Positions 1 to 64,000 of a stretch of DNA of 64,000 nt are shown one piece after another. This DNA comes from Sinorhizobium chiapasense. Lineage in GTDB: Bacteria; Pseudomonadota; Alphaproteobacteria; Rhizobiales; Rhizobiaceae. The stretch is taken from contig NZ_CP133148.1 in the NCBI RefSeq assembly GCF_036488675.1, positions 2,728,001 to 2,792,000 of the forward strand, in the 5' to 3' direction. The position numbers and the translations under genes were made by a program. Below the pieces are notes generated by a model, which worked only from the letters and a program-made list of their open reading frames with translations, was not told the origin of the DNA and did not search any database. The number at the start of each line of letters is the position of its first letter. Within the stretch, counting starts at the first letter, position 1.

Positions 1-384
1 CGCGTCTTCCTCACCAAGCAATGTCTCGAACAGCCCGCCATTGGCATCGAAGCAGGAGGAGTAGAGGATCGTGTCTTCCATTCCCAGGAAGGACGAGATG
101 CGCGCTTCGAGCTGCTTGTGCTCTTCCTGCGTGCCGCAGATGAAGCGCACAGAGGCCATGCCGTAGCCGTAGCGATCGAGCGCCCTCTTGCCGGCCTCGG
201 CAAGCTCCTGGTTGTCCGCCAGGCCGAGATAGTTGTTGGCGCAGAAATTCAGCACGCGGTCGCCTGACGCCACCTCGATTTCACCCGCCTGCTTCGAGGT
301 GATGACACGCTCCGACTTGTAGAGGCCGGCTGATTTCAGGCCTTCGAGTTCGGAACGAAGATGGGATAGAAAGGCTGAGGTCAT
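1..384 (-). CDS. kbl: 2-amino-3-ketobutyrate CoA ligase (glycine C-acetyltransferase), N-terminal part
   Basis: This is the 5' part (128 codons) of a gene running off the left edge. The translation starts [16 protein letters not shown] and contains [12 protein letters not shown] and [12 protein letters not shown], which are typical of the alpha-oxoamine synthase family and especially of Kbl. The PLP enzyme cleaves 2-amino-3-ketobutyrate with CoA to glycine and acetyl-CoA, the second step of threonine degradation after threonine dehydrogenase (tdh). The PLP lysine and the C-terminal domain lie outside the window. In rhizobia tdh usually follows kbl; that cannot be checked here. The ATG at 384 is the natural family start. 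Confidence 0.9.
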
Positions 385-819
385 GGTTGGCCACTCGCTG
401 TAAGAAGGATGTTTCGAACCCGGGCATCTCACGTTCGCGCGCCCTGCGGACACACTGACAACTTGGATCTGCACCTACAGCGCCGCGCGTCTTATCAGAC
501 GCGCAAAGGACGCCGTAGCACTTTGAATTGCTGCATGTTTTTATCCTTAAATCGGTTAGGATTTAAGGAAACATGCAGTAGGCCCTTGCAAAGCTCGACT
601 TTGAACTTCGGTGGAGCGCTAGACGACTAGCACGACGGGCCGTTTCTTGCAGCAATTTCCAGCGCCTTGGGAAGGCCGGAACGCACCGAGCAATGAAAAC
701 GACAGGGGCTTTCGCGCTGGACACCGCCCGTCGACACTTTCTGTCCCACAGCGCGCCTCAGGCGACATTTTCGTTCCTCAGGGCGGGTCGATCAGTGGTG
801 AGGCACCGACTGCGGCGAC
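385..819. other. intergenic region between kbl and recQ
   Basis: This gap lies upstream of kbl and downstream of recQ, both on the minus strand. It holds one complete type A palindromic repeat (475-581). In the remaining bases (582-819) I see no convincing gene. The kbl promoter should lie in the first 90 bases, but no clear -35/-10 pair stands out. Confidence 0.6.
475..581 (+). repeat. type A intergenic mosaic repeat (two palindromes), complete copy
   Basis: Module 1 begins CTACAGCGCCGCGCGTCT and closes with AGACGCGC...CGTAG; module 2 begins CTGCATGTTTTTATCCTTAA and closes with TTAAGGAAACATGCAG. They are joined by a short AT-rich linker (CACTTTGAATTG). Each module can fold into a long hairpin or cruciform. 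It is the best reference copy in the window; at least a dozen relatives follow, all between genes. It resembles the class called RIME or intergenic palindromic repeats in rhizobia; exact assignment to a named family is inference. Confidence 0.9.
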
Positions 820-2685
820 CTACCCATCGAGGTAGCCGTCGATGACCGCCAGGAATGCCTCGCCGTAGCGTTCGCGCTTGCTCTCGCCGATACCGGGAAT
901 ATCGAGGAGTTCGTCGAAGTCGCGCGGACGCTGCTTGGCGAGCGCGATCAAGGTCGTGTCCGGGAAGACGACATAGGGCGGCACGTTCAATTCCTTGGCG
1001 ATCGAGAATCGCTCGGCACGCAGGCGTTCGAAAAGCTCGAGATCAGTGCCGGCAAGATCGGCCCTCTCGCGCTGAGTGCCGGGCTTGGTGGTTCGGGCGG
1101 CCTTGCCCGAGGTCGGCCTGTCCTTGCGAAAGAAGACCTGGCGCTCGCGCTTGAAGACGGCGCGCGCCTCCGGCTCGAGCTGAAGCGCCCCGAAGGCGGA
1201 ATGATCGACCCTGACGAGGCCGGCGGCGAGCAACTGCCGGAACACCGATTGCCACGTGCGCGCCGGCAAATCCTTGCCCGCCCCGAAGACCGGCATATCG
1301 ATATGGCCGAATCGCTCGGTTTTCTCGTTGATCGTCCCCATGAGCACATCGATCACGTGGCCGGCGCCGAAGCGCTCGCCGGTCCGATAGATGGCCGCGA
1401 GCGCCTTGATCGCGGCTTCGGTACCGTCCCAGGTCTCGACCGGCTTCAGGCAGGTGTCGCAATGGCCGCAGCGGCCGGGATGCGCCTCGCCGAAATGCGC
1501 CAGGATCGCCTGCCGCCGGCAGCCCGCCGTCTCGCAGATCGCAAGCAGCGCATGGAGCTTCGACCGCTCGATGCGCTTGATCTCCTCCGCAGCAGCGCCC
1601 TCGTCGATCATCCTGCGCCGCTGGATGACGTCGGCCATGCCATAGGCCATCCAGACTTCGGAGGGCAGCCCGTCGCGGCCCGCGCGGCCAGTCTCCTGGT
1701 AATAGGCTTCGACCGAGCCCGGCAGATCGAGATGGGCGACGTAGCGCACGTCCGGCTTGTCGATGCCCATGCCGAAGGCGACCGTCGCGACGAGGCAAAG
1801 GTCTTCCTCCTTCAGGAAGGCATCCTGATGGGCATCTCGCAGGACGCGGTCCATGCCGGCATGATAGGGGAGCGCACGCACACCCAGCGCGTTCAGCCAT
1901 TCTGCCGTGTCCTCGACCTTGGCGCGCGACAGACAATAGACGATGCCGCTCGAGCCCTTGAAGCGAGAGAGGAATCGAAGAAGCTGCTGGCGCGGCTGAT
2001 CACGCTCGACGATCTCATAGGCAATGTTCGGCCGGTCGAAGCTGGTCGTGAAGACCTTCGCTCCGGTCAGCGCCAGCCGCTCGATAATGTCGTCGCGCGT
2101 ATGCGGATCCGCGGTGGCCGTGAGTGCGATGCGCGGCACGCCGGGAAAGCGCGACGCGAGACAGTCGAGGCCGCGATATTCCGGCCGGAAATCATGCCCC
2201 CACTGCGAGACGCAATGCGCCTCATCGATCGCGAAGAGCGCAATATCCATATCGCCGATCATCTCGGCGAAGCCGTCGGTGACGGCACGCTCCGGCGTGA
2301 CATAGAGCAGATCGAGCGCGCCTGTCGAAAGCGCACGACGGACCGCGATCGCCTCGTCGCGGGTCAGTGAGGAATTGAGCGCGGCGGCGCGAATGCCGAG
2401 CTGCTTCAGCGCCTCGACCTGGTCGCGCATCAAGGCGATCAACGGAGAGACGACGACGCCAACGCCGCTGCGGCAAAGTGCGGGAATTTGAAAGCAGAGC
2501 GATTTGCCCGCCCCCGTCGGAAAGAGCACTACGGCATCCCCACCCGCCACCACATGCTCGACCACCTCCTGCTGCTGACCGCGGAAGACGGAATAGCCGT
2601 AGACGCGTTTCAGAATGTCGAGAGGATTGGCGACGCCTTGGCTTTCGAACAGGCGCGCAGCGGAAGCATTGTCGTTGTGAGGCAT
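820..2685 (-). CDS. recQ: ATP-dependent DNA helicase RecQ
   Basis: A full-length 621-residue RecQ, a 3'-5' superfamily 2 helicase acting in recombination and fork repair. Visible in order: Walker A TGAGKS (about residues 57-62), DEAH box (154-157), motif [10 protein letters not shown], the second RecA lobe with [18 protein letters not shown] and the arginine-finger motif [10 protein letters not shown], the RecQ zinc-binding cysteines ([10 protein letters not shown]...CGHCDTC), a winged-helix region and a C-terminal HRDC domain (about residues 540-615). All catalytic motifs are intact. It lies downstream of dnaG on the same strand with a 251-base gap, so it probably has its own promoter. Confidence 0.97.
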
Positions 2686-2784
2686 AGAATCGCTTTCGTC
2701 GGGCGGCTGAGTATGGGGTTTGGGCAGGCGCGATGTAAACCGCTTGAGGCTCGCAAGAAGAGCATCGCCTCGCTCGGCAGCTAA

Positions 2785-2918
2785 CGCCCCTCACCCTGCC
2801 CTCGTACGTCGCATCTGGGGCTAGCGTCGTGCACCAAATGCAAGAAGCCTTGCCGAGCCGGCACGGCATCCCCCTCCTCCCCGCCCGCGGGGGGAACGTC
2901 GTGGCAGCGGGATGAGGA
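2785..2918. repeat. degenerate type B intergenic repeat (CCCCTCACCCT ... GGGATGAGG)
   Basis: The gap between recQ and dnaG begins with CGCCCCTCACCCTGCCC and ends with a stem-like CTCCCCGCCCGCGGGGGG followed by GCGGGATGAGG. These are the flanks and core of the second repeat family in this window (better copies at 40587 and 47514). The core is diverged, so this looks like a decayed copy. Confidence 0.55.
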
Positions 2919-2936
2919 GCGGTCTGAGGCGATCGC

Positions 2937-4919
2937 TTACCGCGCAGCCGGACCCTTCACCCTCCCCGAAAGCACGCCGAAACCTTCGATGATGGCCTCC
3001 TGGTTCTCGAGCCGCGTTACTTCGAGTTGGACCTCCTGAAGCGTCCTGAGCAACTGCGGCACGACCTCCAGATCCCCCTCCTCCGTGGCGTGGGCCAGTT
3101 CACGCTCCAGTTCGCGCCGCTGCCAATGCAGGGCTTTGCTGCGCCTGTGGAGGGCAAGCGCCTGAAGGTAACCCTCGCGTGCATCCTCGGGCGCCGCCGC
3201 GGTCGTCGCGGTCCAGAGGCGCGCATAGCGTACCTGCTGGTCGAGCCCTCCAATCAATGTGCCGAAGCCATCCGCCTCCAGTTGCTCGATGAGGGCCTCC
3301 CGCGTCAGTCGCGGCCCGTTCGCCGCCGCGGCATTCAGCACCATGGCCCAGCAGCGCTGCAGGTCACGGTGGTCGAACTCGATCGTCGAGATCTCATCAT
3401 ATTCATCGAAAAGCAATTGCGGGTGGTTGACGATGGTGAGTGCCAGCACGCTTTCACGCAACAGCGGCACCGCCTGCTGGCCGCTGACGAGAGAAGAGCG
3501 CGCCAGACGATCGGAGATCGCGGTCGGGCCGGCGGCCATGTTCCGGGCGCCTGCGGCACCGCGCGGGCCCCCACTCTGGCGTCCGCCCCGCTCGAACGGC
3601 CGCCGTTCATTCCTGAACGGCGCACTGCCCTGCAGAAAGACATTGAGGCGGTCGCGCATGTCCTGGCCATAGTGGCGACGCACGCTCTCGTCGACGATGA
3701 CGGACGTCACCTGCCTCAACCGCGCTTCGAGTTCGGCACGTTTTTCCGGCGTGTCGAATGCGCCGCCCTGGACCTCGCGTAGCCACACCATTTCGGCGAG
3801 CGAACGGGCATTGGCGAGCACCTTGTCGAAAGGTTCGCGTCCGTCATGGCGGACGAGATCGTCCGGGTCCTTCCCGTCCGGCAGCATGGCGAAGCGGACC
3901 GATCGTCCGGGCTTCAGATGGGGGAGCGCCAGGTCGACGGCGCGGTTGGCGGCGCGGATGCCGGCGCCGTCACCATCGAAGCAGAGCACGGGCTGCGGCG
4001 TCATCTTCCAGAGAAGATCGAGCTGGTTTTCAGTGAGCGCGGTTCCGAGCGGCGCCACGGCATTCTCGATGCCGGACTGATGGAGCGCGATCACGTCCAT
4101 GTAGCCTTCGACGGCGATGATCGTGCCGGCGCCATCGGCGCCCTGCGAGGCCCGCCGGGCACGCGCGAAATTGAAGAGCACGTTGCCCTTGTGGAAGAGC
4201 TCCGTCTCATTCGAATTCAGATATTTGGCCGGCGCGTCGGGCGACATGGCGCGGCCACCGAAGGCGATCACCTTCTCGCGCGCCGAAAGGATCGGAAACA
4301 TGATGCGGTCGCGGAAGCGGTCGTAAGAGACCGGCACGTCGGCGCCATAGACAACGAGGCCGCAAGCTTCGATCTGCTCCTTGCCGACGCCCTTGCCGGC
4401 GAGAAATTCCTTTAGCGCGTTGCGGCTATCGGGTGCAAAGCCCAGCCGAAACGTCTCGATCGTACGCCCGGTCAGCCCTCGCTCGCGCAGATAAGCCCGT
4501 GCCTTGGCACCGTTTGCCGTCTGGAGCTGGTCCTGGAAGAACTGCGTCGCCATTTCCATGACGTCGAGCAGGCTGGTGCGTTCCTTCTCGCGCCGCTCGG
4601 CCTGCGGGTCGGGCTGGGGCATCGCGACGCCGGCCATGTCCGCGATCTGCTGCACCGCTTCAGGAAAGCTCAGGCCTTCGAGATCCGTCAGGAAGCGGAA
4701 GTGGTCACCGGAAACGCCGCAGCCGAAACAATGATAGCGGCCCTTGCGGTCCTCGCAGTGGAAGCTCGGCGACTTTTCACCGTGAAAGGGGCAGCAGGCC
4801 CAGTAGTCGCCGCGCGAAACATTGGTCTTGCGGCGGTCCCACGTGACGCGCTTGCCGATCACGTCCGAAATCGGAACGCGATCGCGTATCTCGTCAAGGA
4901 AGGTCTGTGAAAAGCGCAT
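2937..4919 (-). CDS. dnaG: DNA primase DnaG
   Basis: A 660-residue primase that makes RNA primers at the replication fork. The N-terminal CHC2 zinc-ribbon is complete (ligands C43, H46, C64, C67). The catalytic TOPRIM core shows EGYMD (E271) and the acidic pair in CFDGDGAG (D315, D317). A glycine- and arginine-rich linker (about residues 440-465) leads to a C-terminal helicase-interaction domain. Length is slightly above the usual 600-640. The gene after it is recQ, not rpoD as in the classical macromolecular-synthesis operon; a GatB/YqeY gene lies upstream on the same strand, which is common. Confidence 0.98.
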   Translation of the reverse strand: MRFSQTFLDEIRDRVPISDVIGKRVTWDRRKTNVSRGDYWACCPFHGEKSPSFHCEDRKGRYHCFGCGVSGDHFRFLTDLEGLSFPEAVQQIADMAGVAMPQPDPQAERREKERTSLLDVMEMATQFFQDQLQTANGAKARAYLRERGLTGRTIETFRLGFAPDSRNALKEFLAGKGVGKEQIEACGLVVYGADVPVSYDRFRDRIMFPILSAREKVIAFGGRAMSPDAPAKYLNSNETELFHKGNVLFNFARARRASQGADGAGTIIAVEGYMDVIALHQSGIENAVAPLGTALTENQLDLLWKMTPQPVLCFDGDGAGIRAANRAVDLALPHLKPGRSVRFAMLPDGKDPDDLVRHDGREPFDKVLANARSLAEMVWLREVQGGAFDTPEKRAELEARLRQVTSVIVDESVRRHYGQDMRDRLNVFLQGSAPFRNERRPFERGGRQSGGPRGAAGARNMAAGPTAISDRLARSSLVSGQQAVPLLRESVLALTIVNHPQLLFDEYDEISTIEFDHRDLQRCWAMVLNAAAANGPRLTREALIEQLEADGFGTLIGGLDQQVRYARLWTATTAAAPEDAREGYLQALALHRRSKALHWQRRELERELAHATEEGDLEVVPQLLRTLQEVQLEVTRLENQEAIIEGFGVLSGRVKGPAAR

Positions 4920-5100
4920 GGATAGCCGATACCTCTAGCCGGCCTTCCATACAAGCAGTATGGGCAGCGGAAGTCGTAGCCACTATCCGCCGTGCCCGCA
5001 ATTCACAGGTAGATATCGCGCGCGCCGGAGCTCGAAGGCGGGGCCGATCGGCGTCGGCGACGGGAAAGGCAATACGCCCGCCACAAGCGGGCGCACGGGC

Positions 5101-5550
5101 TTACTTCAGCAGTTCCTTGACAAGGCCGGACGCCTTGGCGAAATCCATCTGGCCGGGATAGCGCTCCTTCAGTGCGTTCATGCACTTGCCCATGTCGCGA
5201 AGGCCGTGGGCGCCCGTCTCCTGGATGATCGCCGCACAGGCCTGCTTCACTTTGTCCTCTGAAAGCTGTTCGGGGAGGAACTGGTTGATGACGGCAATTT
5301 CCTGGCGTTCCTGCTCGGCGAGTTCGGGGCGGCCGCCCCCGTCGTAAATGCGGGCGGATTCCTCGCGCTGTTTGATCATCTTGGCGAGGATCTGCATGAT
5401 CTCGTCGTCGCCGACCGGATCCTTGCCCTGGCCGCGATTGGCAATATCGCGGTCCTTGATCGCCGCCTGGATCAGCCGGACGGTCGAAGTGCGCCGTGCG
5501 TCCTTGGCCTTGAGCGCTTCTTTCAATGCGTTCGCGAGTTGGTCGCGCAT
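5101..5550 (-). CDS. GatB/YqeY domain protein
   Basis: A 149-residue all-helical protein starting MRDQLANALKEALKAKDARR, matching the YqeY family, which resembles the C-terminal tRNA-binding region of GatB and is often found beside dnaG. The role is not well established; a tRNA-linked function is inferred from the fold. I chose the start at 5550 because GGAGTAAGGAC sits just before it and the family begins here; the frame stays open 39 codons further upstream but that part is arginine-rich and not family-like. It is divergent from carA and precedes dnaG, with a 181-base gap to dnaG. Confidence 0.92.
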   Translation of the reverse strand: MRDQLANALKEALKAKDARRTSTVRLIQAAIKDRDIANRGQGKDPVGDDEIMQILAKMIKQREESARIYDGGGRPELAEQERQEIAVINQFLPEQLSEDKVKQACAAIIQETGAHGLRDMGKCMNALKERYPGQMDFAKASGLVKELLK

Positions 5551-5675
5551 GTCCTTACTCCATGTCGAAACCGGCCCGCGGAGCTCATGCCCGCAACCGG
5601 TTCGATTACGTCGTTGTTGTCGTCGTCTTAAACCAGTGCGGCAGGTGCAATCAAACGGATTACGCAACCACTTGA

Positions 5676-5702
5676 ATTATAAGGAACTTTATTTCCTCGC
5701 AA
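5676..5702 (-). promoter_or_regulatory. candidate sigma-70 promoter for the YqeY-like gene
   Basis: On the minus strand TTGCGA (5702-5697) and a perfect TATAAT (5681-5676) are separated by 15 bases, about 125 bases before the chosen start. The -10 is perfect but the spacing is short, so confidence is modest. Confidence 0.4.
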
Positions 5703-5716
5703 TTCATGGCGGCCGG

Positions 5717-5745
5717 TTGACCCGGTCAAGGCCTTTCGTTATTTT
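5717..5745 (+). promoter_or_regulatory. candidate sigma-70 promoter for carA
   Basis: TTGACC (5717-5722), 17 bases, then TATTTT (5740-5745). Box match and spacing are good for a rhizobial housekeeping promoter. It would give a leader of roughly 125 bases before the carA start codon. Confidence 0.5.
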
Positions 5746-5877
5746 CCGGCACCTGCACGAACATCGGCATGAACCTTTTCTCGCGGGGTTTCCGCGCGCC
5801 ATGCCGCATGCGATTTGAAATGGCGCTGAACCGACCGGCTTTCAAGCCTCGCTTTCCGCCGCAACGGGATAGGAACG

Positions 5878-7083
5878 ATGACCGCGACACCCGCATGGAC
5901 AACCCAGAAACCCACCGCCCTTCTCGTTCTGGCCGACGGCACGGTGATCGAAGGCAAGGGCATCGGCGCGACCGGCAAGGTTCAGGCCGAGGTCTGCTTC
6001 AACACGGCGCTGACCGGATACCAGGAGATCCTGACCGACCCCTCCTATCTCGGCCAGATCGTCACCTTCACCTTCCCCCATGTCGGCAACATCGGCACCA
6101 ATGACGAGGATATCGAGGACCTGACGCCCGCCGCCCGCCACGGCGCCGTCGGCGTCATTTTCAAGGCAGACATCACCGAGCCCTCCAACTACCGCGCCGC
6201 CAAGCACCTCGACGCTTGGCTGAAGGCCCGCGGCATCATCGGCCTTTGCGGCATCGATACGCGCGCGCTAACCGCCTGGATCCGCGAAAACGGCATGCCG
6301 AACGCTGTCATCGCCCATGACCCCGCCGGCGTCTTCGACATCGACGCGCTGAAGGCCGAGGCCAAGGCCTGGAGCGGTCTCGAAGGCCTCGACCTCGCCA
6401 AGGTCGCAACCTCCGGCCAGTCGTATCGCTGGGACGAAAAGCCCTGGGTGTGGAACGAGGGCTATTCGACGCTCGGTGAAACGGAAGCCGCCTATCACGT
6501 CGTCGCCCTCGACTACGGCGTCAAGCGCAACATCCTGCGGCTCTTCGCCGGTCTCAACTGCCGGGTCACGGTCGTCCCGGCACAGACCAGCGCGGAAGAA
6601 GTTCTGGCGCTGCAACCGGACGGCATCTTCCTTTCCAACGGTCCGGGCGATCCGGCCGCGACTGGCGATTACGCCGTTCCGGTAATCCAGGACCTCCTGA
6701 AGACCGATATTCCGGTGTTCGGCATCTGCCTCGGCCACCAGATGCTGGCGCTGGCGCTCGGCGCCAAGACCGAGAAGATGCACCAGGGACACCACGGCGC
6801 CAACCATCCGGTCAAGGATCACACCACCGGCAAGGTCGAGATCGTCTCCATGAACCACGGCTTCGCGGTCGATTCGAAGTCGCTGCCGGAAGGCGTTGAA
6901 GAGACTCACATTTCCCTCTTCGACGGCTCGAACTGCGGTCTACGCGTAACCGGCAAGCCGGTTTTCTCGGTCCAGCACCACCCGGAGGCGTCGCCGGGTC
7001 CGCAGGACAGCCACTATCTCTTCCGCCGCTTCCTCAACCTGGTGCGCGAGAAGAAGGGCGAACCGGCGCTCGCCGAACGCTGA
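5878..7083 (+). CDS. carA: carbamoyl-phosphate synthase small (glutaminase) subunit
   Basis: A 401-residue glutamine-hydrolysing subunit that passes ammonia to CarB for carbamoyl phosphate, the precursor of arginine and pyrimidines. The N-terminal CPSase small-chain domain covers about residues 15-145; the class I glutamine amidotransferase domain begins near residue 205, with the nucleophile in FGICLGHQ (C284) and the His-Glu pair in QHHPEASPGP. The start is preceded by GGATAGGAACG. carB is not adjacent, as is usual in rhizobia. A strong terminator follows directly. Confidence 0.98.
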   Translation: MTATPAWTTQKPTALLVLADGTVIEGKGIGATGKVQAEVCFNTALTGYQEILTDPSYLGQIVTFTFPHVGNIGTNDEDIEDLTPAARHGAVGVIFKADITEPSNYRAAKHLDAWLKARGIIGLCGIDTRALTAWIRENGMPNAVIAHDPAGVFDIDALKAEAKAWSGLEGLDLAKVATSGQSYRWDEKPWVWNEGYSTLGETEAAYHVVALDYGVKRNILRLFAGLNCRVTVVPAQTSAEEVLALQPDGIFLSNGPGDPAATGDYAVPVIQDLLKTDIPVFGICLGHQMLALALGAKTEKMHQGHHGANHPVKDHTTGKVEIVSMNHGFAVDSKSLPEGVEETHISLFDGSNCGLRVTGKPVFSVQHHPEASPGPQDSHYLFRRFLNLVREKKGEPALAER

Positions 7084-7106
7084 GAAACACTCCCGCTTTT
7101 ATAGAG

Positions 7107-7135
7107 GGCCCGCTCGCAGCGGGCCTTCTCTTTTT
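7107..7135 (+). terminator. rho-independent terminator of carA
   Basis: GGCCCGCT-CGC-AGCGGGCC is a perfect 8-bp GC stem followed by TTCTCTTTTT, 24 bases after the carA stop. The next gene, a LysR gene, comes from the opposite strand and ends at 7152. Confidence 0.9.
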
Positions 7136-7151
7136 GCCGTCGTGTCAAAGA

Positions 7152-8036
7152 CTACCCAAGCTGCGCCGCAATGAAATCGACGGTGGCGCGCACGGACGGC
7201 AACTGCCCCCGCCGGTGCGGCATCAGGATCGTCGTTGTCACATGCCCCGCGGTCCACTGGGGCAGGACGCGAACGAGCACCCCGCCGGCGATCTCGTTGC
7301 GACAAAGCTTGCCGGGCAAGGCGGTTATGCCGAGCCCTGCCACCGCGGCCTCGCGCAGGACGTGCGATTCATCCGCCACAAAGCGCGGCTTGGACGACAC
7401 GCTGACAACCGTTCCGTCCGGATGCTCCAGCGTCCAGCTGCCCGATGTCAGCGATGTCAGCAGGCCCTCGTGATGTTGCAAGTCTTCGGGATGCACCGGC
7501 GCGTTGCGCTGGTCGAGATAGGCCGGCGACGCCACCAGCCAGCTGGCCTCCGAAGCGACGCGGCGCTGCACGAGGCCGGAATCGGCAAGCGGCGCAAAGT
7601 GGTCGCGCACGGCGATGTCGAAACCTTCCTGGATGAGATCGACGAACCGGTCGGTCGCATGCACCATAAGACGGATCTTCGGGTAGGCGATCGCCAGCCG
7701 CGGCAACAATGGCGCGAGCGAAAGCTGCGCTGTCGGAACGGATGCCGTGATTCTGACAGTACCGCTTGGCTCTGCAAGCCTTCCCTTGACCACGCTCTCG
7801 GCGGCTTCCGCCTCGATGAGCATTGCCGCTGCATGACGGTAGAAATCCTCCCCCGTCTCGGTCGCTGCGAAACGGCGCGAAGTGCGGTTGATGAGCCGAA
7901 CGCCCAATGCCTTTTCGAGTTCCGCCACACGCTTGCTGAGCGTCGACTTCGGCACATTGAGGGCGCGCGCCGCCGCGGCGAAGCCGCCGTGGTCAACGAC
8001 GTGAACGAAGAACATGAAGTCATTGAGGTTTGCCAT
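7152..8036 (-). CDS. LysR-family transcriptional regulator
   Basis: A 294-residue LysR-type regulator. The N-terminal winged helix-turn-helix (about residues 1-60) contains GGFAAAARALNVPKSTLSKR; the C-terminal effector-binding domain follows from about residue 88. It is divergent from the SDR and imine-reductase-like genes, the usual arrangement for a LysR regulator and its targets, so it probably controls them and itself. The inducer cannot be told from sequence. It resembles the AaeR/DsdC-like group with a VRDHF-type ligand pocket only loosely. Confidence 0.93.
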   Translation of the reverse strand: MANLNDFMFFVHVVDHGGFAAAARALNVPKSTLSKRVAELEKALGVRLINRTSRRFAATETGEDFYRHAAAMLIEAEAAESVVKGRLAEPSGTVRITASVPTAQLSLAPLLPRLAIAYPKIRLMVHATDRFVDLIQEGFDIAVRDHFAPLADSGLVQRRVASEASWLVASPAYLDQRNAPVHPEDLQHHEGLLTSLTSGSWTLEHPDGTVVSVSSKPRFVADESHVLREAAVAGLGITALPGKLCRNEIAGGVLVRVLPQWTAGHVTTTILMPHRRGQLPSVRATVDFIAAQLG

Positions 8037-8060
8037 CAGCCAGAGAAAAAGTCCGTATTT

Positions 8061-8077
8061 GTGGATGATAAGTCCAC
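8061..8077. promoter_or_regulatory. candidate LysR operator between the LysR gene and the SDR gene
   Basis: The inverted repeat GTGGA-TGATAAG-TCCAC (5-7-5) lies in the 117-base gap between two divergent starts, 24 bases before the LysR start. Dyads of this size and place are typical LysR binding sites. It is the only clear dyad in the gap. Confidence 0.4.
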
Positions 8078-8153
8078 GTTAAGCCATCTGGCGCACGTTC
8101 GTCCATAAATGCATCTCTTCCTCATCGTTAATCGAACGCAAGAGGAAGACATC

Positions 8154-8915
8154 ATGACTATCTACGAAGGTAAGAAGGCCGTCGTGATCGGCGGCACCCA
8201 TGGCATGGGGTTGGCTACGGTCGCGCGGTTGGTTGAAGGCGGCGCTGATGTGCTGCTGACGGGAAACAACGACGACAACCTCGCAAAAGTGAGGGAGAGG
8301 TTCGGCACGCGCGTTCATGCCTTGCGCTCCGACATCGCCGATCTCAAAGACATTGCAGCTCTCGGCGCTGCGGCCGGACAGAAGATGGGCGCGATCGATC
8401 TTCTCCACATCAACGCTGGCATTTCGGAACTTGAGCCGTTCGATCAGGTGACCGAGGCATCCTACGACCGCCAGTTCGCAGTGAACACCAAGGGTGCCTT
8501 CTTCACTGTCCAGCGGCTGGCCCCGCTGATCCGCAAGGGCGGCTCGATCGTCTTCACCTCATCCGTCGCGGACGAAGGCGGATATCCGGGCATGAGCGTC
8601 TACAGCGCCACCAAGGCGGCGCTCGTCTCGTTCGCCTCCGTGCTTGCGACCGAGCTCCTGCCGCGCGGCATCCGCGTCAACACTGTTTCCCCTGGCTTCA
8701 TCGACACGCCGACCAAGGGCGCCGCCGGCCTCGCCGATGCCGAACGGGCCGAGTTCAAGGCGTTGGGCGACGCGGTCACGCCGATGAAGCGCAACGGTAC
8801 GGCCGACGAGGTGGCGCGCGCCGTGCTGTTCCTCGCTTTTGCGGCGACCTTCACGACCGGCGCAAAGCTCGCAGTCGACGGCGGCCTCGGGCAGAAGCTC
8901 GCGACCGCCTTCTGA
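8154..8915 (+). CDS. SDR-family NAD(P)-dependent oxidoreductase
   Basis: A 253-residue short-chain dehydrogenase/reductase. The Rossmann glycine motif GGTHGMG is at residues 13-19, the NAG motif at 87-89, and the catalytic Ser-Tyr-Lys are S137, Y150 and K154 (YSATK). The C-terminus [13 protein letters not shown] is typical of classical SDRs. I chose the ATG at 8154 because GAGGAAG precedes it; an earlier in-frame ATG (8109) has no ribosome site. It lies 23 bases before the imine-reductase-like gene and is probably in one transcript with it. Substrate unknown. Confidence 0.92.
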
Positions 8916-8938
8916 CGCGAAACAGGAAAGGAAGAAGC

Positions 8939-9805
8939 ATGAGCAGGATTTCGGTTCTCGGCCTCGGTGCCATGGGTGCCGCACTCGCCGCAACCCTCAT
9001 TCGGAAGGGCCATTCCGTAACCGTCTGGAACCGCACGGCGGCGCGCGCGGAGCCGCTTGCCAGCGCGGGGGCAACGATCGCAGCGACGCCCGCCGAAGCT
9101 GTGGCGGCAAGCGACCTCACGATCCTCTGCGTCGTCGACTATGCCGCCGCAGGCGCGGTGGTGGCTGAGGCGCAGGACGCGCTCCGCGGCCGCGATCTCG
9201 TCAATCTGACGAACGGCACGCCACGCGAAGCGAAGAAACTCGCCGCCTGGGCCGAGGAGAAGGGGGCGGCCTATCTCGACGGGGGCATCATGGCCATTCC
9301 GCCGATGATCGGCGAGGCCGGCGCCTTGATCCTCTACAGCGGCACGGACGCGCTCTTCGAGCGACACAAGCCGTCGCTCGATGCCCTTGCCGAAAGCCGC
9401 TATCTCGGCGACGACACGGGGCTGGCGGCGCTCTATGACCTCGCGCTGCTCTCCGGCATGTACGGCCTCTTTTCGGGTTTTCTGCATGCCGGCGCGCTCG
9501 TGGCAAGCAGCGGCCGCAGGGTCGGCGATTTCCTGCCGCTTCTCCTGCCGTGGATCGAGGCGATGAGCGGCACCCTGCCCGACCTTGCCGACAAGATCGA
9601 CAACGGGCTGCACGATCGCTCCGTGGTTTCGAGCCTCGCCATGCAGGCGATCGCGCTCGAAAACATCGCCAAGGCGAGCACGGAGCAAGGTGTCGCGCCG
9701 GACTTCATCGAACCGATGCTTCGGCTCGCCGCTCGCCGGATTGCCGAAGGTCATGGCAGCGGCGATATCTCGGGCGTGATCGAGGTAATCCGGAGAAAAA
9801 AGTGA
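8939..9805 (+). CDS. imine-reductase-like NAD(P)-dependent oxidoreductase
   Basis: A 288-residue beta-hydroxyacid-dehydrogenase-fold protein: Rossmann motif GLGAMG (residues 8-13), then the all-helical dimer domain from about residue 165. The stretch LVNLTNGT, the later YLDGGIMAIP and ILYSG, and ALYDLALLSGMYG match imine reductases rather than 3-hydroxyisobutyrate dehydrogenases. The usual catalytic Lys is replaced by Asp (D167), the residue seen in R-type imine reductases. Family features are established knowledge; reduction of a cyclic imine in vivo is inference. It follows the SDR by 23 bases and has GGAAAGGAAG as ribosome site. Confidence 0.85.
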   Translation: MSRISVLGLGAMGAALAATLIRKGHSVTVWNRTAARAEPLASAGATIAATPAEAVAASDLTILCVVDYAAAGAVVAEAQDALRGRDLVNLTNGTPREAKKLAAWAEEKGAAYLDGGIMAIPPMIGEAGALILYSGTDALFERHKPSLDALAESRYLGDDTGLAALYDLALLSGMYGLFSGFLHAGALVASSGRRVGDFLPLLLPWIEAMSGTLPDLADKIDNGLHDRSVVSSLAMQAIALENIAKASTEQGVAPDFIEPMLRLAARRIAEGHGSGDISGVIEVIRRKK

Positions 9806-9878
9806 GTCCGATTTCAGCGCGTTAGCACCGTCGCCTGAATCGGATTGGCAAGTCGTTGAATCGCTTTGTGAGCGGCAA

Positions 9879-9905
9879 CAAAAAGCCCGCCAGCATAGGC
9901 GGGCT
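9879..9905 (-). terminator. rho-independent terminator of aatA (may also act on the plus strand)
   Basis: Read on the minus strand: AGCCCGCC-TATGCT-GGCGGGCT followed by TTTTGTTG, 25 bases beyond the aatA stop. The plus-strand side has only CTTCTCTT after the stem, so it is weaker for the imine-reductase-like gene. Confidence 0.85.
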
Positions 9906-9929
9906 CTTCTCTTGCGGCAGAGGCCGCTC

Positions 9930-11696
<1,767 letters not shown>

Positions 11697-11909
11697 ATGT
11701 TTCTCGATGACGAAGTCGCCGCCGCGCGCACTCGGCGCAACGAGGCGCGCTGGGGCTTCTATCTGGCGCTCGCCGCACTTGCAGCCTGCATCGTGATGAT
11801 CCTCGGCCTGATGCTGCTTGCCATCGCGCTGCTCGCCGGCACGACCTTCGCCCTTTGGCGGCAGCAGATCGCCGCGTTCGTTGTCGCAAGGGTTCACCGG
11901 CATGGCTGA
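11697..11909 (+). CDS. small membrane protein, unknown function
   Basis: A 70-residue protein starting MFLDDEVAAARTRRNEARWG, then one long or two closely spaced hydrophobic helices (about residues 21-55), then a basic tail ARVHRHG. The start at 11697 has a G-run (TTGGGGG) 7 bases before it. Its stop overlaps the start of the next gene (ATGGCTGA), so the two are translationally coupled. I do not recognise a family. Because the next gene is sortase-like, this could be its membrane partner, but nothing in the sequence proves it. Confidence 0.65.
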   Translation: MFLDDEVAAARTRRNEARWGFYLALAALAACIVMILGLMLLAIALLAGTTFALWRQQIAAFVVARVHRHG

Positions 11910-12303
11910 CGACGATGACCTGTCCGACCGGCCTGCCGGATTCCTTGCCAGGCTATCGGCGATCGAAACGATCGTCGTGGCGATCATCGCCCTCATTGCC
12001 CTTGCCGGCCTGCTGCTGATCGGCAAGGGCTTCTACATGAAGGCCAGGGCCGAGGTCTCGCAGGCGCTGTTGCGAAAGAGTTTCGAGGAGCCGCTTCGCG
12101 GTGCTGCCAACGGCAGGCGGGCCGGCGAAGCCCGTTGGCACGCAAACGGCATCAACACGTCGGCCAGCGGGCGCCACCTTGCACTCGCCACCTGCTGGCC
12201 CTTCGACGCCGTCGAACAGGGGCCGATGCGCTACATCGTCAATGCCGAACTCGTCGGCGAGCAACGCGCGCTTCCGCTCACCACAGGCTCGATCTCCCGA
12301 TAA
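11902..12303 (+). CDS. sortase-like membrane protein lacking the central part (class GN type)
   Basis: A 133-residue protein. An acidic N-terminus is followed by a transmembrane helix (about residues 22-41), then GKGFYMKARAEVSQALLRKS, which resembles the membrane-proximal helix of class GN sortases, and a C-terminal HLALATCWPFDA...GPMRYIVNAEL, which matches their active-site strand pair with catalytic Cys (C98) and Arg (R110). The middle of a normal sortase (about 70-90 residues, including the catalytic His) is absent, in frame. Only H80 and H92 could replace it. It may be a degenerate relic or a reduced family with another role. The start at 11902 overlaps the preceding stop. Confidence 0.7.
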   Translation: MADDDDLSDRPAGFLARLSAIETIVVAIIALIALAGLLLIGKGFYMKARAEVSQALLRKSFEEPLRGAANGRRAGEARWHANGINTSASGRHLALATCWPFDAVEQGPMRYIVNAELVGEQRALPLTTGSISR

Positions 12304-12386
12304 AGCCGTTTTGATCCGATGTGACTTGAAAGGCAGGCGTCTGCGCCCCAGCTTACCTCAACCAAAGGCGCAATCCGGAGAATGCC

Positions 12387-13577
12387 ATGTGGCGCTCGCT
12401 CTCGAGGGCAGGTTTGACGAACATCCCGACCCTGTTGACGCGGTCCGCGGCCTCTCTCCTGTCCGGTTTTCTATGCCTCCTCGCCCCGCATGCAGCGACC
12501 GCACAAGACGCGCAGGAATTTTCAACCCAGGCAGGGACGGTCCTTGTCGAAACGCTCGCGACCGGACTCCGCCATCCCTGGGCCGTGGAGGTGATGCCGG
12601 ACGGCGGTCTCATCGTCACCGAGCGCCCGGGACGGTTGCGCATTCTGCGCGACGGCGAGCTGTCCGCCCCGATCGAAGGCGTGCCCGATGTGGCCGCTCG
12701 CGGACAGGGCGGGTTGCTCGATGTCGCCCTGGATCCGCAATTCGCCACCAACCGGGCGCTTTACCTGACCCATTCCGCCAGTGACGGCGACGGCTATGGC
12801 ACGGTGCTCGTTCGAGCCACTCTTTCCGACGACCAACGGCGCTTGACCGACGTGAGGGAGCTGTTCCGGATGAGCAAGTTCACCGGCGGGGGCCAGCACT
12901 TCGGTTCGCGCATCGCCATAGACAAGGACGGCAGCCTGTTCTTCGGTATTGGCGATCGTGGTCAACGTGACCGCGCCCAGGACCCGCGCGACCATGCCGG
13001 CGCCATTCTGCACATCAATCCCGACGGCAGCATTCCGGCGTCCAACCCATATCGCGGCGGCACCGAGGGTCGCGCCGAGATCTGGTCGAAAGGACACCGC
13101 AACCCGCAAGGCATCACCTTCGACCAGGGCGACGGCAAGCTCCTGACGGTCGAACACGGCGCGCGCGGCGGCGATGAAGTGAACAACCCGCAGCCGGGTA
13201 AGAACTACGGCTGGCCGGTGATCACCTACGGCAAGGACTATTCCGGCGCTGAGATCGGCGAAGGCACGGCCAAGGACGGCTTTGAACAGCCGCTCTATTA
13301 TTGGGATCCGTCGATCGCCCCGGGGGCGCTCGCCGTTTACCGCGGCAGCATGTTCCCGGAATGGGATGGAGACTTGCTGGTCGCCGCGCTGAAATACCAG
13401 CTGCTCGCTCGCCTGGAGCGAGACGAAAACGGCGCAATCACCTCCGAGGAACGGCTGTTCGACGGCGAGTTCGGCCGGATTCGGGACGTGGTCGTGGCAC
13501 CGGACGGCGCGCTGCTGATAGTGACCGACGAAGACAATGGCGCCATTCTCCGGGTCTCCAAGGCTCCGACGCAGTAA
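12387..13577 (+). CDS. PQQ-dependent sugar dehydrogenase (glucose/sorbosone dehydrogenase family), periplasmic
   Basis: A 396-residue protein with a long N-terminal signal region (hydrophobic SAASLLSGFLCLLAPHAATA, cleavage probably near residue 39), then a six-bladed beta-propeller of the GSDH/YliI family: LRHPWAVEVMPDGGLIVTER, LLDVALDPQFATNRALYLT, GGGQHFGSRIAIDKDGSLF and GHRNPQGITFDQ. The conserved His in GGGQHFG and the Arg/His of KGHRNPQG match the quinoprotein active site. It would oxidise sugar aldoses in the periplasm if PQQ is available. Substrate unknown. The cytoplasmic start could be internal (12387 has only a weak ribosome site). Confidence 0.88.
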   Translation: MWRSLSRAGLTNIPTLLTRSAASLLSGFLCLLAPHAATAQDAQEFSTQAGTVLVETLATGLRHPWAVEVMPDGGLIVTERPGRLRILRDGELSAPIEGVPDVAARGQGGLLDVALDPQFATNRALYLTHSASDGDGYGTVLVRATLSDDQRRLTDVRELFRMSKFTGGGQHFGSRIAIDKDGSLFFGIGDRGQRDRAQDPRDHAGAILHINPDGSIPASNPYRGGTEGRAEIWSKGHRNPQGITFDQGDGKLLTVEHGARGGDEVNNPQPGKNYGWPVITYGKDYSGAEIGEGTAKDGFEQPLYYWDPSIAPGALAVYRGSMFPEWDGDLLVAALKYQLLARLERDENGAITSEERLFDGEFGRIRDVVVAPDGALLIVTDEDNGAILRVSKAPTQ

Positions 13578-13621
13578 CGGCGCTCACAGCAAACAGTTTT
13601 CCGTGCGGATTTCGCGTAGTT

Positions 13622-14059
13622 TCAGCCTGTGCGCAGCGATGCCCGTACCTCCTTGCGAAACATGAATTTGAGCCCCGACCAGACCGGGTCGATGGCGCAG
13701 ACTTTTACATCGACGAGATCGAGCGGCAGAAAAGTCTCGCGCAAGGCATTCTCGGTCAGGGTCGTCGCAACACCCGAGGCCCGTTTCGGCCACGAGACCC
13801 AGAGCATTCCATCCGCCTTCAGCCACGCCGCAAGCATCTCGGCCCGGCTTTCGAGCACGATCCGGTCGGTTTCGAAGACATGGATGTAGTCATAGCGGCG
13901 CGAGGTGATCCGGCCGATCGACGTGTCGATGAGGGCGAAACCGGGAAAGGCAGCAATTTCAGGAAGGTCGGCTGGGACGGCGAGAAGCAAGGCGGCCTGC
14001 CCGTCGCACAGGCCGAGCTTTTTTGTCAGTGGCGTTCCAGAGTAACCGGTGTCGCTCAT
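13622..14059 (-). CDS. DUF3052 family protein
   Basis: A 145-residue cytoplasmic protein. The opening SGTPLTKKLGL, the middle LWVSWPKRASGV and the late LVDVKVCAIDPVWSGLKF are hallmarks of DUF3052, a small family of unknown biochemical role. It has no signal peptide or membrane segment. It is convergent with the sugar dehydrogenase gene (44-base gap) and divergent from the EamA transporter. I cannot assign a function. Confidence 0.85.
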   Translation of the reverse strand: MSDTGYSGTPLTKKLGLCDGQAALLLAVPADLPEIAAFPGFALIDTSIGRITSRRYDYIHVFETDRIVLESRAEMLAAWLKADGMLWVSWPKRASGVATTLTENALRETFLPLDLVDVKVCAIDPVWSGLKFMFRKEVRASLRTG

Positions 14060-14282
14060 GGGGTCACGTCGCCGTTGTGGAGATGGTCAGAGCGCATCGC
14101 TTGCCTCTCGGCAGCGGGCATCGTTCGTCGAGCATCTTCGTCACGTCACCGGTTTACCCCATCGAGGAGGCGGAGGATGAGGCTTGCCCGGCAAAAACGC
14201 AACTGATAGAGCGGCTATGCAATCACCGGAGCATGGCTTTGGATTGCCTCGTCCAAAACCGTCATGATCCGGGAGCACAGCC

Positions 14283-15179
14283 GTGACTCGCCTCCAGGCC
14301 AATCTTTTCCTGCTGTTTTCGGGCGCGATCTGGGGCGCCGGTTTTGTCGCTCAATCGACGGCGATGGAGGCAATCGGCCCGCTCTGGTTCATTGGCCTGC
14401 GTTTCGCGATCGCGACGATCGTCGCGCTGCCACTGGCGGCTGTTGAAGGAAGGCTCGCCAAGACGCCGCTTCCACAAAAGTCGATCCGCAACTTCATCAT
14501 CATCGGCCTGGCACTCTTCGGCGGCGCGGTCACGCAGCAGTTCGGACTTCTGACGACGAGCGTCACAAATTCCGGCTTTCTGACAGGGCTCTACGTCGTC
14601 TTCGTACCGATATTGACCGTCGTCTTCCTGCGCCGCAAGCCGCATTGGGTCATCTGGCCGGGCGCTTTGCTTGCGACCTTCGGCATCTTCCTGTTGAGCG
14701 GTGGCGCACTTTCGAGCCTGACCGGCGGAGATCTATTGACGATCATCTGTGCGCTGTTCTGGGCGATCCAGATGCTGCTCGTCGGCATCTTCGCCTCCGA
14801 TAGCGGTCGTCCGATGCTGCTGTCGATGGTGCAATTCGCCGTCTGCGCCGTTCTTGGTTGCCTGCTCGCAGCCTTCACCGAACCCCTAAGCCTCAGGGTG
14901 ATCACCGACGCCCTGCCCCAGATTCTTTACGCCGGCATCTTTTCGAGCGGCGTCGCCTTCATCTGCCAGGTCGTCGGCCAGCGCTACACCACGGCACCAC
15001 AGGCGGCGATCTTCCTGTCGAGCGAAGCCCTGTTCGCCGCCCTTTTCGGCGTGCTGCTGCTTGGCGAAATCATCACGCCCATCGGTTACCTCGGCTGTGC
15101 CGTCATTTTCGTGGCGATGCTGGCGGTCGAACTCATTCCGGAACTGGCGAAAAGACGCGAGGCGGAAGCTGCGGCTTGA
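14283..15179 (+). CDS. DMT-superfamily (EamA) transporter
   Basis: A 298-residue membrane protein with about ten hydrophobic segments arranged as two EamA repeats (about residues 5-135 and 145-285). The stretch WGAGFVAQSTAMEAIGP in the first repeat and SSEALFAALFGVLLLGE in the second are typical of the YdcZ/RhaT-like drug/metabolite exporters. Inner membrane, probable metabolite exporter; substrate not predictable. The start ATG is not seen; GTG at 14283 (CCGTGACTCGC) follows GGGAGCACA as a ribosome site. Confidence 0.9.
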   Translation: MTRLQANLFLLFSGAIWGAGFVAQSTAMEAIGPLWFIGLRFAIATIVALPLAAVEGRLAKTPLPQKSIRNFIIIGLALFGGAVTQQFGLLTTSVTNSGFLTGLYVVFVPILTVVFLRRKPHWVIWPGALLATFGIFLLSGGALSSLTGGDLLTIICALFWAIQMLLVGIFASDSGRPMLLSMVQFAVCAVLGCLLAAFTEPLSLRVITDALPQILYAGIFSSGVAFICQVVGQRYTTAPQAAIFLSSEALFAALFGVLLLGEIITPIGYLGCAVIFVAMLAVELIPELAKRREAEAAA

Positions 15180-15188
15180 TTCGATACA

Positions 15189-15295
15189 CTACAGCGCCGC
15201 GCGTCCTGTCAGACGCGTAAAGGTCGCTGTGGCACTTTGAACTGCTGCGTGTCTTTCTCCTTAAATCGAGGTCGATTAAGGGAGGCATGCAGTAG
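15189..15295 (+). repeat. type A intergenic mosaic repeat, complete copy
   Basis: Begins CTACAGCGCCGCGCGTCC 10 bases after the stop of the EamA gene and ends GGGAGGCATGCAGTAG. Both modules are present; it may also act as the end of that transcript. Confidence 0.9.
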
Positions 15296-15757
15296 GCAAG
15301 AATTTCTGCACCGTGGGCAAGCTGAACTTACGGTATTACTTATTACTGTCCAAAAGCGCCTATTTTGCTTCAAAATGAGACGGCCAGGCGACGGCGCGAC
15401 CAAAGCCGCGGTATTCCTTGTAGTTTTTCTGCAAAGTTCGGCGCTAGGACTATGTCGCATGCGGAACATGAGACATATCAGGCGCTTGCGATTTTTCTAA
15501 CGAAACTGCCAAAAGCCGCAGCATGATCGTGAGCGACAAAATATGGCGCAAACAGTCAAGTCTTCCCGCAGCTGTGTTCAAAAAGCTGTGATTTCAACAG
15601 CTTGCAACACATTCTGAATATCCCGCGCCGGAACCGCAACTGATCGGTTTTTGAGCAATGAGAAGCGGCAATACCTCGTCAGAAAAGTTTTGCTTGCCAA
15701 TTCAAAATAAACCCATCACTCTTACTGTGTTCGGGCAATCTGCGAACACGGGAAGAT

Positions 15758-15957
15758 CTTGAATTATAAGCGGGTCGGAGACGCAAGCCACTCCGGGCGC
15801 CAGACCGGGGGGAGGCTTATTTTCCCTTCCTATGGCTGGTCGCGATAACAGGACCCTTTCCTCAAATTTCGAGAACTGCCTGCCCCCACGCCCATTTTGG
15901 GCAAAACTGCAATGCTGCCCGCGCCGTCAAGCGGGTGGAGAGAAAAGGACCTGACGC
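15758..15957 (+). promoter_or_regulatory. probable promoter and structured 5' leader of cspA
   Basis: CTTGAATTATAAG (15758-15770) offers a -10-like TATAAG. It is followed by nested short inverted repeats: GGGTC...GACC around GGAG...CTCC (15771-15812), then GGGGAGG-CTTATTTT-CCCTTCC (15818-15840). Cold-shock genes typically have long, foldable leaders that respond to temperature; that this one does so is inference. Confidence 0.45.
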
Positions 15958-16173
15958 ATGGCCGAAACTGGCACTGTAAAATTCTTCAACACTGACAAGG
16001 GCTTTGGTTTCATCAAGCCTGACAACGGTGGTGCGGACATCTTCGTACATATTTCTGCCGTGCAGGCTTCGGGCCTGAGCGGCCTTACGGAAAACCAGAA
16101 GGTAAGCTTCGACACTGAACCGGATCGCCGCGGCAAAGGCCCGAAGGCGGTCAACCTGCAGATCGCCGGCTGA
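15958..16173 (+). CDS. cspA: cold-shock protein (CspA family)
   Basis: A 71-residue single cold-shock domain (OB fold) with RNP1 KGFGFI and RNP2 DIFVHIS, which bind single-stranded RNA and DNA and melt secondary structure. Length and motifs are typical. Ribosome site AAAAGGAC precedes the ATG. It has a long leader and a perfect terminator, so it is monocistronic. Rhizobia have several csp paralogues; which one this is cannot be told. Confidence 0.96.
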   Translation: MAETGTVKFFNTDKGFGFIKPDNGGADIFVHISAVQASGLSGLTENQKVSFDTEPDRRGKGPKAVNLQIAG

Positions 16174-16205
16174 TACGGCCTCTGCTGACAGATTATAAGT
16201 TGCAG

Positions 16206-16229
16206 CCCGGCAAATTTGCCGGGTTTTTT
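16206..16229 (+). terminator. rho-independent terminator of cspA
   Basis: A perfect palindrome CCCGGCAAATTTGCCGGG (16206-16223) followed by six T residues, 33 bases after the cspA stop. Confidence 0.95.
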
Positions 16230-16319
16230 CATTCAGGCTCCGTTCAGTTTGGGCACCATAGAGTCCGTTCATGATGAAAACCGGAACTGATTCCGGCCCC
16301 ATGCATAGGATTGAAGCCC

Positions 16320-16736
16320 ATGAACAAGTTCATCAAAGCCGCCGTTCTCTCGGTTGCCGCAGCGACCATGGTTCTCCCGACCTTCGGCACCGCCCAAGCA
16401 GGAGGCGACGATCACGATGATGCGTGGGCGGCAGGCGCAGTAGGCCTCGTCACTGGAACGCTCATCGGCGGCGCGATCGCCTCGCAGCCGCGCTACTACA
16501 GCGAGCCGGTCTATCGCGAGCCCGTCTATGTCGATCCGGAGCCCGAATATTATGAGCCTCGCCCGGTTTACCAGGCCCGCCCGGTCTATCGCCGGGTTGC
16601 CGTCGAGAGCTACGGCCTCGAACCCTGGACGCCGGCCTGGTACCGCTATTGCTCGCAGCGTTACCGTTCGTTCGATCCGGACAGCGGCACTTTCGTCGGC
16701 TATGACGGCCGCAGTCATTTCTGCACAGCCGGTTGA
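16320..16736 (+). CDS. BA14K family secreted protein
   Basis: A 138-residue exported protein: signal peptide MNKFIKAAVLSVAAATMVLP...AQA (cleavage near residue 27), a glycine-rich possible membrane segment, a tyrosine/proline-rich repeat zone (REPVY, YEPRPVYQARPVY) and a C-terminal BA14K domain with WYRYCSQRYRSFDPDSGTFV...HFC. BA14K is a Rhizobiales family named for a Brucella immunoreactive antigen with lectin-like activity. I prefer ATG 16320 over TTG 16311 because ATAGGA then lies 9 bases before it. Likely periplasmic or surface-associated. Confidence 0.88.
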   Translation: MNKFIKAAVLSVAAATMVLPTFGTAQAGGDDHDDAWAAGAVGLVTGTLIGGAIASQPRYYSEPVYREPVYVDPEPEYYEPRPVYQARPVYRRVAVESYGLEPWTPAWYRYCSQRYRSFDPDSGTFVGYDGRSHFCTAG

Positions 16737-16739
16737 TCG

Positions 16740-16845
16740 ACAGCGCCGTGCGTCTTATCAGACGCACAAAGGACGCTGTAGCACTTTGAATTGCTGCATG
16801 TTTTTGTCCTTAAATCGGGTACGGTTTAAGGAAACATGCAGTAAG
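16740..16845 (+). repeat. type A intergenic mosaic repeat, complete copy
   Basis: Starts 3 bases after the BA14K stop (ACAGCGCCGTGCGTCTTATC) and ends GGAAACATGCAGTAAG. Both modules are well conserved. A true terminator follows 10 bases later. Confidence 0.9.
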
Positions 16846-16854
16846 CGCTATCAA

Positions 16855-16890
16855 AAGGCACATGCCCCGCGCGAGGCATGTGCCTTTTTT
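16855..16890 (+). terminator. rho-independent terminator downstream of the BA14K gene
   Basis: AAGGCACATGCC-CCGCGCGA-GGCATGTGCC followed by TTTTTT: a perfect 12-bp stem whose last bases merge with the T-run. The repeat lies between the gene and the terminator. Confidence 0.93.
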
Positions 16891-16956
16891 ATTTCTCTCC
16901 GTGCCACACAGCGACCTTTGCTTCCCTCAGTCGGGTGAAGGACTCATGTCGCGATG

Positions 16957-17598
16957 TCAGAGACCCCTGAGATAGGGATTGCTGCGGCGTTCCTCACCGA
17001 TCTGTCCGCCCGGACCATGCCCGCAGATGAATCCGACATGATCGCCAAGCGGCAGGATCTTGTCGCGAATCGAGGCCAGCAGCTGCTGGTGATTGCCGCC
17101 GGGCAAGTCGGTGCGCCCGATCGAACCGTGGAAGAGCACGTCACCGACATGGGCGAAATTCTGCTCCCTGTTGAAATAGACCACATGGCCCGGCGCATGC
17201 CCCGGGCAATGCAGCACCTCGAAAACATGATCGCCGAAGGTGACGGTATCGCCGTCTTCGAGCCACCGGTCGGGAAGGACGTTCTGCACCTTCATCGTCA
17301 AGCCGAAGCGTTCCGCCTGGCTCTCCAATCGCTCGAGCAAGGGCTGGTCGTCCTTGTGCGGACCGATGATCTCGAGCCCCAGCGCCTCCTTCAATTCCTT
17401 GGCGCCGCCGGCGTGATCGATATGGCCATGCGTAAGCCATATCGCTTTCAGCGTGATGCCGTTCTCACGAATAGTCTGCAGGATGATGTCGACGTCACCG
17501 CCGGGGTCGACCACCACCCCCTCCTTGGTTTCACTGTCGAACAGGACCGTACAGTTTTGCTCGAAATGCGTAACCGGGATAATGCCCGCCTGTAACAT
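16957..17598 (-). CDS. MBL-fold metallo-hydrolase (glyoxalase II-like)
   Basis: A 213-residue metallo-beta-lactamase-fold hydrolase. The metal motif THGHIDHAGG gives H57, H59, D61 and H62; further ligands are in CPGHAPGHVVYF, the bridging Asp in HVGDVLFHGSIGRTDLPGG and the last His in FICGHGPGGQIGEER. It belongs to the YcbL/glyoxalase II-like branch, which hydrolyses thioesters such as S-lactoylglutathione; the substrate here is not certain. I chose MLQAGIIPVTHFEQNC as start, because the 25 codons upstream are not family-like. Confidence 0.92.
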   Translation of the reverse strand: MLQAGIIPVTHFEQNCTVLFDSETKEGVVVDPGGDVDIILQTIRENGITLKAIWLTHGHIDHAGGAKELKEALGLEIIGPHKDDQPLLERLESQAERFGLTMKVQNVLPDRWLEDGDTVTFGDHVFEVLHCPGHAPGHVVYFNREQNFAHVGDVLFHGSIGRTDLPGGNHQQLLASIRDKILPLGDHVGFICGHGPGGQIGEERRSNPYLRGL

Positions 17599-17723
17599 GC
17601 GACCGCGCCTCGCTTCTGGATCGTATGGGGGACAAGGCAGGCGTAACCGCCAGGCATCCCAAGCCGATCTCAATCCGTTCCGCGGCCACCTATAGCGACA
17701 TACGGGCGTGATGACAGCCCAAT

Positions 17724-17879
17724 TCAGCGCAGCGCGGCGATTTCTGGCGCAGGTGTAGGCGGAGAGAAGTGCACCGTCGTCAACAGCAGGGCCGATACCG
17801 CTAGCTTCGACGCCACGACGACAATCACCAGTGGACGAAGCCTCTGGGCCGTGGTCCGGCCCTCATCGATGAGTTCCAT
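17724..17879 (-). CDS. small single-span membrane protein, unknown
   Basis: A 51-residue frame starting MELIDEGRTTAQRLRP with one hydrophobic helix (about residues 17-38) and a proline-rich end TPAPEIAALR. A good ribosome site (GAAGGTGATAAA) precedes the ATG. No family is recognised. The start and the helix make it plausible as a real gene, but it is short and without neighbours in the same direction except the MBL gene downstream. Confidence 0.45.
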   Translation of the reverse strand: MELIDEGRTTAQRLRPLVIVVVASKLAVSALLLTTVHFSPPTPAPEIAALR

Positions 17880-18093
17880 TTTATCACCTTCGGATCGCTG
17901 TAGATCCGCCCTTTTTGGGACGGGAAGATATCGAAATTTCACGTGGCCTTTCCGCGGTCGGGCCGGCCGGCCGTATCGGTTCGATCGCCGGAGCGGGAGC
18001 AATATGTCCCATCCTCATATTTCGTGATGTCACGGGGGGAACATCCCGGCTCTGCGAGGCGTTTCGCACCCATCACGCAACAGGAGCAAGACG

Positions 18094-18723
18094 ATGAAAA
18101 CCCCTTCCCCCCACCTGTTTCGAGCGGTCGCGGCAGCGGGTTTGATGCTCGCCGCTGGCATCTCGACGACCTATGCAGCAATGAGCGCAATCGCCGTTAC
18201 GGATCTGAACATCCGCGCAGGCCCGGGGCCGCAATATCCGACAATCGGCCTTGTAGCGCGCGGCGGCGCTGCGATTCTTGATGGATGCATTCAAGGCAGC
18301 AATTGGTGTCAGGTCAGCGTCAATGGTGTGCGCGGCTGGGCCTATGCCCGCTATCTTACAACCGATCTCGGCGGATCCGCCGTTGTGGTCGAGCAGCGCC
18401 GCACCGAGCTCGCAATTCCTTCCGTAACGTATCAGGTACAGCCAGGCGATCCGGTGATTACAACGACCTCCGAGCCGCTGGAACTGATCGGTCCGGTCGA
18501 ACAGGTTGACGCCATCGCGCCACCTGCGGCGGTGCGCACCTATATCACCGCCAACCCTGCCGATACGGTTTACCTCGAAGGCGAGCCCGTTATCGGCGCG
18601 GCATTGCCGAGTACAGTGGCCGTCCGGCAGATCCCAGACTACGACTATGATTATGTCAGCATCAACGGACAGCCCGTGCTGGTAGAACCGGCGACGCGGC
18701 GCATCGTTTACGTCTATCGCTGA
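18094..18723 (+). CDS. exported SH3b domain protein with DUF1236-like C-terminus
   Basis: A 209-residue exported protein. Signal peptide of about 28 residues (ending ISTTYA), then a bacterial SH3 domain (about residues 33-90: LNIRAGPGPQYPTIG, WCQVSVNGVRGWAYARYL), a linker, and a C-terminal region (about 140-209) with EGEPVIGAALPSTVAVRQIP and YDYVSINGQPVLVEPATRRI, typical of DUF1236 in Rhizobiales. SH3b domains often bind cell-wall peptides; a periplasmic wall-linked role is inference. Ribosome site AGGAGCAAGACG is strong. Confidence 0.88.
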   Translation: MKTPSPHLFRAVAAAGLMLAAGISTTYAAMSAIAVTDLNIRAGPGPQYPTIGLVARGGAAILDGCIQGSNWCQVSVNGVRGWAYARYLTTDLGGSAVVVEQRRTELAIPSVTYQVQPGDPVITTTSEPLELIGPVEQVDAIAPPAAVRTYITANPADTVYLEGEPVIGAALPSTVAVRQIPDYDYDYVSINGQPVLVEPATRRIVYVYR

Positions 18724-19185
18724 CACTATCGACAGCCAGCGCGCGACTGTCTCCTTAAATCGACCTCGATTTAAGGACAAAGACATGCAGCAATTCAAAA
18801 TGCTACAGCGCCCTTTGCGCGTCTGATAAGACGCGCGGCGCTGTAGGTCCAGCGCGCTGAGCGATTCGTCGGATCACGCGCCAATATGCGCCTTCCATCG
18901 AGAAGAAAGCTTGATCTGCGTTCGAAATTACTCGGACTTCTTCTTCTAACAGCACCATTTACTATTTGCCAATTCCTTCCACCAAACCCGGAACCCGAGC
19001 TAAATATCAAAATAGATCAAAGCATTACAGTAATTCCCGAGTCCATTCCAAGCACTGGCACTCACCGCCGCCTCCCCACAACCTCAACGTCGAAATTGAC
19101 AGTTTTCGCTTTCGGTCTCAACCTGTCCGTGCCGGATCATCGGCGCATCGCGGCTCATGGACGGGGGCCGCAGACGGAGGGTTCA
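18724..19185. other. intergenic region with an inverted type A repeat
   Basis: This 462-base gap holds a type A repeat in minus orientation (18745-18846) and then a stretch of 340 bases, AT-rich in its first part. A frame from 18886 is open into the next gene and encodes a hydrophobic patch, but it has no ribosome site and no family-like sequence, so I treat it as non-coding. Confidence 0.5.
18745..18846 (-). repeat. type A intergenic mosaic repeat, minus orientation
   Basis: Reads CTCCTTAAATCGACCTCG...GACATGCAG, linker CAATTCAAAATG, then CTACAGCGCCCTTTGCGCG...CGGCGCTGTAG: the reverse complement of the reference copy, 21 bases after the SH3b gene stop. Confidence 0.9.
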
Positions 19186-19452
19186 ATGGAAGCATTAATG
19201 CCTATCATTACCCAGTTAATCGCGGGGGCGGCTGGTGGCAATGCAGCCAGCGCCATGCTGAAGCAGCAGGCATTCGGGGTTGTTGCGCGCACGATCGTGG
19301 GAGCCATTGGCGGCCTCGGCGGCGGGTTCCTGATCCAGATGCTTGGCGGCGAAGCGGCAGCCACCGGCCTTGTCATGCAGGCAATTGGCGGAGTTGTCGG
19401 CGGCGGCGTGCTGAGCGGCATCGTCGGACAGTTCCTCGGCAAAACAGCGTGA
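19186..19452 (+). CDS. small glycine-rich membrane protein, unknown
   Basis: An 88-residue protein, MEALMPIITQLIAGAAGG..., made almost wholly of glycine/alanine-rich hydrophobic stretches (AIGGLGGGFLIQMLGG, MQAIGGVVGGGVLSGIVGQF). Such GxxxG-rich proteins occur throughout Rhizobiales as unassigned membrane proteins. The start has a clear ribosome site (CGGAGGG, 19175-19181) and a terminator follows. No function is known to me. Confidence 0.75.
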   Translation: MEALMPIITQLIAGAAGGNAASAMLKQQAFGVVARTIVGAIGGLGGGFLIQMLGGEAAATGLVMQAIGGVVGGGVLSGIVGQFLGKTA

Positions 19453-19483
19453 CGTCTCCCGAGCGATATCCGTAGCAAGACAA

Positions 19484-19506
19484 AAGGCGACCGCAGGTCG
19501 CCTTTT
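19484..19506 (+). terminator. rho-independent terminator after the glycine-rich membrane gene
   Basis: AAGGCGACC-GCA-GGTCGCCTT followed by TTCT; a perfect 9-bp stem, 31 bases after the stop. Confidence 0.9.
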
Positions 19507-19574
19507 CTGTTTCTGAATGCTTTAAAGGACGCCGTCTCCGGCTCTTCGGAGGCGCAATCGTTGTCCCAGGTCTC

Positions 19575-19674
19575 CTGCATGTTTTCCTAAATCGCACCCG
19601 ATTCATGGATAAGACATGCAATTCAAAGTGCTACAGCGTCCTTTGCGCGTCTGATGAGACGCGCGGCGCCGTAG
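19575..19674 (-). repeat. type A intergenic mosaic repeat, minus orientation
   Basis: Begins CTGCATGTTTTCCTAAATCG and ends GACGCGCGGCGCCGTAG, abutting the ilvE stop codon at 19676. Both modules are present; module 2 has a disturbed centre. Confidence 0.88.
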
Positions 19675-19675
19675 A

Positions 19676-20566
19676 CTATTCTGCCGCCGCGGCGACCGGA
19701 TTAACTTCCTTCGTATAGTCGTTCATCAGCGTTTCGGTGATCGTGGCTGGCGCGAAGCGATAGGGGCCGATCTCCGATACCGGAGTGACCTCGGCGGCCG
19801 AACCGGTCAGGAAGCATTCCGAAAAACCGGAAAGCTCTTCCGGCATGATTACCCGTTCGACCACCTCGTAGCCCCGGCGCTTGGCAAGCTCGATGACGGT
19901 CCGGCGCGTGATGCCGTCCAGGAAGCAGTCCGGCACAGGCGTATGGAGAACGCCGTCCTTTACGAAAAAGATGTTGGCGCCGGTCGCTTCGGCCACCTGA
20001 CCGCGCCAGTCGAGCATCAGAGCGTCCGCATAGCCCTTGGCTTCGGCCGCATGCTTCGAGATGGTGCAGATCATGTACAGGCCGGCGGCCTTGGATTTCG
20101 ACGGCGCGGTCCGCGGATCGGGACGACGATACTCGGCGATATCAAGGCGAATGCCCTTCAGCTTCTCGGCCGGATTGAAATAGCTGCCCCATTGCCAGAT
20201 GGCGATGGCGACGTTGATGCGGCTGTTCTGGGCGGAGACGCCCATCTGCTCGCTGCCGCGCCAGGCGATCGGGCGCACATAGGCTTCGGAAAAACCCTGG
20301 CGCTTCAGCAACTCCTTGCTGGCACTGTCGAGTTCATCGACCGAATAGGGGATCTTGAAGCCCAGAATGTCGGCAGACTGGTGAAGCCGCTGATTGTGTT
20401 CCGTAAGCTTGAAGATGCGCCCGCCATAAGCGCGCTCCCCTTCGAAGACCGCGCTCGCATAGTGCAGCCCATGCGTCAGCACATGTATCTTGGCATCCTT
20501 CCAGGGCACGAACTCGCCATTGAACCAGATTTCACCGTCCAACTGATCAAAGGGAATGGCTGCCAT
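19676..20566 (-). CDS. ilvE: branched-chain amino acid aminotransferase
   Basis: A 296-residue class IV PLP aminotransferase. The stretch VLTHGLHYASAVFEGERAYG, SEAYVRPIAWRG, the PLP-lysine region APSKSKAAGLY (K159 likely) and DGITRRTVIELAKRRGYEV identify IlvE, the last step of leucine, isoleucine and valine synthesis and the first of their breakdown. It is divergent from a MarR gene; a perfect dyad that overlaps a TTGACA on its strand lies between them (20760-20788), so MarR may control ilvE. Confidence 0.95.
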   Translation of the reverse strand: MAAIPFDQLDGEIWFNGEFVPWKDAKIHVLTHGLHYASAVFEGERAYGGRIFKLTEHNQRLHQSADILGFKIPYSVDELDSASKELLKRQGFSEAYVRPIAWRGSEQMGVSAQNSRINVAIAIWQWGSYFNPAEKLKGIRLDIAEYRRPDPRTAPSKSKAAGLYMICTISKHAAEAKGYADALMLDWRGQVAEATGANIFFVKDGVLHTPVPDCFLDGITRRTVIELAKRRGYEVVERVIMPEELSGFSECFLTGSAAEVTPVSEIGPYRFAPATITETLMNDYTKEVNPVAAAAE

Positions 20567-20759
20567 GGTGTTATCCTCCGGCGCATGTGCGCCATAACTA
20601 TTGTTGATTATCTTGCTGTTTCCAGTTTATCGGCAAATAGACTGGGGGAGAATTCAATTTCACGATTTTGGATTTGCCAACGAAAACGCGCGGCCTATCC
20701 TCCAGCGGCGACGCCGGGCCTGATGCCTGCCCGACGAGCCGATCGCTATCAATGACGTA

Positions 20760-20788
20760 AAAATATGTCAACAAAACTGACATATTTT
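20760..20788. promoter_or_regulatory. perfect 11-bp inverted repeat, probable MarR operator
   Basis: AAAATATGTCA-ACAAAAC-TGACATATTTT: two identical 11-base arms, 7 bases apart, in the gap between ilvE and the MarR gene. Its minus strand contains TTGACA (20771-20766), a likely -35 box for ilvE. The dyad ends 46 bases before the MarR start. Size and AT-richness are typical of MarR sites. It could regulate both genes. Confidence 0.65.
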
Positions 20789-20834
20789 GCGATATATTTC
20801 GTAAGGCACAATTTGGTTGAAAGGAAAGAACTGC

Positions 20835-21314
20835 GTGCCCGGCCAACCCAAGGACAACACCGAGTACCTGACCGAAGTTGCCGGTGAGGAGGACACAATA
20901 GACTTCGAGATCATCGAACTGCTGTTCTTTGCCTATCGCGATTTCACCGGTGATCCGGACGCCATACTCGAAAAGAGCGGCTTTGGCCGCGCACACCACC
21001 GCGTCGTGCATTTCGTCAACCGCGAGCCCGGAATGACCGTTGCCGACCTTCTCGAGACATTGAAGATCACCAAGCAGAGCCTCGCACGCGTTTTGAAGCA
21101 GCTCATCGATTCCGGCTATATTCGTCAGGTAACCGGCCCCGAGGACAGGCGGCAGCGAATGCTTTACACCACGCAGGAAGGCAAGGCGCTGGCCCGTGCG
21201 CTTGCGGAGCCACAGTCCCGCCGCATAGCCGAGGCATTGGCAAAGACCGGTCCCGGCGCGCGTGAAACAGTGAAGCGTTTTCTCGCCAACATGAAAAATG
21301 CCGCCGCGGACTGA
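20835..21314 (+). CDS. MarR-family transcriptional regulator (PetP-like)
   Basis: A 159-residue winged-helix regulator. The recognition region MTVADLLETLKITKQSLARVL and the wing TGPEDRRQRMLYTTQEG (about residues 70-115) are MarR features. I chose GTG 20835 because AAAGGAAAG precedes it at good spacing; TTG 20817 is an upstream alternative. The gene sits 142 bases before an OmpR-type regulator gene and a kinase gene, like petP-petR of Rhodobacter, where PetP is a MarR-type protein (established for that pair; transfer here is inference). Confidence 0.9.
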   Translation: MPGQPKDNTEYLTEVAGEEDTIDFEIIELLFFAYRDFTGDPDAILEKSGFGRAHHRVVHFVNREPGMTVADLLETLKITKQSLARVLKQLIDSGYIRQVTGPEDRRQRMLYTTQEGKALARALAEPQSRRIAEALAKTGPGARETVKRFLANMKNAAAD

Positions 21315-21456
21315 TGTTCACGGGGTCTGCGTCTTGAGCTTGATTCGAGCGAGGAAGACAGACCCCTGGAATCGGGGAATTGGGCGGCCGCCACGCGTCT
21401 GCTTGAATGCTTGATCCAGCCAGCCGGGCTTTGCGGAAAATGAGGGTAGTCGAGCC

Positions 21457-22158
21457 ATGACAGTTAAAGCGAAAGTCTCCGACGATGCGGCGCATCTTCT
21501 GATCGTCGATGACGACCGGCGGATTCGCGACCTGCTCAATCGCTACCTGGTCGAGCAGGGTTTCCGTGTGACGACGGCGGCCGACGCCGACGAGGCGCGG
21601 CGCAAGCTGATCGGCATCGATTTCGACCTCCTGATCGTCGACGTGATGATGCCCGGCGAAAGCGGCATTCAACTGACGCAGAGCCTGAGGCAGATCAAGA
21701 CGGTGCCGATAATCATGCTGACGGCGCTGGCGGAATCGAATTCGCGCATCGAGGGCCTTGAGGCCGGTGCGGACGACTATCTGCCGAAGCCCTTCGAGCC
21801 GCGCGAACTCGTGCTCAGAATCAGCAACATCCTGCGCCGCAACCAGCCGGCACAGGCGCCCAAGGTGGATCAGGTCATTTTTGGTCCCTACACCTTCTCC
21901 GTGGTGCGTAAGGAGCTCCGCCGCGGCGCCGATCATATCCGGCTGACCGACCGCGAGCAGGAAATCATGACCCTGTTTTCCCAACGCGCCGGGGAGACCA
22001 TTCCGCGGCATGAACTGATCGGAGACGACGCCGAGGTCGGTGAACGGACGATCGACGTGCAAATCAACCGGCTGAGGCGCAAGATTGAGGATGACCCGTC
22101 CAACCCCATCTGGCTTCAGACGGTCCGCGGCATCGGATACCGGCTGAGTGTGGACTGA
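21457..22158 (+). CDS. OmpR-family response regulator (PetR-like)
   Basis: A 233-residue two-component regulator: receiver domain with the acidic triad DDD (18-20), phospho-acceptor D62 in LLIVDVMMPG, T89 and K111 (LPKPFEP), then a C-terminal winged helix (about residues 135-230) ending TVRGIGYRL. It is followed after 14 bases by its likely kinase. The order MarR-regulator-kinase and the sequence resemble PetR of alphaproteobacteria. All switch residues are present. Confidence 0.94.
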   Translation: MTVKAKVSDDAAHLLIVDDDRRIRDLLNRYLVEQGFRVTTAADADEARRKLIGIDFDLLIVDVMMPGESGIQLTQSLRQIKTVPIIMLTALAESNSRIEGLEAGADDYLPKPFEPRELVLRISNILRRNQPAQAPKVDQVIFGPYTFSVVRKELRRGADHIRLTDREQEIMTLFSQRAGETIPRHELIGDDAEVGERTIDVQINRLRRKIEDDPSNPIWLQTVRGIGYRLSVD

Positions 22159-22172
22159 AATGCGGGAGAGTC

Positions 22173-23555
22173 ATGGCAAGCTTTGACAGCATCAGGCGCG
22201 AAAGAACGGGCCCGGCCGACGGCGCCTGGAAACGCCTGACGCGGTGGTTGCGCCGCCGCCTGCCGATCGGCCTCTACGCACGTTCGCTGCTGATCGTCAT
22301 CATTCCAATGGTACTGCTGCAGTCGGTCGTCGCCTTCGTCTTCATGGAGCGCCACTGGCAGCTCGTCACGCAACGCCTCTCGGCCGCCGTGACCAGCGAC
22401 ATAGCCGCGATCGTCGATCTGATCACGACCTTTCCGCGCGATGGCGATATCGACCAGGTCGTGCGCATTGCCCGTGAACAGCTTAATCTCAACATTGCCG
22501 TCGAGCCTGGCGGCGATTTGCCACCGCCACGCCCCAAGCCGTTCTTCGAAATCCTCGACCAGATTCTGAGCGAGGAGATTTCGAACCAGATCCGCCGCCC
22601 CTTCTGGATCGACACTGTCGGCAACTCGAAGATCGTCGAGATCCGCATCAAGCTCGACGACGGCCGTATTCTGAGGGTCTATGCCCGGCGCAACCAGGCC
22701 TATGCATCCAACACCCATATCTTCCTGGTCTGGATGGTCGGCGCCTCGCTTGTGCTGCTGACGATCGCGATCCTCTTCCTGCGCGGGCAGATCAGGCCGA
22801 TCCTCGCGCTGGCGAGCGCCGCGGAAAGTTTCGGCAAGGGCCAGAAGATCGACGACTTCGCGCCGCGCGGGGCCGAGGAAATCCGCCGCGCCGGTCTAGC
22901 CTTCATCCTCATGCGCGAGCGCATCGAGCGCCAGATCGAGCAGCGGACCGCAATGCTCACCGGCGTCAGCCATGACCTGCGCACGATCCTCACGCGCTTC
23001 AAGCTGCAGCTCGCACTCGCCGGCAACAACCCGGACCTCGAAAGCCTCAACCAGGATGTCGAGGACATGCAGAACATGCTGGAGGGCTACCTTGCCTTCG
23101 CACGGGGCGAGGCAGAAGAGGACGTCGGCGAGCTGAAGCTCAGCGACCTCATGACCCGCCTTGCAGCCGAGGCGGAGCTATATGGCAGGACGCTGACGAC
23201 CTCCATCGACGGAGAAGACGATATCCGGGTGAGGCCCGCCGCCTTCACCCGCCTCGTCGCCAATCTCGCATCGAATGCCTATCGCTATGCCAATTCGGTA
23301 CGGATCGAGGCGCGCCACAGTGCCAAGTGGCTGACGATTACGGTCGACGACGACGGCCCCGGCATTCCGGAGTGGTCCAGGGAGGACGTGTTCAAGCCGT
23401 TCTTCCGCCTCGACGAGGCCCGCAATCTCGACAGTTCCGGTACGGGGCTCGGCCTGGCGATCGCCCGCGATATCGCGCGAAGCCACGGAGGAAACGTCAC
23501 GCTCGGCGACAGTCCGCTCGGCGGTTTGCGCGCGACGGTACGCGTGCCGACCTGA
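22173..23555 (+). CDS. sensor histidine kinase (EnvZ-like)
   Basis: A 460-residue inner-membrane kinase. TM1 is about residues 37-58, a periplasmic loop of about 120 residues with a proline-rich GGDLPPPRPKPFF segment follows, TM2 is about 182-204, then HAMP, the H-box VSHDLRT with H267, and an ATPase domain with NLASNAYRYA (N box), DDDGPGIP (G1) and GTGLGLAIARDI (G2). All catalytic motifs are intact. It should phosphorylate the regulator encoded just before it. The signal is unknown. Confidence 0.94.
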   Translation: MASFDSIRRERTGPADGAWKRLTRWLRRRLPIGLYARSLLIVIIPMVLLQSVVAFVFMERHWQLVTQRLSAAVTSDIAAIVDLITTFPRDGDIDQVVRIAREQLNLNIAVEPGGDLPPPRPKPFFEILDQILSEEISNQIRRPFWIDTVGNSKIVEIRIKLDDGRILRVYARRNQAYASNTHIFLVWMVGASLVLLTIAILFLRGQIRPILALASAAESFGKGQKIDDFAPRGAEEIRRAGLAFILMRERIERQIEQRTAMLTGVSHDLRTILTRFKLQLALAGNNPDLESLNQDVEDMQNMLEGYLAFARGEAEEDVGELKLSDLMTRLAAEAELYGRTLTTSIDGEDDIRVRPAAFTRLVANLASNAYRYANSVRIEARHSAKWLTITVDDDGPGIPEWSREDVFKPFFRLDEARNLDSSGTGLGLAIARDIARSHGGNVTLGDSPLGGLRATVRVPT

Positions 23556-23749
23556 TGTCGATGGCATTTGTGCGACCAACGCGCGGCGCGGCGCGTGCGG
23601 AGCTTCCGCATTCCTTGGCGCGTAGAGCGGGCCGTGGACAGCAAAGTCGGCAAGCGCGCTGCTCGGGAGTCGTCACCGTTCGGGATTGGCGAACGGGCCG
23701 CCTTTAGCTATCAATGCTATAACCGTCCAACAATCGGGAACCGCCACCG

Positions 23750-24532
23750 ATGGCTATCGAAGCGATTCTCTCCGGATATGAAATCGTGGCCCTGATTGCC
23801 AACAGCGAAGACGTCGACGTCGACGCGGTCGTGCGCGCAATGCCGGAAAGAACGCTGTATGTCTTCTTTACCGGCTGCGCAAAGGTGCTGACGCGTCCCT
23901 TTGACAGGGATGCGGTGCTTTGCCACCGGCTCGTCGCCGACGGCACGCGCTTCCTGAAGTCGCAGAAGTATTTCGACAGGGCGTATTCGCTCTTCTCGCA
24001 GCCGCTCAAGGCCGAGATTGGCGTTCTCGCCGATCGCGGCGTGCCCGAAGGCGCGCCGCGGGTGACGACTGCACGCAGGAGCACCCTTGTGCCCTACTCC
24101 CTGGACTTCGACCACGCTTTTGGGTCGCTCTATCCGGTCGGCCGCATGCCGACAACTGGCTTTGCCGTCGCCCTGTGGCTGGTCGAGAAGGTCCCGCACG
24201 CAAATGTCGCTCTCTGCGGATTTACAGGCACGGCGGGTCTGCAGTTCAACATGTATAGCGAGCACGACTGGACCTTCGAGCAGATCATGTTGCAACTTCT
24301 CGCCAAGAAGGGGCGCATCCGACGCTTCGAAGAGAGACTTTGCGAACCGGCAGGCGCGTTGGCGCGCATCTGCAGCCGCTTCCCCGAATTCGACGAGGCA
24401 ACGATCGCACTCGTGGCCGCCAACGTGCTGGCAAGCCGCTTGACCGGCACGGAGCGTCAGGTCGCCAGGCTTTGGGCAAGGACGAAGCTCGAGCGCAAGA
24501 TCCGCGGATTCTTCAAACGCTTCAAACGTTGA
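23750..24532 (+). CDS. sialyltransferase (GT29)-like glycosyltransferase, putative
   Basis: A 260-residue soluble protein. Early VALIANSEDV suggests a nucleotide-binding fold, and the region GRMPTTGFAVALWLVEK...VALCGFTG...SEHDWTFEQ (about residues 130-185) resembles the sialyl motifs (P-[ST]-[ST]-G ... H-x-x-x-E) of family GT29. The basic tail KLERKIRGFFKRFKR may attach it to membrane. A role in capsule or lipopolysaccharide sugar transfer is inference. It is convergent with another glycosyltransferase-like gene. No sialic acid synthesis gene is visible nearby. Confidence 0.55.
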   Translation: MAIEAILSGYEIVALIANSEDVDVDAVVRAMPERTLYVFFTGCAKVLTRPFDRDAVLCHRLVADGTRFLKSQKYFDRAYSLFSQPLKAEIGVLADRGVPEGAPRVTTARRSTLVPYSLDFDHAFGSLYPVGRMPTTGFAVALWLVEKVPHANVALCGFTGTAGLQFNMYSEHDWTFEQIMLQLLAKKGRIRRFEERLCEPAGALARICSRFPEFDEATIALVAANVLASRLTGTERQVARLWARTKLERKIRGFFKRFKR

Positions 24533-24587
24533 TACCCGCGCTGCGGGTTGCCAAATTGCCGTTGGAGCTGGCCGGTGTCATGCGGCA

Positions 24588-25271
24588 TTACCGTTGCGCA
24601 ACAAAGAGGACCCGATCGCGGGTGGCGAACCACTCCTCGGCATAATCATCGTTCTTGTATTCCGCAAAGTACGGGCCTCCGTCGGTGAAGTGCACGAGGT
24701 TGGCCGCCGGATTGTAGTCATACTCGTTGACCAGCCAATTCCAGGTCGGCGGCAGTGCACCGATCAACTCCTCCGATTCCAGCCATTTGAACTGGTGCAG
24801 TTGCAGGCCGGTTGCCGTGTTGACGTAGTCCGGCGTAAGCGCCGTGCATTTGGCGTTGTTGAAGAGGATGACGCTCGACCAGTTTTTCTTTTCATATTTC
24901 GTTTGCGTCTGACCGAGGAACTTTGTCTCGATTTTGGGCGTGTACTCGTGCTTCACGCACATCACGGCATAGCGCTCGTCGCGTAATTGCCACAGCCGAG
25001 CGATGTCGGTTCGCATCAGCATGTCGCAATCGGCGAAGAGACTCCATCCCTGATAGCGACTGAGATAAGGAACGAGGAAGCGGGAAAACGAGAACTCGGT
25101 CGACTGCAACGGATTGCGCTCGCGGGTGAAAATCCCTCCCAGAGTGCTCAATGCGATTGGTAGAAACTCAACCGGAATCGAGCTCTTCTCCAGAATGCTC
25201 TGGCAAAAAACGTGATAGGCGACGACCTCCTTGCTGTCGAAGCCGATGAAGACGCGCGTCGTGTTCACCAT
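24588..25271 (-). CDS. GT8-like glycosyltransferase
   Basis: A 227-residue cytoplasmic protein. Near the N-terminus RVFIGFDSKEVVAYHVF, then YQGWSLFADCDMLM with a DCD motif (metal and sugar-nucleotide binding in GT-A folds), then WNWLVNEYDY and a late VHFTDGGPYF (HxxxGGP, like the GT8 metal His). The start at 25271 has GGAGGA before it. It probably transfers a hexose in envelope polysaccharide synthesis. Donor and acceptor are unknown. Confidence 0.72.
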   Translation of the reverse strand: MVNTTRVFIGFDSKEVVAYHVFCQSILEKSSIPVEFLPIALSTLGGIFTRERNPLQSTEFSFSRFLVPYLSRYQGWSLFADCDMLMRTDIARLWQLRDERYAVMCVKHEYTPKIETKFLGQTQTKYEKKNWSSVILFNNAKCTALTPDYVNTATGLQLHQFKWLESEELIGALPPTWNWLVNEYDYNPAANLVHFTDGGPYFAEYKNDDYAEEWFATRDRVLFVAQR

Positions 25272-25595
25272 TTCTCCTCCCACCGAAATCATCGCCGGCC
25301 GCGTGCCAGCCATGTGGCACAGCAACCAACCCGGGAAGATTCGCGACAGGACAAGCCATAGTCAAGGGCTCCATATGCAAAATGCCTGCTGCATGTGTCC
25401 TTAAATTGATTTCGATTTAAGGACACATGCAGCAATTCAAAATGCGGCCCTTGCACGTCCGATGACACGCGGCCTCTGCGATCCAACGAAAGCTGGCCGG
25501 CTCCGATTCAAGAATAAGGCCATGCAGTAGTCGCCCACGTCGATGATTTTGAGCTGATTCAATCCAAAATCATCGCGATCTAATAAAGAATTACG
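25272..25595. other. intergenic region with remains of two type A repeats
   Basis: Between two minus-strand genes. A minus-oriented type A repeat with a perfect module 2 (25385-25480) is followed by a plus-oriented half module (TCCGATTCAAGAATAAGGCCATGCAG, 25502-25528). The rest has no recognisable gene. Confidence 0.55.
25385..25480 (-). repeat. type A intergenic mosaic repeat, minus orientation, module 1 decayed
   Basis: Module 2 is perfect: CTGCATGTGTCCTTAAAT...ATTTAAGGACACATGCAG. After the linker CAATTCAAAATG, module 1 is eroded (CGGCCCTTGCACGTCCGATG...). Confidence 0.8.
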
Positions 25596-26168
25596 CTACC
25601 TCGAATAGGTGGACGTAAAGCCGCGTCGCTTGTTGAAGCGGTGCCAGGCGTCGATCCGCCGTGGATGGCGAGCGCGCATTGCGTCGAGCGGGGCAAGCAG
25701 CCTGCCTTCGCTGCCAAGGGACGCATCGAGGATTTCGATGATCCGGCGGTTCGGCCAGGGCTTGCGGGTGATCGTCAGCAGCGCCGCGAAGGCCTCCTCT
25801 TCCCTGCCCTTTCCCAACTGATGGGCAATCAGCCCGTAGGCGAAGGCCGTCGAGCGGCTGACACCGGCATGGCAATGAACCAGGATACGGCTCGATCGAT
25901 CGTCGGAGACCCGCCTCATGGCCCCGAAGACATCGTGGACGAGATCAGGGAAATGCCGCGTCGCGCCGACATTTTCCTGATCTCGCATGCGCACGATGCG
26001 GTGCGCGACATCGGCGATGACCGGCACGTCCGCATCCGGCAGTTCCGGATCGAGAAGCGAAAGCACATGGCTCGCCCGCCATTCTCGCGCGACCTCCGCC
26101 GCACGCAACAGGCAGGAAACCTTGACGCGTTCGGGGATCAGGTCGCGGTCAATCGTCATGATGCTCAC
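25596..26168 (-). CDS. dual-specificity/tyrosine phosphatase family protein
   Basis: A 190-residue protein with the Cys-based phosphatase signature HCHAGVSRS (C99, R105) and a candidate general acid D63 in VRMRDQEN. It is last in a minus-strand operon ybjN-proC-CsaA-like-phosphatase, and its ATG overlaps the stop of the CsaA-like gene, so it is translationally coupled. The late section LDAMRARHPRR is basic. Whether it acts on protein or small-molecule phosphates is not clear. Confidence 0.88.
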   Translation of the reverse strand: MSIMTIDRDLIPERVKVSCLLRAAEVAREWRASHVLSLLDPELPDADVPVIADVAHRIVRMRDQENVGATRHFPDLVHDVFGAMRRVSDDRSSRILVHCHAGVSRSTAFAYGLIAHQLGKGREEEAFAALLTITRKPWPNRRIIEILDASLGSEGRLLAPLDAMRARHPRRIDAWHRFNKRRGFTSTYSR

Positions 26169-26509
26169 ATCAACTTCTTGCCGTTCGGAACAGGCTTGTC
26201 GGTCGCCGCCAGCACAATCGCCCCTGCCTCATCTTCAAAGCCGAGGGTCAGCACCTCGGAACGCACGGGGCCGATCTGGCGCGGAGGGAAATTAACGACG
26301 CCCAGCACCTGCCGTCCGACGAGATCCTCCGGCTTGTAGTGGACCGTAATCTGCGCCGATGACCGTTTTATGCCGATGTCAGGGCCAAAATCGATTTTCA
26401 GCTTGAGGGCAGGCTTGCGGGCCTCCGGGAAAGGCTCGGCCTCGATGATCGTGCCGACGCGAATGTCGACGCGCTCGAAATCGGCGAAGGAAATGGTTTC
26501 GGCCATCAT
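26165..26509 (-). CDS. CsaA-like tRNA-binding domain protein
   Basis: A 114-residue OB-fold protein consisting of one tRNA-binding domain: FERVDIRVGTIIEAEPFPEA, then SSAQITVHYKPEDLVGRQVLGVVNFPPRQIG. CsaA-type proteins bind tRNA-like RNA and have chaperone-like activity in Bacillus; an RNA-binding role is inferred. Third gene of the operon, 23 bases after proC, overlapping the phosphatase start by four bases. Confidence 0.9.
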   Translation of the reverse strand: MMAETISFADFERVDIRVGTIIEAEPFPEARKPALKLKIDFGPDIGIKRSSAQITVHYKPEDLVGRQVLGVVNFPPRQIGPVRSEVLTLGFEDEAGAIVLAATDKPVPNGKKLM

Positions 26510-26532
26510 CGTGCTCTTGAATTTGCGGTGAC

Positions 26533-27351
26533 TTATCCGGCCAGTTCCTCTGCCCGTTTGCGCGCGGCCGCAATGGCCTTTTCGAAGAGCGGCTGCATTC
26601 CGTCGTCGGCCATCAGAATGTCGAGCGCCGCGGCCGTTGTGCCGCCGGGAGAGGTTACGTTCTGGCGCAGCTGCGCGGCTTCGTCGGGGGACTGATGCAG
26701 GAGTTCACCAGCCCCCGCGACGGTTTCCCGAGCGAGACGCATGGCGAGGTCCGCCTTGAGACCGGCCCTGCGCCCGGCCTCCGCCATGCACTCGACGAGA
26801 TAGAAGACATAGGCCGGCCCACTGCCGGAAACGGCCGTCACGGCATCGATGTCGGCTTCGGTCTCGACCCATTCGACCGGACCGCTGACTTTCAGCAGGT
26901 CATGCACCAGAGTACGCCGCGCCTCGGTTACGCGAGCATTCGCGTAGGCGCCGGTCACGCCGCGGCCGATCATCGCCGGGGTATTCGGCATGGCACGCAC
27001 GGTCGCGGCCTCACCGAGATGGCTTTCGATGAACCGGAGCGTCTTGCCCGCGGCGACGGAAACGATGACTGTCTCCGGACCGACAAGCCCTTTGAGCGGC
27101 GGCAATACGGTGTCCATAATCTGGGGTTTGACGGCCAGGAAGAGCACGCCCGCCTTGACGCCTTCCGGCGCGGACGTGGCATGGCTGACGCCATTGTCGG
27201 CAATAAGCTTGGCCATCGCCGGCGGCGGACCCGGATCGATGACGAGGACGTCGCCGCCCTTGACGCCGCTCTTCAGCCAGCCGCCGAGCATCGCGCCGCC
27301 CATATTGCCGGCGCCGATGAGGACGATTGGACCAGACACGGCTACAGCCAT
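26533..27351 (-). CDS. proC: pyrroline-5-carboxylate reductase
   Basis: A 272-residue reductase making proline from pyrroline-5-carboxylate with NAD(P)H. Rossmann motif IGAGNMGGAM at the N-terminus, VKPQIMDTVLP, RAMPNTPAMIGRGVTGA, then the signature SGSGPAYVFYLVECM and NVTSPGGTTAAAL. Length is typical. The ATG begins one base after the stop of the upstream ybjN gene, so the two are coupled. Confidence 0.96.
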   Translation of the reverse strand: MAVAVSGPIVLIGAGNMGGAMLGGWLKSGVKGGDVLVIDPGPPPAMAKLIADNGVSHATSAPEGVKAGVLFLAVKPQIMDTVLPPLKGLVGPETVIVSVAAGKTLRFIESHLGEAATVRAMPNTPAMIGRGVTGAYANARVTEARRTLVHDLLKVSGPVEWVETEADIDAVTAVSGSGPAYVFYLVECMAEAGRRAGLKADLAMRLARETVAGAGELLHQSPDEAAQLRQNVTSPGGTTAAALDILMADDGMQPLFEKAIAAARKRAEELAG

Positions 27352-27352
27352 C

Positions 27353-27853
27353 TCACGCCTCCCCGACCGTTTCGAACAGCACTGCATCGACTGCACGCTG
27401 CGCATCCATTCCGGACCAGACGACGAACTGGAAGGCCTGGAAATAGGATTCGCAAGCATCGAGCGCGCTCGACAACAGCACCTCGACCTGCTGATTCGTC
27501 GGTTCCGCGCCGCCCGCGAGCAAGAGAGATTGGCGGAAGATGATGACTTCTTCTTGGCGCCAGAGATCGAAATGCCCCATCAACACCTGACCGTTGATAT
27601 GGGAGAGCAGGCGGATCACCTCGTTGACGCGGCTTTCCGGCACCTTGATGTCAAAGGCGCAAGCCAGATGCAGCGCCTCGAACTCCTCCATCCAGGAGAA
27701 GGAAACGTGATAGTCCGCCCATTTGCCTTCGACCGTCATGGCGATCTCGTCTTCGCCGGATCGCTCGAAAGACCAGTCATTGTTGGCGGCCACGAACTCG
27801 ATCATATCGACCGGGTTGGACTGGCGCTCGACTTCCATTTCCAAAAGGCTCAT
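27353..27853 (-). CDS. YbjN domain-containing protein
   Basis: A 166-residue soluble protein of the YbjN family: NPVDMIEFVAANNDWSFERSG, YHVSFSWMEEFEALHLACAFD, HINGQVLMGHFDLWRQE. The family has a type III secretion chaperone-like fold and is very common in alphaproteobacteria; its role is unclear. First gene of the operon with proC, the CsaA-like gene and the phosphatase. No signal peptide. Confidence 0.88.
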   Translation of the reverse strand: MSLLEMEVERQSNPVDMIEFVAANNDWSFERSGEDEIAMTVEGKWADYHVSFSWMEEFEALHLACAFDIKVPESRVNEVIRLLSHINGQVLMGHFDLWRQEEVIIFRQSLLLAGGAEPTNQQVEVLLSSALDACESYFQAFQFVVWSGMDAQRAVDAVLFETVGEA

Positions 27854-28033
27854 GCATCACCCTTACGGCGCGGCACAGGCGCGCATAATCGCGTTCACAA
27901 GACGCAACGCTGCAAACCCAATACCGGATACGGACACACTATGATTGCTGGACGCACGGCCATCCTGGCTTACTTACCCTGCCCGGAGCTTACGTGATCC
28001 GTTTCGAATCATCATTTAAAATCAGTGTATAAC

Positions 28034-28133
28034 GGCAGAGTCAGCCTGCCAGCCCCTCGGGCGAAAAATTGCGACGAAGAACGACGCTCGCGTTGCGATT
28101 TTGATTCAGCACAGATGCTTAAACGACTCTGCC
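28034..28133. ncRNA. possible structured RNA: nested inverted repeats
   Basis: An outer perfect 9-bp pair GGCAGAGTC (28034-28042) / GACTCTGCC (28125-28133) encloses an inner 12-base pair AAAATTGCGACG (28065-28076) / CGTTGCGATTTT (28091-28102) with two wobbles. T-rich sequence (CTTTTTGG) follows 8 bases later on the plus strand. It could be a small RNA, a leader, or DNA-level structure. No promoter is proven. Confidence 0.35.
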
Positions 28134-28188
28134 ATAAGGACTTTTTGGCAGTGTCCACAGGTGGAAAACTTTTCGGATTTTATCAACC

Positions 28189-28286
28189 CTGCGGCGCGTC
28201 CTGACAGACGCGCAAAGGACGCTGTAGCACTTTGAATTGCCGGATGATTCCGCATTCCGGAACCCGATTTAAGGAATCATGCAGCA
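28189..28286 (+). repeat. type A intergenic mosaic repeat, diverged copy
   Basis: Reads CTGCGGCGCGTCCTGACAGA...GACGCTGTAG, linker CACTTTGAATTG, then CCGGATGATTCCGCATTCCG...GATTTAAGGAATCATGCAG. Module 2 is shortened and altered at its centre. Confidence 0.85.
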
Positions 28287-28399
28287 AGCGCGGCCTTATA
28301 GCGCACGGCAGTCTCTGCCCGGGCGGGGCGGGAATCGCTCCGAAACAAGCCCGGAGACGGAGCGAGCGGAGCCGCGAGAAGCGCGGCTCCAGTCGGTCG

Positions 28400-28666
28400 T
28401 TACTTCTTCTTTCCGGTCTCTGCGAGGCGCGCTTCGAGCGCTTCGATGCGGGCGAGAAGCGCGTCGTTTTCCTCGCGCGCCTTCACGGCCATTTCCTTGA
28501 TCGCCTCGAATTCCTCGCGCTTGACGACATCGAGCGAGTTCAGCCAGCTCTCGGCCTGCGCGCGAAAAGCTGTCTCGACCTCGCGTCGCACGCCTTGGGC
28601 AGCGCCCGCCGCATCGGTCATCAGCTTGGCAAAGTCGTCCAGAATGCGGTTGGCTCCTGTGCTCAT
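28400..28666 (-). CDS. ubiK: UbiK family accessory factor (BMFP domain)
   Basis: An 88-residue helical protein, MSTGANRILDDFAKLMTDAA, then QAESWLNSLDVVKREEFEAI and a C-terminal coiled coil ENDALLARIEALEARLAE. It matches the YqiC/UbiK family, which helps the ubiquinone synthesis complex in proteobacteria and fuses membranes in vitro. The start has GGAG about 11 bases before. It is divergent from lgt. Confidence 0.88.
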   Translation of the reverse strand: MSTGANRILDDFAKLMTDAAGAAQGVRREVETAFRAQAESWLNSLDVVKREEFEAIKEMAVKAREENDALLARIEALEARLAETGKKK

Positions 28667-28812
28667 CGTCAAGATCTCCATTTCAGCATCTCGCGCAGCA
28701 GCGCGATCATGAAATTGAGGTAGGATTGTCGGCGAAAGGATGCAAGAAAAATAAGACGGCGCCGAGGTGACAGGCCGCACCGGGCGGCTTGACCCGCCCG
28801 GATTCGATCGCC

Positions 28813-29694
28813 ATGTTCCGCCAAAACAACCGGCCGGCACGAGACAAGACCTTGGAAACAATCGCCACCCGCCTCGCCATCCTCCCCTTCCCGGAAATCG
28901 ATCCCGTCATCTTCACGATCGGGCCGCTTGCCATTCATTGGTACGGCCTCGCCTATGTCGCGGGCATTCTCATCGGCTGGCTTTATGCGCGCCGCATCAT
29001 TCAAAACGCCGCTCTCTGGCGCAACGGCACGCCGGCCTTCAATCCAACCCAGCTCGACGATTTTCTGCTCTGGGCAGCCGGCGGCATCGTCCTTGGCGGG
29101 CGCATCGGCTACATCCTCTTCTATGACCTCGACTCGGTGCTGCACAACCCGATCCGCGCCATTGAAATCTGGAACGGCGGCATGTCGTTCCACGGCGGCC
29201 TCCTCGGCACGACGCTCGCGATTGTCGTCTTCGCGAGGCGAAACGCCATCGCCGTCTGGAGCCTGTTCGACGTCGTCGCCGCCGTGGTGCCGATCGGCCT
29301 CTTCTTCGGCCGCATCGCCAACTTCATCAACGGCGAGCTCTGGGGACGTTTGTCGTCCGTGCCCTGGGCAATCGTCTTTCCAACCGGCGGCCCCTTTGCC
29401 CGCCACCCGAGCCAGCTCTACGAGGCGGCGCTTGAGGGCATTCTGCTCCTCGTGGTGCTTGCCTATTTCGTCTACCGCCGCAACGCGTTGAAGGTACCCG
29501 GCCTGATCTGCGGCATATTCGTCTGCGGCTATGCCGCGAGCCGCATTTTTGTCGAATTCTTCCGCGAACCGGACGCTCAGATCGGCTATCTGGCCGGTGG
29601 CTGGCTGACCATGGGCATGGTGCTTTCGCTGCCGATGGCGCTCGCAGGCATGTGGGCGATCGCGCGCGCGCGCCGGGCAGCAGCGACCGCATAA
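28813..29694 (+). CDS. lgt: prolipoprotein diacylglyceryl transferase
   Basis: An inner-membrane enzyme with seven hydrophobic segments that adds diacylglyceryl to the lipobox Cys of lipoproteins. The signature [10 protein letters not shown] and [14 protein letters not shown], with catalytic-site residues, are present, as is PSQLYEA. About 293 residues from the ATG at 28813. The start is uncertain: TTG 28789 and TTG 28852 (before [17 protein letters not shown]) are also possible. Followed after 12 bases by a MidA-type methyltransferase gene, a pairing common in alphaproteobacteria. Confidence 0.95.
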
Positions 29695-29706
29695 CTGGAC
29701 GGGTGC

Positions 29707-30810
29707 ATGACGAATCTTCTTGCCGACAAGATCAAGGCGCTGATCAAGGCCAACGGGCCGATCAGCGTGACCGACTATTTTTCGCTCTGCCTCGCCGATC
29801 CGCAGCACGGCTACTATCGTGTTCGCGAACCCTTCGGCCGCGCCGGCGATTTCACCACCGCGCCGGAGATCAGCCAGGTTTTCGGCGAGATGATCGGCAT
29901 ATTCCTCGTGCACGCGTGGCAGGAGCACGGCCGCCCTGAACCCGCAATCATCGCCGAGGTCGGCCCGGGCCGAGGCACGATGATGTCCGATATGCTGCGC
30001 GTCATCGCTCGCCTGGCGCCCGATCTCTACCGGTCGGCCAGCGTGCATCTCGTAGAGACGAGCGAGCGGCTGCAGAAGGTGCAGGCCGAAACACTCGTGG
30101 GACACGAGGGCAAGGTTCATTGGCACGCGAGCTTCGAAACCTTGCCCGCGGGCTTTCTGCTGCTCGCGGCGAACGAGCTTTTCGACGCAGTTCCGATCCG
30201 GCAATTCGTTCGCACCGCGCAGGGATTCCGTGAGCGCATGATAGGTCTCGATGCCGACGACAACCTGATCTTCGCGGCCGGCGTCGCGGGCATCGATCCG
30301 TCGCTTCTGCCGTCGCCGGCGCAATCGGTCGGCGAAGGTACGATTTTCGAGACAGCCCCGGCACGCGACGCGGTCATGGCCGCGCTATGCGAGCGCCTTC
30401 GCACGGGCAGCGGCACGGCGATCATCATCGACTACGGACATCTGGCGACCGGCTACGGCGATACGCTGCAAGCGGTCCGCGAGCATCACTATGACCCTCC
30501 GCTCGCCAGTCCCGGCCAGGCGGATCTCACGAGCCATGTCGATTTCGAACAGCTTGCCCGTCGCGCGAAGGCGGAGGGGTTGCAGATCAACGGGCTTGCT
30601 CATCAGGGTGACTTCCTCGTCGGGCTCGGGCTGCTCGAACGGGCGGCGGCACTCGGCCGCGGCAAAGACACGCTGACGCAGGAAGGCATTCGCTCCGCCG
30701 TCGAACGGCTCGCGGGCTCGGGAGCCGGAAAGATGGGCGAACTGTTCAAGGTGCTCGCCGTCAGCAGCCCCGAAGTCACGCTGGCACCGTTCCAGAAGAA
30801 GGCGCAGTGA
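29707..30810 (+). CDS. SAM-dependent methyltransferase, MidA/NDUFAF7 family
   Basis: A 367-residue protein matching the MidA (NDUFAF7) family: ISVTDYFSLCLADPQHGYY, FGRAGDFTTAPEISQVFGE, IAEVGPGRGTMMSDMLR (SAM-binding motif I) and LLLAANELFDAVPIRQF. In mitochondria the homologue methylates an arginine of complex I; the bacterial substrate is not established. It is co-directional with lgt at 12-base spacing. Confidence 0.94.
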   Translation: MTNLLADKIKALIKANGPISVTDYFSLCLADPQHGYYRVREPFGRAGDFTTAPEISQVFGEMIGIFLVHAWQEHGRPEPAIIAEVGPGRGTMMSDMLRVIARLAPDLYRSASVHLVETSERLQKVQAETLVGHEGKVHWHASFETLPAGFLLLAANELFDAVPIRQFVRTAQGFRERMIGLDADDNLIFAAGVAGIDPSLLPSPAQSVGEGTIFETAPARDAVMAALCERLRTGSGTAIIIDYGHLATGYGDTLQAVREHHYDPPLASPGQADLTSHVDFEQLARRAKAEGLQINGLAHQGDFLVGLGLLERAAALGRGKDTLTQEGIRSAVERLAGSGAGKMGELFKVLAVSSPEVTLAPFQKKAQ

Positions 30811-30865
30811 CGATCAACCGCCTGCGGCGCCATGCACCCTTTCGGGTGCGCAACGACGGCGGCAA

Positions 30866-30927
30866 CAGCTTGAATTGCTGTATGTTTTGTACTCAGATCG
30901 TTTCCCGTTCAAGGAAACCCGCAGCAG
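30866..30927 (+). repeat. type A repeat remnant (module 2 and linker)
   Basis: Linker-like CAGCTTGAATTG followed by CTGTATGTTTTGTACTCAGA...GTTCAAGGAAACCCGCAG. Module 1 is missing or lost. Confidence 0.65.
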
Positions 30928-31061
30928 GCCGGCTGTGGTTCGGCGATTGACAGTGCCAGCATGCCGCGTCAACATCGCGCCGCAAATCAGCCGCAAATCA
31001 CCGGGCCGCGACGCGCCCTCAATTCCAATGAAACCTTAAGATAGCAAGGGCGAGAACACCG

Positions 31062-31856
31062 ATGCAGGACGATGCCTCGCTTTCCCCGGTTCAGAGTCCG
31101 CTCTTCAGCGCCAAGGCGGGACCGGCGATCGCACACGGCTATTTCACCCGCAAGGGCGGCGTTTCCGAAGGCATTTATCGCGGCCTGAACGTCGGTCTCG
31201 GCTCGAAGGACGACCGCGAACGCGTCGGCGAAAACCGGGCGCGCGTCGCGCGCTGGTTTCATGCCGAGCCGCGGCGCCTTGCAACCGTTCATCAGATCCA
31301 CTCGCCGGACGCCGTCGTCGTCGACGGCAGCTATGATGGCGCGCGCCCCGATGCCGACGCGCTGGTGACCGCGACTCCGGGCATCGTGCTCGGCGTTCTC
31401 TCAGCCGATTGCGGGCCGGTGCTCTTCACTGATCCGCAAGCCGGCGTGATCGGTGCGGCCCATGCCGGTTGGAAAGGCGCGCTTGACGGGATCCTTGAAA
31501 GCACGATCGAGGCGATGATCTCGCTCGGCGCGCGCCGTGAACGGATCATCGCCTGCCTTGGCCCATCGATCAGCCGGACCCACTACGAGGTCGGAGCCGA
31601 ATTCGTCGAACGGTTCATTGCCGCCGACGAGAACTATGTGTCTTTCTTCAGCCCTTCCGGACGGAACGGCCATGCCATGTTCGACCTGCCCGGGTTGACG
31701 ATCCGGCGACTGACGGAATCCGGGGTGACGGCGGAAAACCTCGACATCTGCACCTACGCGGACGAGGACCATTTCTTTTCCTACCGCCGCACGACACACA
31801 GACAGGAGCCAGACTACGGCCGGCAGATGTCGGCGATCTGCATACGGGAGATTTGA
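31062..31856 (+). CDS. pgeF: peptidoglycan editing factor PgeF (YfiH/laccase-domain family)
   Basis: A 264-residue protein of the cytoplasmic YfiH family. The metal site is visible: TVHQIH (H77), SADCGPVLF (C117) and GAAHAGWKGALDGI (H134). E. coli PgeF removes wrongly incorporated L-Ser from UDP-MurNAc precursors; some homologues have purine nucleoside phosphorylase or copper oxidase activity. The gene ends one base before the start of the M24-fold gene (TGA A ATG), so they are coupled. Confidence 0.93.
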   Translation: MQDDASLSPVQSPLFSAKAGPAIAHGYFTRKGGVSEGIYRGLNVGLGSKDDRERVGENRARVARWFHAEPRRLATVHQIHSPDAVVVDGSYDGARPDADALVTATPGIVLGVLSADCGPVLFTDPQAGVIGAAHAGWKGALDGILESTIEAMISLGARRERIIACLGPSISRTHYEVGAEFVERFIAADENYVSFFSPSGRNGHAMFDLPGLTIRRLTESGVTAENLDICTYADEDHFFSYRRTTHRQEPDYGRQMSAICIREI

Positions 31857-31857
31857 A

Positions 31858-33009
31858 ATGGCGCTTCAATTTGCGGCAGAGGAATACGCAGCCCGCCTTG
31901 CGCGGCTGACGGCCAGAATGCAGGAAGAGAAGCTCGACGCCCTGCTGCTCTTTGCCCAGGAGAGCATGTACTGGCTGACCGGTTACGATACGTTCGGCTA
32001 CTGCTTCTTTCAGTCGCTGGTCGTCAAGAGGGACGGCTCGATGGTGCTCTTGACGCGCTCGGCCGACCTGCGTCAGGCGCGTCACACGTCCAATATCGAG
32101 CGCATTGAAATTTGGGTGGATCGTGTCAATGCCGATCCGGCGGTGGATCTCAAGAATCTCCTGAACGAACTCGACCTGCTCGGCTGCCGCATCGGGGTCG
32201 AATACGACACGCACGGCATGACTGGCAGAACGGCGCGACTGGTCGACCACCAACTCGCCAACTTCGGCGAATTGATCGACGCCTCGCTGCTTGTGAGCCG
32301 CCTTCGCCTGATCAAAGGCCCCGCCGAAATCGCCCATGTCGAAAAGGCCGCCGGCCTCGCGGACGACGCGCTCGAAGCGGCTCTGCCATTGATCCGCCCG
32401 GGCGGCAGCGAAGCCGCCATTCTCGCGGCCATGCAGGGCGCGGTCTTTGCCGGCGGTGGCGACTATCCGGCCAACGAATTCATCATCGGCTCGGGCGCCG
32501 ACGCCCTGCTCTGCCGCTACAAGTCGGGCCGGCGCACGCTCGACGCCAACGACCAGTTGACCCTCGAATGGGCGGGCGTCAGCGCCCATTACCATGCGGC
32601 GATGATGCGCACCGTCGTGATCGGAGAGCCGACCAACCGCCACCGTGAGCTCTACAGCGCCTGCCGCGAGACGATCCAGGCGATCGAAATGGTGCTCCGC
32701 CCCGGCAACACCTTCGGCACCGTCTTCGACGTCCACGCCAGGATCATGGACGAGCGTGGCCTGGCTCGCCACCGGCTGAACGCCTGCGGTTATTCTCTCG
32801 GCGCGCGCTTCTCGCCCTCCTGGATGGAGCACCAGATGTTCCATGTCGGCAACCCCCAGGAGATCGAGCCGGACATGTCGCTCTTCGTGCACATGATCAT
32901 CATGGATTCCGACAGCGGAACGGCCATGACCCTCGGCCAGACCTATCTCACGACACCCGATAAACCGCGCGCGCTTTCACGCTACGGACTGGACTTCATT
33001 TCTGCGTAA
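31858..33009 (+). CDS. M24-fold (creatinase/prolidase) protein without canonical metal ligands
   Basis: A 383-residue protein with the creatinase N-terminal domain (about 1-145: RLARLTARMQEEKLDALLLF, YWLTGYDTFGY) and a pita-bread M24 domain. In place of the two Asp ligands are E and A (LEWAGVSAHYHAAMMRT), in place of the G-H-G-I-G His is CGYSLGAR, and in place of the EPG Glu is LFVHMII. A metal-dependent aminopeptidase is therefore unlikely; metal-free relatives are creatinase and ectoine hydrolase (EutD/DoeA), so a small-molecule hydrolase is plausible. Coupled to pgeF. Confidence 0.85.
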   Translation: MALQFAAEEYAARLARLTARMQEEKLDALLLFAQESMYWLTGYDTFGYCFFQSLVVKRDGSMVLLTRSADLRQARHTSNIERIEIWVDRVNADPAVDLKNLLNELDLLGCRIGVEYDTHGMTGRTARLVDHQLANFGELIDASLLVSRLRLIKGPAEIAHVEKAAGLADDALEAALPLIRPGGSEAAILAAMQGAVFAGGGDYPANEFIIGSGADALLCRYKSGRRTLDANDQLTLEWAGVSAHYHAAMMRTVVIGEPTNRHRELYSACRETIQAIEMVLRPGNTFGTVFDVHARIMDERGLARHRLNACGYSLGARFSPSWMEHQMFHVGNPQEIEPDMSLFVHMIIMDSDSGTAMTLGQTYLTTPDKPRALSRYGLDFISA

Positions 33010-33073
33010 GGAAATCCGCCTATGATTTCCGACCGAGACGGACGAACGGAGGCAGCTTCCTAGAGAATCCCTT

Positions 33074-33092
33074 GTGCGTTCATTGAACGCAC
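33074..33092. promoter_or_regulatory. perfect 9-bp palindrome, possible operator
   Basis: GTGCGTTCA-T-TGAACGCAC in the gap between the M24 gene and the lipoprotein gene, 97 bases before the lipoprotein start. No T-run follows, so it is not a terminator. It is a good candidate for a protein-binding site. No regulator is assigned. Confidence 0.45.
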
Positions 33093-33188
33093 GGCGCCCT
33101 AGAAGTTGTCGCGAACCGGAACGGGATCAGGGCGTGCGAAGCACCCATCCCGCTCCGACTGTTAGAGTCGAGACGGACGGTGGGAACG

Positions 33189-34112
33189 ATGCGAAAGCTG
33201 ATCATGCCTATCGCAAGCCTTGGTCTTGCAACAGCACTTACGGCCTGCAACAGCACGGATGTGCTGATACCGCAGGTGGACGTGGGCGCGGGGACCTTCC
33301 GTTCCCCGCCCGTGACGCAGTCCGATCTCGACACCATGTCGACGCAAACGGCCATCGTTCCGGTGCAAACCGTACCGCCGAGCAACACGGCTTTCTCCGC
33401 GCAGCCGAACATTTCGGGCGCGCCGGCGCACACGCAATATGCCACCGGCAACACGGACTACACCGACCCCGCGGGCACGCTCGAGGGTCAAGCGAGCCTT
33501 CTTGCCGAAGGCGCGGCACCGATCCAGACAAATGAGGTTCAGACGGGGCAGGCCCAGGCCGTACAAGGCGAGACCGGGCAAGACGAGACCACGCAGGTTG
33601 AGGTAAGGAAGGTCCAGACCACGCGCATACAAAGCCCCGCGCCTCCGCAGGAGCCGGCCGCGCAGCAATCCTTGACGGAATCAGCAGCGGCAGCGCCGCA
33701 ACAGGAGGCAAACCAGGCCGCCGCCTCTCCAGCAGCCGCAAGCGGTTCAGGCGGCATTCGCTTCCTGCCGATCATCGGCGCGCCGGTTGAGGCCGTGACT
33801 CCGCTTTCAAAGCAACTCGGCACCGACGCCCGCGCGCAGGGGCTGGCGATCAAGGGCTCTGCGGACCAGACGAGCGAGCATATCCTCAAGGGCTATTTTT
33901 CGGCGCTCAACGACGGCGGCAAGACGACGGTGGTCTATGTCTGGGACATTCTCGATGGCAGCGGCAACCGCCTGCACCGTATCCAGGGACAGCATACCGT
34001 CGCAAGCACGGCGGCCGAGCCCTGGAGCGCGGTTCCGCCGGAAACAATGCAGGCAATCGCCACCAAAACCATCAAGGCCTACCTCGATTGGCGTCAATCC
34101 AGAGCAGGATGA
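33189..34112 (+). CDS. probable lipoprotein, unknown
   Basis: A 307-residue protein beginning MRKLIMPIASLGLATALTAC, a type II signal peptide with lipobox LTAC (C20). The middle (about residues 60-195) is low-complexity, rich in Gln, Ala, Thr and Pro (VQTGQAQAVQGETGQ), then a folded domain (about 195-305) with GYFSALNDGGKTTVVYVWDILDG and HRIQGQHTV. I do not recognise a named family. Likely on the inner leaflet of the outer membrane. Start at ATG 33189 rather than GTG 33180 because of the signal peptide. Confidence 0.8.
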   Translation: MRKLIMPIASLGLATALTACNSTDVLIPQVDVGAGTFRSPPVTQSDLDTMSTQTAIVPVQTVPPSNTAFSAQPNISGAPAHTQYATGNTDYTDPAGTLEGQASLLAEGAAPIQTNEVQTGQAQAVQGETGQDETTQVEVRKVQTTRIQSPAPPQEPAAQQSLTESAAAAPQQEANQAAASPAAASGSGGIRFLPIIGAPVEAVTPLSKQLGTDARAQGLAIKGSADQTSEHILKGYFSALNDGGKTTVVYVWDILDGSGNRLHRIQGQHTVASTAAEPWSAVPPETMQAIATKTIKAYLDWRQSRAG

Positions 34113-34427
34113 GGAAAGCGCGGTTTCCGCCCACATCCCGCTCTAAATTACCAGAAACAATCACGATCCATGATTATGGGTTCGGTCGACCCAAAATCGT
34201 CGTGATCTTGGCCGGTTGGCACAAAGTTTTTAGGGTAATGGCCTTTGCGCCGCAGCATTCCCCCTTGCATTCGAGTTCAGGGACGCTAAAAAGCGGCCGA
34301 TCAGCTCTGAACAGCGGCCATTCCGTAAAGATTGCCGCGATCGGAATGGCTCACGGAATTTGCGCGGAAAAAACCGCCCCGGACTGCACGCCGGACGGAG
34401 GCCGCGCCAGCTCAAGGCGGACCGTCA
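34113..34427. other. intergenic region upstream of prs
   Basis: A 315-base gap. It contains a hairpin TGGGT-TCGGTCG-ACCCA (34177-34193) flanked by ACGAT...ATCGT, too T-poor for a classical terminator. The rest should hold the prs promoter. No gene is seen. Confidence 0.5.
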
Positions 34428-35360
<933 letters not shown>

Positions 35361-35393
35361 GACCGTTCGGTCCGAGGCTGAGAATGTATCAAT

Positions 35394-35420
35394 GCCGGCG
35401 CCTCGAGCGCCGGCGTTTTT
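35394..35420 (+). terminator. rho-independent terminator of prs
   Basis: GCCGGCGC-CTCGA-GCGCCGGC followed by GTTTTTC; a perfect 8-bp GC stem, 33 bases after the stop. A type A repeat follows at once. Confidence 0.93.
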
Positions 35421-35422
35421 CT

Positions 35423-35528
35423 TCCTGCATGATTCCTCAAATCAGAATCGATTTGAGGGCAAAATCAGGCATCGATTCAAGGTGCTACAGTAACCTTTGC
35501 GCGTCTCAAAAGACGCGCGGCGCTGTAG
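35423..35528 (-). repeat. type A intergenic mosaic repeat, minus orientation
   Basis: Module 2 begins CCTGCATGATTCCTCAAATC, with an altered second arm; linker ATTCAAGGTG; module 1 CTACAGTAACCTTTGCGCG...CGGCGCTGTAG. It abuts the end of the aldo/keto reductase gene. Confidence 0.88.
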
Positions 35529-35531
35529 AGC

Positions 35532-36566
35532 TTATCGATTTTTCCCCAAGACCTGCGCCACCGGCTGGTCGGCGAGATTGTCGATAAACCAGTTCGGATA
35601 GACCGGTGCCGGCATGGTCTCGGCATCGAGCGCCGCGATCTCGCTTTCCGTCAACGCAAGCTCGGCGGCGCCGAGATTGTCTTCGAGCTGATGGAGCTTG
35701 GAGGCGCCGAGCAGTACGCTCGTCACCGCATTCTTCGCCAGCAGCCAGGAAATCGCCACCTGCGCGACACTTGCCCCATGCGCATCGGCGATCATGCGCA
35801 TGCGCTCGACGAGCCGGAAGCCGTGCTCCTTGTCGAAGGGCAGAATGTCGAAGCCGGAATAGCGGTTGTCGGGATCGCCGAGATTGTCGCGGGTGTACTT
35901 GCCGGAGAGGAAGCCCGCGGCGAGCGGGCTCCACACCGTCATTCCCAGGCCATAGCGTCTCATCATCGGGATCACGTCGCGTTCGACGTCCCGGCCGAGA
36001 AGAGAATAGTGCATCTGACCGTGCGTGAAGCCCGCGAAACCGGCGGCTTTCTGGATTTCGAGCGCCGCCGCGACCTTCCAGGCTGACCAGTTCGAGAAGC
36101 CGATATAGCGCACCTTCCCTGAGCGGACGACCTCGTCCAGCACCGACAACGTCTCTTCGAGTGGTGTGTAGGGATCCTCCTTGTGGACGATGTAGGCGTC
36201 GATCCAATCGGTGCCGAGCCGTTTCAGACTCTGGTCCACGGACCAGAGAACGTGGCGGCGGGAAAGGCCGGCCTGCGTCAGCGGCGTGCCGGTGCGAAAG
36301 CCGACTTTGGTGGCGATCACCACCTCGTCACGGCGCGTCCTGAGCGTCTCGCCGAGAATGCGCTCCGACTGGCCGGAAGCATATCCATCGGCAGTGTCGA
36401 AAAAATTGATGCCGGCATCCAGCGCCCTCCCGACGAGTGCGGCCGCCGCCTCGGCATCGGTCTTGTAGACCGCGCCGATGCTGCGATCGCCGGCCGTGAA
36501 AGTCATGGCACCGAAGGCGAGACGCGAAACCACGAGACCGGTATTGCCAAGCGTTGTGTACTGCAT
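35532..36566 (-). CDS. aldo/keto reductase
   Basis: A 344-residue (alpha/beta)8 NADPH-dependent oxidoreductase. Catalytic tetrad: D57 and Y62 (FFDTADGY), K87 (ATKVGF) and H128 (YIVHKED). The later SNWSAWKV and LLGASKLHQLEDNL (phosphate-binding) match the YajO/AKR-like branch. It reduces aldehydes or ketones; the substrate is unknown. It is divergent from a LysR gene, which probably controls it. Confidence 0.93.
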   Translation of the reverse strand: MQYTTLGNTGLVVSRLAFGAMTFTAGDRSIGAVYKTDAEAAAALVGRALDAGINFFDTADGYASGQSERILGETLRTRRDEVVIATKVGFRTGTPLTQAGLSRRHVLWSVDQSLKRLGTDWIDAYIVHKEDPYTPLEETLSVLDEVVRSGKVRYIGFSNWSAWKVAAALEIQKAAGFAGFTHGQMHYSLLGRDVERDVIPMMRRYGLGMTVWSPLAAGFLSGKYTRDNLGDPDNRYSGFDILPFDKEHGFRLVERMRMIADAHGASVAQVAISWLLAKNAVTSVLLGASKLHQLEDNLGAAELALTESEIAALDAETMPAPVYPNWFIDNLADQPVAQVLGKNR

Positions 36567-36658
36567 GTTTTCCTCCGTTCTGCCCGATTGGCCTGTTTGC
36601 GGTTGGCGACGATCATGCCAAAGCGGATTATTGCGAAAAATAGGATGTCGCTATAAGC

Positions 36659-36673
36659 GTTACGAAGAATAAC
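36659..36673. promoter_or_regulatory. LysR-box candidate between the aldo/keto reductase and the LysR gene
   Basis: GTTA-CGAAGAA-TAAC is an inverted repeat containing T-N11-A (TTACGAAGAATAA), the classical LysR-binding pattern. It lies 18 bases before the LysR start. Confidence 0.4.
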
Positions 36674-36690
36674 TTCATAATGGCGCGACA

Positions 36691-37611
36691 GTGGCAGCCG
36701 ACCCCTTCAGCGGTTTGACGGAATTCCTGGCCGTGGCGGAGCATCGCAGCTTCACCGCCGCCGCAGCCACGCTCGGCGTTACGCCGAATGCCGTCAGCCA
36801 GACGATCAGGGCGCTCGAGAGTCGGCTTGGGGTTCAGCTCTTCGTTCGCACCACGCGTCGCGTGGCACTGACGGAGGCAGGCAGTGCGTTTCTGTTGCGC
36901 GTGCGCCCTGCGGCATCCGAGATCGCCGAAGCCCACGACCTGCTTGGCGGTTTTCGCGACCGGCCGATCGGCAACCTCCGCCTGACCGTCCCGCGCATGG
37001 CGATCCCGCTCGTTCTGACGCCGCTGCTCCCACGCTTTCGGCAGGCTTATCCGGACGTGTCCGTGGAAATCTCGATCGATGACGCGGCGATCGACATCAC
37101 CGAACGCGGCTTCGATGCCGGCATCCGCATCGGCGAGGCCGTCGAAAAGGACATGGTTGCGGTCAGGCTCACTCCCGACATCGCCTGGGCCGTCGTCGGC
37201 GCGCCGTGCTATTTCGCCAAACAGGGACGTCCGGCAACGCCGGAGGAACTGACGCGGCACGAGGCGATCCGCTGCCGTTATCCCACGTCGGGCACGGTCT
37301 ATCGCTGGGAGTTCGAGCGCGAGGGGCGCGATTTCTCCGTCGACGTTCCGGGCGGGCTGACCGTCAACGACTTCCTGCTGCTCATCGAACTGGCGGAAGC
37401 CGGGACGGGGCTGGCCTACCTGCCCCAGCCGTCGGTCCGCGAGGCAGTCGCAGCCGGGCGTCTCGAACGCGTGCTGGAGGCGTATCTTCCGACCTCGCCC
37501 GGCCTCTTCATCTATTTTCCCGCAAAGGCCCAGACCCAGCCCAAACTGCGCGCATTTCTCGACCTGGCGGCCAAGATCGGGCGCGAGAATAAATTGGCAG
37601 CGGGCCGCTGA
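36691..37611 (+). CDS. LysR-family transcriptional regulator
   Basis: A 306-residue LysR protein of the CrgA/DsdC-like group: SFTAAAATLGVTPNAVSQTIRALESR in the HTH (two parts at about residues 20-45), then NLRLTVPRMA, and the effector domain to the end. Starts at GTG 36691; no clear ribosome site is seen, and an out-of-frame ATG lies just upstream. Divergent from the aldo/keto reductase, which it likely regulates. Confidence 0.92.
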   Translation: MAADPFSGLTEFLAVAEHRSFTAAAATLGVTPNAVSQTIRALESRLGVQLFVRTTRRVALTEAGSAFLLRVRPAASEIAEAHDLLGGFRDRPIGNLRLTVPRMAIPLVLTPLLPRFRQAYPDVSVEISIDDAAIDITERGFDAGIRIGEAVEKDMVAVRLTPDIAWAVVGAPCYFAKQGRPATPEELTRHEAIRCRYPTSGTVYRWEFEREGRDFSVDVPGGLTVNDFLLLIELAEAGTGLAYLPQPSVREAVAAGRLERVLEAYLPTSPGLFIYFPAKAQTQPKLRAFLDLAAKIGRENKLAAGR

Positions 37612-37629
37612 CTTCGGCAAGTCGCGCGG

Positions 37630-38217
37630 CTACGCGGCGAATGGCTTTGCCAGTTCCTCCGGCTTTGGAGGACTGTTTTCGAGAAGGGTCGCCACGGGTT
37701 CCGCATCATCGAGTACCAGAACTTTCACGACTTGCGACAGCGCATTCAGCTTGACCGCTGCAGGATCGGGGGATGCTTCCGCGGCAGCGATTTCCGCGTC
37801 GAACGCAGCCTGTTTTTCGGCAATCTCCTCTTTGAAGATTTCACCCTTCATCGCAGCCACAGACGGAATGGTCGTCGTGATTGATGCTTCTTCCGGCAGA
37901 TCCGTATGTATCGTGAACTCTTCCGGCGGAAAGCTTTCCCGATGCTTGATAATCAAATCGGCGAGCGCAATGTGCTTGGCGTTGTCCGGGTGGATTCCGC
38001 CCAGCGTCGCCCCGCGTTTCATCGCGGCATCATAGGAATCCGAAAACTCTTTCTGAAAGTCGCGAATCCCTGCGATGGCGTTGAAAATAGCTGCTGCTAC
38101 CGCGTCGGAACTGGCCTTGAACACAGGTGAGTGGAGGAAATCGATGGCCGACACCTGCGAACCGGACCGCAGGATGGCCAGAGCAGCAGAATTGCCCGCC
38201 GGTGAGATCATTGTCAT
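37630..38217 (-). CDS. hypothetical protein, unknown
   Basis: A 195-residue protein, MTMISPAGNSAALAILRSGS..., helical and Ala/Glu-rich at the end (KEEIAEKQAAFDAEIAAAEA), without signal peptide or membrane helix. I do not recognise a family. The start at 38217 has GAGGAAGC before it; earlier Met codons (to 38265) are less likely. It sits alone between a LysR gene and the DUF779 gene. Confidence 0.6.
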   Translation of the reverse strand: MTMISPAGNSAALAILRSGSQVSAIDFLHSPVFKASSDAVAAAIFNAIAGIRDFQKEFSDSYDAAMKRGATLGGIHPDNAKHIALADLIIKHRESFPPEEFTIHTDLPEEASITTTIPSVAAMKGEIFKEEIAEKQAAFDAEIAAAEASPDPAAVKLNALSQVVKVLVLDDAEPVATLLENSPPKPEELAKPFAA

Positions 38218-38421
38218 GAAATGCTTCCTCGAAAATTTCAATGCCTGCATCAGCATCGAAATCAATCAGCACCTGCGGCCTCATGCCCAGCAGAGAATCG
38301 AGCCATCGCGACTATAGGTTGCATGAATTTAAGCGAGCTTAACAGCGCATTGGCTGTCTCGGGAAATCATCTGTCTGAGTTGACCGCTGAGCATTTACGA
38401 AAGTGACCGGCGCAGCCGGCA

Positions 38422-38814
38422 CTAACTGCCGCCACGGGCCAGGGATTGTACCGCGCAAGCCTCGCCTCCGCCAAGCAGACGCGAGCGCGTCAAAAAACGC
38501 TTCTCCCGGCCGTTGTCGAGCGAGAACATCCCGCCCCTGCCGGGGACTACATCGATGATCAGTTGCGTGTGCTTCCAGACCTCGTACTGGCTGGCGCTGA
38601 TGTAGACCGGCACCCCATCGATCTCGCCAAGCCTCACATCATTGTCACCGACGATATAGTCGCCAACGGGGTAGCACATCGGCGACGAGCCGTCGCAGCA
38701 GCCGCCCGATTGATGAAACAGGATATTCGGATGATCGCGCCTGATTTCGCGGATGAATTCGATCGCCGCATCGGTCGCAAGTACCCGCAGTTCCTTTTCG
38801 TCGTCCGTCATCAC
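38422..38814 (-). CDS. DUF779 family protein
   Basis: A 130-residue cytoplasmic protein with FHQSGGCCDGSSPMCYP and DVVPGRGGMFSLDNGREKRF, hallmarks of DUF779. The family almost always sits beside acetaldehyde/aldehyde dehydrogenase genes, as here (82 bases downstream of the dehydrogenase). The CC...C cluster suggests metal or thiol chemistry; no activity is established. Start ATG 38814 or 38811. Confidence 0.9.
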   Translation of the reverse strand: MMTDDEKELRVLATDAAIEFIREIRRDHPNILFHQSGGCCDGSSPMCYPVGDYIVGDNDVRLGEIDGVPVYISASQYEVWKHTQLIIDVVPGRGGMFSLDNGREKRFLTRSRLLGGGEACAVQSLARGGS

Positions 38815-38896
38815 AGTCTCCTCGCCTCACATAAGCCAGCAGGCGCCCGATGAGAGATCGGGAGCCTGCCGGGAAGATCACCGGTGAAAGCCGGGA

Positions 38897-40405
38897 TCAG
38901 AAGAAGCCAAGCGCCTTCGGGCTGTAGCTCACCAGCATGTTCTTGGTGTGCTGGTAATGGTCGAGCATCATCTTGTGCGTCTCGCGGCCGATACCGGACT
39001 GCTTGTAGCCACCGAAAGCGGCATGCGCCGGATAGGCGTGGTAGCAATTGGTCCAGACACGGCCGGCCTGGATGGCGCGTCCGAAGCGATAGCAGCGGTT
39101 GGCATCGCGGCTCCACACGCCGGCACCGAGGCCGTAGAGCGTGTCGTTGGCGATCTCCAGCGCCTCTGCCTCGGTCTTGAAGGTCGTCACCGAAACGACG
39201 GGTCCGAAGATCTCCTCCTGGAAGATGCGCATCTTGTTGTGGCCGCGGAACACTGTCGGCTTGACGTAGAAGCCTTCGGACAGCTCGCCTTCGAGCACGT
39301 TGCGCCCGCCGCCCGTCAGCACCTCGGCCCCTTCCTGCTTGCCGATATCGATATAGGAGAGGATCTTTTCGAGCTGCTCGCTCGACGCCTGCGCGCCGAT
39401 CATCGTTGCCTGGTCGAGCGGGTTGCCCTGGCGGATCGCCTCGACCCGCTTCAGCGCCCGCTCCATGAAACGGTCATAGATGCTCTCCTGGACAAGCGCG
39501 CGGCTCGGGCAGGTGCAGACCTCTCCCTGGTTGAGCGCGAACATGGCAAAGCCCTCAAGCGCCTTGTCGAAATACTCGTCGTCCTCGGTAAGCACATCGG
39601 CGAAGAAGATGTTCGGCGACTTGCCGCCGAGCTCGAGCGTCACCGGAATGAGGTTCTGGCTGGCATATTGCATAATAAGCCGTCCGGTCGTCGTCTCGCC
39701 GGTAAAGGCGATCTTGGCGATGCGGGGACTGGTGGCGAGCGGCTTGCCAGCGTCAAGGCCGAAGCCGTTGACGATGTTGAGCACGCCCGGCGGCAGGAGG
39801 TCGGCAACGAGTTCTGCCCAGACGAGAATGGAGGCAGGCGTCTGCTCGGCCGGCTTCAGCACCACGCAGTTTCCGGCGGCAAGCGCCGGGGCCAGTTTCC
39901 ACGCGGCCATCAGGATCGGAAAGTTCCAGGGGATGATCTGGCCGACGACCCCGAGAGGCTCGTGGAAATGATAGGCAACCGTGTCGTGGTCGATCTCGCC
40001 GATCGAGCCTTCCTGAGCGCGGATGCAAGCGGCGAAATAACGGAAATGATCAATCGCCAGCGGAATGTCGGCAGCCATTGTCTCGCGGATCGGCTTGCCG
40101 TTGTCGAAGGTTTCCGCCCGCGCCAGAAGCTCGAGATTGGCCTCCATGCGGTCGGCGATCTTCATCAGGATGTTGGAGCGCTCCGTCGTCGACGTCCGCC
40201 CCCATTTTTCTCGCGCCGCGTGCGCTGCATCGAGCGCGGCTTCGATATCGGCGGCATCGGAACGGGCGATCTGGCAAAGCGTGCCGCCGGTGACCGGCGT
40301 CGTGTTGTCGAAATAGCGGCCCGCGACCGGCTCCCGCCATTCGCCACCGATGAAGTTTCCATATTTCTGTTTGTACGGGCTCTCGACGATCTTCTGATGC
40401 AACAT
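38897..40405 (-). CDS. NAD-dependent (acet)aldehyde dehydrogenase, ExaC/AcoD-like
   Basis: A 502-residue aldehyde dehydrogenase: [40 protein letters not shown], the general base in [13 protein letters not shown] (E258) and the catalytic Cys in [11 protein letters not shown] (C297). It matches ExaC/AcoD-type enzymes of ethanol and acetoin breakdown. The start at 40405 follows GGGAGGAAGCC. It is followed by DUF779 and preceded by a GAF-Fis regulator gene, and has a dyad 98 bases upstream, so it is probably induced by an alcohol or aldehyde. Confidence 0.95.
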
Positions 40406-40502
40406 GGCTTCCTCCCTTCGAACAGCAGTCCTTTGCTGTGCGAGGAAGGGTGCGGTGAAATATCGAACGGTGATAGAGAGCCGCCGCACTCGATGGTGTC
40501 AT

Positions 40503-40522
40503 CTGTTTCAGAATTGAGACAG
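40503..40522. promoter_or_regulatory. dyad before the aldehyde dehydrogenase, probable site of the GAF-Fis regulator
   Basis: CTGTTTC-AGAATT-GAGACAG: 7-base arms with one mismatch around 6 bases. It resembles TGTCTC-N6-GAGACA-type sites of AcoR-like GAF-Fis activators (recalled from that family). It lies 98 bases before the dehydrogenase start. Confidence 0.55.
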
Positions 40523-40586
40523 ACCGGCCCGGCCCGGCGTGCTGCAGCGCAGCATCGGCAGGAACGGGACGATTTTTCAAGCTTGT

Positions 40587-40698
40587 CCGCCCCTCATCCG
40601 CCTGCCGGCACCTTCTCCCTGCAAGCGGGGCGAAGGGACGAGCGGCAAACCCCCAGTCCCCTCTCCCCGCTTGCGGGGAGAGGGTTAGGGTGAGGGGC
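40587..40698. repeat. type B intergenic mosaic repeat (RIME-like)
   Basis: GCCCCTCATCCGCCTGCCGG opens it and GGTTAGGGTGAGGGGC closes it. Inside are two GC hairpins: CTTCTCCCTGCAAGCGGGG and CTCTCCCCGCTTGCGGGGAG. The element abuts the stop of the GAF-Fis regulator gene at 40719. Confidence 0.88.
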
Positions 40699-40718
40699 TC
40701 TTCGTGGATAAGCGCGCC

Positions 40719-41675
40719 TCAGTTCAGCGAAAGGCGCTTCATCTTGCGGTAGAGCGTAGCGCGGCTGATTCCAAGGAGGTCGGCTGCCATCGAGACGTTG
40801 CCTTTCGCCCGCGACAGCACGCGACGCAGCGCCGCCCGCTCGGCGTCCGGCAGTTCCCCTCCGTCCCCGGGCGGCTCCTCCTGGAGGAGGTCGGAAGCCG
40901 GAACGCCCGCTGCAATCCGCCTGTCATCAAGGCCGAGCCGTTGCCGCGCGGCGCGGGTCGCACCTAGCACGAGATCGTCGCGGTCGACAGCAAGCAATGC
41001 CGGCCCTGCCCTGTCCACCGGTACGAGCACGATGCGCGCCCCGGCAAAAGCCCGCCGGAAAAGATTGGCCTCGATACGGGAGGCGGCGTCGCGCACCGCC
41101 TGGGAAAGGATCGACACCGTTGCATCGGACGCGTCATCGCGGCAGGTGGAAATGTCGATCGCTCCCGCGAGGTGTCCCGCCTCGTCCCGGATCGGCGCCG
41201 TCGCGCAACTCAGGCCGATATTGCGGCTCAAGAAATGCTGGTCACGCTGGATTACGACAGCGCGTTCGTCCGCGATCGCCGTGCCGATGCCATTTGTACC
41301 GACGCTCGCCTCGCTCCACACGGTTCCCGACCACAGACCGACATCGCGAAATTCGGCATCGTCGCCGACCGCGCCGCGGCGTTCGAGCGCAACGCCCTTG
41401 TCGTCGGTCAACAGAAGGCAGCAGCCGGCCTTGCCGACGACAGCGAACAGCCGGTCGAGTTCTGCGACCGCCTCCGCAACCAACACGCCGGAACGTTCGT
41501 GCGCCTGCCGGAATTCGTTATCCGTGAGCCGTAAGGGCGAACGGGCCTCCTCCGGCGCCAATCCGTGCAGCGTCATGCAGCGGCGCCACGATGCCGCAAC
41601 CGGCGAACTCGCCGCGGCCGACGATTGATGCGCGATCCTGTAGACGTGTTCGGAATGATCCCTGACAGCAGGCAT
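40719..41675 (-). CDS. GAF-Fis transcriptional regulator lacking the AAA+ domain (AcoR-like)
   Basis: A 318-residue protein. N-terminal motif SPVAASWRRCMTLHGLAPEE is typical of AcoR-type activators; a GAF domain follows (about 75-230: CCLLLTDDKGVAL, SEASVGTNGIGTAI, GAIDISTC). The C-terminus (about 280-318) is a Fis-type helix-turn-helix: GNVSMAADLLGISRATLYRK. The sigma-54-contacting AAA+ domain, with its GAFTGA loop, is completely absent, so it should act on a sigma-70-type promoter or as a repressor. Start at 41675 with GGGAGGGAGCGG. Same strand as the dehydrogenase downstream. Confidence 0.88.
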   Translation of the reverse strand: MPAVRDHSEHVYRIAHQSSAAASSPVAASWRRCMTLHGLAPEEARSPLRLTDNEFRQAHERSGVLVAEAVAELDRLFAVVGKAGCCLLLTDDKGVALERRGAVGDDAEFRDVGLWSGTVWSEASVGTNGIGTAIADERAVVIQRDQHFLSRNIGLSCATAPIRDEAGHLAGAIDISTCRDDASDATVSILSQAVRDAASRIEANLFRRAFAGARIVLVPVDRAGPALLAVDRDDLVLGATRAARQRLGLDDRRIAAGVPASDLLQEEPPGDGGELPDAERAALRRVLSRAKGNVSMAADLLGISRATLYRKMKRLSLN

Positions 41676-41980
41676 CCGCTCCCTCCCTGAAAGCGTCTCG
41701 GCGGAGACGGGTCTGCCGATCTCCCATTCGGCATGCCTCCGGCTAGCGACACTATAGGCATCGATTGCGCGGCCGGTCCAGCCAGACGAAGGTCGCGCCG
41801 TCAAGCGCCTTCATGGATATATCAAGCGTCACCGCCCACCGTGCCGCGTGTCTTCAGACGCACAACGGACAGTGTAGCGCTTTGAATTGCCGGATGTTTT
41901 TATCCTTAAATTGGGCATTGGGATATGCTACTCGATGGCGTCATTTCGCGCCCCCGCCCCGCAACGTCCGGTTCTTCGCC
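41676..41980. other. intergenic region between the GAF-Fis regulator and the BenE-type gene
   Basis: The 305 bases hold a short dyad CGTCTC-GGCG-GAGACG (41694-41709) near the regulator start and a partial type A repeat (41838-41916). The repeat is open in frame with the next gene but I do not regard it as coding. Confidence 0.5.
41838..41916 (+). repeat. type A intergenic mosaic repeat, 3' part truncated
   Basis: CACCGTGCCGCGTGTCTTCAG...AGTGTAG, linker CGCTTTGAATTG, then CCGGATGTTTTTATCCTTAA; the second arm of module 2 is missing. Confidence 0.75.
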
Positions 41981-43162
41981 ATGCTTCGCGACTTTTCGCT
42001 TCAAAGCCTTTTCATGGGCCTGCTGATCGCCTTTGTCGGTTTTGCGAGCTCTTTCGCCGTCATCCTGAACGGACTTGCCGGTGTGGGCGCAACGGCCACC
42101 CAGGCCGCCTCCGGCCTGATGGCTCTATCGATTTCGATGGGGGTATGTGCAATCGTCATCAGCAGCGTGACGCGACTGCCGATCAGCGTCGCGTGGTCGA
42201 CCCCTGGCGCGGCATTGCTTGCAAGCTCGACCGCCGTCGAGGGCGGTTTCAATGCCGCGGTCGGCGCCTTTCTCGTTTGCGGTCTGCTGATCGTCATCGC
42301 CGGGCTTTGGAGGCCGCTCGGCAGGATGGTTTCCTCGATCCCCTCGGCTTTGGCGAACGCGATGCTTGCCGGCGTACTCATCGGCCTGTGCTTCGCACCG
42401 GTCAAGGCAATCGCCGTCAATCCCCTCTTCGGCCTGCCGATCATACTCGCCTGGGCACTGGTCGGCAGCATCAACAAGCTCTATGCCGTCCCGGCCGCCC
42501 TCCTCGCCTTCGTCCTCGTCATCGCCTTCGGCACCGAAATGCCCGACGGCATCCTTGCAAGGCTTTCGTCGGCGCTGATTCCCCAAGCCGAATTCGTCTT
42601 CCCGGTCTTCAACGCCGCCGCCATGGTCAGCATCGCCCTGCCGCTCTTCATCGTGACGATGGCATCGCAGAACATTCCCGGCATCGCCGTTCTGAAGGTC
42701 AACGACTACCACCCGAATCCCGGTCCGCTCTTTGCAACGACCGGCCTCTTTTCGATGCTGAGCGCTCCCTTCGGCGGCCATGCGGTCAACTTGGCGGCGA
42801 TTACCGCTGCCATGTGCGCCGGTGTTGATTCCCACCCCGACCGCGTCCGCCGCTACTGGTCGGCGATCAATGCCGGCATTGTCTATATCGTCTTCGGCCT
42901 GCTCGCCGGCGCCGTTACCACCTTCGTCAGTCTCGCGCCGCCGGTGCTGATCGAGGCCGTCGCGGGGTTGGCGCTTGTCGGTGCCTTTGCAAGCTCGGCC
43001 ATGGCGGCGTTCAGCGAAGCACAGACGCGCGAAGCCGCCGCGATAACCTTTCTGGTAACCGCATCAGGCGTCAGCTTCGCTGGCGTCTCCGGCGCCTTCT
43101 GGGGTCTGGTCGCCGGCGGCCTCATGCTCGGGCTCGCCCGGTTTACCAAGCGAAAGGCATGA
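41981..43162 (+). CDS. BenE-family benzoate/H+ symporter-like transporter
   Basis: A 393-residue inner-membrane protein with about 12 hydrophobic segments. The sequence GFASSFAVILNGLAGVGAT, LPISVAWSTPGAALLASS and IVTMASQNIPGIAVLKVNDY are BenE hallmarks. BenE of Acinetobacter imports benzoate with protons; no benzoate catabolic gene is nearby, so the substrate is open. I chose MLRDFSLQSLF at 41981; a longer frame would run through the palindromic repeat. Confidence 0.9.
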   Translation: MLRDFSLQSLFMGLLIAFVGFASSFAVILNGLAGVGATATQAASGLMALSISMGVCAIVISSVTRLPISVAWSTPGAALLASSTAVEGGFNAAVGAFLVCGLLIVIAGLWRPLGRMVSSIPSALANAMLAGVLIGLCFAPVKAIAVNPLFGLPIILAWALVGSINKLYAVPAALLAFVLVIAFGTEMPDGILARLSSALIPQAEFVFPVFNAAAMVSIALPLFIVTMASQNIPGIAVLKVNDYHPNPGPLFATTGLFSMLSAPFGGHAVNLAAITAAMCAGVDSHPDRVRRYWSAINAGIVYIVFGLLAGAVTTFVSLAPPVLIEAVAGLALVGAFASSAMAAFSEAQTREAAAITFLVTASGVSFAGVSGAFWGLVAGGLMLGLARFTKRKA

Positions 43163-43321
43163 ACCGGGGCGCCTCGCCTTGCATTTCCGCCCGTTCTCGG
43201 TTATGGACCCCGCGTCCGCGCAGACACCCTTGGAGGCAACGCGGATGAAGCTGCCAGTCAGCTTCAGGTTTTTCCGCTTCTTTGACGGACGAACTCTCCA
43301 AATAACCAGAAAGGTCTACCC

Positions 43322-43939
43322 ATGAGCCAGACTTACGAGCTCAAGGCCGAGACGCGCGAACGGGTTGGTAAGGGGTCCTCCCGTGAACTTCGCCGCAACG
43401 GTCTTATCCCGGCTGTCATCTATGGTGACAAGCAGGCCCCCCTTTCCATCGCGCTCTCCACCAAGGACGTGACGATGAAGATCCACGCCGGCGGTTTCAT
43501 GACCACCGTCGCGATCATCGAAGTCAACGGCGAGAAGATTCGCGTCCTGCCGAAGGACTATCAGCTCGATCCGGTCCGCGACTTCACCATGCACGTCGAC
43601 TTCCTGCGCGTCTCGAAGGACAGCCAGGTTTCCGTCCAGGTCCCGGTTCACTTCGAGAACGAAGAGAAGTCCCCGGGTCTCAAGCGCGGTGGCGCCCTGA
43701 ACATCGTTCGCCACGAAGTCGAACTGAACGTTTCGGCCGACAGCATCCCGGAGTTCCTGACCGTTGACCTCACCGGCCTGAACATCGGCGACACCGTCCA
43801 CATCTCGGACATCAAGCTTCCGGCCGGCGCGACCCCGGTCATCGCCGATCGCGACTTCACGGTCGCCACGATCGCCGGCCGCGTGATGGAAGCCGAAGAA
43901 GAAACAGCAGAAGAGGCTGAGGGCGAAGCAGAAGAATAA
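43322..43939 (+). CDS. rplY: 50S ribosomal protein L25/general stress protein Ctc
   Basis: A 205-residue Ctc-type L25: [26 protein letters not shown] in the 5S rRNA-binding N-terminal domain (to about 95), then the TL5/Ctc C-terminal domain with VQVPVHF and [20 protein letters not shown], and a very acidic tail [14 protein letters not shown]. It is usually followed by pth; here a signalling gene pair lies between. A terminator follows directly. Confidence 0.96.
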
Positions 43940-43984
43940 TCTGCGTCTCGCGTATCCGCCAGCCCACTGACGGCTGACAAGACC

Positions 43985-44016
43985 AACCCGCTCCATGTCA
44001 CATGGGGCGGGTTTTT
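43985..44016 (+). terminator. rho-independent terminator of rplY
   Basis: AACCCGCTCCATG-TCA-CATGGGGCGGG followed by TTTTT. Stem of 12 pairs with one bulge or wobble, 45 bases after the stop. Confidence 0.9.
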
Positions 44017-44027
44017 CATTTCCGGCC

Positions 44028-44069
44028 GCATGTTTTCATCCTTAGGCCGATGACGATTTAGAAACATGC
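44028..44069 (+). repeat. lone type A module 2
   Basis: GCATGTTTTCATCCTTAGGC...GACGATTTAGAAACATGC: the second palindromic module with no module 1. It shows the mosaic nature of the element. Confidence 0.7.
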
Positions 44070-44322
44070 GAAGCGACTTGTGTTGCACACGGCCCAGACT
44101 TGGGAGCATCAGGACTTGGGAGCGCCAGGACTTGCCGTTTGCCAAGCATCATCATCGGCTAATGCAAGCGCAGCGTCTCGTCAGCGCGCTCATGAAATCT
44201 CGGCGTGCAACTTCAGCAACATTTAAGGTTTTGATGATGTTCTGCCGGTGGGGAGACATTGGTGGCAGTCCAAGAGAATTAGCAATGAATAAAATGGCAG
44301 CAACTGCCGAGCGGGGCATGCG

Positions 44323-46695
44323 ATGATGCACTCGGTGGAAAACCGGTTTGTTGCGATCATCGGCGGCGCGATGTTTGTATTCGTCGCCCCGTTGCTCGCG
44401 CTCTTCCTCACCATATCCAGCGAACGCGTCGCGCGCGAGCGCCTGCAGAATGTCGAGCTTTTGATGGAGGCCAGCGGCGAAGCGCTCGGCAAGCCGATCT
44501 GGGATTTCGACCAGCAAGGCATCGACCGGATCGCCCGCTCGCTGATGAACGCCCCCGATATTCGGGCCGTCACCATTCGCGATGCGAGTGGAAATATCCT
44601 TGCTCAATTGCCGCGGGGAGGCATTGGCGGCACCACTCCAAACCGCTCCTTAAAGACCACGATCGCCTTTGACAGTGTCGAGGGCGTCAAAGAGGTCGGT
44701 ACGCTCGAGGTCGTCGTCCCGACGCCCGGCATCCTTTCTCGCTTCAGCAAGGACGAATGGACCGTCCTCGCCATTCTTCTATTTGCCGTCGCGATCGTCT
44801 TTGCGGCGGCCCTCGTCGGCAATCGTTTCACCGTGATCCGCCCGCTGATGCGACTGACCGCCGCAATCGAGGCGACACGGCGGCTGGGATCCCGCCACCG
44901 GGTCGACTGGACTTCGGACGACGAGATGGGCACGCTCGCGGCGAACTTCAACGAGATGCAGGATCGCCTGGAACGCGAGGAAACCGAACTCAAGATCGCT
45001 CACGACCGCGCGACCGAAACCTATAATCTCACGCCGGCCATGCTCTTCTCGCTCGACGCTGGAAACAGGCTGAGCGCCGTCAGCGATTACTGGTTGCTTG
45101 CGACGGGCTATGCTCGCGAAGAGGTCATCGGCCGCACCTTCACCGATTTCATCGATCCGTTGTGGCACGAAGCCTATCGCCTTCGCGCAAAGACGACCGC
45201 GGTCGACAATGACGATATCAGCGAAGTAACGCTGCCCTTCCGCAAGGCCGACGGCGAGTTCATGACCGTCCTGATCCTGGAGTCGGAAATGGCCCATGGC
45301 GGCGATCTTTCGCTATCGGTCATGACCGATGTCACGGCGCTCAAACAGGCGGAGAGCCGCAACCATGCCCAGGCGATCACCGATCACCTGACCGGGCTGC
45401 TCAATCGCCAGGGCTTCGAAAGCGCGCTCGACGACGCGATCCGCAACGCTGACGAGTGCGGCATGCAGCTGGCCTGCCTGTTCATCGACCTCGACCGCTT
45501 CAAATGGATCAACGACAATTTCGGCCACGCCGCCGGCGACGCCGTTTTGCGCCAGACCGTCGAACTGATCCGCACGACGCTTGGCGCAGATGACGTGATG
45601 TCGAGGCTCGGCGGCGACGAATTCGCCATTCTCGTTGCGGCAACGGACGTCGCCGCGCTCGCCTACGAGATCGCCGAGCGCATCTGCGCGGCGCTGCGCG
45701 AACCGATGCCGATTGCCGGCAACGAGCTGTCGGTCAGCGCAAGTGTCGGCGTTTCGGTCTACCCGACGCATGCGTCAAGCGCCTCAGACCTTCTCTTGAA
45801 GGCCGACATGGCGATGTATGCGCGTAAGCGCGACGGCAAGAACGGCTTGCGGATTTTCGACGCGAGCATGCTCGACACCGCACGCGAGCGCCACGAGATC
45901 GAGCAATGCATCGAAACCGGCCTGAAAGAGGATTGGTTCGAGGCCTGGCTGCAGCCGATCGTCAGCCTTGGCGACGGCCAGATCGTCGGTTTCGAGGCGC
46001 TGATGCGCCTCGATCATCCGGAAAAGGGGCTGATGCCGCCCGGCAAGATCATCGGCATTGCCGAGGAGACAGGCACGATCGGCCGCATCGGCGACCGCGT
46101 GCTCGACAAGGCGATCCGCCACCTCGCCGCGATCTCCGAACTGGATGGAACGCAGAACACCTATCTGGCGGTCAACTTCTCGCCTCTGCAGTTCGAGCTG
46201 ACCTTACCCCACAAGCTGGCTGCGCTGCTGCTCAAGCACCACATTTCGCCGCAGAGGATCGTCATCGAGATCACCGAGGCGGTGCTGATGCTGGACAATC
46301 CCGAGGTTCACGCAGTCCTAAAACAACTCAACGAGTTCGGCTGCCGCATCGCGCTTGATGATTTCGGCACCGGTTACTCGTCCTTGAGCTATCTCAATCG
46401 CTTCCCCGTCGATATCGTCAAGGTCGACCAGTCCTTCACCCGGTCGCTGAGTTCCGGCACCGCCGACGTCAGGCGCAAGAGCCGCATGCTTATTAAGGGC
46501 ATTCGCACCATTTCGCATCAGATGGGATGTACGGTCGTCGCCGAAGGCATCGAGACGAAGGAGCAGTGGCAGCTTCTGCGCAAGCTCGGCGTGGATAATG
46601 GCCAGGGTTATCTCTTCAGCCGGCCCATGCCGATCGACGGCATGTTGGCCCTCCTGGAGAACGAATCCGAAGCCAAGGCGGCCAATCCGGCATAG
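44323..46695 (+). CDS. diguanylate cyclase/phosphodiesterase with PAS, GGDEF and EAL domains
   Basis: A 790-residue membrane protein. TM1 about 9-31, a periplasmic sensor region to about 145, TM2 147-166, HAMP (about 167-222), PAS (about 232-345), GGDEF domain with intact RLGGDEFAIL (430-434), and EAL domain with GFEALMRL (558-560), DDFGTGYSS and EGIET. Both active sites are intact; the I-site RxxD before GGDEF is not seen (GADD there). It should make or degrade c-di-GMP in response to a periplasmic signal. It lies with a binding-protein gene 25 bases downstream. Confidence 0.95.
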   Translation: MMHSVENRFVAIIGGAMFVFVAPLLALFLTISSERVARERLQNVELLMEASGEALGKPIWDFDQQGIDRIARSLMNAPDIRAVTIRDASGNILAQLPRGGIGGTTPNRSLKTTIAFDSVEGVKEVGTLEVVVPTPGILSRFSKDEWTVLAILLFAVAIVFAAALVGNRFTVIRPLMRLTAAIEATRRLGSRHRVDWTSDDEMGTLAANFNEMQDRLEREETELKIAHDRATETYNLTPAMLFSLDAGNRLSAVSDYWLLATGYAREEVIGRTFTDFIDPLWHEAYRLRAKTTAVDNDDISEVTLPFRKADGEFMTVLILESEMAHGGDLSLSVMTDVTALKQAESRNHAQAITDHLTGLLNRQGFESALDDAIRNADECGMQLACLFIDLDRFKWINDNFGHAAGDAVLRQTVELIRTTLGADDVMSRLGGDEFAILVAATDVAALAYEIAERICAALREPMPIAGNELSVSASVGVSVYPTHASSASDLLLKADMAMYARKRDGKNGLRIFDASMLDTARERHEIEQCIETGLKEDWFEAWLQPIVSLGDGQIVGFEALMRLDHPEKGLMPPGKIIGIAEETGTIGRIGDRVLDKAIRHLAAISELDGTQNTYLAVNFSPLQFELTLPHKLAALLLKHHISPQRIVIEITEAVLMLDNPEVHAVLKQLNEFGCRIALDDFGTGYSSLSYLNRFPVDIVKVDQSFTRSLSSGTADVRRKSRMLIKGIRTISHQMGCTVVAEGIETKEQWQLLRKLGVDNGQGYLFSRPMPIDGMLALLENESEAKAANPA

Positions 46696-46720
46696 TGCCG
46701 CTCGAAAGGGAGAAAAGGGC

Positions 46721-47455
46721 GTGAAGCATCTGATCCTGGCATTCCTGCTCGGTCTTTCCGCCACCGCTCACGCCGAGACGATACATTTCGTCACCGAGGA
46801 ATACCCGCCCTACAACTTCTCGACCGCGAGCGGCGCGAACGGCGCATCGGTCGAACAGGTGGCACTGATCATGAACGCCGTCGATCTCCCCTACGATATC
46901 GAGGTCCTGCCTTGGGCGCGCGCCTTCGCGCTTGCCGAAAGCCAGCCTTTCCATTGCGTTTTCACCACCGGCCACGACGCAGAGCGAGACAGGAATTTCA
47001 AATGGATCGAGCCGCTCCTCGTCGATCACCTGATCATGGTGCGACGCAAGGGTGCGGCGATTGTGCCGCAAACGATCGATGAGGCGAAGCAGTTCGTCGT
47101 CGGAACACAGCGGGAAGACTTCTCCGCCGCCTACCTGAAGGCGCACGGCTTCGAGAAGATCGATTATGCCGCCAATCTCGACTCCACCATGAAGAAGCTC
47201 GCCGCCGGTCGCGTCGATCTGCTCATGACGTCTGAAAAAACCTTCGAGACCATGCGGGCCGACGGCAAACCGGTCGAGGCGGCATTGGTGCTGGAAGGCA
47301 AGCAATACGGCATCGCCTGCCACCGGGACATGCCCGATGAGATCGTTGCCCGTATGCAAGCCGAACTCGATCACCTGATCGCCAACGGCACGCAGGACCG
47401 GATCTTCGAGCGATACGGCCTGCGCCCGAACCGCATCGAGCAGGCGGCGAAATAA
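46721..47455 (+). CDS. periplasmic solute-binding protein (SBP_bac_3 type)
   Basis: A 244-residue exported protein with a GTG start after AAGGGAGAAAAGGGC: signal peptide MKHLILAFLLGLSATAHA, then IHFVTEEYPPYNF, NAVDLPYDIEVLPWARAFALA, GHDAERDRNFKWIEPLL and LAAGRVDLLMTSEKTF, matching family 3 substrate-binding proteins. No permease or ATPase gene is nearby. It is 25 bases after the GGDEF-EAL gene, so it may serve as its sensory partner rather than a transporter component. Confidence 0.9.
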   Translation: MKHLILAFLLGLSATAHAETIHFVTEEYPPYNFSTASGANGASVEQVALIMNAVDLPYDIEVLPWARAFALAESQPFHCVFTTGHDAERDRNFKWIEPLLVDHLIMVRRKGAAIVPQTIDEAKQFVVGTQREDFSAAYLKAHGFEKIDYAANLDSTMKKLAAGRVDLLMTSEKTFETMRADGKPVEAALVLEGKQYGIACHRDMPDEIVARMQAELDHLIANGTQDRIFERYGLRPNRIEQAAK

Positions 47456-47513
47456 GGATTGACTTTCCCCGGACCGCGATGATTTTGGGTTGAAACAGCA
47501 GGGTGCGTGAAAT

Positions 47514-47626
47514 GCCCCTCACCCTAACCCGCTCCCCGCAAGCGGGGAGAGGGAACAAAACGGCGCCGCATGTGCCTTCTCCCCGTCGAAACGGGGAGAA
47601 GGTGGCCGGGAGGCCGGATGAGGGGC
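47514..47626. repeat. type B intergenic mosaic repeat (RIME-like)
   Basis: GCCCCTCACCCTAACCCG opens and GGAGGCCGGATGAGGGGC closes. Two GC hairpins are inside: CTCCCCGCAAGCGGGGAG and CTTCTCCCCGTCGAAACGGGG. It lies between the binding-protein gene and pth. Confidence 0.92.
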
Positions 47627-47709
47627 AGAGGCGGACGGAAGACCTACCCCTTCGTCATCCTCTCGAAAATCTCGGTCCGATAGAGCAGAAGCATTAGGAG
47701 TATGGCGAC

Positions 47710-48429
47710 ATGCTGATTATCGCGGGTCTTGGCAATCCGGGTTCGAAATATGCCGGGAACCGCCACAATATCGGCTTCATGGCCGTCGACGCGATACAGA
47801 GTCGCCCGAGCTTTTCCTCATGGTCGAAGAAGTTCAAGGCGGAAATTTCCGAGGGCGAGATCGCCGGTGAACGCGTGCTCCTGATGAAGCCGCAGACCTT
47901 CATGAACCTGTCGGGAGAGGCCGTGGGCGAAGCCATGCGCTTCTACAAGCTCGCGCCGAAAGATATCGTCGTGATCTACGATGAGCTCGATCTTCCTGCC
48001 GCCAAGGCACGGATCAAGACCGGCGGGGGCCACGGCGGCCACAACGGCATCAAGTCGATCGACGCCCACTGCGGCAAAGAATACCGTCGACTGCGCCTCG
48101 GCATCGGCCACCCGGGTGTGAAGGACCTGGTGCACGCCCATGTGCTCGGCGATTTCGCCAAGGCGGATCAGGCCTGGCTATCGCCGCTTCTGGACGCCAT
48201 CGCCGACAACGCGGACATGCTGGTTAGGGGCGAGGATTCGCAGCTTATGAACAAGATCGCGCTGGCGACCGGCAGCACGCCGACTGACGAAAAGCCGCAG
48301 GCGGCGAAGAAGCAGCCGGCGCAATCCCACATTCACCAGGCTCGCAACGCTGCGCAACCGAAAAAACTTCCCACGACTGGTCCGATGGCCGAGATGCTGA
48401 AGAAGATGTTCGGCTCGAAGGGGGATTGA
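47710..48429 (+). CDS. pth: peptidyl-tRNA hydrolase
   Basis: A 239-residue enzyme releasing peptides from stalled peptidyl-tRNA. Motifs: [22 protein letters not shown] (N10, catalytic H19), [23 protein letters not shown] (D91 region) and [13 protein letters not shown]. The C-terminal 45 residues ([19 protein letters not shown]...) are a basic extension usual in rhizobia. clpS and ychF follow nearby. Confidence 0.97.
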
Positions 48430-48450
48430 GAACGACGAACCCGGTCGACC

Positions 48451-48762
48451 CTACTCCTCTGGCTCGGTCGTGAACAACAGCGGATAGCCCCCTTCCTTGC
48501 CGAGATCGGTCGCCTCCTTCGCCTTGGTCTCGGCGATATCCCTGGCGCAGACGACGACGACCGAGGTGCCGAGCTTGTGTGCCGTCATCATCACCCGATA
48601 GCCGGCTTCCTCGCTCATGCGGAACACGGCCTTGAGCACCATGACCACGAATTCACGTGGGGTGTAGTCGTCGTTGACCAGAATGACCTTGTAGAGCTTC
48701 GGCCGCTGCAGCTTAGGCTTCGATCTGGTCTTCGGTTTTGCGGCAACATCATTGTCACTCAT
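48451..48762 (-). CDS. clpS: ATP-dependent Clp protease adaptor ClpS
   Basis: A 103-residue adaptor that delivers N-end-rule substrates to ClpAP: basic N-terminal tail (KPKTRSKPKLQRPKLY), core VILVNDDYTPREFVVMVLK and GYRVMMTAHKLGTSVVVV. Start at 48762 with GGTGGA; a longer form from 48786 is possible. clpA is not adjacent, so this is perhaps the second of the two rhizobial ClpS proteins. Convergent with pth. Confidence 0.94.
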   Translation of the reverse strand: MSDNDVAAKPKTRSKPKLQRPKLYKVILVNDDYTPREFVVMVLKAVFRMSEEAGYRVMMTAHKLGTSVVVVCARDIAETKAKEATDLGKEGGYPLLFTTEPEE

Positions 48763-48865
48763 CGGAAATCCACCCGTTGATGACATGAGGAGGCGATCAC
48801 CATCGCGCAGCACAATATTGCGCGTCGGGCATCGGCATTCAAGGGAAAGCCGGGTGATACGGCCC

Positions 48866-48961
48866 GATGCATGTTTCCTTTAACCATTCCGACTTGAGGA
48901 AACATGCGGCAGTTCAAGGCGTTACAGCGCCCTTTGCGCGTCTGATAAGGCGCGCGGCGCT
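48866..48961 (-). repeat. type A intergenic mosaic repeat, minus orientation
   Basis: GATGCATGTTTCCTTTAACC...GAGGAAACATGCGGC, linker AGTTCAAGGCG, then TTACAGCGCCCTTTGCGCG...GCGCGGCGCT, between clpS and ychF. Confidence 0.85.
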
Positions 48962-49045
48962 TGAGAAGCGCGTGAAGAGCTTGACCGCTCCTCTCCTTTA
49001 CCCCATAGCCACCGCCAAGCAATCCGAGAAAGACAGGTTTTAGCC

Positions 49046-50149
49046 ATGGGCTTCAAATGCGGTATCGTCGGGCTGCCGAATGTCGGCAAGTCCACACTCT
49101 TCAATGCGCTCACCAAGACCGCGGCAGCGCAAGCGGCAAACTATCCCTTCTGCACGATCGAGCCGAACACTGGTGAAGTCGCGGTTCCGGATCCGCGCAT
49201 GCGCAAGCTCGCCGATGTCGCGAAGTCCAAGGAAATTATCCCGACGCGCATCTCCTTCGTCGACATCGCCGGCCTCGTGCGCGGCGCGTCCAAAGGCGAA
49301 GGGCTCGGCAACCAGTTCCTCGCCAATATTCGCGAAGTCGACGCCGTGGTCCATGTTCTGCGCTGCTTCGAGGACGACGACATCACCCACGTGGAAGGCC
49401 GCATCCACCCGGTAGCCGACGCCGAGACGATCGAAACCGAGCTGATGCTCGCCGATCTCGAGAGCCTGGAGCGGCGCACGGAGCAGACGCGCAAGCGCGC
49501 CGTTGGCAAGGACAAGGAGTCGATGGCGCAGCTTCCCGTGATGGAAGCCTCACTGAAGCTCTTGCAGGAAGGCAAGCCGGTGCGGACCCTGCTTTCGAAG
49601 CTCGATGCGGACGAACTGCGCATCCTCCAGGGCCTCAATCTCCTCACTTCCCATCCTGTGCTCTACGTTTGCAACGTCGCCGAAAGCGACGCCGCCACCG
49701 GCAATGAGCACACGCGGGCGGTCGCTGAAATGGCAAAAGCCCAGGGTGCGGAAACCGTTGTCATCTCGGCCGCGATCGAATCGGAGGTCGCACAGCTGCC
49801 CGAGGACGAAGCCAAGGAATTCCTTGCTGCGCTCGGCCTCGAGGAGGCCGGTCTCGACCGGCTGATCCGCGCCGGATACAAGCTGCTCGACCTCATCACT
49901 TATTTCACGGTCGGCCCGAAGGAAACGCGCGCCTGGACGATCCCGCGCGGCACCAGGGCGCCGCAGGCCGCCGGTGTCATCCATACAGATTTCGAGCGCG
50001 GCTTTATTCGCGCGAACACGATCGCCTATGATGACTATATTTCGCTCGGCGGCGAAACCGGCGCGAAGGAAGCCGGCAAGGCGCGCGACGAAGGCAAGGA
50101 ATATGTCGTCCAGGACGGCGATGTCATCCATTTCCGCTTCAACACCTGA
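49046..50149 (+). CDS. ychF: redox-regulated ATPase YchF
   Basis: A 367-residue Obg-family P-loop protein (OLA1/YchF). G1 is GLPNVGKST (9-17), followed by NYPFCTIEPN, FVDIAGLVRGASKGEG (G3), and NVAESD in place of NKxD (ATP rather than GTP specificity), a coiled-coil insert and a C-terminal TGS domain (GVIHTDFERGFIRANTIAYDDY). It binds ribosomes. pth and ychF are often neighbours, as here. Confidence 0.97.
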   Translation: MGFKCGIVGLPNVGKSTLFNALTKTAAAQAANYPFCTIEPNTGEVAVPDPRMRKLADVAKSKEIIPTRISFVDIAGLVRGASKGEGLGNQFLANIREVDAVVHVLRCFEDDDITHVEGRIHPVADAETIETELMLADLESLERRTEQTRKRAVGKDKESMAQLPVMEASLKLLQEGKPVRTLLSKLDADELRILQGLNLLTSHPVLYVCNVAESDAATGNEHTRAVAEMAKAQGAETVVISAAIESEVAQLPEDEAKEFLAALGLEEAGLDRLIRAGYKLLDLITYFTVGPKETRAWTIPRGTRAPQAAGVIHTDFERGFIRANTIAYDDYISLGGETGAKEAGKARDEGKEYVVQDGDVIHFRFNT

Positions 50150-50171
50150 CGCAGTGGCTATGCGGCACAGA

Positions 50172-50212
50172 GCCGTCCTTAAATTGTCTTCGATTTAAGG
50201 AAACATGGAGCA
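50172..50212 (+). repeat. lone type A module 2 after ychF
   Basis: CCTTAAAT-TGTCTTCG-ATTTAAGG followed by AAACATGGAG; the hairpin begins 27 bases after the ychF stop. Module 1 is missing. Confidence 0.75.
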
Positions 50213-50254
50213 GAGCCGCATAGCAACACATCTCCGGCAGCGAGGGAGGCCGGC

Positions 50255-50710
50255 ATGCTCTATTTCGAGGACTTCACGCCAGGTCGGCGCTTCGACTATC
50301 ATCCGGTCGCCGTTGAGGCGCCCGACATCATCGCTTTTGCCAGCGAATTCGACCCGCAACCGATGCATCTGGATGTAGACGCCGGCAAGCGCAGTATTCT
50401 GGGCGGCCTTTCCGCCTCCGGCTGGCACACGAGCGCGATCGGTATGCGTATGATGATCGACGCCTTTCTCGGCAATTCCTCCTCTCAAGGCTCACCGGGC
50501 ATCGACTTCATGGATTGGAAGAAGCCGGTGCTCGCTGGCGATGTGCTGGCCGGCTTCAGCCTGGTGCTCGGAGCCCGGCAGTCGAAGTCGAAACCTGACG
50601 TCGGCATCGTCAAGTTCCGCAACGAGATCAACAATCAGACCGGGGAAGCAATCGCGGTTTCGGAATGTTCCGTCCTTTTCCGCCGCCGGGACCGGGAGCA
50701 GCGGCAATGA
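50255..50710 (+). CDS. MaoC-like hotdog-fold dehydratase (first of a tandem pair)
   Basis: A 151-residue hotdog-domain protein of the MaoC/enoyl-CoA hydratase 2 type: EDFTPGRRFDYHPVAVEAPD, then the catalytic region FASEFDPQPMHLDVDAG (Asp and His) and GGLSASGWHT. It would hydrate enoyl-CoA; the real substrate is unknown. It overlaps the next gene by four bases (ATGA), so the two may form a heteromer. Confidence 0.9.
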   Translation: MLYFEDFTPGRRFDYHPVAVEAPDIIAFASEFDPQPMHLDVDAGKRSILGGLSASGWHTSAIGMRMMIDAFLGNSSSQGSPGIDFMDWKKPVLAGDVLAGFSLVLGARQSKSKPDVGIVKFRNEINNQTGEAIAVSECSVLFRRRDREQRQ

Positions 50711-51177
50711 TGACGTTGGCGGAAATCTACGCAGCCGGCCGAAAAACCGTGATCGGCAGTCTGACATTCACGGCAGAGGACATCGTCCGCTTCGCGCGCA
50801 ACTTCGACCCGCAGTCATTCCATCTCGACGCGGAAGAGGCCAAGCACTCGCTTTTCGGTGGGCTATGCGCGTCCGGTTGGCACACGAGCGCCGGCTGGAT
50901 GCAATGTTTCGTGCGGTTCTGGAAGGATGAGATCCGGCGCCTGGCGGCCGAGGGGCTGCATGCGCCGAAACTAGGCCCCTCACCAGGCTTTCGCGAACTC
51001 AAGTGGCTGAAGCCGGTCTATGCCGGCGACACGGTGACCTACGCCGTCACTTTTCTCGAGGCGCGAACCGTCGCGTCGAGACCCGGATGGCGCATCAACA
51101 CCATTCTCTGCGAAGGCGAGAACCAGCACGGCGAAACCGTCATCCAGTTCGAAAGCAAGGTGATCGAATTCACCTGA
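50707..51177 (+). CDS. MaoC-like hotdog-fold dehydratase (second of a tandem pair)
   Basis: A 156-residue paralogue of the preceding gene: VIGSLTFTAEDIVRFARNFD, then FDPQSFHLDAEEAKHSLFGG and CASGWHTSAGWMQCF. The MaoC Asp-His pair is present here too. Start ATG 50707 overlaps the stop of the first gene; the second Met (50710) is equally possible. Confidence 0.9.
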   Translation: MMTLAEIYAAGRKTVIGSLTFTAEDIVRFARNFDPQSFHLDAEEAKHSLFGGLCASGWHTSAGWMQCFVRFWKDEIRRLAAEGLHAPKLGPSPGFRELKWLKPVYAGDTVTYAVTFLEARTVASRPGWRINTILCEGENQHGETVIQFESKVIEFT

Positions 51178-51214
51178 AGTTGAGGCGTTGCGCGCGTATC
51201 CGCTAGCTACCGCT

Positions 51215-51760
51215 TCAATGCCCTGCGAATTCGATCAGCGTGCGGACGTTGACGCCGAGGGCTTCGAGTTTCTTGCGCCCGCCGAGCTCTGGCAGATCGA
51301 TGATGAAGCAGGCAGCCACGATATCCGCTCCCATCTGCTTCAGAAGCTTGACGGCGCCCTCGGCCGTCCCGCCGGTGGCGATGAGGTCATCGACCAGGAT
51401 CACCCTCTCGCCCGGTTGGATCGCATCCCTGTGCATTTCCATCTCGTCCACGCCGTATTCGAGGCTGTAGGCGATACGGACGGTATCGTGCGGCAGCTTG
51501 CCCTTCTTTCGGATCGGCACGAATCCGGCCGAAAGCTGGTGGGCGATCGCGCCGCCCAAAATGAACCCGCGCGCCTCGATGCCCGCGATCTTCTCGATTT
51601 TGGTTCCGGCATAGGGGTGGACGAGCTCGTCGATCGCCCGGCGGAAAGCCTTCGGATTGCCGAGCAATGTCGTGATGTCGCGAAACATGACGCCTGGCTT
51701 CGGGTAATCCGGAATGCTCCGGATGGCGGAAATCAGTTCCGATTGAACGGTCGCGGTCAT
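51215..51760 (-). CDS. apt: adenine phosphoribosyltransferase
   Basis: A 181-residue type I phosphoribosyltransferase salvaging adenine to [53 protein letters not shown] and the PRPP loop [14 protein letters not shown] (about 120-133). The frame is open 91 codons upstream but without family match (it crosses repeat sequence). Convergent with the MaoC pair. Confidence 0.96.
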
Positions 51761-52104
51761 GACGGAAAAACAGCCTCTGCGAGTCTCAGGGAAAGGCAAA
51801 GCCATAACATCAACGACGCGCATTTCTATAGAAATTTCTTCGCACTGCAGCCAGAAAGCTGAGCTTCCCGCAGCCATCCCGGCAGCCGGTGAAATCTCCC
51901 GCAGCAAGGCGGGAACAATTTGGCCCCGTCGGGTGTTGATGTTACGTTTATTTTTTGCGGAGCGCGCCGTTACCGGCGTGACCGCCGTCTTATCAGATGC
52001 GCAAAGGGCGCTGAGCACTTTGAATTGCCGCATGTTTTATCCTTAAGTCGGCTGCGATCTAAGGAAACATGCAGGAGAGCCAGCAGCAGAGGAAGGAGCA
52101 GTCC
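51761..52104. other. divergent region between apt and the DUF1059 gene
   Basis: Contains the apt promoter side and a type A repeat (51980-52074). The rest (about 220 bases) has no gene. Confidence 0.5.
51980..52074 (+). repeat. type A intergenic mosaic repeat, diverged copy
   Basis: GACCGCCGTCTTATCAGATG...GGGCGCTGAG, linker CACTTTGAATTG, then CCGCATGTTTTATCCTTAAG...GATCTAAGGAAACATGCAG. It ends 30 bases before the DUF1059 start and may form part of its leader. Confidence 0.85.
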
Positions 52105-52290
52105 ATGCGGTTGTTTGAATGCGGTTCGCTCGTCCCGGGTTGTGAATGGCACACCCGCGCCGACAATGATGCGGAAATCGTCCGTCGTGTTGTGGAACAC
52201 ATGCGCGTGACCCACGGCGAAACGACGATACGCGAGAACATGATCGACAACATCAAGGTTCGGATCGTCGACGAAAGCAAGGCGGCTTGA
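52105..52290 (+). CDS. DUF1059 family small protein
   Basis: A 61-residue protein: MRLFECGSLVPGCEWHTRAD, then VVEHMRVTHGETTIRENMID. The C...C...H...H pattern is the DUF1059 mark and suggests a zinc-binding treble-clef-like fold. Function unknown. Start with AGGAAGGAGCAG before it; an open frame 12 codons earlier runs out of the repeat. Confidence 0.85.
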   Translation: MRLFECGSLVPGCEWHTRADNDAEIVRRVVEHMRVTHGETTIRENMIDNIKVRIVDESKAA

Positions 52291-52358
52291 CCGGAGTGGA
52301 GCAAGGCCGTCTTTGCCGCATTCGGTTCGAGCGCGCGGAGCGGCGTCCGTCCACGATG

Positions 52359-53621
52359 TCACTTGGTGTCTGATACCATCGATTCGAGCCGGGCTGCGAG
52401 CGCTGCCCGGGCGGGAGTGAAATTGCGCTCGATCCAGAAATTTTCGAGCTTGGACAGCACCTCGCCGACCTTGGGACCGGCCGGAACGCCCGCCCTCAGG
52501 ACATCGGCTCCGGTTAGGGGAAAGACCGGACGCTGCCACTTCTCCGCACGCAACAGAAGCCGCTGAAACACGGCGGTTTCGCCAAGAAGCGACGGATCGT
52601 TTTCGGACCGGCGGCGCGAGGATGCCAGGGCAAGCCGCAGGCTCGTCGCGATCCCCTCGGCGCCGTGGCGGTAAAGCTGGCGATCGAGAGCTGCATCCGC
52701 GAGCGTCGCGGGTATCGTCGGAGCACTCGCAAACCGCGCGAAATAGACGGCCTCCGCCTTCGATAGACGCAGTCGTGCTGCCATGCCCTCAAGCCGTTCC
52801 GCATCCGGAGGCACGATCGCCGCCAACCTGAGCAGCGGATCCGGCTTCCAGGTAAAGGCCCTCTCGGCGGCAATCAGGCCTGGAACTGCATCGATGCCCC
52901 ATTTTTCCGTCTCCGGCAGGACCTCGGTAAGCACGCCGGCCTGGCGCATCCACAGCAGTGCGCGGCCGGGATCATCGGCGGCGAGCAGTTTCTTCGTTTC
53001 GGACCAGACCCGTTCCGCCGAAAGCGTCGAGAGCTTTGCGCGCGCCTGCGCGCAGGCTCTCAGCCCGTCCGCATCAGGCCGGCCGGCGCCGTAATAGGCG
53101 AAGAAACGGAAGAAGCGCAGGATGCGCAGATAGTCCTCCCGGACGCGCTCGGCCGCATTGCCGATAAAACGCAGCGTCCGGCTCTCAATGTCGGAAAGAC
53201 CGCCGACATGGTCGATTACCTGGCCTTTGCTGTCCGCATAGAGGGCGTTGATGGTGAAGTCGCGGCGCTCGGCATCCGCTCGCCAGTCGGTCCCGAAGGC
53301 CACTTCGGCGCGGCGCCCGTCGGTCGCCACGTCGCGGCGCAGCGTCGTCACTTCATAGGGCGTTCCGTCGAGGACGAGGGTGACCGTGCCATGGTCGACG
53401 CCGGTTGGCACGACCTTGATACCCGCTGCCCTCGCCCGCTCAGCAACGTCCTCCGGCCTCCAAGTGGTCGCCATGTCGACATCGCCGGCAGGCAGGCCCA
53501 TGAGGCTGTTGCGGATCGCGCCGCCGACAACGCGCACCTCACCGCCATCGGCGTTCAAAAGATCGAAAATGCGCCGGAGCGAGGGAGCCTGAAACCACGC
53601 CTCGGCGGCAACGGAAGTCAT
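52359..53621 (-). CDS. CCA tRNA nucleotidyltransferase/poly(A) polymerase family
   Basis: A 420-residue class II nucleotidyltransferase: VRVVGGAIRNSLMGLPAGDVDMATTW (GG motif and metal-binding DVD), then EVTTLRRD, RRDFTINALYADSKG and ERVREDYLRILRFFRFFAYYG. It adds or repairs 3'-CCA of tRNA; the related polyadenylation role cannot be excluded. It overlaps the NUDIX gene by four bases. Confidence 0.94.
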   Translation of the reverse strand: MTSVAAEAWFQAPSLRRIFDLLNADGGEVRVVGGAIRNSLMGLPAGDVDMATTWRPEDVAERARAAGIKVVPTGVDHGTVTLVLDGTPYEVTTLRRDVATDGRRAEVAFGTDWRADAERRDFTINALYADSKGQVIDHVGGLSDIESRTLRFIGNAAERVREDYLRILRFFRFFAYYGAGRPDADGLRACAQARAKLSTLSAERVWSETKKLLAADDPGRALLWMRQAGVLTEVLPETEKWGIDAVPGLIAAERAFTWKPDPLLRLAAIVPPDAERLEGMAARLRLSKAEAVYFARFASAPTIPATLADAALDRQLYRHGAEGIATSLRLALASSRRRSENDPSLLGETAVFQRLLLRAEKWQRPVFPLTGADVLRAGVPAGPKVGEVLSKLENFWIERNFTPARAALAARLESMVSDTK

Positions 53622-54250
53622 GCATAGAGCCTTTCATAGAGCATGCGGACGATCCCCGCCGTAATTCCCCAGATATTCCGTTCGCCATAGGGCATGCGAT
53701 AGAATTGCCGTTCAGCACCCTGCCAATGGCTGCGTCCGCGCCCATGGTTGACAGGGTTCATCAGGAAAGAAAGCGGCACTTCGAACACGCTTTCCACCTC
53801 TTCCGGATTGGGCGCGAGTTCGAAGCCTGGCTGCACGACCGCGAGCACCGGCGTGATGCGGAAGCCCGACATGGCCATATAGTGCGGCAGACGGCCGATC
53901 GTCTCGACGAAACGGGGGTCGAGACCGATCTCCTCCTGCGCCTCGCGGAGCGCCGCAACTTCGATGGACTTGTCCTCGGGATCGACTACCCCGCCGGGAA
54001 AGGCGACCTGACCGGAGTGTTTGCGTAACGTCGAAGTCCGCTGGGTAAAGATCACGCTCGCGTCTTCGCCATCGTCGACGACCGGCACGAGCACGGCCGC
54101 GTCCTTCAAATGCAGGGCTTCGAGGTAGGGCACGATGCCAGGATTGAGCAGGAAATCGCCGTGATCGCGCCACGCCGTCTCAATCGGTCCGCCTGTCTGG
54201 GCGAGTGCCCTGCGGCGAAACTCGTCGGCGGAAAAGGGATGATTTGTCAT
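53618..54250 (-). CDS. NUDIX hydrolase, CoA pyrophosphatase-like
   Basis: A 210-residue protein. The Nudix box is complete: GGVVDPEDKSIEVAALREA...EE-IGL. The stretch RTSTLRKHSGQVAFPGG before it is the NuCoA (CoA pyrophosphatase) signature. It would hydrolyse CoA or acyl-CoA at the pyrophosphate. Overlaps its neighbours on both sides by four bases (operon DUF1285-NUDIX-CCA). Confidence 0.94.
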   Translation of the reverse strand: MTNHPFSADEFRRRALAQTGGPIETAWRDHGDFLLNPGIVPYLEALHLKDAAVLVPVVDDGEDASVIFTQRTSTLRKHSGQVAFPGGVVDPEDKSIEVAALREAQEEIGLDPRFVETIGRLPHYMAMSGFRITPVLAVVQPGFELAPNPEEVESVFEVPLSFLMNPVNHGRGRSHWQGAERQFYRMPYGERNIWGITAGIVRMLYERLYA

Positions 54251-54870
54251 TGCGACAGAGCTTCCAGCTCGGCCGCCGGCATGATCGGAAAGATCGCGCC
54301 GGACGATTTGACGCAGAACATGTCGACGCCTTCGATCTCGACGGTTTCGCCCAGTTCGACGATGTCATACATGACGGGCCTCGATACGAGCGCCTCAAGC
54401 CGCCCGCGGACATGAAGGTAGGGTTTCAGTTCGCGATTTTCGCCATGGATGACGAAGCGGAGGGGATGCTCCGGCCCGGCCTCCACCACATCGCCGACAT
54501 TGGTGCGAAATGTCAGGACATTTCCGCCATCCCTGACAGTAACGCGCATTTCCACAGCGATAAACGGGGCATCGGCGATGCGGATGCCGACTTTCTCCAC
54601 TGGCGTGACAAGGTAGGTCTTGCCGTCCTCGTCCTTGCGCAGGACGGTGGAAAACAGCCGGACGAGCGGCTGGCGACCGATCGGCGTTCCCATGTAGAAC
54701 CACGTTCCATCGCCACGGATTTCCATGTCGATATCGCCGCAAAACGGCGGGTTCCAACGGTCGACCGGCGGTAATCCCCGCGCTTCGCCGCCCCTTTCGC
54801 CGGCGGCGCGGGCAATCAGCGCGGCAAGGCCGGCCGCGTCGCCCGTTTGCTGAATCTTGGCTTCTGCCAT
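54247..54870 (-). CDS. DUF1285 family protein
   Basis: A 207-residue cytoplasmic protein: LPPVDRWNPPFCGDIDMEIR, WFYMGTPIGRQPLVRLFSTV, LRKDEDGKTYLVTPVEKVGI. It matches DUF1285, a PH-like beta fold of unknown role. First gene of the operon with the NUDIX and CCA genes (four-base overlap). Start at 54870 with GGGACGGAACG; upstream codons to 55017 are not family-like. Divergent from the MoxR operon, an arrangement common in Rhizobiales. Confidence 0.9.
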   Translation of the reverse strand: MAEAKIQQTGDAAGLAALIARAAGERGGEARGLPPVDRWNPPFCGDIDMEIRGDGTWFYMGTPIGRQPLVRLFSTVLRKDEDGKTYLVTPVEKVGIRIADAPFIAVEMRVTVRDGGNVLTFRTNVGDVVEAGPEHPLRFVIHGENRELKPYLHVRGRLEALVSRPVMYDIVELGETVEIEGVDMFCVKSSGAIFPIMPAAELEALSQ

Positions 54871-55134
54871 CGTTCCGTCCCGTTTGGTCCCGATCTTGCA
54901 TCTGAAGCATAACGCGTTCAGACGAACGTGCGAGGGATGCTCCGGCCCTCCGGTTTTGGGCATTCCGTCCGAATCGACGAGCATGCGGGATGCACGGCGA
55001 GCGTCCTGCAAGCTCACGACATAGTGCGTTGGCGGCGGCTTGTCAGCCGTCCGCCAGGGTCTAAATTGAAAAATAAGGACTGAATATTAGGCAATGGCGA
55101 TTCGGTTCAGCAGCGACGATCTGGGAGAATTGCG

Positions 55135-56148
55135 ATGAGTGTTATGAAAAGCGCGACCGATGCGGCCGACGAGAAGGCAATCGTCGCGGCCGCGGAAGCC
55201 GCACTGGGTGAGATCGCGCTCATACGCGCCGAGGTCGGCAAGGTGATCTTCGGCCAGGAGAACGTGGTCGAGCAGACGCTGCTCGCCGTGCTGTCCGGCG
55301 GTCACGCGCTGCTCGTCGGCGTACCGGGTCTTGCCAAGACCAAGCTCGTCGCCACGCTCGGTACCGTTCTCGGGCTCGACAACAGCCGTATCCAGTTCAC
55401 GCCCGACCTGATGCCTTCCGACATTCTGGGCTCAGAAGTGATGGACCAGGATGCCGCGGGCTATCGGTCGTTTCGTTTCGTCCCCGGCCCAATCTTTACG
55501 CAGCTGCTGATGGCGGACGAGATCAACCGCGCCTCGCCGCGAACCCAGTCGGCGCTGCTGCAGGCCATGCAGGAATATCACATCACGGTCGCCGGCGCCC
55601 GCAAGGACCTGCCGCAGCCGTTTCATGTGCTCGCGACCCAGAACCCACTCGAGCAGGAGGGAACCTACCCCCTGCCAGAGGCACAGCTCGACCGATTCCT
55701 GATGCAGGTCGATGTCGGCTACCCCGAGCTTGCCGCCGAACGGCAAATCCTGCTGGAGACGACCGGCGTCATTGAAGCCGAAGCGCGGCCGGTGATCGAC
55801 GCCCAGCGCCTCCTGCAGATCCAGAGTCTGATCCGGCAGATGCCGGTCGGCGAGAAGGTGGTCGATGCCATCCTGTCGCTCGTCCGCTCCGCCCGCCCCG
55901 GCAACGGCAACTCCACGACCGACAAGAATGTCGCCTGGGGGCCGGGTCCGCGAGCGGGCCAGGCTCTGATGCTGTGCGCCCGGGCGCGCGCCCTCTATGA
56001 CGGCCGGCTGGCGCCCTCCGCCGACGATATCCTTGCCCTTGCCGAACCGGTGCTGCAGCACCGTATGGCGCTCACCTTCGCCGCCCGTGCGGAAGGCATG
56101 ACCGTCCGCGACGTTATCGCCGGCCTGGTGAAACGAGCCAAGGGTTAA
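55135..56148 (+). CDS. MoxR-family AAA+ ATPase
   Basis: A 337-residue AAA+ protein: Walker A GVPGLAKT (62-69), Walker B LLMADEINRASPRTQSALL, sensor LATQNPLEQEGTYPLPEAQLD and a lid domain. MoxR proteins act with vWA-domain proteins as chaperone-like complexes for envelope and metal-enzyme maturation. First gene of the operon with DUF58, BatA/DUF4159 and vWA membrane proteins. Ribosome site GGGAG. Confidence 0.95.
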   Translation: MSVMKSATDAADEKAIVAAAEAALGEIALIRAEVGKVIFGQENVVEQTLLAVLSGGHALLVGVPGLAKTKLVATLGTVLGLDNSRIQFTPDLMPSDILGSEVMDQDAAGYRSFRFVPGPIFTQLLMADEINRASPRTQSALLQAMQEYHITVAGARKDLPQPFHVLATQNPLEQEGTYPLPEAQLDRFLMQVDVGYPELAAERQILLETTGVIEAEARPVIDAQRLLQIQSLIRQMPVGEKVVDAILSLVRSARPGNGNSTTDKNVAWGPGPRAGQALMLCARARALYDGRLAPSADDILALAEPVLQHRMALTFAARAEGMTVRDVIAGLVKRAKG

Positions 56149-56151
56149 TAT

Positions 56152-57072
56152 ATGGCCTCCATCGGGCACATAGTCGCGCGTACCCCTTCCGGCGAAGTCC
56201 TGTCGCGCGCCCAACAGCGCGCAATGCTCGTTCCGGACTGCCTTGTCGAAGCGCGCAGGATCGCCAACACGGTGATCTCCGGCTGGCATGGCCGGCGCAA
56301 GCGCGGTATCGGCGAAAATTTCTGGCAGTTCCGCCCCTATAGCGAAGGCGAAAGCCTGTCTCGGATCGACTGGCGCCGGTCCGCCCGCGACGATCATACC
56401 TATGTCCGAGACCGCGAATGGGAGGCAGCCCATACGATCTGGCTTTGGGCCGACCTTTCGCCCTCGATGATGTACAAGTCGACGCTCGGTGCGGTCTCCA
56501 AGGAAAGCCGTGCACTCGTGCTGATGCTGGCGCTTGCCGAAATTCTCGCCCGCTCCGGCGAACGGATCGGTTGCCCCGGCGTCATGGAACCGGTCTCGGC
56601 GCGCAACGCCGCCGAACGATTGGCAACTGCGATCATGCTGAGCTCGCTCGCGGAGGGCCTGCCCGAGACCGGCATGATCCGCAACGCCAGCGATCTGGTG
56701 CTGATCGGCGATTTCCTCGATCCCGCCGACAAGGTAATGGAGCGTCTTGCACCGCTCGCACGCCGCGGTTTCCGTGGACATATGGTCGAGATCGCCGATC
56801 CTGCGGAGGAGGTCTTCCCCTATGCCGGGCGAACCGAATTCACCGACCCGGAAACCGGCGAAAAGCTGACCGCCGGACGCGCCGAGATTCTGCAGGAGGA
56901 TTATCAGCGCGCCTATCTTGCCCGCCGCGACAGCCTGGGCTCGAGCCTCAGACATCTCGGCTGGACCTTCATCCCGCATAGGACCGACCGCCCCGCGTCC
57001 GAGGCGCTGGTTGCCGTGCATATGTATCTATCCGGAATGCCTGGGCGGGCAACGCACGGAGGTTTGCTATGA
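56152..57072 (+). CDS. DUF58 domain protein
   Basis: A 306-residue protein with FRPYSEGESLSRIDWRRSAR, the DUF58 signature, followed by a vWA-like fold LWADLSPSMM (in place of DxSxS). DUF58 proteins accompany MoxR ATPases. It starts three bases after the MoxR stop and overlaps the next gene by four bases, so the operon is tightly coupled. Confidence 0.93.
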   Translation: MASIGHIVARTPSGEVLSRAQQRAMLVPDCLVEARRIANTVISGWHGRRKRGIGENFWQFRPYSEGESLSRIDWRRSARDDHTYVRDREWEAAHTIWLWADLSPSMMYKSTLGAVSKESRALVLMLALAEILARSGERIGCPGVMEPVSARNAAERLATAIMLSSLAEGLPETGMIRNASDLVLIGDFLDPADKVMERLAPLARRGFRGHMVEIADPAEEVFPYAGRTEFTDPETGEKLTAGRAEILQEDYQRAYLARRDSLGSSLRHLGWTFIPHRTDRPASEALVAVHMYLSGMPGRATHGGLL

Positions 57073-59879
57073 TCGGCGGCCTTTCCTTCGTCTTCGCCAA
57101 TCCTGCCATGCTGGCCGCGCTTGTCGCGCTGCCGGTGATCTGGTGGCTTTTGCGGATGACGCCGCCGCGACCGGCGGCCGAGGTCTTTCCGCCGCTGCGC
57201 ATCCTCGCCTCGGTTCTGAAGCGCGAGGAGACCCCGTCGAAGAGCCCCTGGTGGCTGACGCTTCTCAGGATGCTGATGGCGGCCGCCGTCATTTTCGCGA
57301 TCGCCGATCCGGTCTTCAATCCGCGCAGCAACACGCTCGCGTCCTCCGGCCCGCTCGCGCTTCTGATCGACAACAGCTGGGCGACCGCACCCGATTGGGA
57401 GAGGCGGGTCGAGGCTGCCTCGGCCCTGATCGACGACGCGGAGACGAGAGACCTTGCCGTCTCAATCGTCTTCACTGGCGACCGACAGCACAATGCAACG
57501 CCGGGATCGGCGGCATCGGCGCGCAACCGTCTGGCTGCCGCATCGCCCGAACCGCTTCCGGCCGATCGCCGCTCCGCGATCGCTGCCATGCGGACGGCTT
57601 TCAAAGACGCTGCACCCGGCACGCTCGCCTTCGTCACGGACGGCATCGAAGCAGCGGACGGCAAGACGATGGAGGCGCTCGCAGGAATGGGCGCCGCGAA
57701 CCTCCGGGTGATCGAGGCCGATGGCAGTCAAGCGATAGCGCTCACCAACAGCAGCAACGAAAACGCGGGCATGTCGGTGACGGCGAGCCGATTGAAAACC
57801 GATGATCGCCGTTCCGTGTCGATCGTCGCTTACGACACGCGTGGTCGCGCCATCGCCGACGGCGCGATCGACTTCGCGCCCGGTGAAGCGGTTGCGAAGG
57901 GAACGATCGCCGCGCCTTTTGAACTGCGCAACGATTTCGCCCGCATCGGCATCGAAGGCGCCGCGACCGCCGGCGCTGTCCATCTGCTCGACGATGGGTT
58001 CCGCCGCCGTCGAGTCGCTCTCTTGAGCGGCGAGGCTCGCGATCTTTCCCAGCCGCTGCTGTCGCCGCTCTACTACATCAACCGGGCGCTGGCCCCCTAT
58101 GCCGATCTCGTCGAACCGCGCGAGACCGATCTTGCCGTTGCCATTCCAGAACTTCTCGAACAACGGCCTTCGGTCCTGATCATGGCCGATATCGGCCGTC
58201 TGCCGGAAGAGATGTATCCGCTCATGAAGAAGTGGATCGACAATGGCGGTACGCTGATCCGCTTTGCCGGGCCGCGGCTTGCGGCGGCACCGGCCGACGA
58301 TCCGCTCGTGCCCGTGACGCTGCGGCAGGGCGAGCGGGCGCTTGGCGGCGCACTTACCTGGTCGGAGCCGCAGCCCCTCGCCGACTATCCCGCCAACGGC
58401 CCCTTTGCCGGAATGCCACGTCCTACCGACATTCTCGTCAAGCGGCAGGTCCTGGCCGAACCCACGGCTGACCTGGCCGAGCGGACCTGGGCGAACCTCG
58501 CCGATGGTACGCCGCTGGTGACGACGGCTGCTCAGGGGTCGGGACGCATCATCCTCTTCCATGTCAGCGCCGAGGCGACCTGGTCGAATCTGCCGATTTC
58601 GGGTCATTTCGTCGAAATGCTCCGCCGTAGCGTGCAGCTCGCGCGGAGCGGCGGCGTCGCGAGCGAAGGCAAGGCGCAGGCACAGACGCTGGCGCCCTAC
58701 CGGCTGCTGAACGCCGACGGCGTCCTTGTTGCCGAAACCGGCAATGCGCGGCCACTCAACGTCGCTCCTGGCAAGGCGCCGCTTGCAACTCCGGAAAACC
58801 CGCCGGGGCTCTATGGATCCGAAGACGGTTTCACGGCGTTGAACCTGCTCCCGCGCGACGCGGAACTCAAGCGGATCGACATGGTGGCAGCAGGCCCGCA
58901 CACCTCAGAACGGCTGACCGGCGAGGAAAGCTGGTCGCTGAAGCCTGCGCTCTTGACGCTGGCGCTGCTCCTGCTCCTTGCCGATGCCGTAATCGTTCTC
59001 TTCATGGGCGGAGCCTTTTCGCGGATTCGCATGGCGAGGACCGCGGCCACAATGCTTTTCATGCTGTGCGGCACCCTTGCCCTCCTGCCGCCGCCGGCAC
59101 TTGCGGAAGATGCGCGTCCGGATGACCAACGTATCCTCGAACGCCTCGATACGACCCATCTTGCCTATGTCGTCACCGGAGAAGACGACGTCGATCGTCT
59201 CTCCGAACGCGGTCTCACCGGTCTCACCGATTTCCTGACCTATCGCACGACGCTCGAGCCGGGCGCGCCCGTCGGGCTGGACATTTCCAAGGACGAACTC
59301 AGCCTCTATCCGATCATCTATTGGCCGGTCTCCGCCAATGCGCCAATGCCGAGCCCGCAGGCGGTAAGTCGCATCGACGCCTATATGCGTGCAGGCGGCA
59401 CGGTGCTCTTCGACACCCGCGACCAGTTCTCCTCATTAGGCGCCTCGTCGAACGGGACGAGCCCGAACACCGAACGGCTGCAGGCGATTCTGGCCAATCT
59501 CGACATTCCGCCGCTGGAGCCCGTTCCGGCCGACCATGTGCTGACCAAGGCCTTCTATCTGCTGACGAATTTTCCGGGGCGCTACACCGGCAGTCCTCTC
59601 TGGATCGAGGCGCAACTCGACAACCGCGAAGAGCCTAGCGACCGCCCGGCCCGGTCCGGGGACGGCGTCACGCCGATCATGATCACCGGCAACGACTTTG
59701 CCGGTGCCTGGGCCGTGGATACGAATGGCGTTGCGCTCTTGCCGACGGTTCCGCCAGACGAGATGCAGCGCGAATACGCCTTCCGCTCCGGCGTCAACAT
59801 CATGATGTATATGCTGACTGGCAACTACAAGGCCGACCAGGTGCACGTGCCCGCCCTGCTCGAGCGGCTCGGTCAGTGA
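57069..59879 (+). CDS. BatA-like membrane protein with C-terminal DUF4159
   Basis: A 936-residue inner-membrane protein. N-terminal BatA domain: FVFANPAMLAALVALPVIWW (TM1), LLRMLMAAAVIFAIADPVF (TM2), then a vWA-like domain LLIDNSWAT whose MIDAS is incomplete, a long periplasmic or cytoplasmic region, a TM near residue 632-655, a second signal-like helix, and DUF4159 (about 690-936, LSLYPIIYWPVSANA). Large two-part protein typical of the Rhizobiales MoxR cluster. Function unknown. Confidence 0.9.
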   Translation: MIGGLSFVFANPAMLAALVALPVIWWLLRMTPPRPAAEVFPPLRILASVLKREETPSKSPWWLTLLRMLMAAAVIFAIADPVFNPRSNTLASSGPLALLIDNSWATAPDWERRVEAASALIDDAETRDLAVSIVFTGDRQHNATPGSAASARNRLAAASPEPLPADRRSAIAAMRTAFKDAAPGTLAFVTDGIEAADGKTMEALAGMGAANLRVIEADGSQAIALTNSSNENAGMSVTASRLKTDDRRSVSIVAYDTRGRAIADGAIDFAPGEAVAKGTIAAPFELRNDFARIGIEGAATAGAVHLLDDGFRRRRVALLSGEARDLSQPLLSPLYYINRALAPYADLVEPRETDLAVAIPELLEQRPSVLIMADIGRLPEEMYPLMKKWIDNGGTLIRFAGPRLAAAPADDPLVPVTLRQGERALGGALTWSEPQPLADYPANGPFAGMPRPTDILVKRQVLAEPTADLAERTWANLADGTPLVTTAAQGSGRIILFHVSAEATWSNLPISGHFVEMLRRSVQLARSGGVASEGKAQAQTLAPYRLLNADGVLVAETGNARPLNVAPGKAPLATPENPPGLYGSEDGFTALNLLPRDAELKRIDMVAAGPHTSERLTGEESWSLKPALLTLALLLLLADAVIVLFMGGAFSRIRMARTAATMLFMLCGTLALLPPPALAEDARPDDQRILERLDTTHLAYVVTGEDDVDRLSERGLTGLTDFLTYRTTLEPGAPVGLDISKDELSLYPIIYWPVSANAPMPSPQAVSRIDAYMRAGGTVLFDTRDQFSSLGASSNGTSPNTERLQAILANLDIPPLEPVPADHVLTKAFYLLTNFPGRYTGSPLWIEAQLDNREEPSDRPARSGDGVTPIMITGNDFAGAWAVDTNGVALLPTVPPDEMQREYAFRSGVNIMMYMLTGNYKADQVHVPALLERLGQ

Positions 59880-59889
59880 GGACCGTTCG

Positions 59890-61959
59890 ATGACCGTCGA
59901 CTTTGCACCATTTCTTCCCTGGCCCTATCTCGCGGCGCTGATCCTTGCGGCGGTCGCGCTCGCCGCGCTCGGCCTGTGGCGTGGCGTTCGCGGTGCCTGG
60001 CTGAGAACGGCAGCGCTGGCGGCGTTCTGCCTGGCGATCAGCAACCCATCGGTTTTCCAGGAGGAGCGCGAGCCGCTTTCGACCATCGTTGCCGTCGTCG
60101 TCGACCGCAGCCAGAGTCAGAACAATGGCAACCGCCGCGAACAGACGGACCATGCGCTTGCCGGCCTCAAGGATCGCCTCTCCCGCTTTCCACAGATCGA
60201 GACCCGCATCGTCGAGGCTGCGGATAGCGCCGAAACCGAGGCGCCTTCGACGAAGCTCTTCGGCGCATTGTCGACAGCGCTCGCCGACGTACCACCGGCG
60301 CGGGTCGGCGGCGCCGTCTTCATCACCGATGGACAAATTCACGACGTTCCCGACGTCAATCAGAAGCTCGGCTTCGATGCGCCGATCCATGGCCTGATCA
60401 CCGGCAAACCGAGCGAATTCGATCGGCGTATCGAAATCGTCAGCGCACCACGCTTCGGCATCGTTGGCGAACAGCAGAAGATGACCTTCCGCGTCGTCGA
60501 TGACGGCGCAGCCCCCGGCGGTGGTGCCGAAGTGACGATCCGCCTCAACGGCAACGAGATCGCGACCGAGCGTGCCGAGCCGGGCACCGACGTGCCCTTC
60601 AGTTTCACCGTGCCGCGCGGCGGCAACAACATCCTCGAATTCGCTGTGAACCCGCTCGCCGGCGAAGTGACGGAGGTCAACAACCGCGCCGTCCACGTGC
60701 TCGACGGCATCCGCGAGAACCTGCGCGTGCTTCTCGTTTCCGGCGAGCCGCATGCGGGCGAGCGCGCCTGGCGCAATCTTCTGAAGTCCGACGCGGCGGT
60801 CGATCTCGTCCATTTCACCATTCTGCGTCCTCCGGAAAAGCAGGATGGCACCCCGATCAACGAACTTTCGCTGATCGCCTTTCCGACGCGCGAGCTCTTC
60901 GTCGACAAGATCAGCGAGTTCGATCTGATCATCTTCGACCGCTACCAGCATCGCGGCGTGCTGCCGATCCTCTACTACGACAACATTGCGCAATATGTGC
61001 AGAACGGCGGCGCCTTGTTGATCGCCGCAGGCCCGGAACACGCCGGCGATGACTCGATTGCCGCCACGCCTCTTTCAGCGGTTCTGCCCGCGACCCCCAC
61101 CGGCGTCATGAATGAAAAGGCGTTCTTCCCCCGCCTCTCGGAGGAGGGAAAGAAGCATCCTGTCACGCGCGGTCTCGAAGGCGCGTCGAGCGAGCCGCCG
61201 GGCTGGGGCCGTTGGTTCCGCACCGTCGACGTGGACCGCCCGCTCGGGCAGACGGTGATGGAAGCGGCCGACGGAAAGCCGTTGCTCGTGCTCAACCGCG
61301 TCGGCAAGGGGCGTGTCGCGATGCTTTTGTCCGACCAGGGCTGGCTGTGGGCACGCGGCATTGAAGGCGGCGGACCTCATGTTTCGCTTTATCGGCGCAC
61401 GGCCCACTGGCTAATGCAGGAACCGGCGCTTGAGGAAGAGGCACTGACGGCACGCGCCTCCGGCCGTACGCTGGAAATTACCAGGCAGACGATCGAAGGC
61501 GATCCCGGGCAGGCGACGCTCACCTATCCATCGGGCAAGACCGACGAGATCACTCTGACCGAGCGCGAACCGGGCCTCTACAAGGCCGAAGTCAAAACGA
61601 CGGAAACCGGCCTCTTCGAGGTGGCCAACGACGAGCTCACGACCCTCGTCCATGTCGGCAATGTCGATGCACCGGAATTCAAGGCGGCAATCTCCACGGA
61701 GGAAAAGCTCCGTCCTTGGGCGGAAAAAACCAAGGGGCTCGTGCGGCGGCTGGCGGATGCTGACGGCCCGGTCGATCTTCCCTCGATCCTGCCGGTGCGT
61801 GGCGCGGTCCGGGTGGCCGACGGCGAGCGCCTTTCGCTGCGCATGACGGACGAGACGGTGCTGAAGGGCATCAACTCTCTGTCCCTGTTCGGCGGTCTCT
61901 TCGGGCTCGCCGCCCTGCTCTTCCTGATCTCGTCCATGTGGTATCGCGAGGGCCGGTGA
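59890..61959 (+). CDS. membrane protein with vWA and class I amidotransferase-like domains
   Basis: A 689-residue protein. TM segments about 13-30 and 38-54; then AVVVDRSQSQNN with DxSxS (D72, S74, S76), a plausible MIDAS metal site; a beta-sandwich stretch (about 180-285); a flavodoxin-like/GATase1-like domain (about 285-450) without a clear catalytic Cys; and a C-terminal TM (about 660-680). It completes the MoxR operon. A role in envelope maturation is inferred. Confidence 0.88.
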   Translation: MTVDFAPFLPWPYLAALILAAVALAALGLWRGVRGAWLRTAALAAFCLAISNPSVFQEEREPLSTIVAVVVDRSQSQNNGNRREQTDHALAGLKDRLSRFPQIETRIVEAADSAETEAPSTKLFGALSTALADVPPARVGGAVFITDGQIHDVPDVNQKLGFDAPIHGLITGKPSEFDRRIEIVSAPRFGIVGEQQKMTFRVVDDGAAPGGGAEVTIRLNGNEIATERAEPGTDVPFSFTVPRGGNNILEFAVNPLAGEVTEVNNRAVHVLDGIRENLRVLLVSGEPHAGERAWRNLLKSDAAVDLVHFTILRPPEKQDGTPINELSLIAFPTRELFVDKISEFDLIIFDRYQHRGVLPILYYDNIAQYVQNGGALLIAAGPEHAGDDSIAATPLSAVLPATPTGVMNEKAFFPRLSEEGKKHPVTRGLEGASSEPPGWGRWFRTVDVDRPLGQTVMEAADGKPLLVLNRVGKGRVAMLLSDQGWLWARGIEGGGPHVSLYRRTAHWLMQEPALEEEALTARASGRTLEITRQTIEGDPGQATLTYPSGKTDEITLTEREPGLYKAEVKTTETGLFEVANDELTTLVHVGNVDAPEFKAAISTEEKLRPWAEKTKGLVRRLADADGPVDLPSILPVRGAVRVADGERLSLRMTDETVLKGINSLSLFGGLFGLAALLFLISSMWYREGR

Positions 61960-62429
61960 CCCGCGACGAGATCACCATTGCGGATCTCCGTACCGTGCCG
62001 CACTTTGCGGCGGACGTCGTCGATCGCGTCTGGCGGGCCTGGTGGAAGCCGAGAGGATTCCCGCTGAAGCATATTGCCAACTTGGTCAGAGACAATCTCG
62101 GAGCGGGGCCTCTGCCCTCCGCCATCGTTGCTCACCGCGGTCCGACCTTCATGGGCACGGCCTCAGTCATCGCTTCCGACATGGAGGAGCGGCCCCACCT
62201 CACGCCCTGGGTCGCAGCCGTTTGGGTGGACCAAGCGTTCCGGCGGCAGGGCATCGGCGGCACCATCGTCGGCCATGCCGCGCGCGCCGCCTTCGCAGCG
62301 GGAGCCGACACCGTGTACCTTTGTGCAGTACCAACGAAAAGGCCTTTCTACCAAAGGCTTGGCTGGTCGCTGCATGAGCAGGATGCGGGAGACCACGGGC
62401 TCGACGTTTTCACACTCAAAGCGACCTGA
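61956..62429 (+). CDS. GNAT-family N-acetyltransferase
   Basis: A 157-residue acetyltransferase: LTPWVAAVWVDQAFRRQGIGG (acetyl-CoA motif A, R-x-x-G-x-G/A), AAFAAGADTVYLC and RPFYQRLGWSL. The GTG start overlaps the stop of the preceding membrane-protein gene (GTGA), so it is coupled with the MoxR operon. Substrate unknown. Confidence 0.88.
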   Translation: MTRDEITIADLRTVPHFAADVVDRVWRAWWKPRGFPLKHIANLVRDNLGAGPLPSAIVAHRGPTFMGTASVIASDMEERPHLTPWVAAVWVDQAFRRQGIGGTIVGHAARAAFAAGADTVYLCAVPTKRPFYQRLGWSLHEQDAGDHGLDVFTLKAT

Positions 62430-62454
62430 CTGCGCACCATTGAAGTGCTTCACA

Positions 62455-63015
62455 TCAGGCGGCTGCACCCTCGGCCCGGGCTTCTACGGCCTGTCCGGGC
62501 ACGGGCGCAACGCTGTCGTCCCGCCAGCAGATCACGCCGCTGAGCCGCGCGTGGACATCCGCAGCCATCGGCACCACCAGGACCCTGGCCGGATCGACAG
62601 GCCCCGGAAATTCGAGTGCTCCATAATGCACCTTCTCGAAACCGAGCGGCTGGTAATAGGACGGATCGCCGACGAGGATCACCGCCTCGGAGCCTTTCCG
62701 TCGCGCAGCCTCGACGGCAATCCGCACGAGCTCGCGACCAATGCCCCGGTTCTTGTGCGAGGGCCGCACGGCGAGCGGGCCGAGCAGGTGTCCCCTCACC
62801 GGCCCGGCCATGACCGGTGTCATCCGCACGGAGGCGATCGCCTCGCCGTCGTCGGTGCAAATGAAGGACAGCGAACGGTCATGGGGACCCTGCTCGCGAA
62901 TGCGCGCGGCCGCGCGCACGAACCGGCCAGGACCAAATGCTTCTTCGTTGATAATTTCGATTGCTGCGTCGTGTGACGCGTCTTCAGTCAGATAGACGAT
63001 GTCGTGCTTTTTCAT
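62455..63015 (-). CDS. GNAT-family N-acetyltransferase (YhbS-like)
   Basis: A 186-residue acetyltransferase: FGPGRFVRAAARIREQGPHD, then LGPLAVRPSHKNRGIGRELV (acetyl-CoA motif) and ILVGDPSYYQPLGFEKV, a pattern typical of YhbS-like enzymes. Convergent with the preceding GNAT gene, stop to stop, 25 bases apart. The start at 63015 has only a weak ribosome site. Confidence 0.88.
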   Translation of the reverse strand: MKKHDIVYLTEDASHDAAIEIINEEAFGPGRFVRAAARIREQGPHDRSLSFICTDDGEAIASVRMTPVMAGPVRGHLLGPLAVRPSHKNRGIGRELVRIAVEAARRKGSEAVILVGDPSYYQPLGFEKVHYGALEFPGPVDPARVLVVPMAADVHARLSGVICWRDDSVAPVPGQAVEARAEGAAA

Positions 63016-63275
63016 GGATGTCGGGAACCAAGCGTGCGAACGGACAATAGGGGATGGCGCGCCCCGAAAGGGCGTTGGCAGCATCAGCGTCGTCGCAGGC
63101 TTCCCGACTGGATCATCGTTACGATCGTTCCGAACACGAAAAAATGCCTGATCGCGATAGCAGAAAATTGCCGCCTGTCAAAGCCCAAAACGCAGTGTTC
63201 AGAATTTGACACCTATCACCGCCCCGTTGCTGCGTTATCTATTGAGGGCAAGAGAAAACATGAAGGAGCTAGTGC

Positions 63276-64000
63276 ATGGGCAGGCTGGTCAACGGAGTCT
63301 GGCAGGACGTCTGGTACGACACCAAGACGACGAAGGGCCATTTCAAGCGCAGCGAGTCGCAGTTTCGCAACTGGATCACTGCTGACGGATCGCCGGGGCC
63401 CTCCGGCGAAGGCGGCTTCGCGGCCGAGCAGGACCGCTACCATCTCTATGTCTCGCTCGCCTGCCCCTGGGCGCATCGGACGCTGACCTTCCGCAAGCTC
63501 AAGAAGCTTGAGGACATCATTTCGGTCTCGATCGTCGATCCCCTGATGCTGTCCAACGGTTGGGAGTTCAAGGGCGTAAACGGCGGCACCGTGGACCATC
63601 TCTTCGGTTTCGAGGCGCTTTGGCAGATTTATGTGCGCGCCGACCCCGGCTATTCCGGCCGCGTGACGGTGCCCGTGCTTTGGGACAAGAAGAAGAACAC
63701 CATCGTCTCGAACGAATCGGCCGAAATCATCCGCATGTTCAACTCGGCCTTCGATCATCTTACCGGCTCGACCGAGGATTTCTGCCCCGCGGACCTGCGC
63801 GGCGAAATCGACGCCCTTAACGCCCGCGTTTATGACGCTGTGAACAACGGCGTCTACAAAGCCGGGTTCGCCACCGGCCAGCAGGCCTATGACGAGAGCG
63901 TCAAGGCCCTGTTCGCCATGTTGGACGAGCTGGAAGGCCGTCTCGCATCGCAGCGTTATCTTATGGGAGATCGGATCACCGAGGCCGACTGGCGCCTGTT
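63276..64000 (+). CDS. glutathionyl-hydroquinone reductase-like GST, N-terminal part
   Basis: The first 241 codons of a gene cut by the right edge. MGRLVNGVWQDVWYDTKTT, the catalytic CPWAHR (about residues 64-69) and VPVLWDKKKNTIVSNESAEI are hallmarks of the xi-class GST/GS-hydroquinone reductase family (YqjG/PcpF), which removes glutathione from glutathionyl-hydroquinones. Start at ATG 63276 with GAAGGAGC before it. Co-directional with nothing visible. Confidence 0.93.
   Translation, partial: MGRLVNGVWQDVWYDTKTTKGHFKRSESQFRNWITADGSPGPSGEGGFAAEQDRYHLYVSLACPWAHRTLTFRKLKKLEDIISVSIVDPLMLSNGWEFKGVNGGTVDHLFGFEALWQIYVRADPGYSGRVTVPVLWDKKKNTIVSNESAEIIRMFNSAFDHLTGSTEDFCPADLRGEIDALNARVYDAVNNGVYKAGFATGQQAYDESVKALFAMLDELEGRLASQRYLMGDRITEADWRL

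Follow-up and report, generated by a model that had tools for sequence, protein, structure and literature searches.

Repeated in-frame reduction of a sortase-target operon in Sinorhizobium leaves a pair of small, probably maintained membrane proteins

What becomes of an enzyme that keeps its two ends and loses its center is the question raised by a small locus of Sinorhizobium chiapasense. In the 64,000-nucleotide stretch analyzed here (the window, numbered from its first letter), two small open reading frames lie on the plus strand between a minus-strand pyridoxal-phosphate aminotransferase gene (aatA, 9930..11132) and a plus-strand PQQ-dependent sugar dehydrogenase gene (pqq, 12387..13577), whose product names are taken from a S. 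meliloti record and which serve as flanking synteny markers. ORF1 (11697..11909) encodes 70 amino acids and ORF2 (11902..12303) encodes 133; their coordinates, and their overlap by the 8 bp ATGGCTGA (11902-11909), are as first described.

The original prediction that ORF2 retains the two ends of a class GN sortase, Cys98 and Arg110 included, is borne out. Against TIGR03784, the class GN (marine proteobacterial) sortase model, ORF2 gives two collinear pieces at model positions 2-35 and 137-174 of 174, so that the C-terminal motif can indeed be aligned to a sortase profile. The whole-protein score of 50.1 bits (E 2.3e-13) does not reach the curated cut-off of 158.25, and model positions 36-136, which include the catalytic histidine, are absent. 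Residues 85-118 match Pfam Sortase at E 6e-4 and 20 bits, below the cut-off of 26.6, and the match to the solved sortase-like chain 2ln7_A is confined to residues 93-120 (E 0.0072). In a relative, genome G005, the full-length sortase (222 amino acids) can be aligned with 2ln7_A from residue 82 to 209, a range that takes in the HRDT(H/V)F stretch absent from the window copy. Residues 1-72 and 73-133 of ORF2 correspond in alignment to the ends of this G005 protein. The N-terminal remainder (11902..12117) carries a hydrophobic segment at about residues 23-41 followed by GKGFYMKARAE, and the C-terminal remainder (12118..12300) carries the TCWPFDA...R strand pair with Cys98 (12193-12195) and Arg110 (12229-12231), both of which align to the relatives and to 2ln7_A. 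Compared with the orthologous genes of G005 and G002, ORF2 lacks 258 bp and a further 9 bp, both multiples of three, and the AHRDTHF of G005, aligned to HRDTVF of 2ln7_A, falls within the 258-bp deletion; the center with the catalytic histidine is missing in frame, as had been proposed. The two collinear profile pieces and orthology by synteny rule out a chance resemblance. The genome encodes no other, complete class GN sortase either: a TIGR03784 search of it gave no full-length match.

ORF2 had been described as coupled to a small membrane protein, with no vWA target gene beside it. The coupling stands, and the absence of a vWA target gene is literally true but misleading, because ORF1, far from being some unrelated membrane protein, is the two ends of the target gene itself. 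In DNA alignment, nucleotides 1-106 and 107-210 of ORF1 are the first 106 and last 104 nucleotides of a 779-codon target gene in G005 and G002, and this collinearity eliminates an unrelated small partner gene. The 779-codon gene at the place of ORF1 in G005 belongs to TIGR03788, the marine proteobacterial sortase target (852.6 bits), whereas ORF1 has no match to the TIGR03788 profile at E up to 1, and its matches to PHROGs and Pfam are weak and judged to be chance. What ORF1 lacks relative to G005 and G002 is 2127 bp, in frame, between two copies of the 8-bp repeat TCGGCCTG, which marks the junction at 11803..11810. That deletion contains both the vWA body and the C-terminal LPXTA signal, so that no LPQTA is present in ORF1, and it joins the two target ends into one hydrophobic stretch. 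Each of the three window deletions (2127, 258 and 9 bp) is divisible by three, and the start and stop of each gene persist, as does their overlap. As judged from its sequence, ORF2 cannot function as a sortase, because 89 codons including the catalytic histidine stretch have been lost and its target is without vWA body and LPQTA. ORF1 and ORF2 descend, by internal deletions in frame, from a target-sortase operon in which a TIGR03788 vWA target, with LPQTAT as its C-terminal signal, preceded a TIGR03784 class GN sortase.

The pair is not peculiar to the window. An overlapping pair occupies this locus in all 33 Sinorhizobium genomes examined, so the search of rhizobial genomes suggested with the original prediction did not find it absent elsewhere. 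Nine pairs are full length (target 778-780 amino acids, sortase 222) and 24 are reduced (ORF1 65-155 amino acids, ORF2 59-133), with frames open in every reduced genome; ORF1 and ORF2 share 8 bp in 18 genomes and 11 bp in 15. A TIGR03784 search at E up to 0.001 finds no match in 23 of the 24 reduced genomes, and the window copy yields only the two sub-cut-off pieces. The TCxPFD motif is found in ORF2 of all nine full pairs and of a single reduced pair, that of the window, and LPQTA in ORF1 of all nine full pairs and of one reduced pair, in G026. That LPQTA has gone from all reduced targets but one is consistent with a loss of sorting. It also bears on the idea that the stumps act in trans, as helpers or decoys of a full-length sortase encoded elsewhere in the genome. 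Only the G026 target, with its LPQTA, speaks for such sorting, which we consider very improbable, as the signal has otherwise disappeared and a TIGR03784 search, specific to class GN, gave no full-length match in any of the 24 reduced genomes, two of which are 70% and 85% complete.

A scan of named genomes returned 38 loci: 13 reduced and five full-length ones from Sinorhizobium and 20 from two other groups. S. meliloti 4H41, S. medicae, S. fredii, S. americanum, S. saheli, S. psoraleae, S. glycinis, S. shofinae and Ensifer aridi are among the reduced, and S. terangae is among the full-length Sinorhizobium loci. The other 20 belong to an Ensifer adhaerens group (ten) and to a group of Rhizobium type (ten) and have full-length sortases with a long ORF upstream. 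Three Sinorhizobium records (NZ_CP104131.1, NZ_CP104135.1 and NZ_CP104127.1) contain the small pair without a listed gene, the gene table used being incomplete, and small stumps of this type may often be unannotated.

Reduction has recurred. Provided that no copy was regained, at least three reductions are needed within the genus Sinorhizobium. In a tree built from rpoB, aatA and pqq, one clade (SH-aLRT 99.8) unites 21 reduced species, a second contains G026 and G013, and the window species groups with eight full-length species, although its exact place is weakly supported. An rpoB tree of the family places the window species as sister to the eight, with support of 98/99 for the full-length group and 100/100 once the window is included, and recovers the large reduced clade at 99.9/93, 19 of its 21 members having rpoB. 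The two trees thus differ on the window, which falls within the eight full-length species in one and beside them in the other, and also on G003. The G026/G013 pair and the window pair cannot derive one from the other, because each keeps pieces that the other has lost: G026 retains ORF1 pieces absent from the window, and the window retains C-terminal sortase residues absent from G026. Were frame irrelevant, three independent lineages would arrive at six outcomes that are all in frame with a probability, by our own arithmetic, of (1/3)^6, or ~0.001.

Beyond the genus, 56 of 394 sampled Rhizobiaceae genomes match the stump profile, eight of them Sinorhizobium, and 338 have no match; the pair is therefore not essential, and total loss or absence is common. 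Of the 48 matches outside Sinorhizobium, 30 loci were compared; for the other 18 an open frame of 229-467 amino acids was the sole ground for counting them as full, eight of these standing as full in the rpoB family tree. Reduced pairs account for all seven matches in genus g126, both in g10, the one in G155 and three of six in genus g15. Another two g15 genomes, G249 and G306, combine a reduced target with a long sortase, and one g15 genome is full. At the catalytic stretch, G389 and other full relatives have HRDTHF, whereas G249 has NSDSQF and G306 has HRRTQS. These two genomes show an intermediate state, and it looks as if the enzyme of G249 had died before being cut. G124 is oddly placed inside g15 in the rpoB family tree, and the order of events in this genus is unsure. 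The family tree sets the reduced pairs outside Sinorhizobium apart from those within it, with some weak deep nodes, and about four more reductions are counted there, or ~7 in the family as a whole; this figure likewise assumes no regain and is biased toward recurrence, since outside the genus the search detects only lineages that keep a stump, whereas inside it all 33 genomes are covered.

The class GN sortase P0030 of Pararhizobium capsulatum (135 amino acids) appears by eye to be frameshifted after about residue 91 and looks like a plain broken copy, unlike the in-frame stumps. P0032, P0034 and P0035, at 64-92 amino acids, look like more reduced sortase stumps, and two of them resemble the Rhizobium-type N-terminus.

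Are the stumps then pseudogene remnants in slow decay, with frames open by chance or because reading through them spares the downstream dehydrogenase gene a polar effect? They have lost the catalytic core, their tails are variable, most sampled genomes of the family show no stump, and the nearest relatives of the window species are full length, so its own reduction is young; all of this is as expected of decay. We estimated dN/dS (NG86, bootstrap 95% intervals) within reduced clades whose reduced state, judged from similar junctions, is shared by descent, so that differences among members postdate the reduction. In clade A (eight genomes) the ORF1 stump has a ratio of 0.13 (0.05-0.26) and the ORF2 stump 0.16 (0.09-0.29), with 0.47 and 0.36 for the respective tails. 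The corresponding values are 0.15 (0.05-0.32) and 0.20 (0.09-0.43), tails 0.34 and 0.49, in clade B (five genomes); 0.09 (0-0.31) and 0.33 (0.15-0.69), tails 0.57 and 0.88, in clade C (three genomes); and 0.15 (0.04-0.43) and 0.19 (0.05-0.68), tails 0.45 and 0.43, in clade D (two genomes). Clade E (two genomes) gives a ratio for ORF1 only, 0.17 (0-0.79) with a tail of 0.21, its ORF2 stump showing by simple count one replacement and no silent change. The intervals for the stumps of clades C, D and E are wide (upper bounds 0.31-0.79), and some tail intervals likewise lie below 1. Clades E and F (the latter G026/G013) consist of a single pair each; with 1-2 replacements and 0-2 silent changes counted in each stump, they are not distinguishable from neutral. 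Outside Sinorhizobium, six of the seven g126 genomes (G419 was excluded as too divergent) give 0.08 (0.03-0.16) for whole ORF2 and 0.16 (0.12-0.22) for whole ORF1.

Purifying selection thus acts on the stumps in several reduced clades: across clades A-D and g126 the ratios are 0.08-0.33, pS being 0.13-0.38. The same segments in full-length genomes give 0.17 and 0.18. The neighboring genes of clades A-D have lower ratios (aatA 0.04-0.07, pqq 0.10-0.18), which means weaker constraint on the stumps than on these enzymes. Synonymous divergence in the stumps is like that of the neighbors, so constraint at the DNA level is not the simple reason. Translation kept only to avoid polarity would leave the amino acids unconserved, and all 24 reduced Sinorhizobium genomes have kept their frames. 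Among four reduced pairs, DNA identity is 70-81% at the ORF1 starts and 74-86% in the 105 bp before ORF1, against 20-58% farther upstream; the ORF2 stump, at 56-67%, is less clear, not always standing plainly above the flanking DNA. We consequently regard slow decay as unlikely. On present evidence the pair is neither a functional sortase nor simple debris, and the membrane stumps are maintained. Of the two outcomes originally envisaged, a decayed sortase kept under translation or a reduced family with a new role, the second is favored, reached through decay of the enzymatic part.

Which residues are kept is another matter. A test for selection on Cys98 and Arg110 had been suggested; selection is seen in the stumps wherever it can be measured, but the strand pair with these two residues is not the lasting part, which in all 24 reduced ORF2 proteins is the single hydrophobic segment. 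In the window copy of ORF2, replacements that set it apart from six full relatives number none in residues 1-48, eight in 49-86 and none in 87-133 (Fisher p 2.5e-5, with bounds chosen after seeing the data); this branch may partly predate the deletion, and the cluster surrounds the junction. The conserved part of ORF1 depends on lineage, the N-terminal segment being kept in Sinorhizobium and the C-terminal part being most conserved in g126, which is odd for a single shared function. Kyte-Doolittle hydropathy, computed for all 24 reduced pairs of Sinorhizobium, shows one strong hydrophobic segment in every ORF2, followed by GKGFYMKAKAE-like residues, and one segment in ten ORF1 proteins, two in 13 and three in one. 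Both stumps would reside in the inner membrane, associated with each other and made together under envelope stress.

The link to envelope stress comes from the upstream region. Tandem half-sites of the form GCC-N8-GTC-N8-GCC, with an 11-bp period, lie 79-82 bp before ORF1 in all 33 Sinorhizobium genomes, full and reduced; in the window they occupy 11616..11640 on the plus strand, within a conserved block at ~11583-11650. The motif was read from the alignment of these same regions, and 200 shuffled sets gave at most 1/33. The ChvI consensus, as quoted second-hand in the part of PMC9731502 consulted, is N-GCC-N8-GCC, from which the middle GTC half-site departs, and we treat the motif as a candidate ChvI-type site in the window species. 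The full-length pairs carry the same motif, so membership of the regulon is probably older than the reduction.

The S. meliloti counterpart appears to be SMc01580/SMc01581, on account of gene order in a S. meliloti record and of a table row in PMC6637203 that pairs SMc01580, at 80%, with a 'marine proteobacterial sortase target protein' of E. adhaerens. SMc01581 would be ORF2, given its adjoining number and its control by ChvI. The genes SMc02262-02264, considered for this locus, were discarded, as other genes are found there (PMC7268258). The S. meliloti pair shares the locus order and reduced state of the window pair (65 and 93-94 amino acids) and differs in having neither Cys/Arg strand, in the one hydrophobic segment of its ORF1 (G006) and in its separate reduction. 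In the sections of the cited papers available to us, ChvI binding upstream of SMc01580 is reported from Chen et al. (PMC3687685), JspA and pH 6 both induce SMc01580/SMc01581 reporter fusions, the effect of pH 6 seeming curtailed without jspA or lppA (PMC10659215), and smc01581 is termed a direct target of the regulator and is induced by NCR247 (PMC12486126). The locus also appears in acid-response cluster A (PMC2651895), at +1.25 in a comparison with phosphatidylcholine-deficient cells (PMC8343143) and among the induced entries of a Clr list (PMC5498481). It is not named in the main text of the S. meliloti small-proteome paper (PMC10117765), and a search for protein-level or phenotype evidence for the pair found none. 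None of these papers, in the sections available to us, presents the pair as a gutted sortase system, and literature searches on class GN sortases, proteobacterial sortase targets, Sinorhizobium sortases and truncated sortases brought up no paper that visibly does so; those on class GN sortases and their targets revealed no established role.

We therefore propose, with a probability of roughly 70%, that the operon of a sortase and its target, gutted time and again and no longer catalytic, persists here as two small membrane proteins that serve in envelope stress without catalysis. While the body of enzyme and target was lost, in this lineage and repeatedly among relatives, the upstream region, the start sites and the overlap were carried over from the old operon; in S. 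meliloti the region is reported to belong to the ExoS-ChvI envelope-stress regulon, and both expression in the window species and the non-catalytic role are presumed by extension. The foremost candidate for a specific role, that of small membrane regulators or adaptors, is still less likely than not.

The boldest version, plausible but speculative, is direct action on ExoS or ExoR: the stumps would modulate ExoR-ExoS-ChvI by feedback in the manner of MgrB, a single-span, regulator-induced protein that acts on its kinase. Like MgrB-type sensor-kinase regulators, as described in the part of PMC8404706 consulted, the pair is small, has one hydrophobic segment (in every reduced ORF2) and is, in S. 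meliloti, the reported target of a two-component system. Its origin would be a different one. That most sampled members of the family manage without a stump, and that the motif is shared with full-length pairs, argue against such feedback, and we think it rather improbable. In a broader and still doubtful form, an enzyme-substrate operon would have become a small-membrane-protein signaling module about seven times in one family, its stumps acting together and without chemistry on ExoR-ExoS-ChvI or on envelope homeostasis, in a role already present in the same segments of the full-length proteins.

If the proposed reading is true, it would explain where SMc01580/SMc01581 comes from: this reporter operon of rhizobial symbiosis, for which the portions of the literature consulted offer no function, would be a gutted sortase-target system. 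Recurrent loss of the catalytic body together with selection on the stumps suggests that the ends of the sortase and its target have a function beyond transpeptidation, and the stumps may thus be a way into the role of class GN sortases and their targets.
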